Notes under the pieces: generated by a model
Databases searched by the model: none
Seen by the model: the letters and a program-made list of their open reading frames with translations, nothing else
What the model was told of the DNA's origin: nothing
Source: Polytrichum commune
Taxonomy: Eukaryota > Streptophyta > Polytrichopsida > Polytrichales > Polytrichaceae
Length of the DNA: 64,000 nt
Assembly: GCA_950295325.1 (NCBI GenBank)
Contig: OX485803.1
Span: forward strand, 20,584,001 to 20,648,000
Reading direction: 5' to 3'
Part shown: positions 1 to 64,000 of the stretch, piece after piece
Layout of the letters: every line of letters begins with the position of its first letter
Numbering within the stretch: position 1 is the first letter of the stretch
Made by a program: the position numbers and the translations under genes

Positions 1-44
1 TGTAAGCGGGGTGGACTTGGAAACACTTGGATCTCGACTATGAG
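1..44 (+). repeat. 3' tail of the CGGGGAGA dispersed repeat family
   Basis: The stretch reading GGACTTGGAAACACTTGGAT followed by a degraded CTCGACTATG matches the conserved 3' part of a family with at least seven other copies in this window (see the near-complete copy at 52.6 kb). The rest of this copy lies outside the window or is lost. Confidence 0.5.
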
Positions 45-2750
45 GTGTGAGGTGGATGCCACACGAGAGCCAGAGGAAGTTTCACAACTTCCTCCAACAT
101 GGCACTTTGCTTTTGAAAAGTCTCCTTTTCCTTGTTTTTCTCCTTAAACTATGGAATTCCGGGCACTAGTGCCGGGTAGTATTGAACTACATTTATTGTG
201 CCATGTCACTCCACTTTATTGCCAAGTAGATCCCAACCCTAAACCCAAAGCAAAATCCAAAGCTAAAAAGTCATTGTTGCCACTCCCCATACTTCCTCTC
301 ATGTGGCAACCACTTGCTCATTTGAACCAATGCTATTCTCCCAACTCACTACCGTTCCTCCCGTGTGGTTTGGGCCTCTGATCTGAGTTTCATGGTGACC
401 AAATTCGGAACTAGATTGAGGAGGAATCTCGTTGATGTGGAGTCTTTATGATGTCTAATAGTGCATGGCCATAACTCTTCGATCTATACTCGTGATATAT
501 GCTACCCTATTTCCAATCACCAATCCGTTAGAAAATCGAGAACGTTTGACTCATGTAATCGATAATTATGGTACTTGAATATGCTTGCAATTTAAAGCCA
601 GTTGTCAACTTAGCCATTAACATTTGGCTAAGTTAGATTTTGACCATGACATGTCAGCATTGGCCAAAGATTAATATTGTGTTGCTTAGAAATAGATTGA
701 TCTAAACTACAAAAATGGGTTGGTGGTCGGGATCGGTTGGCTACCATATAGAAGCCCAAAACATGATTTGAACTCTTAGGTGTGGTTTAGCTTGATTCTT
801 GCTCACAATTGTTAACGGTATTTAAGTTGACACATGTTGTCCAGCCATGGTTTGTAGTTGTTGCCACTTGCCACTCCTGTGGTATGTGAGAGTAAGTGGT
901 TATATAGCATAATCCATAGCACAATTTTTTTGTGTCAATTATCATGACACTCATAGTGAGAACTTTAGTTGCAGAATATTTGTCTAACATCTAATTGCAT
1001 ATTAATACGGATGTGAACCCACTACAAGCATATGGGTCATGGGCGAATCATCATGCATCATTGGGAAATATGAAAATATGCCACGATGATAGATTTTCCA
1101 TAATTGTTTCACCAACGCAAGACAATTGCCTAAGACTCATATATAGGTAGGGACCTCATTGTTTAATACTATTTGTACTATTGACAAATGTCACAAATGT
1201 CACAAGTGCACCTCATCTCACTCATTTTTCTAAGTGTCTCTCATCCATCGAGACTAGAATTCCATGCTCCTTCCTTGTTTGTGGTTGAATATAAGAGAGA
1301 TTGTTACATTAGCTTTATTGACCCTTAAGTGTCTAAGAGGCCCAAATTGAACCTTTCCAAGCACAAAAACATGTATTTGAGCTATAGGCTGCCATTTTAA
1401 CTAATCATGTCAAATCTAGAATCAACTTGTGCATTATTTGAATCGATTAAACACCTTGATGCTATTGAAGATCTAAGTTCAAATACTCAACATGGGTGCC
1501 CTTGGATGCAATACTTACATTGTATTTTGATCATCAATGTCAAGTATAAGTATATTTTTATATTCTCCTTGACATGCGACAATATATAAAATAAGCTTTC
1601 AAACCACTAACTACATACATAAGAATGTGCTTTAATTTTGAGCTAGCTAGGTAAAGTCCGTGCTTGAGATTTACATGGTGTATATGGCCATATATTGAAA
1701 CCATGTGTCCATTTAAAGGTTAAATCGGGTCCTTTGGTGCTTGTTCTAATGTCAAATCAACTTCAAGAAAAGGTGATTCCAATGCTACAATTGTGCACAA
1801 TGCCTTCATTGGATGGATGTGAGGTATGCAACAATTCTCCTAGGTTTCACCTCAACTAAGAATGCGAGCCGATCGAGGCCTTATAGTGTATCCGGCTCAT
1901 ATCATGGGTCCCCTTACCGACATGTAGGCACAACACCATCCCCTTTTTCATTCCCCTAAGGAAATAAAATGAGGATGGTTAATGGACCATTGTCATAACG
2001 GATAAACCCACATTATTATTTTTTATGTTTTTTATCCGGGTCATGAATGCATTTTGGAGATCATATTGATGACATCATCAAAGGATTTATTACGAAATTT
2101 GATGTTTTGTCTTACAAAACCTCATGAATCTTAATGTGGCACGTAAGATGGACTTTCATGGATAACATTGAGCAAAAATCTAGTCATTGTGCTCTGTTTG
2201 AACCGGGGAGTTGAATTAACTTTGTAATGTCCATTTTGTGTTCCCAATCACACAATATATTATCTAGCCAAAACTAGAGAGAGCACATCCAAGGTTCAAA
2301 TGTGTGCGTTTGAGGGTCATTTGGAGTGTGATTACATGAAGGTCCAAGACCAAAGAAAGTTTCAAATGGAGCAATCCTATTGGCCGAGAGCAAAATCTTG
2401 AATTCAATGTGTTTACCTTAGGGTCCAAGACTGAAGTATGGAAGAAGAAAAAAATGCTAAGATGGCACCACTTTCTCACTAGATGTTGGCAACCCAACTC
2501 AACAAAATCACTTCACCCAATTTGAGAAACCAACTCCACGCTTGATTCCAAGCTTGAGACAAGAGTTAACCTCCATGAACGGGTGCTTTGGACCCCAAGT
2601 TTTCTTTGGCCCGGACCCTAATGTAAACTCACCCTTGCAATAGCAAACCCTAAGAATTCGAAGAAAGTTCTACTACATGCTCATATGCCTAAATTTTGAG
2701 GCTTCAGATTGAAGCTATAAATTTACCCACACGACGTAAGAAATTTTCAA
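45..2750. other. No gene seen; low-copy A+T-rich DNA
   Basis: Short frames of up to about 78 codons occur on both strands, but they overlap one another, have no recognisable domain and look like chance. I saw no terminal inverted repeats or strong tandem repeats. A direct repeat of cacaaatgt sits near 1190. Confidence 0.5.
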
Positions 2751-2862
2751 ATGTTGGTGCCGTAGTGTTCGGTGTTATACATGCAAAATGTTGCTATCAT
2801 AGTGTTCGGTGCTATGCAACATGTTGCTATGGTAGTAGTTGGTGTTAGTGTTCGGTGTTATG
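2751..2862 (+). repeat. Degenerate short tandem repeat
   Basis: Three to four imperfect units contain TGTTGCTAT followed by TAGTGTTCGGTG and TTAT or CTAT, with variable spacing of about 25-45 bp. This is a local, decayed tandem repeat with no coding evidence. Confidence 0.5.
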
Positions 2863-5120
2863 GTCCATGGTAGACGACTTAGTCTACTTTATAGTCGAGT
2901 TGGATGGGCACTTGCAATGCCACCGAACACCCATTTGCACCCTTTTATAGCACTTCCCTTTTTAAATTGATTCTCAAATTCTGACTTGTACCCCACACGC
3001 AGCTTTACAAAGACACTTATTAGAGGAGCTCAATCCCTTGACTAAATCCAAACTTAGCCACATGTGGAGTTGCAAATACTTTTTCAAAGTGTAGCTACTA
3101 CCAAAACCATCAACAACAACAATAATACTAAAAAAAACCAACTCAAGCGACGTCTTGGAAACCCCTACGACATGAGTGATTAGGAATTTAGGATGGCTTC
3201 CAATGCTCACTTTTGTGGGTGGGTTGGTTTTAACCCTAATGTTCCAAATGGGTGTTTTTGTTCAAACAATAAGTTTTAGAAGGGTGGATGTGGATGCGGA
3301 TGCAAATGAAATCATTTATCATTCAAAATGTTTTGTGACCACCATAGGATCATGCATATTAAGTAACTGGTGTGTAGAATGAATCAAAACCTTCAAGAGA
3401 GTTATCTCTCCTAGTCACAAACCTGCTCAAAAATTTGCATGCAACCGATGAACATTGTTTCCCAGTTGAATGCCATGAAAACACAATTTTGGGAGAAAAA
3501 AGAAGGTTTTCATGTTCAACTTTGACCCCTCCAAAAACAAAATTTATTCTTTAGCATCTATAGAAGATATTCATGCAATCTATACAAAATTAATACATGG
3601 CTTGGACTCTATAATGGCCCAAAATGATTTTATATTAATCTAATGTTCGTAATTTACAAGAAATGCATGTCAAATTATAACCGAACAAAACTTAACACAT
3701 AGACATCAAATCATGTAACTCAAAGAACTTACATTAGTATCGATTTTCAATCAAGTAATATTTCTTTCTTTATCATTATAACATGATCAATCTAAAATCT
3801 CGTATTTTGGTGCAGTATAATCAATATGTGCTTAGAATATCTAAATGGGTTCAACCCAAAGGTGCATAACATTATTCACATGATGTGCTATGTTCAGTTG
3901 CCCTAACTTCAAATTCAGTTTGGAAGGCACTCACATTCCAGCATACAGGTTCTTTCCTCTCGAATCTACTTCTGGGCCCATGAACACAGCTCATCAACGG
4001 AGTAAATGTTATGTATATAATTTTCATTTATAGATTATTTTCGTGACTTTAAGCTCAAGAAAGACTGCATGTGGTTCACCTAGTTATCTGAGGACACCAA
4101 CCATATGGATGTGATCTTCAAATCGATATCAAACAAGTTTGCATCACAAAGTTATTACCTTCTCGCCTTGCAACTATTCTATTGTGTGTGTTAATAATGA
4201 CTATGTGAACAAAGCTCGAGCCTTTCAAGTTTAACCCTTGGATGCCTACGGAATCTAAACCTAGACTTATGAAAATATCCAGTTCACAAACCCCCATTAG
4301 GTTTGGGTGAGCTATAGGAGGGAGGGTGCACCGGAAATCAAGTACTAGGAGGGTCACCCATTGGAGCACTATTATGGCCTTTAGTGGCTTAACCTCGGAG
4401 TTCCCATGGGATCCGGGTCAAGGCCTTGGGTTTAAGTCACCTTGCAAACGTGTATGCATCGGCCCAAAACAACACCCGGATGATCATGGAAGGCAACAAA
4501 GTGCTAGAATTCAATAAAAGTTTGACCTTTTTTTTTTTGAAATACACTCAAGACAATTGTGATGATGAGGGGCACAAAAAATTGACACATCAACACAAAT
4601 GTTTATATATATATAATTTTACTTTTGTTTTTGGTAAATTACTATCACCGTCATTTGCTCACGTGAGTAGGTAAGCCTTGTTTAGGATGGGAGGGGCCCA
4701 AAGGGAGGCCAAGCATGCAACTTGGCCGTGGTAAGATGGGACGGGGAGCTTGAGAGAAAGCCTACAAGATGATACTATTGCTTAACATAAGATTAGAAAC
4801 GTTTGAGATCATAAGACCATATGATCTTTGAGGCGACCTTTTCATAACTCTTTATGGTGCTTGTGAGATGTTCTAGAGACCCATTTGTCTCCTTGGTGTA
4901 ATTTCCGTACTTTGTAGAAGCGCTATGAGCACTGTGTATTCAGTAACGTTTTTGTTCATCACCTCAAACCCCCCCATATTTGGTGACTCCATATGAGAAT
5001 CATGAAGAATATTATCAATTTGAAAACACTATCATGACACACCCCTTGTGGTGCATCCACATTTGTAAATTCAATGTGGAGAGGCTCAATTTGATATGTA
5101 AAATAAATTGCTTGATACAC
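2863..5120. other. No gene seen; one orphan MITE end
   Basis: The only recognisable landmark is the motif CATAACATTATTCA near 3865, which matches the left end of the CATAACATT MITE family but has no clear right end. A G+C-richer stretch near 4330-4520 contains GGGTTTAAGTCACC, loosely like a pol III B box. It lacks a convincing A box, so I do not call a SINE there. Confidence 0.4.
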
Positions 5121-5525
5121 CATAACATTATTCACCCATGTGGGTTGGTTCCTTGATTTTGGAATATTTTGTGGACCTCTGAATAAAGTAAGAATATTTT
5201 TTTACTATTCATACATTTAGGTTGAACTTGGAAATCTGGGTGGAGTTATACTCCTGGCACTATGCGCAAGAATTATTATTCATCCCATTATTATTCCTTG
5301 GTAATACTATTCATAGCAACACTGTCATTGAAAAGGCTGACACTATTCACAATATTCGAACTCTTCATTCCAACATTATTTATTATTCGTCACTATTCAT
5401 TATTCATTCCGGCATCACTTTCTTCCTATTTACTACATTTCTTTCCATGAACGTAAGATAGTGGAGGCCCATGTTCGATGCTAAACATAGAATGAAACAT
5501 AAGCATGCAACTGAATAATGTTATG
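5121..5525. mobile_element. MITE, CATAACATT family, long 405-bp member
   Basis: The element starts CATAACATTATTCA and ends TGAATAATGTTATG, an inverted pair matching the ends of four shorter elements at 11.4, 30.2, 41.6 and 47.7 kb. Its interior differs from theirs and is full of TATTCAT-like pentamers between 5200 and 5440. No convincing target duplication was found. The frames inside are low-complexity and not considered coding. Confidence 0.55.
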
Positions 5526-6962
5526 ACCTTTATAAAGCCTGCAACTAACCTTGCAAACTTTGAGGTCTAAGTTGGATGAGGTGTTCTAAGACACATGAGC
5601 ACTTAACCAACCCATGCAAATTCATGCTTGTATTGTTTTTAGATCATGAGTGAGATTGATGCCGCGGAAGACACTATTGAAGTTATTTGATGCTACTTTG
5701 TTGGATTCCAATGAATGTCACTTGCATTATTGTGATTTTAGAAACACTTCAAATGTTTATTTCTCTTTTTCTTGAGACACTCAACAAAATTAATTTCCCA
5801 AAAATTTAGACACCTTTAAAATTAATTATTTTCTACCTAAGCTGCTAGAAAACTACAGTAGGTTGCCCATGCTAATTTGTTGGCATTCCACACTATTTTG
5901 AATATTTATTACCTTAGTGCAAAACACATAACTTATTTTTCACCTGTGATTTTTATAAGGATAAATTGACAACGTTAGATCTCTCACTCTCTCTCTCTCT
6001 CTCTTTGCTCAATTATACAATTCTATCCAAATTTCAGGCATAAGTCCACATTATCTTAATATGTGGATAATAATGTGTTGCCACCCTCAAGTAGATGAAG
6101 TTCTCAAGAAAGTATTACAAATACTTTCATTTGGGCCAAACCTTGTAAATTATTATTTTAATGAAATATAATGAATAAAAACCATTCTAAAGGCTAAATT
6201 GGGAGTGACACCACTCAGTATATTAAGTCCTTGAAATTTTCTCATTTGTATAGTTTCCATTTAGTTTGGACCAAGCTTATAACTTATACAAGCTCTTCAG
6301 TAGACAAACGTTGGAAGCGGTTTCACACACCTTCGTGAAAGGCATATCACCTTTGATCACGGGTAGATCACTCTAAGGCATTTTTGTGCACCACGTGCGG
6401 CTGGGGTTTTTTTGTTTTGGGGCTATTTACCTTCAAGGGTTGAATTAAAGCCTCCCTATAATTACTTAAATTTCAAAAATGGCCCATTTGTTTGCACCCT
6501 TCCATTACTTATATTGTCCAAGTCACTGCAATTTTTTGTACTCTATATTCCTTTTAAGTAATTTTGGACAGACGGAAATCCCAATTATCATCCATCCCCG
6601 TGAGTCCTAAACCCATTTACATACCATACTAAACATACCTTCTAGGATCCTTATCTTCAGCCCCTATATTGATTTTACAAAAAAATAATGGCCCACGTTT
6701 TATGTCCATCTAACTTACTTATAATGGGATTGTCTACATTTAATGGCCCCTTCATTATTTGGAATTCCTTTATAATTTTTATTTCAAATGATTTTAATCC
6801 TCTCTATATTATGCCGCACGTTGTTTTTAAAATGCACTAAGTGATCTACTTGTGCCTTTGATGCCATCTTTACTTGACCAAAATTTGAAAGAGCGCATTA
6901 TTCCCAAGGCTTTAAAACTCATGCCGGCTTTCAAACCTCGTGACGACATTGATGCCATTACA
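5526..6962. other. No gene seen; one CT microsatellite
   Basis: The stretch is A+T-rich with a (CT)9 run at 5987-6004. Part of 5880-5940 resembles DNA next to other MITE copies near 30.6 kb (shared CACACTATTTTGAATATT), suggesting a decayed dispersed repeat. Confidence 0.4.
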
Positions 6963-7207
6963 CACTAGAAGAAAACGTGTCCATTGCAACCATCCGTTGC
7001 GACTTGGTCATTGCGCCTCGTTGCAAGAAACCACATTAACAAATCATTTTGGTTGTCAACTAGAGGTTTTTGGTTGCGGTTTTTGAACAATGGGTAGTCA
7101 AAACCCTGTGGTTGCCAACCAAAATGATTTATTATGTAGTTTCTCATCATGAGTCACAGTGGCCGAGTCGCAGCGGATGGCTGCAATGGACAAGTTTTCT
7201 TCTAGTG
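6963..7207. mobile_element. CACTA-type MITE, copy 1
   Basis: The ends are CACTAGAAGAAAAC and its inverse, and the inverted arms run about 90 bp inward, so the element can fold back on itself. The terminal CACTA-like pentamer and the AAGAAAA that follows are typical of CACTA/CMC elements. Flanking trinucleotides are ACA and ATA, a two-of-three match to a 3-bp target duplication. The two short overlapping frames inside come from the palindrome and are not genes. Further copies lie at 15.07 and 60.78 kb. Confidence 0.8.
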
Positions 7208-7434
7208 ATACATGTGCTTCGACTTCTTAACCTTACTTTGTATTTCTCAATATTTATGGGGTAAACAAGACATGGCGTATATGGGTTTTGAGGACCCTAA
7301 GCTTGTCGTAGAGAATGCCTTTCAACTTACAACTTGTATGATTTGGATGGCATCATAAACCATGTGGAATTTCACATGTGTACAAACTAACATGAGTGCA
7401 AAAGGGGGCATTGTTAGAACTACAATAGTAATGT

Positions 7435-8149
7435 CCTGGGGGTGGACCCTTCATTGGAAACCTAAATCAAGTGCGTGGGTCACTACAAAATTAATCCCTC
7501 TATATACGTGAAATTTATGAAGAAAATCCAATCTATACATACTAACGGACCTAGGCTAAAAAATGAACTCGTGTATTTATATTAAGCTTCTTGATTTAAT
7601 GTGATAGATGCCTCCACTATAATATATACAAAACATAATTCATGAAGTTATAGGCCTTTATTACATATACAATCCACTTTCACTTTACAATGAGAAAATC
7701 ATTGAACATTTTTTCATCCTTAGGATGTAACTCAACAATTACATCAAACAAATAAAGAGAATAACACAATAACCTAGCCACAATGCGGAGAGAAAACTCA
7801 ATGGAGACAATGAGCTCTCGAGCGACCTCCGGTTTGTAAACACTCAGAACCCAAATGCAAACCCTAACAAGAATGGAGAGAATAGTCATTGGAGACTATT
7901 CCCATATGACAATAATTGATGAAAATGTAAATTGGATACAACTAACACATTTGTTGTCAATTTTTTCTCTAAATCTTAGGGTTTGTTATTGTACATCTAC
8001 CTTTACTTCAAAATTATTAACAGTTGTTTTTAATGTAAACACTAGAGAAAAATTAATACCTCTTCATTATGTATACTGTGTACACTAATGATACATTTAT
8101 CTACACTCACGTTAGTCAGTCCATGGTATGAAGAGTCCACGCCCTTGTG
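7435..8149 (-). mobile_element. hAT-type non-autonomous element, family R, copy 1
   Basis: Read on the minus strand, its two ends match the two ends of the 1.27-kb element at 19.5 kb (GTGGACTCTTCATACCATG at one end, CCAATGAAGGGTCCACCC at the other), but the roughly 600-bp middle is missing. The flanking octamers AGTAATGT and AGTAGTGT match at seven of eight positions, as expected for an aged hAT duplication. A TATAAATACACGAG stretch is conserved among the copies. No transposase is seen. Confidence 0.55.
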
Positions 8150-8340
8150 AGTAGTGTTAGATGCACAAGATCCTATAGTTCGGGAAAGAAATCGACAATG
8201 AACATATGTCATAGGATCGGATTGCCATGAGTTACACCACATGGATGAAAATATCTTTAATAACTCTCTCAATGATAAGTGTAAGTGGATTAAATACATA
8301 ATAATTTTTTTTAATGATCTACATTTTGTGCAAGTAGTGG

Positions 8341-8700
8341 ATGTCACATTAGATTAAATACCTTGGTATAGATACATGAAGCTATTTTCTAGCAAACCTT
8401 TAGTATGTATACCTTTATTTTTCTCCAAATATCTCACATAAAGGGGTTTTAATTTCATGCTCATCCTTGCACATCATTTTGTGTTCCAATGAAGAGTGGA
8501 CTCCCCGAGCATCCAAGCCCCAGGATGAACTATTCATACAACGTACGAACTAACGTGAGTGTAAGAGGGGGCATTATTTGAGGCAGTAGCGTACATAATA
8601 TACATAAGGGAGAAGTATAATTATTTTCCTCTAATGTATAAATTTAAAAAACTAGTAACTTTTTTTAAGTGCAGGCAAATGTACAAAAAGGGGGCTGAAC
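8341..8700 (+). mobile_element. Two family R end fragments, head to tail
   Basis: A right-end piece finishing GTGGACTCCCCGAG near 8509 is followed, after only the eight bases CATCCAAG, by a left-end piece starting CCCCAGGATGAACTATTC. Both match the corresponding ends of the intact copy at 19.5 kb. The outer partners of both pieces are not recognisable. A further left-end scrap lies at about 7376-7420. Confidence 0.5.
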
Positions 8701-8888
8701 TAGATTACAATAATCCCACATGATTTGTAACCTTTTTTCCTTGATATTAAAGTCAACTTTTTATATATGAAAAGGGAAAGAAAAACACCCATATCATGAT
8801 GTCACCAAGGCGTTGCTTCACATTGCAATATCATCTCCATACGCCAAAGGATACCATGTCATATCTATTTAGACATCCCTACTCCATC

Positions 8889-9744
8889 CACGGGGAGGTC
8901 ATTGACAAAAATCGTAGAAATAATGTGTGATGAAAAATAAGGTCTAATATATTCATTATAGGTAAATTTTGCAAAAAACGTACATGTAATATAAGGGGTT
9001 TTAAAATAATGAAACATTTTTACATGTAAAATACCATCACATATAATGGCCTCTTTTATCTAGTCAGGACATGTAAAACAACATGGAAAAAATTACTAGG
9101 GGTAGTGGGTCTAGGGTAGGGTCTGTACTAGTGGATGAAAAAAAACATTTTTTTGTTGAAAATGCTTGGATGGATGACTTCGCACGCTGGCTTGCTTGAA
9201 CGTTACTAAACTGACGGTTCCAATGTGGAGTTAATGTTCTCTACTCACGTGCCAAGTTTCTTTGACTTTATTTCCATGCTTCAGTTGCATGCCTTTGCCT
9301 TAGGTTTATTGTATTGATTTAGTTCATGTGAGTAGCATTGTGGCTGAACTTCACAATTCATGGTTGTAAGAAGAAAAATGTCCTTTATGAAAAAAATGGC
9401 GCTTATAGAACCAAAATAAAAATGGGGTGTACAAAATAAAATGCGGTTTAAGAAAAAATTGGACAATAGTTGGGCTCTGAGAAAAGAAAAATTAGGGTAA
9501 AGTCAAAAAAATTGGTTGCTTGGAATATAAGAAAAATTTTATAGTATGAAAAAAAATAAGGTATTTTAAAATGATTCCACCAAAAATTATAATGAGTGAT
9601 AGGGTGTATTAAAATACAAGCATTTACCTTTATTTTGAAAAATACCATACCTCATAATCTTTTCTGCAAGGTAAATAGCCCCCCGATAAATAAGTCCTGA
9701 GCACACGTGTATGCATTAATTAAAGAGGATGTGACCTCCCCGTG
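8889..9744. mobile_element. hAT-type MITE with 13-bp perfect TIRs
   Basis: The termini are CACGGGGAGGTCA and its exact inverse. The flanking octamers ACTCCATC and ATTCCATC match at seven of eight positions, which fits the 8-bp target duplication of hAT transposons. The interior is A+T-rich with no domain-bearing frame. Both ends, in inverted orientation, match a shorter relative at 12.9-13.2 kb. Confidence 0.75.
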
Positions 9745-10105
9745 ATTCCATCTCAATTGAAACAATTACATGAGTTCTCAATTCACTAATTTTTACCGCA
9801 CCTCTCATTTCGATGGATGTGGAGGATCATTTGGACTTATTTAGTGTTATAGCTTTTACTTAGAACACTTGAAACCCCACATGACAACACCAATCCATGA
9901 GATACATTCTATTTATTGTAACAAAACTTTGATGATTCAAGTTACAATCTTTGTAGCAATGTGTAATTCCAAATGTTGGTAATCCATACTACCTGAATGA
10001 AACAATGTACTTTTTATCCAACAATTTTGATAGATTCATTGACGCATGAGGTTTAGCAATAAGGTATGTGTGTCTTATGTGGTCACTTGTTGTAATTGGA
10101 CCCCA
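9745..10105. other. No gene seen
   Basis: A+T-rich sequence without recognisable repeat ends or coding signal. Confidence 0.4.
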
Positions 10106-10475
10106 CTCAGACACCCATGTTTGAGTGGTATATAGCAAGGCTTGTACCTAGTTAAGAACAGACACCAAAAACACATGTGTTATGATGAGAGTGGATAATG
10201 TGTTTAAAACAAAGACACTATTCTAAGGTTCAATAGCAAACACAATTGGGAGGACACCCGAAGGACATATGTGATTATTTGATAAGTAAGAGAATCTCCA
10301 CTTTAAAAGTTTATTTAATTTTTTTTTTGGCATCTCTAGTTTGATTCCAAAACTTGAAAGGATAGTATTTATGATCTACAACTGCATATTGTATGATGCA
10401 ATTCCCAAGCCAATCCAATAGCCAAAATGTTTATAGAGTTGAAAACATGCACACAAAGGGCACATACCTTATGTA
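10106..10475 (+). mobile_element. MITE, GGTAGATGTG family, subfamily A
   Basis: It contains the landmarks of the commonest family in the window: TTTGAGTGGTAT, then ACACCAAAAACACATGTG, GGTTCAATAG, a stretch about a dozen bases from AATTGGGAGGAC, and GAGAATCTCCACTTT. The 3' half (CCAAAATGTTTATAGAGTTG, CACACAAAGGGC) is shared with the copies at 15.7 and 22.4 kb, which defines subfamily A. Confidence 0.55.
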
Positions 10476-11019
10476 AGTTCGGTTGCTTGTGTATGTTAAA
10501 GCATTAGCATTGTGTGTAGATGTGTAACTATTTTTTGGAGATTCATATACACCTTAACCTCCGTAATGTCACCCTTTGTAATGCCACTCCTTCTCTTATA
10601 TCTTGTAACCCTAGGGAACATATGTGCTTGGTTTAAATATCCCTCCTTGTTGTCACATTTCCCTCTCATATATCATGTTTTTGACATTAATAATCCACCA
10701 AAGAAGTAAAACCACACGCTCACACACACCACGTTGTCATCATTGTCATAATAATCATTATTGTAATGTTGGCTTTGTGTTATTCCATGATGTAACACAC
10801 TGCACTAATCCTCTATTATCATGCATCCATGTTAACACCACAAACCTCCTTAATATCATGTGCACTTTGGTTGCCACAGGCTTGATATAAGGGAGGTTAG
10901 AGTGTATAATGAACTTAAATTCCTCGTCATATTCAACCACAAATCCATATCAAAAGAAACTATAAATGTCTCATCATAGACCCACTTGAATATTTATACC
11001 TGAGTTAGGTAGAGAAACA
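10476..11019. other. No gene seen
   Basis: The overlapping frames of 60-90 codons on both strands have no domain and a serine/threonine/cysteine-rich chance composition. Confidence 0.4.
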
Positions 11020-11340
11020 AAAAATGATGAATGACCACTATTGGTGCACTAGACCAAGGGTAGTATGATTCTTGTGTGGACCCAAAATGGCTAATTGTAA
11101 AAGTATTTCCTGAAAAGGATGTAGTGGCAAGTAGGATTTAGTGATTGGCAAGTAATTGGCCAAATAGGTGTTGTTTCATACAACTTGCAATCACTTTTTG
11201 GGTGCCATTGGGTGAACCATTTTGTGTGCATATATGCAAAGTAAGATAATTTGATGCTCAAATTGGGAAGACTCTACTATGCAAGTAGTGGTTTTGACTT
11301 ACTTGCCTCTTAGGAAAAATATAACTAATTATTTACATAG
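11020..11340 (+). repeat. Dispersed repeat N, copy 1
   Basis: It matches the inverse of 41.11-41.43 kb along its whole length, with landmarks GTGCACTAG, ATAGGTGTTGTTTCA, TTGCAATCACTTTTGG and ACCATTTTGTGT. There are no obvious terminal inverted repeats, so its class is unknown. Confidence 0.6.
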
Positions 11341-11360
11341 AATAAAATTATGAAACAACT

Positions 11361-11509
11361 CATAATATTATTAAGATCCATAACAGTGTTCTGCGGGACC
11401 GACAATATTCTAGGGAATATTCTCTGTATTTCCACATTCATTCTGAATGTGGGGAATATTCCCTTAAAAACTGTCACTCCCGCAGAACACTTTTATGGAT
11501 TGAATAATG
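11361..11509. mobile_element. MITE, CATAACATT family
   Basis: Inverted ends (CATAATATTATTAAGATCC and GGATTGAATAATG) enclose a second inverted pair (GTTCTGCGGGACCGACA and TGTCACTCCCGCAGAAC) around a central hairpin near ACATTCATTCTGAATGTGG. Nearly the whole element is one imperfect stem-loop. Confidence 0.7.
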
Positions 11510-11654
11510 CAAGGCTTGCATTCCTCAATCATTTCTCCTACTCCATCTCTAAAAAATATTGCACAAATTTCTTTCTGGCCGAATTAGCTTATTTTCATCG
11601 TATTCCATACATCTACCTTATCAATCCTTGAAACGGCATTGCCAATCAAGCATG

Positions 11655-12785
11655 CAGGCCATAAATTTGACACCCTAGCCAAATTTCCAGGGGACACCCT
11701 GTCCCAAATTTTGGGTGTCCCAAGGACACCCTGCTCCAATTTTTGGGTGTCCTCATAAATTTCTCTTAAATTTTTTTTTTTGTCAAAATAGGTACAATTT
11801 TGAAAAATATAGAATATCATTTCAAAATTTCAATTAAAAATCAAAAAAATCACTACATATCATAACTTGCAATGCAAATCAAACCTACAAGCGGCGGCCT
11901 TTCATAGCACACCACTTTACCCATACTTGTTCAAAGTCAATGGCCTCTATGGGGATTTTTGCCATTGCAACTCTCATTTGTGCTTCCAAAGTCTCTAATA
12001 CCAAACTACACCGTAAAGTAGATTTAATATGATTTTGAGTAGAAAATCCTCTCTCACAAGAAGCTGTACTAGCAGGAATTACAAGAACAGCTTGCCACAA
12101 CTTTGTCATATGAGGATATCTTCCAACATAGTCCAAATTGGAAGAATAAACCATCCAAGCTTGGTGCATTTTAAAACCACCACATGAAATATGAAGTGTA
12201 TCCAAAAAACCTCGAAGCTCTGATTTTAAACCACGCTCATAAAAAAGATTCCCTCCATTAGTGCAGAAGTGGTCAATGAAACTCTGAAGCCATAAACGAG
12301 CATTTCGATGAAGAAGTGTCAAGTCTGTTGAAAAACAGACAGGGCTAAATAGCTTAGCTGCATTGAAGAGCTTCAAATCAGGAAATCGTTGCTGCAATGA
12401 TTCTATCACCTTAACCACATAGGCCTGTGCAATCACCTTGCACCCATGGAGGGTACCATCACCACCAAACTCACCAAACGTGTGATTTTTTTCTTCACAA
12501 GTCACAGTACGTGTCAATTTCTAGAATGTGCGTGTCAATTGACGTGCATTTTTTTTGGTGCAAGTTTTTGCGTGTCAAAAAAGAAAAACTTTTAAAAACT
12601 TTGTCAAACATATACGCTGATAGGCTCTACAAGTACAGGGGACACCCTGAATTTTTTTTGGGTGTAAAAAGGACACCCTTGTAGGATTTTTGATTGTCCT
12701 CGGGGACACCCTGTTTGAGATTTGGGTGTCCTAGGACACTCTAGGAAGCAAAATACACCCCCCAGGGTGTCAATTTTATGCCCTG
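11655..12785 (-). mobile_element. hAT transposon, deletion derivative with perfect TSD
   Basis: The ends CAGGCCATAAATTTGACACC and CAGGGCATAAAATTGACACC (right end inverted) form a TIR of about 22 bp with two mismatches, beginning CAGG as hAT elements do. The element is flanked on both sides by the identical octamer CAAGCATG. Both subterminal zones carry clusters of GGACACCC/GGGTGTCC in both orientations, the usual arrangement of hAT transposase-binding repeats. The length is 1131 bp, against several kb for an autonomous hAT element. Only the 3' end of the transposase gene remains, so the element would depend on an enzyme made elsewhere. The perfect duplication suggests a recent insertion. Confidence 0.92.
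11885..12517 (-). pseudogene. hAT transposase, C-terminal fragment (dimerisation domain)
   Basis: The open stretch of 210 codons ends in a natural stop but begins just after a stop at a TTG with no ATG, so it is a 5'-deleted exon. Residues about 133-187 carry the hAT C-terminal dimerisation signature: YPHMTKLWQAVLVIPASTA, then the diagnostic CERGFS at 154-159 followed by NHIKSTLR. This resembles plant zinc-finger MYM/hAT-like transposases. The BED zinc finger and most of the RNase H-like catalytic core, with its acidic residues, are absent, so the product cannot catalyse transposition. In complete hAT proteins this domain mediates dimer formation. The fragment lies centrally in a hAT element oriented the same way. 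The frame is otherwise intact, so decay after the deletion has been slight. Confidence 0.85.
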
Positions 12786-12909
12786 CAAGCATGGTCTTTG
12801 TATAGTCTACTACAAATGAAAGCAAATCAACCTATTATTGAAGCAAAGTCATGCAACTCAAACCATTAAACAAGCCATCCAAGGCTCTGGGTCAGCTCCT
12901 TTTCATTCC

Positions 12910-13219
12910 CTCGGGGGGTTCACTCCCTCTTATATTTTGCATACACGTGCGTTCGGGACTTATTTATTAGGGGGCTATTTATCTTGCAGAAAAGATTCTA
13001 AGGTATGGTATTTTTCAAAATAAAGGTGTGATGGTATTTTGCATGTAATCCTTTTTCACTATTTAAATGTGATGGTATTTTACATGTAATCCTTTTTCAC
13101 TATTTAAAAACCCCCTATATTATATGTAAGTTTTTTACAAAATTTATCTACAATGAATATATTAGACCCTATTTTTTATCACACATTGTTCTACGATTTT
13201 CGCTAGTGAACTCCCCGAG
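12910..13219. mobile_element. hAT-type MITE, 310-bp relative of the 8.9-kb element
   Basis: The TIRs CTCGGGGGGTTCACT and CTCGGGGAGTTCACT (right end inverted) differ at one position. The flanking octamers TTCATTCC and TTTATTCC match at seven of eight. In inverted orientation its ends match both ends of the 856-bp element at 8.9 kb, so it is a shorter member with a large internal loss. Inside, a unit of about 39 bp (TGATGGTATTTT ... CACTATTTAAA) is duplicated in tandem near 13029-13108. Confidence 0.75.
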
Positions 13220-13234
13220 TTTATTCCTCTATAA

Positions 13235-13603
13235 GGTAGACGTGCCTAAATCCAACATAGCATTAATCTGGACACCTACATTCGAGTGGCATGTGGTTAG
13301 GCATGGATATAGAAACGAACACCAAAAAACCATATGCTTGAAAGAGATTGGATACGTGTTCAAAATATGCTAACTGTCTTAGGTTCAATAGCCAATATAA
13401 TTGTGGAGACCTATATAATCACTTAAGGAGCATGAAAATCTTCACTTTGATCATGAATAAGATATTCATACGAGCCCAAAAAATTACGAGGCAAATGGCT
13501 ACATGGATGATTTGGATTTGCTAATTATCTCGCTCATTGCGTATTTCATATCCTACAAGAAGTGGGTGCAGAGAGAAAAGTATCCAAATAACACACATCT
13601 GCC
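13235..13603 (+). mobile_element. MITE, GGTAGATGTG family, full-length subfamily B
   Basis: It starts GGTAGACGTGCC and ends ACACATCTGCC, a short terminal inverted repeat; the flanks are TAA and TTT. It is one of the best-preserved copies of the most abundant family here, and it begins 16 bp from the right end of the hAT MITE. Confidence 0.65.
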
Positions 13604-13714
13604 TTTGTCAAAAAAATTCCAAACAACAATAACAACCCAAATATTCACAACTTTTTGAGTTTCGAAAGAACATCCTCGACCACTGCAAAGAAAAAATCTC
13701 GGTCATCATTACAC

Positions 13715-14545
13715 TCATGCCATTGATGACAGCTTGCACAACTCAGGAAAATTGATCACCGGAGACATTTCTAAACACTGGTCTAAAATTTGCTGCACTC
13801 AGCTGGTGCAAATACAAAATCTTGCCATAGCAACTTCTGATGATTTTGGGATCAGGTGTGTTTTCTTTGCCCTTGCATTGGAGAGAGAGGGAGAGAGGGA
13901 GAGAGAGAGAAGCTCCATAGAGGCTTTTCTGAGAATATTAAAATTGTTTGCTCATATTGTTCTCGCAGTCCTGCACTTAGAGAGCTTACAAATATCAACT
14001 TCAACGAAGGCCGTGTTCCAACTTCACCATCTTTGTTGCTCTGTATGGAGACAACTCAACCCAGATCCTTTACAAAGCTTTGAAATGTGAGGAACCCTGC
14101 AAATTTGGCATTTCAATGACACTGTTGGGCTGATGCTCTCGATTTATTCTATGGCAACCATGACAGTGAGGAAATCCTTCTGACAGGAATGAATATGATT
14201 GCAACAATTCGCATCTGTCGTGGTCCTTCAGAATCTGAACTATTTTTATGGGGTTAACTTACAGTGCGCAAAATTCGGCTCTAATGATGGCTAAACATCG
14301 TCTCTATTTCTCTTCCAGGATGATACCACAGCGAGCCCATCGTGTATCATAAGCTGGGTATGCTCTTTCTCCTGTCGATGGTTTGCTATATTCCAACGTA
14401 ACTTTAACATTTTCTTCCCTCCAACTGTGTCATTCTTGCATTGGATGCGACCCGGTAGAATCCCACATGGAAACTGCATTCTGGCACTGGTAAAGAATGC
14501 ATGTTGCATATGTTCTGCCCATTGTTGCCAAAATGACGGGCCCTG
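13715..14545 (+). pseudogene. Remnant of an unidentified spliced gene
   Basis: Three coding-looking blocks lie in order with plausible splice borders. Block 1 contains SGKLITGDISKHWSKICC and ends ...DDFGIR at a donor-like AG|GTGTGT near 13855. Block 2 follows an acceptor TTCTCGCAG near 13968 and reads FVALYGDNSTQILYKALKCE, then after a one-base frame slip DALDLFYGNHDSEEILL and TIRICRGPSESELFLWG before a stop near 14257. Block 3 follows CTCTTCCAG near 14318 and contains WMRPGRIPHGNCILALVKNA. A GA-rich tract lies in the putative intron. The composition is far more protein-like than surrounding frames. I do not recognise the family. The frame slip and stop suggest a decayed copy, unless my exon borders are wrong. 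Confidence 0.4.
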
Positions 14546-15069
14546 ATCACAGGAAACATCATTAAGGGGTTTCTGGCCGCATCTGCTCCAAGTCAAAGAA
14601 TTTCCTAAAACAAGTTAACGCTCTAATTAAGCATCTCTTTTACTTATTTCTAAGGCTTGGATAAATTTGGTTATGAAAGAATCTCAAAGATCAATGTCGG
14701 TACTTCTCTTGAAACTATTAAGAATGTCAGTTTCTGATAGTGGAATTCATCTTCAACTTGCAATTTAGGCCACCAAATTCGCATCAGGAGAGTGGCTTCT
14801 CAAGTTCAGGTACTAGTGGAAAGGGTGATGGATGTGAATTATAAGCATGACGCCCTGTTTGTATCATTAAGAGTTTGCATTTGGCTCCTGAGTCTAGTGA
14901 CAAAATTTTGGGTCAGTTTTACTCTCCTACTCGGAACAAGTATACATCTGTTGGTTACTTTGATGAGAGATGAACAGTTATCACATGTATAAGAGGGTAC
15001 TGAACAAGATTGATGAAGTAATCTGCTAAAATGACATTTCTGCTTTACCAGCTCAGCAGTGAGTCCCAT
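14546..15069. other. Possible further decayed exons, otherwise empty
   Basis: A short stretch near 14773-14812 (ATKFASGEWLLKF, followed by AGGTACT) could be another exon of the preceding remnant. The rest shows no domain or repeat end. Confidence 0.2.
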
Positions 15070-15280
15070 CACCACGGGAAAATTTGTCCATTACAACGGT
15101 CCATGGCAATGGTTGGCGAGGAAGCATATAAATAAATAAATTTGGTTGCCAACTGAAGGTTTTTGGTTGCAGGTATTGGATGAGTGACACCTAAATTGAT
15201 TTATTTAGACATATTTCTAGCCAGGAGCTCCACTAGACAAGTCGCAATGGACATTGAAATGGACAATAATTTCTTTAGTG
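15070..15280. mobile_element. CACTA-type MITE, copy 2, with perfect TSD
   Basis: The ends CACCACGGGAAAATTTGTCC and ...GGACAATAATTTCTTTAGTG match the 6.96-kb copy in order (shared GTTGCCAACTGAAGGTTTTTG core), and both flanks are CAT, the 3-bp duplication expected of CACTA elements. The left terminal pentamer has mutated from CACTA to CACCA. Confidence 0.75.
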
Positions 15281-15711
15281 CATGCCAACTTTCTAGTTCA
15301 CAAGCTGATTTAAACAGTTTTTTTTAAAATTTTTTTTTTGGTTCTTTCACCTTCTGGAACATTTGTTTCTCGAATAGATCTAATTGTTGCATTGTTTCTT
15401 TGTTTGCAACACAGTGTGTGTATTTTATAGATATATTAAAGCGTACATTCTTGTAAAGCTATCTGCTTAGAAAGAGAATATATTTTTGACAACAATTTTC
15501 TAAGGAAACCTAATAGCTCTTGGAGTTCAAGTTGCACCCAAGGAGTGCTCATAGATAGGGCTCCGCTCCTCTGCACACTCCTCACCATTTTGTACAATGT
15601 AGAAGTGAAGCCTACTTATTGAAAACAACACTAGTTTCTACATTGCAATCTAGGTTCTGTGAGAGTTCACTCTAATGAATGTGTTTGTTTGAGGCCATAT
15701 GTGGTCACTCT
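15281..15711. other. No gene seen
   Basis: A+T-rich sequence with poly-T tracts near 15320; no repeat ends recognised. Confidence 0.4.
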
Positions 15712-16081
15712 TCTTAATCAAACGCCTATATTTGAGTGGTATATGGCAGGCTTTGTAGTGTAGAATGGCCACCCAAAAAGACACGTGTTACGATGAGATT
15801 GAATTTTGTGAGCAAAATTTAGACATTAGGTATTGTAGGTTCAATTGTAAACAAACTTAGGAGGACCTCTTTGACCACTTAAAGAGAAAGAGAATCTTGA
15901 CTTTGGCCAGCCTCATGTTGCTTTCACATCGCACCTTTGAATCTGAAACTTGCCCTGTCAGTGTGTGATTTGCAATTGCTAAGCAGATGAGACAGTTCCC
16001 AATTGCAATCGGCTCCAACAATGAAAATGGTCTATGGAGTTGGAAATGCCCACAATAAGGGCCACGTCGTACCCTAATCAT
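15712..16081 (+). mobile_element. MITE, GGTAGATGTG family, subfamily A
   Basis: It shares TATTTGAGTGGTATATGGC, AAAGACACGTGTTACGATGA, the GGTTCAATTG stretch, GACCACTTAAAG and the subfamily-A tail (AAAATGGTCTATGGAGTTGG, ending near GTACCCTAATC) with the 10.1-kb copy. Confidence 0.6.
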
Positions 16082-16325
16082 GAAGTGGGTTTGAAGTACC
16101 TGTTTATCATCGCAGTTCAGAAATGATCAGTTTGTCAATCTACAAGGTTCCAATTTAATTTTCTGCAAGTGATCCACTAAAGAATTTAACTATCTCTGAC
16201 TCCATTTTCACATTTCATAATACTCCTACTTGATTAATACAACATGGTTCTGTGTCCTTGGCTGGTGTAACTCGAGCGTACTCTGATCGATATGACAACA
16301 AGATGAAAATATGGAGCCATTGGAT

Positions 16326-16815
16326 GATGTTGGGTTAAGCATTTTCCACATGAAATTTTCAAGGTAAAGAAAATGAACGTTTCCTCTGACAACATCGATG
16401 CAGTGTGTGTAGTTTGGACGTGAAGAACAGGGTGACTATTTGAGACTCTGGATGTGATGTTGGGTTAAGTTTTTTTTTTTCCACATCAAACTTTCAAGGT
16501 AAAGATAATGACCTTGTTCTCCGACAATACTGATGCCACTATTTGTACGTTGGATACGAAGAGCAGGATGACTATTTGACGCATTCGATGTGATGCTGGG
16601 TTAAGCCAATTTTTTCCACATCAACTTTCAAGGTAAAGGATACGGAACTTTTTCTCCGACAAGATTGATGCAATGTGTGTACTTTGGATATGAAGAACAG
16701 GATGACCATTTTAAGCGTTGGATGTGATGTTGGGTTAAGCCATGTTTTTTCCACATCAACTTTCAAGGTGAAGAGAAACGAGCCTTCTGTTTCCGACACT
16801 ATTCAGATGCAATGT
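16326..16815 (+). repeat. Tandem repeat, four units of 130-136 bp
   Basis: GATGTTGGGTTAAG recurs at 16326, 16456, 16592 (with C for T) and 16726, giving periods of 130, 136 and 134 bp. Other shared landmarks are CCACATCAACTTTCAAGGT, CTCCGACAA, and TTGGATATGAAGAACAGGAT. The last unit is incomplete. A minus-strand frame across the array shows a repeated FTLKVDVEK, a by-product of the repeat rather than evidence of a protein. Confidence 0.85.
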
Positions 16816-17394
16816 GTAAGCACTTGGGTGCTTTTGGCGTCAAAAATGAAAGGGACTTAATGGAGGAAATGCTCTGGGCAACCAGCATGATCAGATAGGC
16901 GACAGTACAAACATCAACTCTGGAGCAAGCAATGAACAAATCTAGAAAGGGCACAGCCTCATGCAATCGAAGGCCCTGCTAGGAGTCTAACTCACATGTA
17001 CCTTTTCTCTGGAGACACAACCAATTGTAACTAAAGAGACAAACTGCTGCAATTCTACGATGTTGTTGATTACTAGGTAAATGTATTTCAGAGGGCTTTG
17101 CCAGATTGCCCTCTCATTGCCCTCCAGGCTCCAGTTAGTAGGTGGATTGATCATTTTTGAATTTTTGAATTAAATAGAGAGATGCATACTCCCCCACTAA
17201 AAACCTTGCTAAATATGTTTTACTGGTGACTCCCATTTTTTTTCTGGCAGTAGCTTACACCTTTTCACCCCCCAAAAAACAGCAACTGGCAAGTCACTCT
17301 GGATCTTACCGCTCCTGCTCTTGCATGCACTTCACATTATGGGAGGGTGCAGCCAGCCTTTTGTTGTTTAGCAATTTCTTCCAAAAATTAAGGT
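16816..17394. other. No gene seen
   Basis: Slightly richer in G+C than its surroundings but without a convincing frame or repeat ends. Confidence 0.4.
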
Positions 17395-17900
17395 ATGTGG
17401 CTCTATGGTGGGCACTTCCAACTCCACAGTCCATCTTGACCGTTGGATCAAGGACTTGAGTCATACCCCAATCACACCAAAGTTTCCGTCCGGCTCCAGC
17501 CATGAAATCACTGGGGATTATGTTGAGAAATAGATGCCGGCCCACCACTTCTCACACTATTTATAGCCATAGATGCGAACGGATGGTGTTAGAACTGGCC
17601 GGTGTTATCAGCCCCTCGGTCAATTGGCAATTGCAAATTATGCACACTGCCATTTCGAGTTTCTAAACCAAAGATGCTATGATGTAAATGCTACGTGAGG
17701 TCAAAGTGAAGATTCTCTTCTCTTTAAGTGGTCACATAGACCCGTTTAGTTGTGTTCATGATTGAGCCCAAAATGGTGTCTAAATTTTCAGCACTCTCAA
17801 AGTCCAATCTCAGTGTGACAAGTGTGTTTTTGCGTCCATTCTTAATTACTAACCTTGCCATATACCATTCCAACATAGACCTGTCCGAAGAAGACGAAGA
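17395..17900 (-). mobile_element. MITE, GGTAGATGTG family, subfamily C, inverted
   Basis: Landmarks of the family appear in reverse: TCAAAGTGAAGATTCTCTTC, TTTAAGTGGTCACATAG, ACAAGTGTGTTTTTG, ATACCATTCCAACATAG. The outer part (CACTTCCAACTCCACA, GACCGTTGGATCAAGGACTT) resembles 27.73 kb and 50.6 kb, marking subfamily C. Confidence 0.5.
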
Positions 17901-17966
17901 GTGACCCATTTAAAAGCCCACATATTACCTCAGACCTAATGTGAAATTGGTGACGTTTGTTTCCAA

Positions 17967-18155
17967 TGAACAGGGAGACGGGCTGCTAGTCACAGATGGA
18001 CCAGATAACTTTGAGAAATATCCAGTGAATTTCAAGACTTTAAGGAAAAAATTACCAATCATTTTAGAAAAGCTCCGAAAGATGTCAACAAGTAGCCGGT
18101 TGGACTTGGAAACACTAGGATCTCAACAGATCATGCCCGAAAATCTCCCCGGACG
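17967..18155 (+). mobile_element. CGGGGAGA family, copy
   Basis: It begins GAACAGGGAGACGGGCTG, contains AGTCACAGATGGACC, CCGGTTGGACTTGGAAACAC and TAGGATCTCAACAGATCATG, and ends AAATCTCCCCGGACG. The GGGAGA and TCTCCC at the two ends are the imperfect TIR of the family. Confidence 0.65.
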
Positions 18156-18945
18156 TTGTTTTGTTTTAATAACTTTCATGATTCACTCGAATGCAGGAAG
18201 TCTGACAATGATACCGCACTTCAAAATGATTTTTATATTATAGCTAGTGTAGTAGAAGATGCTCTTACATATTCTACTTCCAGACACCAACATATTGACT
18301 TCATCACCGATTGCATCAAGTTGTTGGCTTCATAGTAGCGCGAGAGCATGGAGCATAAAATCATCTACAGTTGTTGTCGTTGTAGTGATAGTAGTAGTGG
18401 TGGTAGTAGTAGTAGTAGCTTGACAAACAGCATACGATTGGTACGTATGAAGCTCTCGAGTGGTGTGCCCGAAAAAGGAGAGCGGTATGGTAGCAAGACC
18501 TGACATGATGGAGTGGTTCTCCCAACAGTCACATGGGAGCATTTTTATTTTTTTTCACTCATGGTTGAATTTATTTCTTACACAGGGTAACTTATTTGTT
18601 GTAGCCTTGCCATCAATCCACAGCCCAAACTGATCGAGTGTCAGCCACAGCCCTTATATAATATTCTGCAACACACCTGCAGTATATTCCCTATCAGTGT
18701 GATACAAGCAGCTTGGAGTAATACTTATTCCCAACAACAAAAAGTCGAGCATACCACATTTACTCAACTGATGAGGTGTGTTCATGTGCCCAACACTAGA
18801 ATCAAGATTCAAGATTCTGGATGTTGGAATCCCACTGCTTTAGACTAAATCTGAAGCCAAGGCACCTGAACACAACTCATCAGCGAAGTGATGTTCTAAG
18901 TATGCTCTGATTCCACAGTTGCGAGCAAATATCATGCTAACAACT

Positions 18946-18947
<2 letters not shown>
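18156..18947. other. No gene seen; trinucleotide microsatellite
   Basis: It holds a (GTA/GTG)n tract at about 18381-18419, which produces a threonine run in a minus-strand frame, and otherwise unremarkable DNA. Confidence 0.45.
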
Positions 18948-18981
<34 letters not shown>

Positions 18982-19150
18982 AACATAAAAACTTGACTGG
19001 TCCCTATAGGCTTGTGGCTGATTCATCACAATTGACTTGGACTAGACTAATTCACGGTTTTCCAAGGTGATTTCAATGTCATATTTAGTAGAATCCCATA
19101 CATCTAGGCTACATAGTGGTCAAGGGCTTCTATGTTGGATAGATGGGAGG
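18948..19150 (+). mobile_element. MITE, CATCCATCCAACATAAAA family, next to an AG microsatellite
   Basis: A (AG)15 run at 18949-18978 leads directly into TTCAACATAAAAACTTGACT and the element ends with CTATGTTGGATAGATGGGAG, the inverse of the family's left end. TGGACTAGACTAATTCA inside is shared with the 50.96- and 59.7-kb copies. Confidence 0.6.
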
Positions 19151-19498
19151 TATGCTTCTAACTTGTTATTTTGATGCCACATTGATTTATTTCTAGCTAG
19201 TCTCATCAAAGTAACAATTGACTTCTTGGACTTTGGATCAATTTTACTCAACTAGCAACTAAGAATATTTGGTTTATTCATGAATTTTGAACTATTCCAC
19301 ATGCCAAAAACATCAACTTCGGTATAGGTATGGAAAATGCAAAAAATGACATGTCTATTTTGATGACATTTTCGAATCTCTAAGTTTATGGGTTTTTAGA
19401 TGTTCTCTTTCTCGCTTTTTTTCTTTCCTTTCACCAAATGGACTGCCATTACAAATGATTTGGTCTCTATATAACCTAACATGACATTCACCAATGAG

Positions 19499-20765
19499 CT
19501 GAGGGGTGGACTCTTCATACCATGTACGAACTGACATGAGTGTGCGAAGGGGTATTATTTGAGGCATTAGCGTACATAATATACATAAGGGAGAGGTATT
19601 GTTTTTCTCTAGTATGTACATCTAAAAAGGCTATGATATTCTATGAAGTAAAGGTAGATGTATAATAGGGGGCCCTAAGATTTAGAGAAAAAGACAAGAA
19701 ACAGGGTGAGGTGGACAACTCTTGATCCTTGGCTAGGCTTAAGTGAAAGTGATAAAAAAAACCAATACATTAACTTTGAATTTTGTGGAGAAAAAAGATC
19801 ATAAAAATTTAACAAAAAATATTTCTTTACGAAGCCAAGCAATTTGTGTTGACCAAAAACATCTCAAAACAAGTTTGCATATTTTAGATGACAGTGCAAG
19901 TGGGTGTACAAGTGGTGATGTTGAACAAGTAATTGTTAGATTTTTGTTTCAAACATTATACAATTACATTGAATTGATAAATTTCTATAAAATAAAATAA
20001 AATAATGATGGTACCAAATAAATAATGAATTTAAGGACTATGAAGAAAGAAATCAAAGTCCAAAGTAATTAAACTCATAAAATTTACGTCCAAAACCATA
20101 TCTAAACATTTGCTTTTAAACATTACTCCTAATGATAAGTTTTGAAGGTCTCATCTTGGTATTCTACATTTGAGTACTTAGCACAATAATAAAGGTCATC
20201 ATGGAAAATAATTAAGTTTAAACAATTTGTTACTACTATGGTTTTAAGATACCAAAGTAATTTTTTGGTCCACTTTACCATGCTTGCACCCATATGTGTA
20301 AGTTTCATCCAATTCATGTTTCATCTAGTGTTGTCATATGGTCAAATTCCTCAATGACAACCAAGTATGTTCATGCTGGGGTCTGCATTTGGGTTCTAGG
20401 ATTTTACAAACTAGAGGCTCTTGGAGTGCTCATGGGCTTCCTTGAGGTTGGCTCTTTGGTTTGTGACTACGTTATTGTGCTCTTGTCTTTGTTTGTTGGC
20501 TTTAATCATTAAGTTACATGCTATGAATGAAGATGACTTTTTCATAGTAAAGTGTATATATATATATATGTATTGTATATGTAGTGAAGGCATTTTATCA
20601 CATTAAACTAAAAAGATTAGTATAAATACATGAGTCCATTTCCTAGCATGCCGTTAGTACGCACACACTTGTTTTTCTTTATAAACTTCTTGTTATAGGG
20701 GGTTTAATTTCATAGTGACTCATGCAAGTCATTTATGTTTCCAATGAAGAGTCCAACCCCCGAGG
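19499..20765 (+). mobile_element. hAT-type element, family R, 1.27 kb, perfect 8-bp TSD
   Basis: The element runs from CTGAGGGGTGGACTCTTCAT to the inverse of CCTCGGGGGTTGGACTCTTC. It is bounded on both sides by the identical octamer CCAATGAG, the duplication length of hAT transposons. The middle 600 bp (about 19695-20290) is present on its own at 29.3 kb. No known transposase domain is visible. A minus-strand frame at 20129-20317 shares a pattern (FHDD ... YSNVE ... YH) with one in the 29.3-kb copy, but both are short. A TATAAATACATGAG stretch near 20617 recurs in other copies. A TA-rich microsatellite lies near 20555. Confidence 0.8.
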
Positions 20766-21905
20766 CCAATGAGGACCTTTGTCACGGTTGTTTGTGATGG
20801 CAAAATTAGACTTCTCCCATCGAGCAAATATAGCTCACTCCAAGACAAAGGAGGTATGTGTGGCATTCTCCTCCCAAAAACTTTCATGGACAAACACCCT
20901 CATCCACCTATCCATATTTCCAAGAAATGGACAAAACCCTTCCATGTCAAATTTGAAATGTGAAGGGCTCTCGGGATAAAGCTTTTGGACGGAACAACCT
21001 CACCATCCTAGCTACATTGGAAGTCAACTCATCTATGACCTTGGAATAAGCATGCTCCAACATAACATCATTGAAAAATTGAAGTTCACCATACACACAT
21101 TGAGAAATTAGACCGAGTTCCCAATTTATTGAAAGCTAGATAGGCTTATCATTTCACATAACATTGATAAGTCCACTTAACTCCCTATGTGGGCCTTGCT
21201 ATATCCGGGGCACCGTTGCCCCATTATTCCTAGAGTCCCCGCTTCCCGATGAAGATTCGGGCTAAATTTGAAAGGGATAGTGCCCGCATAATCTGGTACT
21301 TGTGTCATTCTTCAGGTGAAACCATCAGCTGTAAAGACATAGAACAATATCTCAATCTCAACTGTTGTGTACGATCACCTATGAGGGGCTAGGGATCATC
21401 TCGGAGGGGTCACTCCCTTGCATTTAGTGGGTACACGCAAGGTGTTTTTTTTGGGGGGGAGGGGGCATTATGTTGGATAAGGTAAATATTGTGGACATTA
21501 TTATAATGTGATTCCCAACATTCATTATTTTTTAGGACCCTTATGGGTATGTTAACTTGGTATTTATTCTTCTTTTACATGGGCATAAAATAGTTATAAA
21601 TTATAGTTTTTGCTAATATCATGTAATCTAACACATACAAGATCATATTTCACACATCAACACAACATGCACACAATTTAGCTTCCTAGTATGCACTCTA
21701 ATCATTCAATTTATGGCATTTAGTGCCACATACATTATTTGTGAGGGGCCTAAACTAGATGCCTAGAGGTCTCAAAGTGCCTTGTCCACTAATTACCAAC
21801 ATGATATTATTCATCAACATAAGTAACATGTCCAAGTGAAAAAAATAGTTACCTTATGATATTTAGCATGCACATTGGAACACTTGACATGATAGTTTGC
21901 ATTTA
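20766..21905. other. No gene seen
   Basis: A G-rich tract (GGGGGGGAGGGGGCATTATG) near 21452-21472 resembles a polypurine tract followed by an LTR start (TGTTGGATAAGG), but no LTR pair, primer-binding site or retrotransposon protein is seen. Confidence 0.35.
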
Positions 21906-22150
21906 AGTATGCAAGGGGAAGGTATCATTGAACATACTTATGGCAAGTATCGTGTGTATACATTTTAGTATATGCAAGAGGAAGACATTCTTGAGCATAT
22001 TGATGCCAAGTGTCATAGGTGTACACTTTGGTCAACTTGTAGACCATTTTGTAACACATGCGTACACCTCACAACACTAATAAACATACTCATGCCAAGA
22101 TATTAGTGAGCGCACTTGAATGCCAAGTGTCGTGAGGTGACACTAATGGT
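21906..22150 (+). repeat. Degenerate tandem repeat, about 61 bp
   Basis: AGTATGCAAGGGGAAGG ... GGCAAGTATCGTGTGTATAC is repeated at 21967 as AGTATATGCAAGAGGAAGAC ... GCCAAGTGTCATAGGTGTAC. Further decayed pieces containing GCCAAGTGTCGTGAGGTG lie near 22120. Confidence 0.55.
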
Positions 22151-22379
22151 GAAGTTGTTGATCATTAGTGTAATCTAGCATATGCCTCAAAATAGGGTAA
22201 GTGACACGGCTATACATTCGACACTAAATATTATAAACGGTGTAGTTCTCTTGCACTACATGGTTTCAGGTTTATAAAAGTGGTAGATTCTAGATCCACA
22301 TTTGCATATGAACTTATAAATTTATAAGGGAAAACGTGTGGAAGAGAACCAGTGGTCAGATCGTGCTATTACCATGGTG

Positions 22380-22610
22380 TTAAACAATTGGGAGAATCTA
22401 TATACTCCTTTAAAGGGAAAGAGAATCCTCACTTTGAACTCCTATAACTAGTGCATCTCAATCTCAATTCTTTTGAAACTTAAAAAGAATTTTTTTTTAA
22501 TACAAAATTGCTAACCAGATGGAACAATATTCAATCCCATCCAATGGCCAAATTGCATGTGAATTTGAAAGTGCACACAAATAGGGCCGCTTACCTTAGA
22601 AGCAACCCTT
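22380..22610 (+). mobile_element. MITE, GGTAGATGTG family, subfamily A, 5'-truncated
   Basis: Only the 3' half survives: AAAGAGAATCCTCACTTTGAA, a poly-T tract, ATCCAATGGCCAAATTGC and CACAAATAGGGCCGC, ending near CTTACCTTA. Confidence 0.5.
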
Positions 22611-22796
22611 AGTAGGCAAAGGAAATATGGGCCCATGCATGAAACCGTTTCACTTTAGCAAAGAAAATGCACTCCTTTTTTGTCTGAGATGGTTGGAAGT
22701 TAGTTTTGGGTAGTACATCTGAGCATCTAAGCATTAATGGCTTGATAACTCAAAATATAAAATACATGCATATGGATCCAACACGTTCATACAATA

Positions 22797-23130
22797 TAAG
22801 ATAGATGTGCCTAATCCCAACACAACAATCATTTGGACACCCACATTTGAGTGGTATGTGACATCTAAGAGTGGATCTAAGAATGGACATAAAAAAAGAT
22901 ACGTGCTCAAACGAGATTGGATTACATGCTCAAAACATGGTAATCATTATAAGCTCAACAGTCAAACACGATTGGGGGAGGGCGACCTATATGAGCACGC
23001 ACTAAACATGAAAATCACTTTGATAATGAATGAGATGTTCACACAAACTCTAAAATTTGCGAGGCAAACAATTACGTGCTTGATTCGGACTTGCGAATCA
23101 TCTTGCACTAATCATGTGTTTGGTATCCTA
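22797..23130 (+). mobile_element. MITE, GGTAGATGTG family, subfamily B
   Basis: It starts GATAGATGTGCCTAATCCC and runs through ACATTTGAGTGGTATGTG, CGAGATTGGATTACATG, ATGAATGAGATGTTCACA to ATCCTACGAGAAGTGAGTGC. The 3' TIR is lost, and a copy of another family follows within about 35 bp. Confidence 0.6.
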
Positions 23131-23164
23131 CGAGAAGTGAGTGCAAAGATTGAAACAATGATAA

Positions 23165-23376
23165 AAAAAACCCAGTAGTTAGTTACAGATGAACCAATTG
23201 AATTTGAGAAATAAACGTTTGAAGTTCAAGGCTGCAGGAAAATTACCGATCATTTTAAAGGAATCTATAGAACATCCCCGATTCAATCAAGGAGCACCGG
23301 AGGATGTCATCAACATGTAACCGGTTGGACTTGCAAACCCTAGGATCTCAACCGGTTATGCCCAAAACTCTCCCCA
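23165..23376 (+). mobile_element. CGGGGAGA family, copy
   Basis: It contains TTAGTTACAGATGAACC, AAAATTACCGATCATTTTA, AACCGGTTGGACTTGC and ATCTCAACCGGTTATGCCC, and ends AAAACTCTCCCC. The 5' terminal GGGGAGA is lost. Confidence 0.65.
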
Positions 23377-23929
23377 ATCACTGGATCGAAAGTATCTGAA
23401 TCACACACATCCACCTCCTCACGCACATGTGATGATGCAATCCGAGTCACATCTCTCCCCTCCACCGCCTCCTCAATGCAATGGCGAAGAAATTGCAGTG
23501 TGATGCACATCCAGGGGACATGGGATTGTGTGATCGATTATACAAGCCGAGGGCCGGGATATGAGATGGCCATCCGACCCAGGAAAGCCGAAGGCAGCAG
23601 ATACCACCAGAAACCCCCAACTACCTACTCCTGTACGTAGTATTATGACATTATTTATATCTGGCCGAATGTCAGATGCTCAGTCAGTCAGTCAGTCAGT
23701 GTGTCTGTCAGTGCTAGGTACCTAGCTAGCTAGCTAGCTATATGAGGAGCAGCTGCTACATGCTCTCAATATGGTTAATTCCCGCAAGATCCTCTTGGTA
23801 CTCCAGCCGCTCTTAAGCTTACGTAAGCTAGCTGTGCCATTTCGTGAATAACTAAGCTGGGTCCTTGCAGCAGCATGGCATGTCATGTCGCCCACTCGGT
23901 TATCATTGCTGCGGCTGCTATCATGGGAC
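23377..23929. other. No gene seen; tetranucleotide microsatellites
   Basis: This is G+C-richer than average. (CAGT)5 lies at 23681-23700 and (CTAG)4-5 at about 23722-23740. The frames are short and without domains. Confidence 0.4.
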
Positions 23930-25300
23930 TCGGCCATGGCCATTCAACCCAGCAGCAGCAGCACTAGCACTCGCACTCTATTAGTGCACCAGCAATATTA
24001 TCCTGCGGGACCCCACAAACCAATACACACACATACAGACACATGAATATAGAATGCATGAAATATATGAATGCATAAGTTATGCAGTGCCATGAAGTTG
24101 AATATGTAAGGAGGGGGTGACCACCACCACCCACCCATGATAGCGAGCTACAATACCATACCATTTTCTCGTCTGAATTTGTGTTTGTAGTGCTCAGTGT
24201 CTGGGGAGGTTTTTAGGCGTAATCGGTCACGATCTTAATGTTTTCAAGACCAGCCGGTTACATGCTGAGGAGTATTCTGTCACTTGCTCTAAAAGGACTG
24301 GTAATTTCCCTGAAAGTCTTATTTGAATCTGAACCGGTTGTTTCTCAAACTCGGCCGGCTCATCTGTAACTAGTGGGTGGTTCTCCTCGTTCGTTGGGAA
24401 GTGCTCGCTCCTTGCGGCGTTTCGATATCGCTAGTTGACACAAATAGCATGGGAGTTTGACCTAAGCACTTTAATAGTGCATGAGAGAGAGAGAGAGAGG
24501 GATCAGACATTGTGTTCTCTCCACTCATATGTGACCATGGCCATTCAAACCAATAGCACTCTAGTAGTGCACTAGCAATATTATATTTTGTGACCCCACA
24601 AGCCACTATGGGACATGGACGCACGCGCATGCACACATATATATATATATATAGATATGACACAATAACACACAAGGTACGCAAGTGCAACGAAGTTTTC
24701 ATATTATCAAGGAGGAGGTCACCACCACTCATCGTAGATATTGGACTTACCAATATTTTTCAAATGTATTCATAGCATTCACTCCTCGCAGAGTTTTCTT
24801 ATGGGAGCCAACACAAATAGCATGCAAGTTAGACTTGAACACTCTAGTAGTGGTTTAGCAATATCATGCGGAACCCCACAAGAGAGAGATGGTGTCGACC
24901 ATAGACCAACATAAATTAGATCAACTACTTTGTCGCTGGGCATTGTGTTTACCCGTATGTGAACCCGAAATGGGTTCATTATGCCATCCAATGGGTTATG
25001 GCTCTCCACAAAACAATACTCATGCACTTGTTAAGAACAAAAGTGTAGGAGGTTACCACCGTCCACCATAGCGACTCACATAAAGCAAGTTGCTAGACCA
25101 CTTTCATTCAATAATATTCCCACTTGGTCGTTACGTTACATTATTGGAGTCATTGGATAGAGTGGGCACCCATTACATGCCTCACCACTACTACAACTCG
25201 GCAAGTTCGGTACCTACACAAGCTTGCTGCATGCATTGGCTTCCACATCCATCACCTAATTTGTAGGAGGTGACCACCACCCATCATGGGCACCAAATTG
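23930..25300 (+). repeat. Degenerate local duplication, three to four units
   Basis: GGCCATTCAA ... CACTCTATTAGTGCACCAGC ... GACCCCACAA ... GGAGGGGGTGACCACCACC at 23930-24165 recurs at about 24535-24755 and, more decayed, at about 24830-25075 and 25260. A second module (ACACAAATAGCATG) recurs at 24440 and 24810. The array is interrupted by a dispersed repeat at 24.2-24.4 kb and contains AT and GA microsatellites. Confidence 0.55.
24199..24393 (-). mobile_element. CGGGGAGA family, copy, inverted
   Basis: It reads in reverse GTCTGGGGAGG ... CAAGACCAGCCGGTTACATG ... CTGAACCGGTTGTTTCTC ... ATCTGTAAC ... TGGTTCTCCTCG, matching the 52.6-kb copy in the same orientation. Confidence 0.65.
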
Positions 25301-26187
25301 CGAAGCAAGCCAACTCACTTAATGATGTTGACTGCCACAGTTGCCTTGAAGTGGATATTGCTGCGCATGCTATTTGTTTTGCCTCCAATAACAAAATGTT
25401 GTGAGCAATATATTAACATAAAATCCACTCGGTATGATGGGCGTTGGTGGCCTCCTATGTATTAGGTGAGCCCACCAAGTCTGAAATTGTATTCAACCTA
25501 GAATGTGATCGAATTAGCTCTACCATGCAACTAATTTCATGGAGGCATGTAACACAATTTGAAAGTGGATTTATTCACCAACCTTCTTGTGTTATTCACC
25601 TACAACTAGGATTTAAGTGTATTTGGATTTATGCATGACTTCCGTACAATTCCCACCGCCAATATGATGTACACTCGATCACTAAACTACTCAACATTTA
25701 TGATGGTTGGCAAACATGGAATACAAACATTCGAGGTTGTGGTTGTTGTGTTGTTGCTTTTGCTATTGTCGTTTGATGTTTTTGTCCCCACATGTGCACA
25801 TCCCTCATTATTTTTGGACAAGTGGTTTGTCCAAATATACTCGAATGCCAATTCTACCTCTCTTGATCCATTTCCAAAATGTAAACACCTACTAAACAAA
25901 ATATTATGTGATGAATGAAGACCCAAAATACGCGACATGTGGCTCAACATGGGAGTGGCAAGGACTGAATTTTAAGCAACAAAAGCCTTTTCTTGCGAGG
26001 AGAAGGGACTGCACAACTAATTTATGGTATGAAGACTCTTGTGTTTAGAAACTCATAATCAGAATTCATATAAACTTTGAAGGTTTGCTATGTCCTGCAC
26101 ACAACATTTACAAGCACGCCAAGAATATAAGTGTTGAAAATCTCCCACAACAAGGCCTCAATCTCTAATACCAATCCGCTTAAAATG
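25301..26187. other. No gene seen
   Basis: Overlapping frames at 25631-25950 on both strands are low-complexity (poly-leucine against poly-threonine from one GTT/TTG-rich stretch) and are not considered genes. Confidence 0.4.
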
Positions 26188-26612
26188 CATCTACAGTAGA
26201 CATCCCTAAATCGAACACATCAACGTAGACACCTCTATTTGAGTGGTATTCACGGTTAGGTGTGAATCTAAAGAATTGACACCCGAAAGGCGTGCATTTG
26301 AAAGAGATTGGAGTATGTGCTAAAAAGACGATAATCATGAACTAGGCTCCACGGTCAACATGATGGGGAGGAGGGGACCGACCTCTTTCGACCACTTAAT
26401 GAGCGCACGAGAATCTTCACTCTGAACTGATATGAGTAAGATACTCATACCGGCTCCCCAAAATACACAAAGCACATGGCCAGTGACGGCCACGATTTGC
26501 ATGTGGTAAACATCTCGCAATAATTGCGTGTTTTCAGATCCTCCGAGAGGGAGGTGGGCGCAAGAAGAAAAAGTGTCCACCCAAGGCCCATCTACCTCCC
26601 ACACGCATGCAT
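26188..26612 (+). mobile_element. MITE, GGTAGATGTG family, subfamily B
   Basis: It runs from GTAGACATCCCTAAATCG through CTATTTGAGTGGTATTCACG, GAAAGAGATTGGAGTATGTG and CGACCACTTAATGAGCG to GCCCATCTACC. It is slightly longer and richer in G+C than its relatives. Confidence 0.6.
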
Positions 26613-27030
26613 CAACACCCATCATCATAGCACACGAGCACCCTGAAGCAAGCGGCCAGCCCACTTTCCTTTTCTCCGGGGCATTTCTTGGCGATTCCTT
26701 GTGGCGCTTGCTCACGTCGCCGCTTGGTTATTGGAGTCGGCACAAGTCGCCTGGGAAGCAGGCCGGAGTACGGCCAGCTCCACATTCATCAGTCTGCTCC
26801 TGAGCCCAGCTAGCCCGCCATCGCCATGAGCACCTCCTTCTTCCAAAGCGCAAAGCCACCCCCGCCACTGCAATGATGCGATTGTCAAGGGGGCCGCTGC
26901 AAATCGTGTGCAAGCTCGAGCTCGAGCCCGAGCTCCAGCCCGAGCTCGATCCTGAGCTGTGGTGTGGGATCGAGCGAAGCAAAAGGCGTGTTTCAGTCTG
27001 CAGGCAGGCGCGTGCCTCGTACTCACTCAC
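26613..27030. other. G+C-rich island without a clear gene
   Basis: It is markedly G+C-rich against the window, with a (GAGCTC/GAGCCC)-type hexamer stretch near 26910-26950 that gives an EPELQPELDPEL-like peptide in one frame and an ARARA-type peptide in another. All six frames are open over parts of it, which is typical of skewed composition. It could be the remains of a promoter or 5' exon, but no domain or splice structure is visible. Confidence 0.35.
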
Positions 27031-27250
27031 TTCCTTCCGTGGCATCATTGATGCGCTCAGTGTGATATTATCATGAAATTTTGAGGAACTCTGTCTGCAG
27101 TGCTCAACTAGGATAGGAGCTAGGCAGAGCATATAAAGAGTTTTCCTTCCGTGGCATCATTGATGCGCTCAGCGTGATATTATCATGAAATTTTGAGGAC
27201 CTCCGCCTCCAGTGCTCAATTAGGAGTGAGGCAGAGCATATAACGAGTTT
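27031..27250 (+). repeat. Direct duplication, two units of 112 bp
   Basis: TTCCTTCCGTGGCATCATTG starts at 27031 and again at 27143. The units agree closely through ATGCGCTCAG, GTGATATTATCATGAAATTT and the tail GGCAGAGCATATAA. The second has a short deletion. Each carries one GCATATAA, TATA-box-like, near its 3' end. Confidence 0.8.
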
Positions 27251-27489
27251 TGAGGCAGCCATTAAATGTTGGATATGGGGACTCTGCTGGGCGTGCCGTG
27301 TGCTAAGCTTATTTGGTAGCCTTCCGTGAAGATCATTGTACCTTGTTGCAATGTATGAGGTGTTTCTTTTTTGTGTTCTCGGTACAGTTTACCATCAAGA
27401 TTTACACAGCAAAACTTGCGTTGCAATATCAATCTACGATGAAAAATTACCCACATATACATATATAGAAATTCGGACATCCACTGATT

Positions 27490-28080
27490 TAATTATGGTT
27501 ATTGGAGGTGCATGTTTGTTGATTCTTTAATTGAATATATATATATATATATATCTTCTCAGTTATGTTCATTAGTGAGTGTGGAGTAGTTGATAAAATT
27601 TGAAGACACAGTCCGATCTCTTTTAAACATGTGTCTTGACGTTGTCTGTTCTTTGATCCTCACCGAATCACACACTAATCAAATATAGGTGTCTGATGAG
27701 AAAAGTAATCGAATAACACCCGCATACCTTAAGGCACTTCCAACTCCACAAAGAATTTTGATTGTTGGGATTAATTGGGAATTGTCTCACATGGTTCAAC
27801 AACTACGGATCACAAAGGCTATTGTTTCAAGTTCCATCATGATTGGAGTTGAGATGCGAAAGTATATAGTAAACAGTCAAAGTGAAGAATTTCTTTCTCC
27901 TTAAGTCATCACGAACACCCCTCACAAAATTGTGTTAACTACTGAACTTATTAAAATGGTGTTAACTTATGTTTTGAACACATTAGTTGTAACACGTGTC
28001 TTTGTGGTGCTCGTTCTCAACTACAAGCTCTGCTATAAGCTCATACCACTCAAATATAGGTGTCTGATTAAGGAGGTCCA
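27490..28080 (-). mobile_element. Two GGTAGATGTG-family pieces, subfamily C, inverted
   Basis: A partial copy (to about 27710, ending CAAATATAGGTGTCTGATG, containing an (AT)10 run) is followed by a longer one that contains CACTTCCAACTCCACA, GTCAAAGTGAAGAATTTC, ACACGTGTCTTTGTGG and ATACCACTCAAATATAGG. The first piece also matches 62.88-63.11 kb. Confidence 0.55.
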
Positions 28081-28368
28081 CGTAGCAGTCCCTTGTTAGC
28101 AGAGATTCTGAGATTCTTGAATTCTTAGCTCCTGGGACCTGAAAAGCGCGCATCAAGTCCGAATATTCATTTGCTTGATTTGAGCACAAATCCATGGGAG
28201 CTTTCATACTTGGATGGTGATGTTGTGTTGTGAGATGTGACTTGTTACAGATGTATCATATATCCATTCCCATTTCCAATCACTTCAAATGTTTTATTAG
28301 GTAGATCACATCACATGTCTATGTGAACACACACTGACGTTCCTCTCTTTTTCTTTCTCTTTTTGTAA

Positions 28369-28755
28369 GGTAGATGGGTCTTAAATGGTTACTTTTTACC
28401 GAATGGCCTACTTCTTGTATGGATATGAAACACAGGATTAGTACGAGATGGTTAGCTAAACTAAATAGAAGTCATGGCAACATTTTGGAGATCATATGAA
28501 TATCTTCTTCGTTATCAAAGTGAATATCCTTGTGCTCATTAAATGGTCATATAGCTCCCTCTCCCTCCCTCCTCCCCCTCAAATTCACTATTGAGTTCAC
28601 AATGGTTAACATATCTTGAGCACGTAGTCCAATATCTTTTAAACAAGCGTCTTTCGGTGTTTTTTCTTTGGATTCATAATTAACTAGTAACCACACACCA
28701 CTCAAATATAGGTGTCCCAATTACAATAAATAAACAAGCTAGGCACGTCCACCTT
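28369..28755 (-). mobile_element. MITE, GGTAGATGTG family, full-length, inverted
   Basis: The ends are GGTAGATGGGTC and the inverse of GGTGGACGTGCC; the flanks are TAA and TTA. Landmarks in reverse include ATCAAAGTGAATATCC, CATTAAATGGTCATATAG, TTTAAACAAGCGTCTTTC and CCACTCAAATATAGGTGTCC. Confidence 0.6.
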
Positions 28756-28765
28756 ATGGGTTTCT

Positions 28766-29136
28766 TGTAGACATGCCTTAGATGGATACTTTTCTCTCTG
28801 CACCCACTTCTCATATGATATGAAGCACGCACTTGATGCAAGATGATTAGCAAATCCAACTCGTGACCGTAGCCATTTTTCTCATAATTTTTGGAGCTCA
28901 TAAGATTATCTCATTCATTATCAAAGTGAAGATTCTTCTACTCATTTAGCAGTCACATAGGATCCCCAATCACGTTGACTATTAGACCTAGAGTGGTTAG
29001 CATATTTTGAGCACACAGTCCAATCTCTTTTAAACACATGTCTTTCTAGCGCCAATTCTTAGATCCACACATAACTACATACCACTCAAATGTAGGTGTC
29101 CATATTATTGTCATATTCAATTTAGTCGCATCTACC
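28766..29136 (-). mobile_element. MITE, GGTAGATGTG family, subfamily B, inverted
   Basis: It follows the preceding copy almost directly, running from TGTAGACATGCC through CTCTGCACCCACTTCTCATA, TCATTATCAAAGTGAAGATT and CATACCACTCAAATGTAGG to GCATCTACC. It is one of the closest matches to the 13.2-kb copy. Confidence 0.65.
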
Positions 29137-29317
29137 TCATACAGATATGAGAGCTTTCCTTAACCCACAGCTATGGGGTTTACAAATTTTGTCATTCTTA
29201 GTTGTGTGTTTTATAAGTCTGGGGCCGCACATTTATTCATCCCATGTATTTCTGACATATTGGAACTTGGTTACTTATCATTAAAAACCTAGATTTCTTG
29301 ATATATTTTTTGTATGA

Positions 29318-29931
29318 GGGTGCAAGCACAGTAAAATGGATAGCTCCCGATCCCTACCCAATGTTCAGTGAAAGTGATTCAAAACTATACACTAACTTTG
29401 AATTTTGTGAAGAAAAAAATCATAGACATTTTAAAAACATACTAACCTACAAAGCCAAACAAATTCTGATGACAAAAGAAATTCCAAGAAAAGTCTACAT
29501 ATATTAGAAGACAATGCAAGTGGTGTGCAAGTAAGTGATATTGAACAAGTGATTGTCTAAAATTCGTTTAAAGTATGATAAAACTCCATTAAATTGATGG
29601 CTTTCTACAAAGTTTTGTGATGATGCCCTCAAGTAGATAATGAATTCAAGGAATATCAAAGAAAATTCCAATATCAAAATAGTTAAGGTCGTGAAATCTA
29701 TGTCCAAAACCAGACTCAACCATTTGCTTTTGAGCATCACTTTAATGATAAATATTGAAGATCTCAACTTGATTTTCTACATTTGAGTATTCAACACAAC
29801 AACAAAAGTCATCATGAAAAGAAATCCAAATTAGACAACGTTTTTCTACTACTTTTAAGCCTTTGACCAAAAATATTATGGTTCTAGTATACCGGAACAC
29901 TTTTTGGGTCCACTTTACCATGCTTGCACCC
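29318..29931 (+). mobile_element. Family R internal segment as a separate element
   Basis: It matches about 19695-20290 along its length. Its ends are inverted: GGGTGCAAGCACAGTAAAAT at the left and the inverse of GGGTGCAAGCATGGTAAAGT at the right. It may therefore be an independent TIR element that is nested in the 19.5-kb copy. The flanking octamers do not match. A short minus-strand frame shares FHDD and YSNVE with the other copy; no known domain is present. Confidence 0.55.
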
Positions 29932-29994
29932 ACGACTTAATGTGATTTAGAGAAAAGGTACCTAATGTATGTATAGATTACTCCTGCATAGTTG

Positions 29995-30172
29995 TTTGCA
30001 ATCAATAAACGGTTGAAGTTCAAAACTTTAAGAAAATTTTCCATCATTCTAGAAGAATATACATAATATACCTCAAATCAATAAAGAAATGCCGAATGAT
30101 CACAACATGATACCATTGGACTTGGAAACACTAGGATTTTGACTAGTTATGCCAAAAAAATCTCCTCAGACA
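29995..30172 (+). mobile_element. CGGGGAGA family, 5'-truncated copy
   Basis: It shares ATAAACGGTTGAAGTTCAAA, TCATTCTAGAAGAAT, CATTGGACTTGGAAACACTA and ends AAAATCTCCTCAGACA. Confidence 0.6.
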
Positions 30173-30231
30173 TTGTTTGCAGTGGTAATGAGTGAAGGTA
30201 CAAAATGTGTTTATCACTTCTATGGTCTACC

Positions 30232-30357
30232 CATAAGTGTTTTGTGGGATTGACAATATTCTATAGAATATTCCCCACATTCAAACTGAATATGGGGAAT
30301 ATTCCATCGAATATTGTTAGTCCCACAGAACACTGTTATGAATCTGAATAATGTTAT
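30232..30357. mobile_element. MITE, CATAACATT family
   Basis: A strong hairpin: AGTGTTTTGTGGGATTGACA pairs with TGTTAGTCCCACAGAACACT, around an inner GGAATATTCC pair. The right end GAATCTGAATAATGTTATG is intact, while the left end has diverged. Confidence 0.65.
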
Positions 30358-31808
30358 GATCGTGACCCAACCTCCACAACATAATAGATTTCCAAGTCTC
30401 CACCATTTAAGCTCATGATCTTTATATTGTGCTAAATTTGAGTGAAATGGATATCAGCTACACACCCAAGGTAGCCAACACATATTCAAGAAAAGGTCCA
30501 TTGACTTAATATACAAAGAAAAGATTCTATTATGTGAAATGTGATCAACATTGATATGTGCAATTAGGTTGTCCCACGCTAGTTTATCGACATCTCACAC
30601 TATTTTGAATATTCACTATCAAAGTAATAATATATATATTAATTAATTAATTAATTAATTGTGGTTGCAATAAGGATCGATAAACAAAGTTATAAATTTT
30701 TGCAATTTAGTTTTGACCCAAGGTAATTTGCATGGGTAGAGTGGCAACCCCTACTCACAAGGTCACAAGGGCAACCTAATTGCATATATCAATGTAGAAG
30801 TCATTCCCCTTGTAACCTTGTGACTCAAAATTTTAGCCTATTTGTGAAAAGGTTGATATCGTAAGGTGGCTTGAAGGTTTGGCTTTAGATCCTTCTAAAG
30901 CTATGATTGTCATATTTCAATTTAATCCACCCTAAATGTGTCAAAGTCACAAGGATTCAAAACCTCCAATCTGAAAGCTAGACAGCAAGGACATACCACT
31001 AGACTGCTCACTTTCCAATGTCTAGAAAACGAGATATAACCATCATATTCAAATTATGTCGGAATTTTCTTGAAGTAAACGTAAAGTGCCAACCAAGATT
31101 TACTATGGCCACGAATAGCCAAACCTTGAAGCACTAAGTATGATGATGTTTTAGTTTTGTAGTCCATTTTTTAAAGGTTGATCAAACATACACTTATGGG
31201 CATCCCTGAATCCTTAAATTCTAAATTTCATATCATGTAGCATGGGTTGTACATATCCCCGTGTTTTCATTTAGGTTAAAAGCTTTCCAACATTAATTTA
31301 TCTAAAGAAATTAAAAAGTTGAGTGGCAAGATGACATACCATCTCCAATTGAAGTGTTGAATCCTGGAAAACTTTCGGATGAGATAGGGGGTTGAGTCAT
31401 TTGCGCAAGGTAAACCATGGCGTGGTCTAGCATATGCTTCCTCGTTCGCAAATCCAGGCACCCTCATCCATTATCAATAGGGCGGGAATGGACCAACCAT
31501 GTGTGTGTGTTGAGTAATGACAACTAGGGAAAGGGTGGGGGTTGGAGGGGGGATCATATCCACTTGGAGAAGGCAACTATGAGGTTTGCAAGGGAGGTAG
31601 GCTCTCCAACCCATTTATTACCTTCGACATCAAATAGCAATCCTAGAGTGGGATACTGGCCTAGTTGTGATGTTGCATGATGATGCCACCTAGCAAATGG
31701 AGCTCATGTATCCAAATTAAATAATATAGGTGCTCTTCATTATATTCTTTTTTTAATTGATTCTAGGTTTGCCCATCGATTTTGTTGAAATTCAAGTTTT
31801 TTTCCCAA
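30358..31808. other. No gene seen; decayed dispersed repeat
   Basis: Part of 30480-30820 resembles 60.2-60.43 kb (shared AAGGCAACCTAATTGCA-like stretch and GATAAACAAAG). A (TTAA)n tract lies at 30639-30660. No convincing coding block. Confidence 0.35.
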
Positions 31809-33598
31809 TCAATTTTGGTTTTGGGCATTGCAAGATACAAAATGATTCCCGTGGAACTCAACTAGAGTGGGACTAGAGTAAAGTTTTTTGCATTGAATAG
31901 GTACATGTTCAAAAGATATGCCCAATATCAATTTCCATAAATTATTATCAAATTGATTGCACCTCATCATTTTTTGAACTACCCCAAAAGAACTCCATTG
32001 TTGCTCAAAGTAATTGAGCCACCACATATCTATTTCCCAAGTGGTATTAAATGGATGGATCAAATAATATCCCTATGTGAGAAACCTTGGGTGGGGGTGG
32101 GGGGGGGTGCAATGGGGAGTTAGGATACCTCTTTCTCAAAGTTCATACAACCTTTTTTTCTTCTTTCTCTGAAGTGGAATAATACTCATCCCATATGTAT
32201 ATACTCTAAGCCAAACTCTCATTAAACACCCTTTTATATACCCACGTGGTGCCAAGTACCCTTTGAGAGGGGTTTTCCTCTACACGTCCATGCCGTTCAC
32301 ATGTTAATATAGGTCATAGAACCCTCCTTGAAAAGGGCGGCAATAGTATCATGCGAGCAAATACACTTTTGGTTTATGTTTTTTTTTTCGGTGATCTATA
32401 TTCTCTTATGAACCACCAAAAGTGATTTAATATTGAAGAATCCAACACATGGTCCAATAAGCATATAAATTTTGTGTGCGAGGCAGTGTGTGCCATGCAA
32501 GCTTCATAAAGGATTCTCTCAAAAGGCACACCAACACTTCTGCATCATATTTATGCGTATTAGGTTGATGATGTGTCTTGGGGGAAGCAAGTTGAAGCTC
32601 GGGACAACAAACATGAACATAAAACATGCATTTTTTTTTTAAAGTTTATGAAAAAATCAAGTTCACAGGTGAAACATCTCTAAGGCAAATTCATTTCCTA
32701 TTGGTCAAGAAGGATGTATAGTTGTGGCATACAAAATCTAGTTTCTTATCTACATTCTACAAAGTACATCGTATCTAAATTTCTATAGTAGTATGATTGT
32801 GCTATGTTCTTTGGAAAGTCCAATAATGCTCAAAGTTTTTTTACCAGTGCTAGGATAAGATTTATGTAAAAGGATATGTAAAAGGTGAAAGTTTGTTAGA
32901 AAAAGTTGTGCGTAGGTGAAAGGGAATTTAATATAAAAGTCCTCACAAGGATACATCCATGGATTGCAATTCTTGCCATGTTACTTTGACACTCAACTTG
33001 TGATGAGTCTAAGGACTATTATCATGTGAGCATTGAGCGGTAACACATGAGCAATGAGATAGGAAATATTTGGAAATACAATCACTAGTATTCTACATTC
33101 ATGGTATTTTAGCATTAAAACACATTTTTTTAATGAATAACCCTCAACAAAACCCAGAAATTGCGAAGTGATTGATGAATGCCGCCATTTAGACTCAGTT
33201 AAGGCATAGCGCTTTATCTGCAACGCTAGCTTCCTAAGGATCTCACAAGGCTTCAAACCTGAACCTTCACAAACATTATGACACCCACCAACCAACTTAC
33301 TCAGCCCCAAGGTGACCAAAACCACATGATCATGGCCTTTATGTCAAACTAATGTGAATGTGGAGTTTCAACATATTGCAATTGTCCGAGTGCATGCCTA
33401 ACCACACTTTAAAATCCAACAACTGGAAGTGGCACAAGGGTTTGGAATAAAGTATAGGGAATGATGTATGAGCCAACATAGAATATGATCACACGCCAAG
33501 TATTGATAATGTTGTACAAAATGTCCCAAAATGTTGAGGAGTAATGAAACAATTGCAAGTCCAACTCTACTAATCCAAGTCCACATCTCAATCCACAA
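31809..33598 (-). pseudogene. Possible decayed coding fragments, unidentified
   Basis: Several minus-strand frames in a row have protein-like composition rather than random codons: WEIDMWWLNYFEQQWSSFG near 32000, DAEVLVCLLRESFMKLAWHT near 32540, GLKPCEILRKLALQIKRYAL near 33240 and SSTFWDILYNIINTWRV near 33520. They are in different frames with stops between. I recognise no domain. They lie just downstream of, and on the same strand as, the large decayed gene at 33.8-38.1 kb and could be its further remains, or separate debris, or chance. Confidence 0.22.
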
Positions 33599-33767
33599 AT
33601 TGGGGTATTATGAATTTAAATTTGAAATCCATAATTCAGACATTTTCACACCTCCAATACAAGACATCCAATCCAATCACATCATATCCAATCAAACATG
33701 TAGTGGAAGGTATTGACAACTATCTAAATTTAACTACACTACATCATTCCAGTTATCAACATACGGA

Positions 33768-33896
33768 TTATGAGCAATTCGTGTAGAAAAATGGCAAACA
33801 AGTGGCAACATAGTTTGTGACACTAGCTGAGCAGCACTCTCTGCATAGGGAGGCAACATCTTCAAGCTTGAAGAAGAACTCATGCATTCCCTCTTT
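33768..33896 (-). pseudogene. Last exon of the decayed gene
   Basis: The acceptor TGTTTTGCAG is followed by an open frame reading EGMHEFFFKLEDVASLCREC, then CSASVTNYVATCLPFF, and a natural TAA after NCS. It has no internal stop and is well preserved. Confidence 0.5.
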
Positions 33897-33991
33897 CTGC
33901 AAAACAAGCATGAATGTTAGAGATCAAGTATACAAATATAAGGCATTTGAGTTCTAGATGAGCAAAAAGTAAGAACAAAATGCAAACTTAC

Positions 33992-34164
33992 ATACTCAAA
34001 CGATTTTTCCGAGCAACCTCCTTACATGTTCTTCATCAGTTACTACATAGATGCTTTCTGGTTGTGGCCCACCTACATTAAGAGTAGTCATTGTATCATG
34101 TACTGGAGGTACAATGGCATTAACCAAGGCTAAGTATTCCTCATACACAACTAGATGGCGACAA
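33992..34164 (-). pseudogene. Penultimate exon of the decayed gene
   Basis: The exon lies between an acceptor-like AAATGCAG and a strong donor GTAAGT. The frame reads HLVVYEEYLALVNAIVPPVH, then TTLNVGGPQPESIYVVTDEE and HVRRLLGKIV, with a single stop one codon before the donor. Confidence 0.5.
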
Positions 34165-34249
34165 CTGCATTTGCATGCATAGATAGACGCACATGGCAAT
34201 GAAACATTAAGAAATCAAATATTTACTACGAGTCAATAAAATATCCTAT

Positions 34250-34520
34250 ATAATTATCATAGGGCCTGGAAATCTCAAAAGGTAACTAATTTTGTAGACG
34301 CATGAGCATCGAGGATAACCAAAACGGGAGTTGTTAAAGCCTCAATCAAAATCTACATTGAATCAAAGTCCTTCTCTCTACCACCTCTTCATGGCATTTT
34401 TCCTTTCATGAGTTGCATACTTGCAGACATGATATTGAAGTATATGTCCAATACCGCACATCCACCACAACTTTGTACCTTTCTTTTGAAAATTAGATTA
34501 TGATTTTGGATTTGAGCAAA
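34250..34520 (-). pseudogene. Exon of the decayed gene, with stop and frame slip
   Basis: The frame KKGTKLWWMCGIGHILQYHV continues to ATHERKNAMKRW, meets a TAG, slips frame and resumes as ILIEALTTPVLVILDAHAST. The tryptophan/cysteine-rich start and VLVILDAHAS are not recognised as a named domain. Confidence 0.45.
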
Positions 34521-34559
34521 TAAACAACATGATGTGAAAACCGCAAGTTCGTGAATCAT

Positions 34560-35008
34560 AAACAAATGTTAAGGGGGTGAAGAATGAATTCAATAAAACA
34601 TAAAATGCAATGCATAGGGATAGGATAAAGCATATATTGTCTATAGAGTTTCCTATGTACCATCAAATATGTGTCCAATAGAGAACACAATGGCAACTCG
34701 TTGAAACCCCACCAGTCCTTCCACAACACAAAATCATAGAATGCCGCAAATGTCCTCACATCATCCTACACATCCTTCTTCTCATGAACAAATAGAAGCA
34801 GATGGCCATCATCAGAGAGGTAGGCAAAAGTAGATTCAAAGAGGGCCTCAATGTTCTTACTTTTGTGTAAGTTCCAAGAAGGGATGTTAGTAGGAAGAGA
34901 GGACACATTGGGCGTAGGAAGACCCTTTGGTAAAGCAATAATGATTAGATCAAACCCTCCAAACAAACAAGCCTTCGAAGACACCTTCCTCTTTTGTGCG
35001 AAGTTCAC
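34560..35008 (-). pseudogene. Methyltransferase-like exon of the decayed gene
   Basis: It begins at an acceptor TTCTTAG. Within one frame it reads KACLFGGFDLIIIALPKG, then NIEALFESTFAYLSDDGHLL and FVHEKKDV, meets one in-frame TAG, and continues DDVRTFAAFYDFVLWKDWWG and FNELPLCSLLD. The order of a hydrophobic strand ending in a proline-containing loop (FDLIIIxxPxG), then a helix and an L-S-D-D-G-H-L-L-L-F strand is that of the second half of a class I SAM-dependent methyltransferase. The expected catalytic D/N-P-P-Y/W would here be replaced by A-L-P-K. The function is inferred from motif spacing only. Confidence 0.45.
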
Positions 35009-35109
35009 CTAAGAACACAAAATTAGAGCAATGATTAAACATAATAACAATACATTTGGCATGTAGTGGAAATACTAAAATATAGAAGAAAACTCTCAAA
35101 AAGCATAAT

Positions 35110-35800
35110 GATTTACCTTCTATACAATATTGATTATTTTTATCATTAGTAAGTTCTCATCCGCATCGTTATCCATTATTGTTGGTATTGACATCTTCTC
35201 CAACAAGACTGAACAAAGTTTTCCATAAAGTGAAGCATTACGAACAATAACTTTCAACAATTGTTGAGACCACAAAGTACACAAAGTGGGGGAGGCATGA
35301 ATACCCTATGTAAAGATGGCCTACGACTGGGAATTGAAGGACTAGGACCAAGTGCAGCTAGACTAGACTTGGGTGCAACAACAATAACTTGAAAGGCACC
35401 CTCTATGGTCTTTGATCCACGTTTCCGTTTACCTTTCCCCTATGATTATAACTCTTTATTTGCCACCTCATCTTTACCATCTATGATATCAACATCATCT
35501 AAAAGTAACTTTATTGGACATGTCTACTTCTTCATCTCCTCTTATTCAACTATATGAAATGTAAGAGACAATCTAGAAACCACAAACATTCTTTCAAAGT
35601 TGGCAAATTCCAAATTTTTAGTTCAGTGCTGAGAAAAAGCAAAGAGCATAAGACCTATCCATCCATGACACAAAACTAGTTGGAAAGGTGCTAAAGGATA
35701 TTGTGTTAGAAACCAATAGCTTGTGAATGAAGTACCTATCGAATAGAAACAAACCATTTAAACTAGGGTAGATCCAACTTGGGATAACATTGGATATGTG
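35110..35800 (-). pseudogene. Linker exons of the decayed gene
   Basis: Three readable stretches lie in shifting frames: NVIPSWIYPSLNGLFLFDRY with FPTSFVSWMDRSYALCFFSA; PIKLLLDDVDIIDGKDEVAN with a basic GKGKRKRGSKTIEG, IVVAPKSSLAALGPSPSIPS and RRPSLHRVFMPPP; and SQQLLKVIVRNASLYGKLCS with LLEKMSIPTIMDNDADENLL. The serine/proline/arginine-rich stretch looks like a disordered linker. At least two stops and one slip interrupt it. Confidence 0.4.
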
Positions 35801-35843
35801 ATTGAAGACAAATATGAGAAAGAAAGGAAAAACATAAGGTTAC

Positions 35844-36160
35844 CTATAAATAAACCATTTTATAGCAATGCATCCACCATAGACTTTACCAAGGGAGTAG
35901 ATTTTGTGAATGCACTCTACCCACTAGAAAAATGTTGAAAAACCTTCATCCCCAATAAAATACGTCATTTCCCAACGTAAACATAAGATTTTAAGATGGG
36001 AACATCCCAATTGATCTTCTCCTTCATGTGAGCGCCACAAGGATACGAACATGAATTCAATGAGAGTTTACATTCTTGTGTTCTACAATAATATAAGTAT
36101 AGGCCGCAACAAAGAGAGCACACAACCATTGAGGAAACTCCTAATCTCACTCATGTATTT
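35844..36160 (-). pseudogene. Exon of the decayed gene
   Basis: EMTYFIGDEGFSTFF, stop, WVECIHKIYSLGKVYGGCIA and IKWFIYR end exactly at a donor GTAACC. The IKWFIYR ending after a KI..LGKVYG strand recalls the central strands of BAH domains, but this is only a hint. Confidence 0.4.
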
Positions 36161-36317
36161 TCCATGCTCTAAATTTTTTTCACACAACCATCCTCAAACT
36201 ATATAACACAACATATGTACCATAAAAATCTTGACAACAAATAAAAGCATTAGAAACAAATACTAAAGAACAAAAGGACAAAAGACTACATGTGCTCAAA
36301 AAGACATTTTGATTAAT

Positions 36318-36503
36318 TATTTCTCCAACTCTTTCTTTTTGTCATCCCCAATGGAAATCATAGTGATGCTCCGGACATTTCAATTGAATTCCATCACCCC
36401 AATCATTCTAACTTGAATATGGTTTCAACCAGTGTGGTGGTTACCATTTGTAATTTTTCTAGTGTCAGTCAAGATTTGAACAAACTCCAAAATGTTGGTT
36501 AAT
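36318..36503 (-). pseudogene. Exon of the decayed gene
   Basis: After the acceptor TTTTATTGTAG it reads LTNILEFVQILTDTRKITNG, then two in-frame stops within QVRMIGVMEFN, and SITMISIGDDKKKELEK before TAA. Confidence 0.4.
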
Positions 36504-36590
36504 CTACAATAAAATTAGATATCAAAAATGAAGAAAATAAAATAAGTGAACACATTGACCAACATAACCCATAAACTCACCTCATTCAAA

Positions 36591-36779
36591 AATTCCACAA
36601 CATTTGTAGAATTAGTGACTACTGGATTTTTTTTTTTACTCCTTTCCACAAATGGACACATTGTTCTCTTAGTGGCATCTTGCATGGCATCTCATATTCC
36701 CTTTGCCATCCTTGATTGAGAAGGATTTTTTTTCATTGTATTTAAGAGTTGTTTCTTTAGTGACAAGGGTTATTTTACG
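36591..36779 (-). pseudogene. Exon of the decayed gene
   Basis: It lies between the acceptor TTTTTGTGTAG and the donor GTGAGT. RKITLVTKETTLKYNEKKSF is followed by a one-base slip and then DAMQDATKRTMCPFVERSKK and VVTNSTNVVEFLNE. An A11 run near the middle may reflect slippage. Confidence 0.45.
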
Positions 36780-37215
36780 CTACACAAAAAATAAGAACTA
36801 GATGAGTCCCAAATCATCAATATAAGTCAACTAGTAGATAATACTAGGAGACACAAAACAACACTTAGTTTGTAAATAAATTTCTTGAAGACCTCCAATG
36901 TGAGAGTATACGGAGTAGTTTTTTACCCTTCTTAAAAAAATATACATATTATTATTGGCAAGCAGGGATTTTAATTCCTACATCTGCATGATTTCAAAGC
37001 TTCTCACCCGATGCAATTTATGAACCTTATTCATTTTAGCATTGTCACTTTCGATTGATATGAGGAAGACAAAAATGAAGCATACAAGAGGCACTCAAAA
37101 ATTGATTGAAAAGAGAATCATTGTAATGAATTGAAAATGAAGAACTACACATGTTCACATTATGTGTAGCATTCAAAAGAATATCCATTGAACCTACTCA
37201 TTCAAGAATTATGCA

Positions 37216-37490
37216 ATCAACCTAGTAATGTCATGTTGCATCTTGATGATAAAAGCCTATCAATATACCGGTGCTAAATTGTAACATGATAGTTGCCCTC
37301 ACAAATGTAAAATATCTTCCTAAAAAATCTATTATAGTCCTTATCACTTTTAAGCATTGCCTCAAATGATTCATTGGACAACTACCAATGCTCATCCCAA
37401 GAGTTGGCCCCAATAATAATCATAGTGCTTTCATCATTGTTAAAATGAGTCACATACAACATCCTATCACCCTCGGTATAACTTGTATTG
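37216..37490 (-). pseudogene. Upstream exon of the decayed gene, ParB-like segment
   Basis: The block reads GDRMLYVTHFNNDESTMIII, GANSWDEHW, a stop, then SNESFEAMLKSDKDYNRFFR and KIFYICEGNYHVTI, a stop, and HRYIDRLLSSRCNM. EGNYHVTI could be a mutated form of the ParB/sulfiredoxin-type signature G-x-H-R-x-x-A (here G-N-Y-H-V-T-I), which would sit where a DNA-binding or nuclease-like domain begins. This is an inference from one short motif. Confidence 0.4.
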
Positions 37491-37513
37491 TGGGAATTCT
37501 ATAATGAAAAGTT

Positions 37514-37915
37514 GCACTAAATGTAATATTTAGTGTCATATGGTATTGAACGTCATTATTATAACTTTTTAGATGACACTTCTTATGGATAAGTTTACAA
37601 ATATTGTCATGGATGATGGAAGAGTTCATCCGTTGGCCAAAACCCTACCTTTTCTTGTCAACAACTTGTGAAGGAGTATTGTCATGGATGATTGAAATTT
37701 TGCTGAAAAAAATTTCTTGGCAATTGACAGTAATTGTAACACTGTAAATCTAGAATCCCCCCCCCCCCCCCAACCCCGAAAAAAAAAATTTATAAGGAAT
37801 GACAAATAATGTTGGGTTAACATTTAGTGTTGGTGACTCTATACCACAGTTTACAATTCGTATCGAGCAAGACAATTAGAATTGGTGACACTAAGTATCA
37901 TATGTAGTGTAGTTC
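37514..37915. mobile_element. MITE, family M (CACTACACTAAA), copy 1
   Basis: It shares its whole length with 54.7-55.08 kb and 47.28-47.68 kb: GATGACACTTCTTATG, TTCATCCGTTGGCC, TTGTCAACAACTTGTGA, TCATGGATGATTGAAATTTG, AAGGAATGACAAATAATGTT, GAGCAAGACAATTAGAATT. The ends are inverted (GCACTAAATGTAATATTTAG and its approximate inverse). A C15 run at 37757-37771 lies inside. It separates two blocks of the decayed gene, so it probably lies in a former intron. Confidence 0.65.
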
Positions 37916-37939
37916 AGCAACATTTTTATCTTACCCATG

Positions 37940-38065
37940 ACCACTTTAGAGACATGACACAATCAATATCGACATTAAACTTTGCCTTTCATTTGCAAAT
38001 GATCCCTGTAGAATTTGCTAGTGATGTTGTCCACCCACACAACATTGAACAACGAAAGAGCTCCC
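37940..38065 (-). pseudogene. Most 5' block of the decayed gene
   Basis: FNVVWVDNITSKFYRDHLQM followed by KGK, a frame slip and VDIDCVMSLKWSW runs into a donor-like GTAAGA. It lies immediately next to the left end of a TIR element at 38.08 kb; no block further upstream is recognised. Confidence 0.3.
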
Positions 38066-38075
38066 CCCTACAACA

Positions 38076-38715
38076 CTACCGTAGCACCATAGTTGGTTCG
38101 TGCACCTCGAAACAAATATTATTATTTTTTGAAAAATAAGGTTCGTCAACTAAAAATATAACTTATGAAATTTTGTTAGTCCTATGGTTTTAAAAAATTC
38201 AATTTAGTTTTTTGGGTAAGGTCCAGTAGTACTAGAAGTAGGTTGTTGTTTTTTTCATTCATTCATGGCGGCTTCTTGGCCTTAAATTTAAGTATCCACC
38301 TTAACCTTACTTAGTGTGGCTCTTTTTTGTCTTTGCACAGTGTATGTGTTAGGTCTTTTGTATGTATTTACACTTTGACATGTGTGAGAAGAGTGTTAGA
38401 AATGGCACCAAAACAACGACGGGTTGTATTTTTCTTTTATCCCTATTAGCAAGGAGGAGAGGGAGATGGATATAGAAAGAGAGTTTGCCGCTTTGAGTGA
38501 GCAGGGCGCCAAGCCATTACCACGTTAGCATGCAACCTCTTATGGCGCGTTGACATGGTTGAAGCTTAGAAGAGTCCAAAATTTTTATTAATTAGTTTTT
38601 TTTTCCTAATATATTTTTTCACTTATTCGTTTGATTGGGTTCATAATTTCCGTTTTTTTTCTACTTTTAAATTCGGGAATTATTTTTGCACGAACCATCT
38701 ATGGTGCTACGGTAG
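38076..38715. mobile_element. Putative TIR element, 29-bp inverted ends
   Basis: CTACCGTAGCACCATAGTTG ... at the left and its near-perfect inverse (29 bp, one mismatch) at the right enclose about 580 bp of A+T-rich DNA. No clear target duplication was found, so the superfamily is undecided. A plus-strand frame starting near the right end (38631-38903) has a proline/serine-rich stretch but no domain. Confidence 0.5.
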
Positions 38716-39205
38716 ATTGGGAAGTAGAGAAACCTTTGAGTCCAGAGCCTAGATCAACACCTTCCTCAACTCCAATTTCGACGATTTCAGATTCTTCGGT
38801 CGTGATTCGCAATTGCTATCATGCTCAAGCTTCGAATGCTCGAATCCCATCCATCCGCAAGGCTGGAGGCGTCCACATTAGCCTCTCATCTACCTTAATG
38901 TAAGTTGAAAGCTGCCGGAGGAGGGGGGGTGGGGGGTACGGTGACTCACTCTTTACAGGGCTGACAGACAGATACCACTGCCTAACTTACTTGATCTTTG
39001 GGCTATAAAAATTAAATTCGGAACCACTGCCCTTGGGCAATAATTATGGGGCCAATTGTAGGGAGGGGTGAAGACAAGGGTAGTAGGTATCTGCTCAAGG
39101 CTGCCAGAATCATGTATACACTTACGTATGTAAGTTAAGTTAAGTTACTCCTCATAGCCCCCCCCCCCCCCCCCCCCTGCTACATAGCACTCCTCCTCCC
39201 TCCAA
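38716..39205. other. No gene seen; C20 homopolymer
   Basis: It holds G-rich tracts near 38915-38940 and a run of 20 C at 39158-39177. Confidence 0.45.
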
Positions 39206-39360
39206 TGAACGGGGAGAACCGGCTGTCAGTTACAGATGAACTGGCTGAGTTTGAGAAATGTCAAGAGCTCATTCAGGAGAATTACTCATCATTTTAGAGG
39301 GATCTATGGAATATGCCTCAATTTAGTGAAAGAAGAACCGAAAGATGGCAACATGTAATA
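39206..39360 (+). mobile_element. CGGGGAGA family, 3'-truncated copy
   Basis: An intact 5' end: GAACGGGGAGAACCGGCTGT, CAGTTACAGATGAACTGG, then ATTACTCATCATTTTAGAGG and GAAAGATGGCAACATGTAA. The conserved GGACTTGG tail is missing. Confidence 0.65.
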
Positions 39361-39499
39361 GGTGAGGCCCAAGAGACGGGGTCTTGTAAAACAATAAGGA
39401 CCCCCCAAGGGCGAGACTTCCAGTACCGGGTCTTTGTTTGTGAATGCTCTATCTCGAGGACCTCACCGCATGTGAAGACGTTATCCTACTTTCGTCCGA

Positions 39500-39808
39500 G
39501 ATGACCCTAAACTACCATATGATAGCGGAAAGGTACCCAAACCTAACAGAGTGGTTGGCAGTTTCGATTCCCAGCCGTGAAATCGTTTCTCTACTTGACG
39601 GAAAACTAGCCAGGTGGTCACGCGCCTTCTATGTTCCCCAAAAAATCAATAACACTCTCCTAAGTTTGGATGCGTTCACATGTTGAGGTGGCTCCCACGC
39701 GTCCCTAAGTGTCGGTTCGACATCACAAGTGTTACGCGAGATTAAAATGCCCTCTCACAAATCCGGAGGGAGATCACACACCGTGAAGGGCCCTATAATA
39801 ACAAACTA
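39500..39808 (+). mobile_element. tRNA-derived SINE, tandem copy 1
   Basis: An internal pol III promoter is visible: A box TAGCGGAAAGG (39523-39533, exact match to TRGYNNARNNG) and a B box slightly damaged by an inserted T (GTTTCGATTCC, about 39561-39571). It is followed by a non-tRNA body (TACTTGACGGAAAACTAGCC, GTTGAGGTGGCTCCCACGCG) and an A-rich tail with CTATAATAACAA. No autonomous protein is expected; SINEs borrow LINE enzymes. Confidence 0.75.
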
Positions 39809-40117
39809 GATGACCCTCAACTACCAGATGATAGCGGAAACATACCCAAAGTGGTTGGCGGTTCGATTCCTGGCCGTGACATCAACTCTCTACTCGACGG
39901 AAAACTAGCCAGGCGGTCGGTCACGCACCTCTTGTGTTCCAAAAACAAACAACAACAACAGTCTCCTAGTTCCGGATGCTTTCACATGTTGAGGTGGCTT
40001 CCACGCGTCCCCAAGTGTCGGCTCGACATAACAAGTGCTATGCAAAATCAAAACGCCCTCTGAGTAATGCGGAGGAAGATTACACAACGTGAAGTGCCCT
40101 ACAATAATAACAAGAAA
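39809..40117 (+). mobile_element. tRNA-derived SINE, tandem copy 2
   Basis: A direct repeat of the preceding element with a period of 309 bp. The B box GGTTCGATTCC (39860-39870) is perfect, while the A box TAGCGGAAACA has lost its last G. It ends with CTACAATAATAACAAG. The head-to-tail arrangement without a spacer suggests duplication or insertion into the tail of the first copy. Confidence 0.75.
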
Positions 40118-40557
40118 ACGGTAGAACCGTGAGGCTCTGTCCTTTGCTATGAAAGACTACAATTGTAGCTGATTACTTTGCTCACGCCAATCCATGGCTA
40201 TTCACTATACCAAACCTTTCTTGGATTTCGTGCACCTTCTTCTCAAATACAGGTCAAGGATTGAAGCTACTCATTTATCACCCGAAATTTTTAAAATAAA
40301 TAATCAAGAACTGCCACATTAACTATAGTTAACTAGATTTCTTTCAATGCATTTTAGGAAGCACTTGTATATATATATATATATATAAACTATAGTTAAC
40401 ATACACAATACATAAAGTGGACCAAAATAACAAGAACAAGTAACGTCCAAGTGTGAACACAAAGTGGTTCGGAAATTTGCTCTTGAAACGAAGAAGTTGA
40501 TGCATAGTCTCTGTCCTACAGACAGAGCCAACAAACATAAAATTGGGGCCATGTCTT
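40118..40557. other. No gene seen; TA microsatellite
   Basis: A (TA)n tract at about 40370-40387 lies beside an inverted TAACTATAGTTAA. Confidence 0.4.
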
Positions 40558-40622
40558 CGTGTAACCAGGTGCACTTGGAAACACTAGGGTATCAACCGAT
40601 TATGCCCAAACCTCTCCCCAGA
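40558..40622 (+). mobile_element. CGGGGAGA family, 3' tail only
   Basis: GTGCACTTGGAAACACTAGG, TATCAACCGATTATGCCC and the end AAACCTCTCCCCAGACA match the tails of the complete copies. Confidence 0.6.
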
Positions 40623-40770
40623 CACCCCCTCCCTCTGGACGGGTCCAAGGGGCGGGCGGGCGGGGGTAAGTACCCTGCCCGCTTTACCTGCCCGGGCCTG
40701 CTGGTGCTGGGGGCCAAAGGCAGGCAAGGCAGGCAGGGCAGGCAATGATGGAGGTGAGGGTGGGCTTCCT
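40623..40770. repeat. G+C-rich low-complexity tract
   Basis: GGGGCGGGCGGGCGGGGG and repeated GGCAGGCAAGGCAGGCAGGG make a tract that could form G-quadruplexes. The frames here are proline- or glycine-rich by composition only. Confidence 0.55.
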
Positions 40771-41109
40771 GGCACATGTGGGAGCTTTGGAGTGTAGGTG
40801 GCTCAATGAGGCACCGGGGCTGCTGGTGGCTTTGAGCCATCATTAGCACTCCGTCTTCTTACCCTCTACTGCCTCCATCCACGTAACTTAACCCTTTAAT
40901 GCCCCCACCGTAAACTTCATAATAACAGCACCATTCGCTATTCAAGGGCCACCTGCTTAAGCTGGATATACGGGCAAAACCAAACCCAGTGAGAATAAGC
41001 TGACTCGGCCACAAGGAGTGGCTCCAGATTTGTGCGATATTTTCCCAGAGATGGAGTGGAGGGAATGATGAGGAATGTAAGTCACTTCATGAGCTTACTC
41101 CGTGTGAAT

Positions 41110-41430
41110 AATTAGCTACGTTTTTCCTAAAGATGCAAGTGAGTCAAATCCCTCACTTGTGTAGAAGAAGAGTCTCCTTAGTTTTGAGTATCAAAATGAA
41201 TCTTATTTTTGCAAACGAATGTACACAAAATGGTTAACTCAATGGGCACCCAAAAGTGATTGCAAGCAGTGTGAAACAACACCTATTCAACCAATCATTG
41301 CATTTCACCTATCACTGCATCCTTCTTAAGCCACTATTCTTATAATTAACCCATATTGGCCCTACACAAGAACCATTATACCCCTGGTGGAGTGCACTAG
41401 TAGTGGTCATTCACCGTTTTCACTATTTCT
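41110..41430 (-). repeat. Dispersed repeat N, copy 2, inverted
   Basis: The inverse of 11.02-11.34 kb, with ACACAAAATGG, CCAAAAGTGATTGCAAGC and TGAAACAACACCTATTC. As in the other copy, a CATAACATT MITE lies on its right in window coordinates, but at the opposite end of the repeat, so the two were not copied together. Confidence 0.6.
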
Positions 41431-41576
41431 ACCTTACACACATACATACAACTTGAAAGGCAATTTTTTAAGGGGTAGCACGCCTTTGTAAACCTACTTT
41501 ATTATTGTGGCAGTGCCATTCTAAGAGATATTGATACTAGGACAATATTCGTTAAGGTATGAAAGTTCTTGCATGG

Positions 41577-41730
41577 CATAACATTATTCAGATCCATAAC
41601 AATGTGATGTGGGACTGACATTTTCCATGGAATATTCCTCACATGCAATCTAAAAGGGGGAATGTCTAGGAATATTTTGTGGAATATTGTCTATCCCACA
41701 TAACACTGTTATGGATTTGAATAATGTTAT
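41577..41730. mobile_element. MITE, CATAACATT family
   Basis: The left end CATAACATTATTCAGATCCA is intact; the right end TGTTATGGATTTGAATAATG has one difference. The inner arms TGATGTGGGACTGACA and GTCTATCCCACATAACA pair, giving a hairpin. Confidence 0.75.
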
Positions 41731-42059
41731 TGGTTCAGCACATTGGCTAGACATGGCAGAAACAAAATAGAATAAATTGCACACTATATGAATCTACTGC
41801 AACTTTTTGAAGTCACTTACCCTAGTTATTTAAATCCCTCCCTAGACCACACTTTTCCCATTGCAAACATCTCTTAAACTTTCATGGGGGTTGGCACTTG
41901 CCCAAAATGCCCCCCCACCCCACAAAAACTGACACTCCACCCAATAATAGTAAACATGGCCCCTTATAACTTTAGCATACGAGACTCCAAAGAAAACAAA
42001 TAAGCAACCCACTTTAGCAATGTTTTTACCACACCTTCCATGCTAGGTGCCATGAAAAT
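41731..42059. other. No gene seen
   Basis: Ordinary A+T-rich DNA. Confidence 0.4.
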
Positions 42060-42660
42060 TTACTCCAACTTGAGCTCAAGCTAAAGCTCGTAGGGTTGGT
42101 GTGCACGCAAAACAATTAAGCCTTTACGTGTGCCTAAAATGGTGGAGCTTTGTCTCCAAGTTGGCACCTGAATTTTTTGATCGGGTTTCAAGTATAAGTC
42201 CAATCTTGAACTTTTAGAATTGTCAAACCCCATAAATTCAGCTAGGGCTAGACGCCCACCTCTTTGAGTTGGGCCCCATCACTATTACCAAGGTAAAGGG
42301 GGTCTAGTAAAAACATGATCCCCATAGTTTATGGTGTACTTATCTCAAGTAGGTCCCTCTATAACAATTCAAGGCCTCTAATGCAAAATTTGGGGTCAAA
42401 TTTTACTACACACACACTACATAGAATTGCTTGCGTTCTCACCTTGGAAAATAGTGGTAAGGGCCCAACTCAATGAGGTGGGCGTCTAGCCTTGGCCCCC
42501 AAGTGCAAGTTCATGCTTGAACTTGAAAATCAATCCGAAATAAGGAGGAAGCACAACTCTACCAATTTAGGCACATGTGAGGGTCCAAATTAAATCCTTT
42601 ACCTTGGCCCACCAAACTTGCAAGCTTTAGCTTGAACTCAAGCTAACTTATGTGTGGTCG
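42060..42660. mobile_element. Foldback element with arms of about 240 bp
   Basis: The left arm (to about 42300) and right arm (from about 42430) are inverse copies. TTGAGCTCAAGCTAAAGCT pairs with AGCTTTAGCTTGAACTCAAG at the outside, GCTAGACGCCCACCTCTTTG pairs with CAATGAGGTGGGCGTCTAGC further in, and ACTATTACCAAGGT pairs with ACCTTGGAAAATAGTGG at the inside. About 130 bp of spacer lies between. There are no frames of note and no clear target duplication. Confidence 0.75.
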
Positions 42661-43327
42661 GGCTTTCAACCAAGGCAAGATTTATGTGGACCCTCGAAGT
42701 TTGTGGGGAATAATTCCTACATTTTGGTTTGGACACACCCGATGCAAGCTCCATTCACAACTCTCATGTCACATGTCCAATATCTAATTTCAAAAAGAGA
42801 ACACTCAACCCTGACCAAATAACGGTATGAAACTTTTGTCTAAGATGTGTTAAAAAGTACATTTCTAAAGGTTTTCATGGGAAAGTATCATAAAAGAGAA
42901 GTTGTGAGGCACCATCTAAGGATCACACCCATATAGTTAACACCATCTAGAATATTATGGTCACAAATTCACAAGTAGAAGCTATAAAAACCCATCATAA
43001 ACACAAATGTCATTGTTCGGTGAGAAACTTGATAAGATTGGTTGGGATTGTAATAACACTATAGATTGGTGGGAAGTTGTATGATCTTGGAGTGATCAAT
43101 TTTGTTGAAATATATCTAGAGATGTGAATATCTTTTGAGACATAGTAAACAAACTATTCATGCAATTTCAAAATCAAGATTATAAGGGTGAAAGACAAGA
43201 CAATTTATGTAGCTCTAAGATAAGAAGAAACAAATTGCAAAGGAAAAGCTTCAATGCTTATTCTTTAGCAAGATTTGAACATTTGGAAATGAGAGTCCCA
43301 TCATGAGACATTCAGGGGACATTTAGT
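42661..43327. other. No gene seen
   Basis: A+T-rich DNA without repeat ends. Confidence 0.4.
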
Positions 43328-44842
43328 TCATATAAGGGCCAGTTGCTTCATTTGTGATGCAATGGTGACCTTGCATGGCTCTCCATTCCACCAAGGACAA
43401 TACTTCACGTATTGAAATCCACCATATGTCATACTCACATTGGCTAAGACCAACTTATATTCCATGTGGAAACTATGTAGTAAACATAAATTTGAGCACT
43501 CTCTTTTGTATTCATGAAGTCCACTACTGGAACTTAGAAGCAAGCAAACTGAGAAAGCCTTTGCAATGAGAATATTGTTCACTGCCACAAAATATTCATT
43601 TTATGGAGGCCATGCCATGTGAAGAATGGGCCCCTTTTCAAACAGCAAAATGTAACTATTTTGCTGTAACTCATCAAGTGGTTTATCATGAACTTTGGGA
43701 GCATTGGGGAGAAGTGCTCCAAACAAACCTCTTCAAAATTAAGTGAGGTGACCAAATGCCAAACAATTTCATGTGTCGCATGCATCATACTTGTGATATA
43801 TATATATAGCTGGGTGACATCCTCCCATTTTCATGGTTAAAAATCAACAATTTGTAAGTCTCATGTTCAAGATAACAAGTGATCAGGTCTGAGATGACCC
43901 TAAATAACCAGGTGATAGTGGAGAGGTACCCATTTCCAAATGGAGTGGTTGGCGGTTTGATTCCTGCTCTGAATTCTTTTTACTTGACGGGAAAAAACTA
44001 ACTAGGTAGGTAGAAAGCCAAGAGCCCACCCACCGCAAGGTAAGCAATAAACCATGCCTTGCCCCAAGAGCATTCTTGAACAAGGTAGGACCAACATGCT
44101 CAAATTCATGCCAGATTGCCCCGACATTGGATATTTATTTATTTATTTATTTAACAAGTGATCATAATATTTCTAAGTGGTTGCAATACACTCACTAGGC
44201 TCTAGAAATCTACAGCTTATTATTCTTGTATATATACACTAGGGATGCGAATATCCTGATTCAGTCATGCTAAATCTGGGTGAAGAGGGTTGTGCTCCCC
44301 ACAATTTTAGTACATAACTTTGTTCTAGAAAAGTGAGAACGTTTGTGCTGCTAATCTAGTTGAGCCTAAAAGTAGTGACACTTTAAGAAACTCAAGCAGG
44401 TGAAATAAGTTCCAAAATTTTCAAAAAAAAGATTCCATAGGATAGGTATTCTATACATAGACTACATGATTAATTTTTTTCAATAATAAATTCATATGCA
44501 ACCTTAAAAAATGAGCCTTCTTCTCTACGTTAAGGGGGTCCATTGATGTTGGATTGTTGGGTGAGGATTGTCACAAAATCAACATTATTGTCAATGAGGG
44601 TCTTTTTTTGAATGAAGGTGTTATCCCACTCCTGTGGAACACTTCTTACACCACCTCATTAAGCAAATAGATTTCCAATTAGCCATTGTAATTGGCCAAA
44701 GTAGTTGCTCTTCTTGAAGCGTTCGTATGCATCCTTCTCCGCCGCTACTATGAATGATCAAAGTGGTGCTACTTTGCACTAAATACCGTATATGATTAAT
44801 CAATTTCAACAATGACTTACTCAATGGCAACATTGCACGCAC
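43328..44842 (-). pseudogene. Possible decayed coding fragments, unidentified
   Basis: Protein-like stretches occur on the minus strand in different frames: VLANVSMTYGGFQYVKYCPW near 43430, ATHEIVWHLVTSLNFEEVCL near 43750, and VPQEWDNTFIQKKTLIDNNV near 44630. Stops separate them, and a SINE lies between the second and third. I recognise no domain; chance is a real alternative. Confidence 0.2.
43891..44100 (+). mobile_element. tRNA-derived SINE, third copy
   Basis: A box TAGTGGAGAGG (43915-43925) fits TRGYNNARNNG exactly, and B box GGTTTGATTCC (43954-43964) has one change from GGTTCGATTCC. It shares GATGACCCTAAATAACCAG and TACTTGACGG with the 39.5-kb pair; its 3' part is different. Confidence 0.7.
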
Positions 44843-45079
44843 TTGCTGACAACTTAAGGATGAAAAGAAATAGGTATTGTTACCTTACTTTGAAATGTTA
44901 TGAGGTCATTTACAGAGTGTGAAGGTTTCGATATCATTTGTTTTAATCACCATGTAAAGCATGAGGCATTACCATCTACTAGACTCATGTGAAGAATATT
45001 GAATCAACATGTAATAACTTTGAAGCAAACATATATGCATTCCAAAGTGGACAAATGGATTCATCACATACATGCATAT

Positions 45080-45260
45080 CTTTCATCCATCCAACATAAA
45101 AAAATCAACCCATTATAAGAATAATGGTTGATTCATCTTTTTGGACTTGAAAACTAAATTTATTGGAGGTTCTTGAAAACTTATCATGGTGTCAAATAAC
45201 TACAAAATGTGATTCTCATATCACATGTCTTTTCAAAACTTTATGTTGAATGAACAAGAA
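45080..45260 (+). mobile_element. MITE, CATCCATCCAACATAAAA family
   Basis: It begins TTTCATCCATCCAACATAAA and ends TTATGTTGAATGAACAAG, then shows the flank GCGATAATTCCCTCTC also seen beside other copies. Confidence 0.55.
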
Positions 45261-46970
45261 GTACGGTTGTGTGCGATAATTCCCTCTCACCTTCAAAAGG
45301 TGTCCACGAGTAGATGTTTAGTTGGGCTATTTAAACGCCTTGTGATCGTATGTCGGAAGTACACACTAAGAAAAGGCCATTATGCGGTGGTGAAATAATC
45401 CCTAAGTACTTGGGGTTGTTTTTCTTTTTTCTTTTTTGTCAAGTGCGACCTTATGATCCTCGTGTGGATTGTATTCCAACGCTGTAAGAATTCAATGCAT
45501 CACGTCCACATTCAAGTCACTCCGGAAGGTTCTAGAAACTCATTGGGACTTAAATGGTACCTAATGAATGATTCAAGGCCCGGTTGATTGATCAACATCC
45601 ATGTCGAGCCGCTTGATAGGGTTATAATTGGTTATGAATTCTTGCCTCCGAGTAGCTCATGTAGTTTGTATGCTCGATGATGATGTGACCCTATAAGTGG
45701 TGTATGATTGTGTTTTGCATATCATTACTACCTTCAATGCCATGACTCGCCCGCCTCCTACTCTAATTACATTATAGAATGTTTTGGGGAGTTCTCGAAA
45801 GCCTTGTGCGAATAATATGGTAGACAATTGACGATGGCTACTTGCTTCCCAAAAATTTGATAATATATAGCAACCCTAGAATGAAGTAGAAGTTGCAAAT
45901 ATACGTTAGCGAATCCAAACCATGAACATATGGGTCAACCTTAATATGCGGAGCCGAGATGAAAAAAAATGTTACTTATAGATTCTTTAAATGACTTCCT
46001 TTTGGATATGTACATTTTAGATTTGGATGTCTATCTCGTATGTGTCCATGTGTTAGAAATTGTTTAAGACGAATGTTGGAGTAAAAGCAACTCCAATTCT
46101 CTTTATAAACAATTTTCAAAGTTTTGGAATGATGTTGCATTTTTATCTCACATAAATTAGTTAGCATAAAAATCATAAATCCTCATTTTCCATGAGCGAG
46201 AGAGCGAGAGAGAGAGAGAGAGAGAGAGAGAGCTCTAAAGTCTTTTGATTTGAGAGTGGGAAGGGGTCCATAGGGTTGCCTCTCTCTTCATAATTTGGTA
46301 CTGAGATAATCAATGTCCAATGACCATATGAGGTGCTCTAAGGCATGCCTACGGCAAAGTAATTGAGTGAACCTCCTAATATAGCTAGTGCTAAAAGAAA
46401 CACTCCACTGAAAGTGAACACCTTATTGCACAACAAGTACGTATTGATTATGAGAATCTCCACCACCTTAACATCATGTTTCCATGTTGGTTTCTTTTGT
46501 TTGTTTTATAAAAGCATCGAAGTAAATTCATAAACCCAAACAGAGGGGTGACACAATCAATCTAGGTCATGTGAGGAACCTTAAACATCATGTTTCCATG
46601 TTGGTTTTGGATCATCTACCAACAAAACTTTGTATCCTTACAACTTTAGGATACAATTATCAAATAGATATACCTTAGTGCATTGGAACCTTGTCAATTG
46701 CTACGAAGATATATTTGTCATTAAAATCTAAAAAGTTCTATTATCATTGCTCAATACTTAAAAAGTGACAGTTTTGGCACCATGTGCCTAAGAGCTACGT
46801 GTTTACCATATTACCTACTATGCAAATAAGTTTGATGACTAAAAAAAACAATAATTATTTTATTTTATTTAAAAAACACACCAGGGAAAAGGGGGGGGAG
46901 GAGGAATTCAAGGAACCAAAAATTGTGGTTATTGGACAAGGGTGAGAGACATTATCACGTATGATAAACT
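45261..46970. other. No gene seen; GA microsatellite, decayed repeat
   Basis: A (GA)13 run lies at about 46206-46232. The piece 46606-46800 resembles 60.06-60.2 kb (TTGGTTTT ... TTAGTGCATTGGAACC), a dispersed repeat of unknown class. Confidence 0.4.
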
Positions 46971-47150
46971 ATTATCCATTCAACATGAAAACTTGACCCT
47001 CGATAGGTTTGTGGCCAAACAAATTATCCCATGACTTGAACTGGACTGATTTGGAGGTCAAAAAGCTAATTCCGATGCCAAATGAACTAAAATAAGTAAC
47101 CTTTGGACTACATACTATTTCATGCCATTTATGTCGGATGAATGAGAGGT
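46971..47150 (+). mobile_element. MITE, CATCCATCCAACATAAAA family
   Basis: ATTATCCATTCAACATGAAA at the left and TTATGTCGGATGAATGAGAG at the right are inverse ends, with CTTGAACTGGACTGATTTGG inside. Confidence 0.6.
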
Positions 47151-47278
47151 ATGCTCATATGTGATTATTCCCTTTCGCAATAGAAACATCCCCCTTGATT
47201 TCCTCCTACTACTCATTTGGGATTGTCAACACAACATGGTGGGCAAGGACACTGCATGTGAGGTTTTGGTGTAGAAAG

Positions 47279-47680
47279 CACTACACTAAAATATTGTACT
47301 TCGTGTCCGATGGTATTTTATGTCACTATGGTAACTTTTCCAATGACACTTCTTATGAAAAGGTTTACAAGTGTGGTCATGAAGGATTAAAATTTGGATG
47401 AAATCCATGCCAGTTAATGAACACAAAGTCTGGTTTACATTACACCCTTACATTCTTGTAATGAAATATTATCATGGATGATTAAATTCTGGATGGAAAA
47501 AAACTCACTTGGTGAGTCACAATATATGCAACATCATAAATCTATAAAACCCAGCTTCTTTTACAAGAAATGGCAGAGAATGTTAAATTTACAATTACTA
47601 TTGGTGACATTACACAAGTGGCTCAAATTCATTATTGAGCAAGACGAATAGAAATTAATGACACTTACTTAAATAAAAAA
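47279..47680. mobile_element. MITE, family M, copy 2
   Basis: It begins CACTACACTAAAATATTG, then CAATGACACTTCTTATGA, TATCATGGATGATTAAATTC and TTATTGAGCAAGACGAATAG; the right end has degraded. A CATAACATT MITE follows 18 bp further on. Confidence 0.6.
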
Positions 47681-47697
47681 ATTAGCATGCACAATAT

Positions 47698-47817
47698 CAT
47701 AACATTATTCAGATCCATAACAACGTTATGTGAGACTAACAATATTCCACGTAATATTCCCATATTTCTCCCCCCCCCCCCAAACAAAACATTGTTGTGG
47801 ATCTGAATAATGTTATG
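47698..47817. mobile_element. MITE, CATAACATT family, shortest copy
   Basis: A perfect terminal pair, CATAACATTATTCAGATCCA and its inverse. The centre has been replaced by a C12 run and lost much of the inner stem. Confidence 0.8.
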
Positions 47818-48324
47818 ACTCCCTGCTTAATTTACTTTCACGGGCCACAACTAACTTATCATAAACTAACTTGAATTGCAACTTAATGTAATGAATATGC
47901 CATGTGTCCATCAACTACCCCAACTGATGACATGTTGGCTAGGCAAGCATAGTAGAATTAAATGCACACCCAAAATCTGTTGGGTGTGAGAGGCCGGCCG
48001 GAGCAACGCAAGGCAAAACGCATGCAAAATCGTGCAGAAATATATGTAAAGGACAGTACAAACAGACGCCTCAATTGCCATACACATTCGTATAATGTAT
48101 ATGATGTATGTCGTTGGATCAGAAGTATGACTATATATATATATAGATAGATAGATATGAGCAAAGAGAGAAGAGAGAAGAAACGCTGACCATGTGATCA
48201 GCGTGATTGGAATGCCCGTTCGACCCACCCTTGGTATTTATACCCTCAGGGCATAATACCAGTGGTGCAGGACTACTAACCTCTCGGGGTGGGCACTATA
48301 GTGACACACTATACTAAGTTCCTA
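47818..48324. other. No gene seen
   Basis: A short TA/GATA microsatellite lies near 48132-48155. The frames are without domains. Confidence 0.4.
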
Positions 48325-48525
48325 GCTAGCCACTAGTGCCTTAAGGATACCGGAGATGGTATCCCCCCAAAGGGCTTTGAGGTACTCATACAACAAGGTC
48401 CAAGGACCCCCCACCATAGTTGGGTGGACTAAGGTGGTGAGCACCACGCCGGCATGGGGAATAGAACCCACAACCTCCTCATTGGGGGCCATGAGCCCAA
48501 CCAAGCCAAGGCCCATGGTGCCTTT
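48325..48525 (-). mobile_element. Possible tRNA-derived SINE, second type, inverted
   Basis: On the minus strand GCCTTGGCTTGGTTGGGCTC is followed by a good B box (GGTTCTATTCC, at 48458-48468 on the plus strand). The A box is only approximate, and the body differs from the 39.5-kb family. No A-rich tail is certain. Confidence 0.45.
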
Positions 48526-48626
48526 ATGAGCAGATACTACTGGTTGTCGACGATGAAGGGGACTGGCGGATCATTTCAGTTGGTTGCAATTCCTACAGCT
48601 AGAGTGGCTTGTGAACGGGTACTTAA

Positions 48627-49149
48627 GGGCCGCTTTACACTTAGAGGCCGGGCCAATTCGTTGTGTAAGAGGCTTCAAATCTTCACTTGTGATTGGCTAA
48701 AAGGTTGAAATCGGTCCTAACCCCTTTGCACCTAGAGGCCAAACTGATATGGTGGTATGAATTTTTTAATTAAGAAATGCATGGTCTGACACAGTCCGAG
48801 CTCGTTGAATTAGGTGCACCCACAATGAAGGGCCAATTCTTGGCCTCGGGGTCAATGTCAAGTTTCAATATATAAAAAAATGATTTTTTTCATCGAACCA
48901 TATCCATTGGATTATGTGGAAATCAGAATGGCTCTATGTTGGATTATGCTAGATCCGTTGGATTATGCTAGATTTATTGAATCGGCCTAGCTTCTTGGCC
49001 CTAAGGCCTTTTACATATGGGAAAATGGACCCTCATTATAATCTTGTTGTAATGTGTAGTTGAGGTCGGCCTACAACCCAAAAGGGGCCGAAATTTCATG
49101 CAATCGGCCTGAAGGGGAATTGGCCCGGCCTTTAGGTGTAAAGCGGCCC
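48627..49149. mobile_element. Tourist/Harbinger-type MITE, TAA duplication
   Basis: The 33-bp TIRs (GGGCCGCTTTACACTTAGAG... and its inverse with two mismatches) begin with GGG and are flanked by TAA on both sides, the TWA duplication of PIF/Harbinger elements. At 523 bp with no transposase, it is non-autonomous. Its right-hand TAA is also the left-hand TAA of the next element. Confidence 0.88.
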
Positions 49150-49152
49150 TAA

Positions 49153-49579
49153 GGGCCACTTCACACACAAGCCAAGAGTTGTGACCAAGAAATTGTGAGA
49201 GCCCAAAAGAAAGTGTCCAACGGCCGTCCCAACACACCTCCAACATCATGTAGTGTGGTCATGGACCCTCAAGTGGAGTGTGAAGCCGTATGTGACCGGA
49301 CCCTCAACCAAATGCTATTTCAATGAATTTCTATTCATGCGGGTCCCACATGATAAAATAGAATAAACCAACAGTTGTGAGCGTTTCGAGTGCCATAGTC
49401 TACCGGTTTTGTATTAGACCTATGTCCATGTAGACATTACAGCCATCTTGCATTCACATACGTTGTTGGTCCCTCAAGCGTAGTGTGCAACGAACTTGGA
49501 CCGGCTCCGTCTTTTCCACCAATAAGAGTGCTTGAAGTGTAATGGTCACGGGCTCTCAGTCTCCTCTGTGAAGTGACCC
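49153..49579. mobile_element. Tourist/Harbinger-type MITE, adjacent element
   Basis: The TIRs GGGCCACTTCACA and GGGTCACTTCACA (right inverted) are flanked by TAA on both sides. It is inverted relative to the 488-bp copy at 62.3 kb, with which it shares long internal stretches such as CAATAAGAGTGCTTGAAGT and TGATAAAATAGAATAAACCA. Confidence 0.88.
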
Positions 49580-49857
49580 TAAGTTGCTACCCTTTAACCA
49601 CTTTGAAAGGCTCAAGCGAAACCTCCTGAAATCTTCTACACATATTCATTCAGATTCGATGTGTTATTGAAGAAAGTATGTATATTTGATGGTTGATTTG
49701 ATTATATGGATGGGATCTTTGTAAAAAAACAAGTGGGTTTATGCAAACTTATAGCTTTCCACGTTCACGTGTCTCAAATTAGGCGATTATAGTGTAAATA
49801 TGGACATTGGTATGGTCGGGCGGAGGTAGTTGTCTGGACAAAAAGGTTCCTCTCGAC

Positions 49858-50330
49858 CCTGAGGGTGGACTCTTCATTAGAAACCTAAATGGCGTGCAAG
49901 GGTCATTATGAAATCAAACACCCTTATTTATGAGAAGTTTATAGAGAAAAACAAATGTCCACTTACTAATGGTAGGCTAGAAAATAAACTCGTGTATTTA
50001 TACTAAGCTTTTCAACTTAATGTGATAAATGCCTCTACTATATATATAAAATGATTTAAATATGGCCTTATTACGTGTAGAATCCATGTTCACTCTCAAA
50101 TGAGAAAGTCATTGAACATCTTTTGCATCCATAGCATGTAATTCAATAATTGCATCAACCAAACAAGGACAAGAGCAAAATAACCTAGCCACAATTCGGA
50201 GAGAAAAACTCAAGCGAGCCCATGAGCGCTCCAAGAGTATCCAACTTGTCCAATAACGCAAATCCGAACCCTAACAAGAATAAAGAAGGGAGTCATTGAG
50301 GACCATATGAAATCATTGTCCTTCTCGACT
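49858..50330 (-). mobile_element. hAT-type family R, end fragment
   Basis: It matches 7435-7900 closely: GGTGGACTCTTCATTAGAAA, AAACTCGTGTATTTATACTA, GTCATTGAACATC, AATAACCTAGCCACAATTCG and CGAACCCTAACAAGAATA. The other end of the element is not found. Confidence 0.6.
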
Positions 50331-50963
50331 TTTAGAAGTCTTGGCTCAAGGAGAACAAACTTGACTATTTGTCATTATAGGGATATTTTGAAACTATATG
50401 ATATGTGTATTATTAGCTTCTCTTGTTAACAAAAGGCCACATATGGAATGAATCATTATCTCTATTGTATTTTTTGATGGTTTAATACATAAGTCTTGAA
50501 TTGGAACAAGTATTATAAACTCAAATATATACAAAGACACCAAATAAAACAAATGTTATTAAAGAATTTCTCAAATTTATATATATAAATATAAGGTGTG
50601 GGGGGCCCTATTGTGGCCACTTTCAACTCCACGAGCATTTATGAATGTTGAGTTAGCTCAAGAATTGTCTCATTCATTCAACAATTGTGAATCACAAAAT
50701 TTGCATATCTAAATCCATGATCATATCAAAGATGCAAAAATATAGGTATTTGTTGACTATTTGCAATGGCATGTTGCTAAGATTGTCTTAAGTTTATATG
50801 CACACAAGGTATGCAACACTACTATGGGCACTTATTACTTCAAAATTTGATGAACTCCATATCTATCTCCTCTAATTAGCAATCACAACCACAACCACCT
50901 TTGTAGTGTAAATGATCCTTGAAGTGAGTCAGTAGGAGAGAGGGAATTAATGGATGTGAGCGT
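50331..50963. other. No gene seen
   Basis: A short piece near 50610-50740 (TTTCAACTCCACG, ATTGTCTCATTCATTCAACA) resembles subfamily C of the GGTAGATGTG MITEs. Confidence 0.4.
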
Positions 50964-51090
50964 CTCTCCCATCCACCCAACATAAATACTTGACTCTTTG
51001 CATGTATATGACTGATTCATTTCATATGGTTTGGACTAGACTAATTTAGAGTCTGTAAAACTAATTATGGTGTTAAATAATCCCTTAAAG
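50964..51090 (+). mobile_element. MITE, CATCCATCCAACATAAAA family, 3'-truncated
   Basis: CTCTCCCATCCACCCAACAT, then GGTTTGGACTAGACTAATTT as in the 18.9-kb copy; the right end is missing. Confidence 0.5.
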
Positions 51091-51127
51091 AAACAATCTC
51101 CAACATAACAATGCATGGCTTTTAAGT

Positions 51128-51162
<35 letters not shown>

Positions 51163-52464
51163 CTACTCTGTTTTTACCTTGCCATACAATAAATACTGAG
51201 CTCTGTAAATATAATCTTTGAAGGGTAAGTACCCTAGGATTTAAAAGCGCTCTACCTAACTATTGTTCGCCTTAGATTATGATCATTGCATCTACGGACA
51301 AGATTGAAAACCTAATCGTATAATATGAGAAAGTACCCTTTCACTCAAAGGTTAAACTGCACTAGGCGTTTATATTTGGTAAACTCTGTGATTAGAGTAG
51401 AGGAGGGTAACTAGTGGGTGGTTCAAGCTAAGTGCTTCAATCCGGCCCCACAAGAAACTTCAATGGCAAAGGAACAGGTAAAATACTCTCTTACGGAGTA
51501 TGTGGTAATGCAAAATCAATAGATGTATTGTTGTTTGATTGTGTGACATAGATAACAATTGGGTTCTGCTGTTATTCACCTCGTGTACGTGACTAATCCT
51601 CATTTTTTGTTGGTTGATTGCATGGGCACAGGTGAGGCAGACCCTTCACAATTTTGAATGACATCCTTAGGTTTTGCTTATCTAATTTTTTTTGGGTTCA
51701 TACATTTTGTGATCATATATTGTATGTATTCCATGATGAAGAAAGTGAATACCTACACATATGTTGATTACTGGGTTATATTTTGAAATGCATTTGATGA
51801 CAAAGGTCATGTCAAATTTTTGACTTTAAGTTGTTTAGTACATACAAGGTTATGCCAAACAATGCAAGGGGTATAGAGGTAGAGGAGTATAGGTTGCATA
51901 TAATAGATGGTGCTAACCTATGGTTATACCATACGACAGAGTTTCTAAGACATGTATTGTATTGAGGAGAGGAGGGATCCCACCCACCCACCAGGTTTTT
52001 TGTTAAGAGTACAAAGATATGTATATGAATGGAATGGCCTCTGTATGGAGGATGTTTTCTGAATATGACTATGCTTGAATATAAGCTTAGTTCTTACCAA
52101 GAAATGCCTAGCTCTCTGTGTGCAAACTACTTTTTTCTTTTGAAAAAATCCTTTGTATCATGAATAGAGGATCAAAAATTGTTGTGCCAACGCTTTGTAC
52201 AAGTAAGCTTTCACGGGATGAACTCCATTGTACTTGGGGTAAATAAGATGGACACATGCAAAGATCTAAGTTTGAAATCAAGAAAGGAGGGAGAAGGCTA
52301 AATGATACTTAAGTCTCTTGTAACCCAAACCCTTACTGTAATGCAGTGCTCACCTGAAGCTCTTCCATGCTACACTTGAGTTTCTCTTAATCTTATACTG
52401 CTATCGAAGAGAAGAACAGTGTACAAAGAGGAGTACGCTCATATGCGGTAATTGTCCCTCCTCT
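51091..52464. other. No gene seen; compound CT/AT microsatellite
   Basis: (CT)9 followed by (AT)8 at about 51128-51162. The rest is A+T-rich without repeat ends or domains. Confidence 0.4.
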
Positions 52465-52562
52465 CCCCCCCCCCCCCCCCCCCCCCAAGTCAGTAGCTCA
52501 AATACATTTACACTAACACTATTGCTACATAATCCCGGGGGGGGGGGGGGGGGGGGGGGGGG
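52465..52562. repeat. C22 and G26 inverted homopolymers, 50 bp apart
   Basis: 22 consecutive C at 52465-52486 and 26 consecutive G at 52537-52562 are further extended outward by CCTCCTCTC and AGAAGAGGAG, so the arms pair over more than 25 bp. The poly-proline and poly-glycine frames across it are artefacts of composition. Confidence 0.9.
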
Positions 52563-52606
52563 AGAAGAGGAGAAAAAGTACAAAAAGGATGACCTGTGGG
52601 GCAGTG

Positions 52607-52830
52607 AGCGGGGAGAGTTTTGGGCATGCATAATAATCGGTTGAGATCCTAGTGTTTGCAAGTCCAACCAGTTACAGGTTGACATCCTTTGGTTTTCCTT
52701 TATTAAAATGGGGTATATGCAAACAACTTCCTCTAAAATAATGGGTAATTTTCGTGCAGTATTGAACCTCAACCGGTTGTTTCTGAAACTCAACCTGTTC
52801 CTCTGTAACTGACTGCCGGTTCTCCCCGAT
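52607..52830 (-). mobile_element. CGGGGAGA family, most complete copy, inverted
   Basis: The termini GCGGGGAGAG and TTCTCCCCGA are an imperfect TIR of about 8-9 bp. It includes every landmark of the family: ATCGGTTGAGATCCTAGTGT, CAGTTACAGGTTGACATCC, TCAACCGGTTGTTTCTGA and TCTGTAACTGACTGCCGG. There is no coding frame and no certain target duplication. Confidence 0.7.
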
Positions 52831-53520
52831 CATAGGTGTAGGAGGGAGGGGGGGGGGGGGGGTTACAACAACAATGTGTAGACAAAAGTCGTAAGCTCAA
52901 ATGATTAGTGGAGCAGAAGATAAGACGCATCCTTTTTATGGGAGTTGCAGGAAGAATGTGTAAGAGATGGAGATGGAGATGGAGGTGCTGCTGCTGCTGC
53001 TGCTGCGGCTTTTTTCTTCCTCCGCCGATCCGATCCCCTAGCCTCTGGTGATCGGATGAGAGGAGGCAGGCGGGTGGGCGGGTGGGGGCTCATCATGGTG
53101 TCCTTATTTATTTGTCGGTCGGTCACAACCAACACCCACCCTAGGTTACGGGGGAAGTGGAGCCGTCAAGCCTACCACACGCCATATCATCCCTATCATT
53201 GATACATAACGGACAACTAACCAAGTAATGTAAAGTAAAGTAAAGGAAAGGAAAGGAAAGGAAACCAAACCCCCCACTTCCCTCCCTCCGCCCATCACTC
53301 GCCGCACCCGTGGTTTTAGGGTTAACCAAACCCCCAACCCCCAACCCACCCCAACACATCTCCTCTCCTCTCCTCTCCTCTCCAAATGGGTGGGCGGGCT
53401 TGCGTGCAAGGAGCTCAACGAGGCACCGATCACACGTATTACTATTGTGGACTGAAAGTTGGGCCTACGTAGAAGACATCGGGGATTAGGGTGGCCTATG
53501 ATGCTACACACTAATGCCCC
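52831..53520. other. G+C-rich, microsatellite-rich stretch without a clear gene
   Basis: A G15 run near 52848-52862, (CTG)6-7 near 52987-53006, (AAAGG)n at 53231-53264 and (TCCTC)5 at 53360-53383. All frames are skewed by composition (poly-alanine or poly-leucine). It might be a former promoter or 5' exon, but nothing specific is visible. Confidence 0.4.
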
Positions 53521-54049
53521 CTCCCCACCTGACTTTAGCTAAGCCTGAAAGTTGGTTATGAAAACATGGCCTTCACATCATCGACATTATCTAGTGTTGA
53601 GCCTAGTTGGCAAATGATGTGGCATGGCTTAAAAGTGGGGGTTTTAAGTCTCAAGCACCGACCCTCCCATCGGTACCTAGACATGAGGAAAGAATATAGG
53701 ACCTTTAAAAGTGTCGCCTCCCGCCCTTGTGATTGGTTGCTTTTTAGTCTTAGCTATGAGGGCACGAGCAATTCCATTAACAAGAACTGAGTGTAAGATA
53801 AATGAGTAGTAAGGGATTTGGGGATGGGACAAAAACTATCCAACATTCAATGCTTGGTAGATAAAACCATGAACATGTGTGAAAGCTACTTTACTAAAAC
53901 CTACTTGAAAATCTCCGGAGCAAGTTCTTGTAGGTGCATTGGGATAGCCAAATGCCTCCCCTGTAACCGAGGGAGTTTTACCCGGTTTTTAGGAAAGACT
54001 TTGGTTGTTTGGTAAAGTCAGGTGGGGTATGGGGCATAACTACAACAAT
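53521..54049. other. No gene seen
   Basis: A stretch near 53520-53660 (CCTGACTTTAG, GTTTTAAGTCTCAAGC) shares words with 61.6-61.7 kb, a possible decayed repeat. Confidence 0.3.
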
Positions 54050-54691
54050 CTCCCCCTTAAGTTCGCACTCTAAACCAAAGTCATTGGTGCGCACTTAGTT
54101 GGTAGGCGCGTACTTTACTCATATTGCTTTCTAAACCCTCTGATTTGATGAACCACAACGGGAAACGGATGAAACATGAGGCAACCCGCTTGACCGAAGC
54201 CCAACGATGTGAAATCATTTCAAAGTTGAGCAAGCCGAACACGCCGAGCAGGCGGGCGCTGGGGCCAGAGTATGAAGTCAGGGAAGGCGCCATCCAGAAA
54301 GTTTGGGACAATCGGGAGAACATATTGCAACGAATCATTTGTTGCAAGAACCCTATCAAGACATTTATTGAATCTGAAAGTGCTACTGACTTCAAAGGCT
54401 TTGAAGCTCGACACAACATTGTCCTCGACATCGACGACCAATTGCTTTGCTCTGATGTTGAAACATAAGTTGCCAAACATGTGAATGATGAACCGCAACG
54501 ATCATTTGAGACGTTTTAGTGAAAAGTTAACAAATTGGCATTGAATGTCAAGCATAAAAAAATTCATGCATTCGCCAAAAATGACTCTACATGACATGTT
54601 CAAACAATAAAGTGTCAACCCTGATTTTTATCTAAAAAAATGCGCACTTAACCGGGATGCGTACTTCAACAAGTGCGTACTTAAGTGGGAG
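54050..54691 (+). mobile_element. pogo/Tigger-like DNA transposon, deletion derivative
   Basis: The TIRs CTCCCCCTTAAGTTCGCACT and CTCCCACTTAAGTACGCACT (right inverted) match at 18 of 20 positions. GCGCACTTA/GCGTACTT motifs recur just inside both ends. The flanking dinucleotide is AT on both sides rather than the canonical TA of Tc1/mariner elements, so the exact boundary or the duplication may have drifted. Inside is the N-terminus of a pogo-type transposase; the DDE catalytic part is gone. A family M MITE begins within a few bases of the right end. Confidence 0.75.
54124..54468 (+). pseudogene. pogo/CENP-B-type transposase, N-terminal HTH fragment
   Basis: An open frame of 114 codons; the first ATG is at 54148. 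From that ATG, the residues TRLTEAQRCEIISKLSKPN through RRALGPEYEVREGAIQKVWD and NRENILQR form a psq/CENP-B N-terminal helix-turn-helix, the domain by which pogo/Tigger transposases bind their TIRs. The acidic tail that follows (FIESESATDFKGFEARHN) no longer resembles the second HTH, and the frame ends far short of the usual 400-500 residues, so no catalytic DDE domain is made. The minus-strand frame over the same bases is a shadow. The fragment lies in a TIR element in sense orientation. Confidence 0.7.
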
Positions 54692-54694
54692 ATT

Positions 54695-55077
54695 CATGTA
54701 TGATATTTGGTGGCATAGGGTATTTTATATGACTATGGTGACTTTTTGGATGACACTTCTTATGAATGAGTGGACGAGTATTGTCATGGATGGTGGATGA
54801 GTTCATCCGTTGGCCGAAACCTAACCTTCTCTTGTCAACAACTTGTGATGAAATATTGGTCGTGGATGATTGAAATTTGGATGAAAAAATCCACTTGGTA
54901 AGTGACAGTAGTTGCAACATTGTAAACCTATCATCCCCCCAAACAATAAACAAGGAATGACAAATAATGTTAGGTTCACATTTCGTGTCGGTGACACTAT
55001 ACCACGGTTTGCAATTGGTATTGAGCAAGACAACTAGAATTTGTGACACTAAATGTCATATTCAATGTAGTGTAGTG
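54695..55077. mobile_element. MITE, family M, copy 3
   Basis: It shares GATGACACTTCTTATGAATG, AGTTCATCCGTTGGCCGAA, TTGTCAACAACTTGTGATG and TGAGCAAGACAACTAGAATT with the 37.5-kb copy, and ends CAATGTAGTGTAGTG. The left end has been lost or overlaps the neighbouring pogo-like element. Confidence 0.65.
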
Positions 55078-56566
55078 TGATCAATGTAGTTGTTATGGGT
55101 GTAAGTTACGCATTTAATTTATCTTTTAGTCATTTCGCGTGGCGGATATGTAAACTCATCCATTAAGAAGGTGAGAATAGAACAAAATCACTATGGCTTA
55201 AGAAACATTAATTTCTTTACAATTCGACTCCATAAATGGTATAAAAAATCCTTAAACATACGTGAGTCCACATGGGACCCCCTTCATACTAGACATTCAA
55301 TCTACATGCATGATACGATGATCATTTACAAGGATACTTAAGAGAGGGGTGGATGAAACATGAAAAGACTTGACTAAGACAATAACCTAAACCAAACATT
55401 TGGGAGGACGACGAGCTTCTTATGAGGGAGCTATAAGGAAAGCATGAATTGTTGGCTTGTGACAAGATCTAGAAGAGTTATTCTTCGGGGTCAAGTCGTT
55501 TGGGTGGAATAGGTAATGAAACTTCATTGTGACGTGTTTTCGGTAAACATCCGATCATGGCAAGCTCATGCCAAGAGGTAAAGTGTGCAAGGAGAACGAG
55601 GTCAAGTGTCCACACTAGAGTGCAAGATTTCATGCTTTGTGAAAAGAACCGCCATTTGATAGCAGGTGTCATGTCACACCATAAGATTCGAAGCCTTCAC
55701 ATTTGAATGCAACATGTATATAGTGTATGAATGTTATCATGGTTTGGTGACAAGTACTCCATTCAAACTAACATGTTAGTTGTTCCCGTGTTTTTCTTTG
55801 TTACTTTATATCCACTGCAAGGCCATGTCAATCTTTTTACACAAAGCAATTAAGTCATACATCATCCTCTAGGGTGGGTTTCTAGGTTAAGAATCGAAGC
55901 TCAACCATCATGGTTCCCCATAAAGTTGGTTCTTTTTAGTATGGAATTTGGAGGTGTCATTTGCATGACATTCAAGTCTATCAAGAACATTAAAATGACA
56001 CCCAAGACAATAAACAAGAATAGGAAAGTTCCCGCATTAAAGATTATGTAATGATGAACTCCATTCTTGCATAAGTTGTGTGTATCCTTAAACTTAGCCC
56101 CTAAGCTATCAAGTAGCACTATTTGGGACAAACCATACAATGGGCACAACACAAAAACATGTATCAATGGAACATAATTTCATTTTCAGCTCATTGTGTT
56201 GAAACTCACCCTACCTAAAATATCTCATTCATCAAATACTAAATCAATTGAAGACCTCAATGTAATAAAAGGTTTTTTTTTCAAATAAATAAATAAATCT
56301 TTGATGCCCTTGGACGCAAAAATGTACAAGATAGTACTTTGACCACATTGATATGTTTGTATTTCTTTTCTTGACAAAAGATATTGTACAAATTCCTTAA
56401 ATAAAGAGAAAGAAATTGGTCTTAAGACTTGGTGAGAATTCGTAGGATGTACATTGAACTCCTTAGGCCTTTAAAGGTTAATATGATACTATATATTGCA
56501 CCAATATCACAGCAACCCCCACAATCCAATTCCCATTAGGTAGACAACCCTTATTGTGTTGTTTTT
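55078..56566. other. No gene seen
   Basis: Minus-strand frames near 55478-55672 and 55901-56167 are somewhat protein-like but short, domainless and unsupported. Confidence 0.35.
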
Positions 56567-56925
56567 CTTAGTATAACACCTATATTTGAGTGTTATGTAG
56601 TTTGGTGTGGCTCCAAGAATGGATACCAAAAAGATATGTGTCTAAAAGATATTAGACTACATGCTCATAATATTTTGACCATTCTCAGTTCAGTAGTCAA
56701 CATAATTAGGGAGGGACCTACATGACCATTCAATGAGCATGAGAATATTCACTTTGAAAATAATTTGAAAATATTTATATGAGCTCCAAAAAAATTTTAA
56801 TTTTTTTTGCTATGGCCTTGATCCAAATTTGCTAACCATCTCGTACTAGTTGTGTGTTTCATATCCTAAGATGAGTAGACTATTTGCAAAAAGAAACCAT
56901 TTATGACCCATCTACCTTCTCCCAA
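56567..56925 (+). mobile_element. MITE, GGTAGATGTG family, subfamily B
   Basis: ACCTATATTTGAGTGTTATG, ACCAAAAAGATATGTGTCTA, GACCATTCAATGAGCATGAG, GTGTGTTTCATATCCTA and the end CCCATCTACCTT. The 5' TIR is missing. Confidence 0.6.
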
Positions 56926-57052
56926 AAGAGATTTTGACACATAAAATCATTGGCTCCCCAAATGTTGATGGCTCAAGCCCCCCCCCCCCCATCAAAAAAA
57001 AAAAAAACCATTTCCACTCCCTCCAAATTGGAAACAAGGCCACTTGCATGTA

Positions 57053-57244
57053 CTCCCTCCGTCCCGAAATGATTGTCCTAACCCTTGGAGTTTTTTGTCC
57101 CAAAATGATTGTCCGATATCAACTATTTATTGATTTTTTTTGATGTGGAAATTGTCTGGCACACCAAATTGTTTGACAAAATTTTCTACATCAACAAAAT
57201 CAATAAACATTTGAACTCGGACAATCATTTGGGGACGGAGGGAG
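57053..57244. mobile_element. Stowaway MITE with TA target duplication
   Basis: The 26-bp TIRs (CTCCCTCCGTCCCGAAATGA... and its inverse with one mismatch) are flanked by TA on both sides. CTCCCTCCGTCCC is the canonical Stowaway terminus (Tc1/mariner superfamily) of flowering plants. At 192 bp without a coding frame, it is non-autonomous. This is the clearest link to a known named family in the window. Confidence 0.95.
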
Positions 57245-57589
57245 TACCAATAAACACATATCTTAACCATATCATAACCAAAGCATATTACTCATCGCCC
57301 CTTACGTGTGCAACCTCCCTCCTATTGAAGCATTCCCACCCTAGAAAGCTTGGGCAAATGGCCCAAAACTAGGCCGCTTTAACTGCATGCAATCAATTGG
57401 GCGGCAATAATGTGCAACTAAAACCATGTTGCATACTACATTATAAAAAGGTAGCTTGCATTCTACCCAAACCCAATAAACACAATTGCCTAATTTTTAT
57501 CCAATAATAAAAATAGGCATTTATTGTTGTGTTCATATTTTTGTCTTTTACAGTTGCGGCCCACGTCCTCTAAAAGACGCATGGGCTAT

Positions 57590-57824
57590 GAAAGCCTTGA
57601 CCATATGCCTAGCCTAAGAAATTGTATCTTGGAACCCTTGGTTACTATGAGTGTTTCCACATATGGATTGGAGGGAACTCATTCTTCACACAACCTTGGT
57701 GCACAAAAACCCCGGATGGCAAACCATTCCTACAACATACACAATTTATTCCATGCATCATCAACTTGGCGACCAAAAAAATTACGCTTTATGTTGCTTC
57801 AAATAACAATACTAAAATCATCTT

Positions 57825-57865
<41 letters not shown>

Positions 57866-57870
57866 CAATT
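57590..57870 (+). pseudogene. Possible decayed coding fragment, unidentified
   Basis: One frame reads LGTLGYYECFHIWIGGNSFF then CTKTPDGKPFLQHTQFIPC and ITLYVASNNNTKIIF before running into a (CT)17 microsatellite (57830-57863), which yields a serine-leucine repeat. The part before the microsatellite is protein-like, but no domain is recognised. Confidence 0.22.
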
Positions 57871-57909
57871 GATGCCTCCGACCCCATTTCCCAAACCACA
57901 TTATCCTAG

Positions 57910-58760
57910 GATCAAGCATCTCTATAAGTAGACGGCTTGGTCATTGAATGGAAAAGGCTCCACCAGAGCAAGATTCCGTATGTAGGGACAATTTCACCCC
58001 ACCAAAATTGTATCAAGCCATCTCCCTCCTTAAACTTCATTTAAAGAATGGGGACAATGTAAGTCGAATCAAGGTCTTAGTTTCTTAAAAAGACTTATAT
58101 GATGTTCTCAAACATATGTACTACCCATCCCCACACCTTCAACCACATCGACACATTTCATGAAGGCCTCACCATGAACATTGATATTTACTTCCCCTAG
58201 TTCTTTCTCTTTAAAGAAGTCATATCCCAACATATTATCTTTAGTTAGTGCTCTTAGAACACATTCCTTGACAAGAACTCTCAATCAAATTTTGGATCCA
58301 CTATGACATATTTCTTTCCCATATTACTGAAACTTGAAAACTCCGCGATGCACAATACATGTACAACTCCTGCCAAAAAAAAAAACAAAAAAAAAACATT
58401 CATAGCCAAAACAATCCCTCACACCCTTCTGCGCACTTTGTCGTCCCTCGAGATCGCAAAAACAACACATGACCTCACCTCTTTCGATCATCAACATCCA
58501 ATCCTACACAACATCGAAATTAACAAGCACAAAAGGATCCATAAACATATGTAGTAAGTGAACTCTTTCATTCCCACCACCTCATAAGAGAAGAATGCCT
58601 CACTAGTTGCAAATTCTTCGCAAAGCACATGGAATTCTATAAAAGTTTCGCAAGACCTTTTACCGACCTCCTCATTGAAGCCTTCCGGCACCTCTTTCAC
58701 CCGCCTCTCGAGAGTGAGCAAATCACTTTGTAGGTAGATTTGCACATACCACGACATATC
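57910..58760 (-). other. Mostly empty; possible minus-strand coding fragment
   Basis: A minus-strand frame (58491-58757) reads SDLLTLERRVKEVPEGFNEE and KRSCETFIEFHVLCEEFATS, more protein-like than average, but ends in an ordinary stop with no flanking support. Confidence 0.2.
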
Positions 58761-59324
58761 ACCGATAAAAAAAAAAAAAAAAAAAAAAAGTGTATATACA
58801 CCTCTACATAAATGCCATCACCTAAAATCGATGATAGGTGATCCCCATCATAATCATTAGGCCCAACGGAGAGGCATGCACATACAAAACCCCATAGCAC
58901 TAATCTCCTATTTCAAACTCCCCATTACCAAATTTTAAAAATGCAAACCCAAATACACATTCAATATAGCCACTCTCAATTACCGATGTCAACAAAGCAA
59001 GCTAGAGAGAACACATCACGTGGCCCATTGAAAGCGAAGACAATGTGCCTCTAAAGCTTTTGGTGCACTCCCTTCTATTCATATGCCCAAGAATGATCTC
59101 CTTTGTAAGGAATTCACTTTATAAAATAGGCACGGAAGCCAATATTATGGAATAGGACGAACACCTAATTGCAAATCCACAAACTTCTCAAGTCGTCTAA
59201 CTTGAGCCCTAAATGATTGCTTATTTCAAGGTTAGACCCGGACAAGAAAGGATTTGATAGCTAGCGGCCAAGCCCTGCATAAAGTAGTCTAAGTAAAGAG
59301 TTTCAACACAGATAAAGCCACTAA
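58761..59324. other. No gene seen; A23 run
   Basis: A run of 23 A lies at 58767-58789. If it is a retroposon tail, no body could be recognised on its 5' side. Confidence 0.4.
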
Positions 59325-59650
59325 GGTAAATGTGCCACTTTAGATGCATTGGCCACTTTTCTCTCTGCATCCACTTCTCATAGAATATGCAACATGTGAT
59401 TAGCACAAGGTGATAGCAAAGTCTTAGTTAAGCCTATAGATAGCCATTTGCCTCATAATTTTCGGAGATCGTATAAACGATTTATTCATTACCAAAGTGA
59501 AGATTATCATGCTCATTAAGTGGTCGTATAAGTCCCTCTCAATCATGTCAACTGATGAATCTAGAATGTTTGGCATATTTGAACACTTTGTCCAATTTGT
59601 CCTAATTCTATATTTTTTGGGTGCCTGTTTTTAGATCCACACCTAATCAC

Positions 59651-59652
<2 letters not shown>
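59325..59652 (-). mobile_element. MITE, GGTAGATGTG family, subfamily B, inverted, cut by a microsatellite
   Basis: CTCTCTGCATCCACTTCTCA, ATTACCAAAGTGAAGATTAT, TTAAGTGGTCGTATAAG and AGATCCACACCTAATCACGT match in reverse. The expected ACCACTCAAAT end is replaced by the AG run that follows. Confidence 0.6.

Positions 59653-59720
<68 letters not shown>
59653..59720 (+). repeat. Microsatellite (AG)34
   Basis: An uninterrupted AG dinucleotide run of 68 bp, the longest in the window. It lies exactly between a GGTAGATGTG MITE and a CATCCATCCAACATAAAA MITE. Confidence 0.95.
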
Positions 59721-59721
<1 letters not shown>

Positions 59722-59733
59722 ATACGAGGGTAC

Positions 59734-59910
59734 CTCTCATCCATCCAACATAAAAACATGACCCCTCCAGGTTCATGGTCAATGCATCTAAAGCGACTTA
59801 GATTATACTAATTTGGGGTCTTTGAAGCTAATTCCATTGTCAAATTAATTCAAACTAATAACATGGGTTGCAAATTGTTTCAAGGATTTTATGCTGGATG
59901 AATGAGAATT
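59734..59910 (+). mobile_element. MITE, CATCCATCCAACATAAAA family, best copy
   Basis: CTCTCATCCATCCAACATAA at the left and TTATGCTGGATGAATGAGAA at the right are inverse ends. It contains AGATTATACTAATTTGGGGT. The flanks carry AG repeats on the left and CTCGCTCCCTCTCGC on the right. Confidence 0.7.
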
Positions 59911-60783
59911 ACATTCGTACACAATAATTCCCTCGCTCCCTCTCGCATCACTTTGGCAACTACAACCAAATTTCAAAAAAGGAGCATGCTCAACCAACAC
60001 CCTACCCTAAGTATTTGCACTAGTACATGTTGATTTGAAAATGTTTCCTTCCTTAATAGCAGGTCCTCATGTTGGTTTTCCTATCAATAATACTTTGAGC
60101 CCTTATGAGTTTTGCATAAGGAATTCAAATAAAATATGTTTTGGTGCATTGAGATCCCCTTCAAATTGTTGATGAGGAACATCTCAAACTTTAATAATCG
60201 AATAATATTTTAATCCAAAATTTAATATTGACATGCTACACTATTTAAATTATTTACTACCATGGTAACCAAATACAATTTTTTTTCCCTGCGGTTGCTA
60301 TGTGGATGAATAAACAAAGGTACAAGTTTTGTGTAGGATTACGATCCATGGGTGCATATGCAACCTATTTGTGAAGGCAACCTAATTGCACATATCAGTG
60401 TAGCTTAACAATGGCCTCTCAAGGCACTTCATTAAACCCCAACAAATCAAGGGAAATACGTCAAACCCTCCTCAATCTTTAATTTCTCCGTTAAAGAAAT
60501 GTGACATTCTATCCAATATTGTTTTCCATGTGAGGATTAAGCACACTTCCACGTCGATGAGAGGTCAAATTTTTGTCGTCTAATGACTTTAGCCAGCTTG
60601 ATCACCACATGGAAGGGTGCCGTAAGTATGGACATCTTCAAGGTATACCATGTTAACCTCCAAACGCCCATGGGGATTTGAAGAGTAGAGCATTCTTGGA
60701 GATGTGCTATAAATAAACAAACAAACAAATAAATAAATAACCTTTTCCAAACATACTTCTAAAGGATGTTTTTGGACATACAT
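59911..60783. other. No gene seen; decayed dispersed repeat
   Basis: About 60060-60430 shares stretches with 46.6-46.8 kb and 30.5-30.8 kb. An (AAAC/AAAT)n tract lies at about 60715-60740. Confidence 0.35.
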
Positions 60784-60965
60784 CACTAGAAGAAAACTTG
60801 CCCATTCCAACCACCTATAACAACTTGTTCATTGCAACTCATGGTGAGAAAAGGCATAAATAAATAAATAAGTTTGTTCACTGAAGGTTTTTATTTGACA
60901 ACCAAAATGATATATTTATATAGTTTCCTTGCCATGGGCTGTAATGCTCAAGTTCTCTTCTACCA
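60784..60965. mobile_element. CACTA-type MITE, copy 3, with TSD
   Basis: It starts CACTAGAAGAAAACTTG and ends CAAGTTCTCTTCTACCA, the inverse with damage in the last bases. Both flanks are CAT. The core GAAGGTTTTTATTTGACAAC matches the other two copies. Confidence 0.7.
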
Positions 60966-62319
60966 CATTTAGGGGTTAACAGGGCCGTGCTTCTGGTGCA
61001 AGGGACAGACAATCGAGTTTTGGCAATGAAACCACCGTAAAAGGCACCGTGATGATCCTTCTTTACAGAGTGCCGGAATGTAGTTGCCACGTGGGATTCA
61101 AGAGGTCTCAACCAACGTACGATCGACACATGGCAAAACTCGAGGGGGGGAAAGCAACTACAAGTTTGTTGGAACAGAGAGGCCCCTAGGGAATGGTTGG
61201 ACGGACGGACTCCCTCACACCCTCACTAAATAGACTCGCAGCTTAATCGATTGCGTTCGGCTGGATTGAAATTATTTGACTTTGGGGGTCAGAGCAGGGG
61301 CCTTTAAAATCTCAACTAACTCAGTCTACATAATTGGGTGAGTACTGGTAAAGTTTGTCAACTCTGCAGCACTCCAATACACCAAGGACCTGGACACTTC
61401 ACTAGAATCTGGGCCTCGCTATCATGCATACTGCTCCTGCCTTTGCACAATCTATTGCCTCCATAGCCATCAAGCCCTGGTACCAACACTACACTACACC
61501 ACACTACACAACAGAGCGGAGCGGAGCTGAGCTGGAATGTGTAAGGGTCGGACAGCTCAATTGCATTTGCGTTTGTAAAGCTAAAGCCCCCTCTCTCTCC
61601 ACCTGACTTTAGGGAGGTGGGTTTTACGATGATATTTCGTCCTTCATACCGGCCTTCTCCACCTGAGCCGGTGTTAAGTCCCAAGCCGAGTTGGCAAGCT
61701 TCGTATGTCATCCTAATACTCCCGACCCTGCATTCACAGTGCCGAAGCTTGTTGCCTCTGCTAAGAATGCGGAGGGATTTTAGCATCTCTAAGGCCCACA
61801 GACATCGTCATGGGATTGGACACACTCTAGTCTTTGCTATCTCGCCTCAAATCATTTCATATGCTTTCCCGATACCACACCCAAAATGTCTTTTAAATTT
61901 CATTTTAAGCATGATTAACCAATTAATTTGCATAGGCTCTACTCTAAAGAAGCATAGATCTTGGTAAGGTGCTCGATTTGGCATTCTAAAAACCCCATTT
62001 GGTGCAATGGAGTAGAAGTTTTGAACAAGATCCTCCCAAAATAATACCAAGCCCGTGGGGCAGCATTGTCCTTTAAGGGTTAAGGGATTTCGGAGTGGTG
62101 AGCTTTCGGAGTTGCGACTTGCAATCTCACTGCACGGTATAAGTGAATTAGTTGGTTGGCACTTTAGTTGGCCATTGATGAGAGCGCCCTAGCAAACCTT
62201 ATGCCTTGATGAAATAAGTATCTTATGCGTAAGGGGTATGTGGGTGTTCGTCGCTTTGTTTTTCTTGTTCTCCATCTTCACTTTGATCAGATTTGCGTCT
62301 TCAACATTGTGTTGTATTA
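60966..62319. other. No gene seen
   Basis: Moderately G+C-richer DNA with overlapping frames of up to 142 codons on both strands (for instance 61358-61786 minus). Their overlap and lack of domains argue against coding. Confidence 0.35.
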
Positions 62320-62807
62320 GGGCCACTTCACACAGGAGACTGAGAGCCCGTGACCATTAGACTTCAAGCACTCTCATTGGTGGAAAAGGCGGAGACGGTC
62401 CAAGTTCGCTTCGCACTGCGCTTGCTTGAGGGACCAACGGAGTATGTGAATGCGAGACGGATGTAAAGTCTACGTGGATTCCTACCTTGCATCAAATGGA
62501 TCGTGTTTAGTGTTACTTGGCCTATTTTCATGAACCGCCTCTTGGAGGTAGGCTCAACACAAAACTGGCAGACCATGGCAATCTGAACACTCACACCCGT
62601 TGGTTTATTCTATTTTATCATGTGTGAGGACCTACATGAATATAAATTCATTGAAATAGCATTTGGCTGAGGGTCCGGTCAACATATGACTTCACACTAC
62701 ACTTGAGGGTCCGTGACCACACTACATGATTTTGGAGGTGTGTCGGGACAACCTTTGGAATCTTTCTTTTGGGCTCTCACAATTTCAGCTCGTGTGTGAA
62801 GTGGCCC
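62320..62807. mobile_element. Tourist/Harbinger-type MITE, TTA duplication
   Basis: The TIRs share GGGCCACTTCACACA at both ends, and the element is flanked by TTA on each side. It is the inverse-orientation relative of the 49.15-kb element, 61 bp longer. Internally CTCTCATTGGTGGAAAAGGC and TGGGCTCTCACAATTTC are shared. Confidence 0.9.
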
Positions 62808-62874
62808 TTAGCATATATGTTGTGAAACATCAACAAAAATTTATTTGGATATGAGACCTCTCCTCATTAAGTTA

Positions 62875-63110
62875 TGGTCATTGGAGGTGTATGTTTGTTG
62901 ATTTCTTAATTGAGTACATAGGTCCTCCTGATTTTGTTCACAATTGAGTGTGGGGTAGTTGACAAACTTTAAAAATGGAATCCAACCTTTCTAAAGCATA
63001 CGTCTTTTATGATGTTGGTTCTTTGATTCTCACCTAACATCACACCAATCAAATATAGGTGTCTAATTAGGATAAATAACTTAATAACATCCATTTGCCT
63101 TCAGGTGGAC
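62875..63110 (-). mobile_element. MITE, GGTAGATGTG family, subfamily C, inverted
   Basis: It matches 27490-27710: TTGGAGGTGTATGTTTGTTG, GTGTGGGGTAGTTGACAAA, TTCTTTGATTCTCACC, ATCAAATATAGGTGTCT. Confidence 0.55.
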
Positions 63111-63310
63111 GATTGAAAACCGTCATTTTGAGTGTTGAGTGTTGTCACCAAAAAGCCTCCATCCTTCAATTTCGTCCTAGCCCGAATGGAGAAGTTTATA
63201 ATGACATGTAGAGATTTCTCTCTTTGTAACACAATGTATGATTCCAATCTATCGTTGGAATCTACGCAACTTAGCCAAGTCTATACTATGTCTTCTTACA
63301 CTCCTTAATC

Positions 63311-63762
63311 TCGAAGTTTGGAAGTTTGGAAGTTTGGACATAGTCTCGGTTTTTTGGCTCTCAAAAATTCATATGAAGTCCAAAAAATGAGTTCTTGGTA
63401 TCCATGGATAGGTAATGAAGTCCTCTACATGAATATGCAATAATATTTCTACTGTATATAATCGCAATTCTACGCTGTTCCATTTGAACCTACACTTTTT
63501 CACTAGTTTTTGGAAGTTTGGACATAGTCTCGGTTTTTTGGCTCTCAAAAATTCATATGAAGTCCAAAAAATGAGTTCTTGGTATCCATGGATAGGTAAT
63601 GAAGTCCTCTACATAAATATGCAATAATATTTCTACTGCCACAAAGTATATGGTCGCAATTCTACGCTGTTCCCTTTGAACCTACATTTTTTCACTAGTT
63701 TTTGGAAGTTTGGACATAGTCTCAGTTTTTTGGCTCTCAAAAATTCATATGAAGTCCAACAA
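63311..63762 (+). repeat. Tandem array, 2.3 units of 184-192 bp
   Basis: TTTGGACATAGTCTCGG recurs at 63333, 63517 and 63709 (last with an A). The units are nearly identical through ATTCATATGAAGTCCAA, AATGAAGTCCTCTACAT, TACGCTGTTCC and TTTTTCACTAG; the second has 8 extra bases. A 9-bp GAAGTTTGG triplet precedes the first unit. Unit length is in the range of many plant satellites. Confidence 0.9.
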
Positions 63763-64000
63763 AACTAAATGCTCCAATAAGAGACTTTGCACATCCGCAT
63801 AAGTATAAGGCTAATCAATGTAAATCCAAGTATTCAAACAAAGCCATAAATTGAACTTTAAATCATTCACGCCCAACTATTACTAACAAGAGGTCAAGCC
63901 CTCTTCAAGGCCAACTAGCCTTGGCTCCTAACCTTACATCCATGCACACACACGTGCTCCTATCTTGCTTCCCACGCACCCACACTTATAACACGTGGAG
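63763..64000. other. No gene seen
   Basis: Ordinary A+T-rich DNA to the window edge. Confidence 0.4.

What the first reader, a model, noticed from the sequence alone, without database searches (positions are those of the whole stretch)
33768..38065. Decayed spliced gene with possible ParB-like and DNA-methyltransferase-like parts
Nine or more protein-like blocks lie in order on one strand with consistent splice borders, but are broken by stops and frame slips. The pair FDLIIIALPKG and LSDDGHLLLFV has the order and spacing of motif IV and the next strand of adenine-type methyltransferases, with the DPP lost, and EGNYHVT upstream is reminiscent of a ParB-type GxHR motif. A gene of that make-up would be unusual in a plant and could be a domesticated or mobile nuclear family.
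Basis: partly seen in the sequence, partly recalled or inferred. Interest (0 to 1): 0.8.

Follow-up and report, generated by a model that had tools for sequence, protein, structure and literature searches.

The report
Decayed transposon gene with methyltransferase domain
The broken gene is a dead copy of a large mobile DNA family that carries a bacterial-type DNA-methyltransferase domain whose usual active-site motif is altered in every copy looked at.

Summary
On the minus strand, window 33,736-37,504 is a decayed multi-exon gene (stops, frame slips, low CpG). It belongs to a large dispersed family in the same 408-Mb genome: 150 places scored of 994 candidates for one exon, 150 of 1,285 for another.

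The family is a DNA transposon: inverted-repeat ends, and 9 of 11 end pairs have exact 9-12-bp target duplications (mismatched pairs: none above 6 bp in 110). It looks Mutator-like, but no transposase model matches.

Methyltransferase half: confirmed through relatives. Pfam N6_N4_Mtase matches 6 of 7 aligned members (best E 3.8e-8); the profile aligns with phage ParB-methyltransferases (E 7.7e-12); motif order is permuted. The missing DPP is not decay of this copy: 0 of 32 family sequences have [DNS]PP[YFW]; 17 read DLPE.

ParB half: not confirmed.

Closest precedent: ParB-like plus N4/N6-methyltransferase accessory genes in algal transposons (PMC12477816). The host was not identified; the search meant to test for a land plant did not complete. 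New variant of a known kind.

The parts
33010..33130 (-). decayed 3' terminal region of the transposon (CTCACATGATA at 33020-33030); exact end uncertain
   Evidence: DNA similarity to the family's 3' ends; exact CTCACATGATA
33736..33898 (-). last conserved block (K)
   Evidence: tblastn to relatives
33999..34190 (-). methyltransferase exon J, motif II (CRHLVVYEE)
34293..34505 (-). methyltransferase exon H/I, motifs X and I (RGGREK...ILDAHAST), two stops in frame
34661..35008 (-). methyltransferase exon G, motif IV region (FDLIIIALPKG, LSDDGHLLLFV), one stop in frame
35123..35523 (-). linker blocks F and E, with a basic stretch GKGKRKRGSK
   Evidence: tblastn to relatives
35526..35737 (-). linker exon matching L043 4781-5434
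   Evidence: tblastn
36281..37067 (-). blocks D, C, B, B0 between the N-terminal exon and the linker
   Evidence: tblastn for B0, B (several relatives), C (L032, L039), D (L039); DNA colinearity
37131..37504 (-). N-terminal exon (A1, A2) with EGNYHVT where relatives have EGNHRVT; stops and a frame slip
37515..37913 (.). small dispersed repeat next to the N-terminal exon; further copies at 47284-47665 and 54696-55071
38076..38715 (.). neighbouring repeat bounded by 29-bp inverted repeats (97% complementary)

Best explanation
The stretch is a decayed, 5'-truncated copy of a large DNA transposon, namely of its second, accessory gene. Shown: the family has conserved inverted-repeat ends, 9-12-bp target duplications and many dispersed copies; the gene encodes an N-terminal domain with a GNHR motif and a C-terminal permuted amino-methyltransferase domain with a family-wide altered motif IV; some copies carry long open frames on the opposite strand that are the transposase candidate. 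Inferred: the element is Mutator-like; the protein works in the nucleus on the element's own DNA, the N-terminal domain making the DNA contact and the methyltransferase fold binding S-adenosylmethionine and/or DNA; because DPP[YFW] is replaced by D-L-P-E, it more likely serves as a binding factor that keeps the element accessible or shields it from silencing than as an active methylase. This window copy makes no such protein.
For: Copies: 150 scored of 994 candidates and 150 of 1,285. Ends: 38 exact 21-mers against 0 in the backward control; 97 at the other end with up to one mismatch against 0. Target duplications in 9 of 11. Methyltransferase homology. Altered motif: 0 of 32 canonical. Constraint on exon G: dN/dS 0.16-0.38 in the unsaturated comparisons between subfamilies. 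Opposite-strand frames. Decay of this copy: stops, CpG observed/expected 0.32 against 0.61-0.80 in 8 relatives.
Against: No Pfam transposase model matches the opposite-strand frames (SWIM at E 0.21 only; nothing for the 550-aa frame; PDB sequences nothing). ParB identity is unsupported. Two of 11 end pairs show no duplication and none was found for the window copy. Within the main subfamilies dN/dS is 0.75 and 1.37, A versus B 0.63, so constraint is not visible among young copies. Binding, expression and any action on silencing are inference only.
Confidence: 0.7

Rival explanations
1. The accessory protein is an active N6-adenine or N4-cytosine DNA methyltransferase with a divergent catalytic motif, marking the transposon's own DNA, as suggested for the algal elements.
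For: The fold family is that of DpnA and CcrM; D and P of motif IV are kept in many copies (17 of 32 read DLPE); L042 and L044 keep AGTG in motif I; PMC12477816 suggests this role for the algal proteins.
Against: 0 of 32 sequences have [DNS]PP[YFW]; the aromatic residue is replaced.
Confidence: 0.2
2. A host gene family or host gene fragment captured and spread by the transposon (Pack-MULE-like), without a role for the transposon.
For: Four copies with opposite-strand frames lack block A1 (L027, L030, L035, L036), so the N-terminal half is dispensable for their spread; many copies decay freely.
Against: The gene recurs in divergent subfamilies that share the terminal sequence, and exon G is under constraint between them. 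No host copy outside transposons was sought systematically.
Confidence: 0.1
3. Chance open frames without a gene.
For: The window copy alone gives no usable Pfam or PHROGs match.
Against: Relatives with the same blocks, 0 hits in 20 shuffled windows, third-position excess.
Confidence: 0.01

Closest known systems
ParB-like plus N4/N6-methyltransferase accessory gene of Sola1-1_Ec32 in Ectocarpus, and similar genes of green and red algal transposons (PMC12477816, section 5 read)
   Same: A transposon accessory gene on the strand opposite the transposase (here: candidate), with an N4/N6-type methyltransferase domain and an upstream domain described there as ParB-like.
   Different: Here 9-12-bp target duplications and other ends; motif IV altered; ParB identity not confirmed. 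The algal sequences were not at hand, so homology is untested.
Phage ParB-methyltransferase fusion proteins (L002 in the same assembly, Desulfofustis, Microcystis and Wolbachia phages)
   Same: Permuted methyltransferase domain aligned over 195 columns, E 7.7e-12, at the C-terminal end.
   Different: L002 has DPPY and FAGSG; the family does not have DPPY. The N-terminal halves do not align.
Adenine methyltransferases DpnA and CcrM (PDB 5hfj, 6pbd)
   Same: Profile matches 2.4e-7 and 2e-4.
   Different: Multi-exon transposon gene, extra N-terminal domain, altered motif IV.
Mutator-like elements with an accessory gene (maize MuDR; recalled)
   Same: About 9-bp target duplications, inverted-repeat ends, a transposase candidate plus an accessory gene.
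   Different: No transposase model match; the known Mutator accessory proteins are not methyltransferase-like (recalled).

Membership tests
Permuted amino-methyltransferases (PF01555 N6_N4_Mtase) | HMM match | tested here: met
   6 of 7 aligned members at E<=1, best 3.8e-8; the one member shown scores 22.1 bits, under the 26.7 cut-off. The window copy in an earlier joining gave no match.
Permuted amino-methyltransferases (PF01555 N6_N4_Mtase) | motif order IV, then X-I-II | tested here: met
   alignments
Permuted amino-methyltransferases (PF01555 N6_N4_Mtase) | catalytic motif [DNS]PP[YFW] | tested here: not met
   0 of 32 sequences, 29 places
ParB/Srx domain (PF02195) | HMM or profile match | tested here: not met
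   the only PF02195 hits of the genome are on C12 and C23
ParB/Srx domain (PF02195) | G-x-[HR]-R motif | tested here: inconclusive
   GNHR in 3 of 6 relatives of alignment A2, ENHR, DNHR and GNHK in the others; a four-residue motif is no proof
Mutator-like transposons | target duplications of about 9 bp and inverted-repeat ends | tested here: met
   9 of 11 pairs, 9-12 bp; ends
Mutator-like transposons | MULE transposase | tested here: not met
   no Pfam match for the 550-aa frame, SWIM at E 0.21 for one piece; the frames are partly decayed, so this is weak evidence against
Algal ParB-methyltransferase transposon accessory proteins | sequence homology to the Ectocarpus protein | not testable with these tools
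   the sequence is not in a collection offered here; only the description was read

The most novel reading that the evidence does not exclude
A transposon family of possibly more than a thousand copies has kept, under purifying selection, a methyltransferase-fold protein whose catalytic motif became D-[LI]-P-E-[GN]-L-P-V-P: a transposon-encoded pseudo-methyltransferase that reads or shields DNA (possibly the element's own 360-bp tandem repeats, which in L031 lie between an upstream basic open frame and the first conserved exon) instead of methylating it, as a counter-silencing factor.
Probability: 0.25. Interest if true: 0.75.

Novelty: new variant of a known kind. Interest (0 to 1): 0.52.

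Why it matters
Transposons that carry bacterial-type DNA-modifying proteins could mark or protect their own DNA. PMC12477816 describes such genes for algae; in the listings of nine searches I saw none described for another host, but the library lacks most subscription journals. This family offers many copies with open exons, a catalytic motif altered in all sequences looked at although the exon evolved under constraint, and subfamilies with near-identical copies. The question whether such proteins methylate DNA or only bind it becomes directly testable. For the window, a gene that no family model recognised could be placed only through relatives in its own genome.

Tried and rejected
Direct family searches of the window copy, as three read-through frames and as joined pieces, gave nothing usable (DUF5864 at E 0.093 only), and PDB sequences one match at E 0.55. 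In viral contigs the window exon gave one 25-residue match, L001, which I judge spurious (its frames); with the family profile none of 40 patterned stretches was confirmed, and in prokaryote genomes none of 65. In phage records the window exon found nothing; the L042 domain found 482 records at E<=10, and of the 20 listed 19 are annotated as methylases or methyltransferases and one as hypothetical. The ParB reading was tested four ways without support. The transposase candidate was sought in Pfam and PDB sequences without a usable match. A first dN/dS script failed and used a wrong frame for L043; one search replaces it. No target duplication of the window copy was found. Structure prediction was not used: the tool admits the window's own proteins and loci of certain tools only, and the informative proteins came from whole-genome stretches. 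Considered and set aside: a domesticated single gene (many dispersed copies), chance.
Full report
What is in the window. The minus strand from 37,504 down to 33,736 gives a series of protein-like blocks interrupted by stops and frame slips. No Pfam or PHROGs family matches the window copy itself, as read-through frames or joined pieces, apart from DUF5864 at E 0.093. The window is C1:20584001-20648000 of a 407.8-Mb assembly in 64 contigs.

Relatives. Block G (34769-35008, 80 aa) finds 150 scored places of 994 candidates in the same genome, one being the window itself; the next 19 rows are 60-72% identical, E down to 3.9e-28, and by my hand count 104 of the 150 rows list no stop inside the match. 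I fetched 20 ten-kb stretches. At E<=0.01 block G was found in 20 of 20, I in 16, J in 15, A1 in 13. DNA comparison shows colinearity of the window with L026 over 33,664-36,027 and 36,281-37,482; L039 is rearranged. Exons of L043 and L042 hit the window only inside the finding and in order, and gave 0 hits in 20 shuffled windows.

It was a gene. In exon G (110 codons) the window differs from 12 copies of the two main subfamilies at codon positions 1/2/3 by 212/258/551, dN/dS 0.16. Unsaturated comparisons between subfamilies give 0.17, 0.19, 0.20 and 0.38; saturated ones allow only pN/pS, 0.40-0.45. The close pair L040-L041 gives 0.47, A versus B 0.63, within A 0.75, within B 1.37. So the exon evolved under constraint along long branches, while recent copies drift. 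The window copy looks old: CpG observed/expected 0.32 against 0.61-0.80 in 8 relatives.

It is a transposon. Most of the relatives looked at share a 3' terminal sequence like GCTCACATGATAGCACTCCCC, divergent subfamilies included; L034, L040, L042 and the window copy showed no match with up to three mismatches. The exact 21-mer occurs at 38 places of the genome, its backward control at 0. The other end, GGGAAGCTAGCATGTGAGCG, occurs at 97 places with up to one mismatch, control 0. I paired the ends of 11 elements, nine from short flanks and two from ten-kb loci (L027, L036). In 9 of 11 an exact word of 9-12 bp is shared by the two flanks at the ends; 110 mismatched flank pairs share none longer than 6 bp. 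The two without are C3:17.05M and C5:1.23M. In the window only the decayed 3' end near 33,010-33,030 is recognisable; no 5' end or duplication was found.

Element layout. In L029 with its upstream neighbour L045, open frames of 550 and 279 aa lie on the opposite strand upstream of the gene; similar opposite-strand frames lie in L027, L030, L035 and L036, four copies in which block A1 was not found, so they appear internally deleted. By eye the frames read like a DDE transposase with a SWIM finger (recalled); Pfam gives SWIM at E 0.21 for one piece and nothing for the 550-aa frame. In L031 a tandem array of 360-bp period at 1448-2646 lies between a basic open frame at 529-999 and the frame with the N-terminal exon at 2799-3494.

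The methyltransferase domain. Alignment A1, six relatives and the window, shows in order a motif IV region ending L-P-[VT]-P, then R-G-x-[RK]-E-K, a motif I region and a motif II glutamate. Pfam N6_N4_Mtase matches 6 of 7 members, best 3.8e-8; the answer does not say which member failed, and the one shown scores 22.1 bits, below the 26.7 cut-off. The profile finds DpnA (2.4e-7) and CcrM (2e-4) among PDB sequences. hhalign gives E 1.9e-5 with the single protein of L002 and E 7.7e-12 over 195 columns with four phage ParB-methyltransferases, aligning D-L-P-E-G with D-P-P-Y-G. Of 32 exon sequences (29 places; three are held under two locus ids) 0 carry [DNS]PP[YFW] and 17 read DLPE; the window reads ALPK. 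The absence of DPP is therefore a family trait, further changed in the window.

The N-terminal domain. In alignment A2 the window's EGNYHVT stands against EGNHRVT in L043 and L026; the other relatives read DGNHR, DENHR, DGNHK and KDNHR. No ParB model or profile matches: Pfam on seven members, PDB profile, hhalign against L002, and against nine ParB sequences, where the score 14.4 over 13 columns compares with 7.8-14.3 in 20 column shuffles. The ParB label rests on a four-residue motif and on the domain pair described for an algal transposon. The exon is abundant: 150 scored places of 1,285 candidates, many with open frames of 192-193 aa and several with identical scores, which suggests recent spread. 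One such copy, L071, has the same exon order but a stop in exon G; its ends were not found with the pattern used.

Comparison with what is known. PMC12477816 (section 5 read in full; [quoted passage not shown] The present family resembles that in layout; ends, duplications and motif IV differ or could not be compared, and homology to the algal proteins could not be tested. Of PMC9477723 and PMC10853773 I saw passages only; other papers only as listings.

Mechanism. Shown: transposon family, gene, methyltransferase homology, altered motif, constraint on one exon, decay of this copy. Inferred: the protein serves the element, more likely by binding than by catalysis. Not shown: expression, DNA binding, any methylation, ParB identity, Mutator membership, host.

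Noticed in passing
window 11888-12517 (-): A 210-aa open frame with the hAT dimerisation region PF05699, E 2.7e-8: a fragment of a hAT transposase.
   Followed up: partly
window 54124-54465 (+): A 114-aa open frame with a weak CENP-B_N match, E 0.011, under the cut-off: perhaps a pogo-like transposase fragment.
   Followed up: partly
window 37515-37913, 47284-47665, 54696-55071; also L028:9669-9993: A small dispersed repeat in at least three places of the window and one relative's flank.
   Followed up: partly
window 38076-38715: A stretch bounded by 29-bp inverted repeats, 97% complementary; no clear target duplication by eye.
   Followed up: no
L002:1468-2796 (G000:C12, 61,220-bp contig): A 443-aa fused ParB plus permuted methyltransferase with DPPY and FAGSG; likely a phage or bacterial contig in the assembly (my judgement).
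   Followed up: partly
L003:1495-3248 (G000:C23, 20,227-bp contig): Two ParB-like genes in tandem beside a frame that reads by eye like a serine recombinase.
   Followed up: no
L032:7238-9142: A 635-aa open frame that begins inside the transposon's 3' end and runs beyond it; by eye hAT-like, not searched.
   Followed up: no
window 63142-64000: 96.5% identical over 867 positions to L044:4024-4890, a stretch inside a family copy on another chromosome.
   Followed up: no
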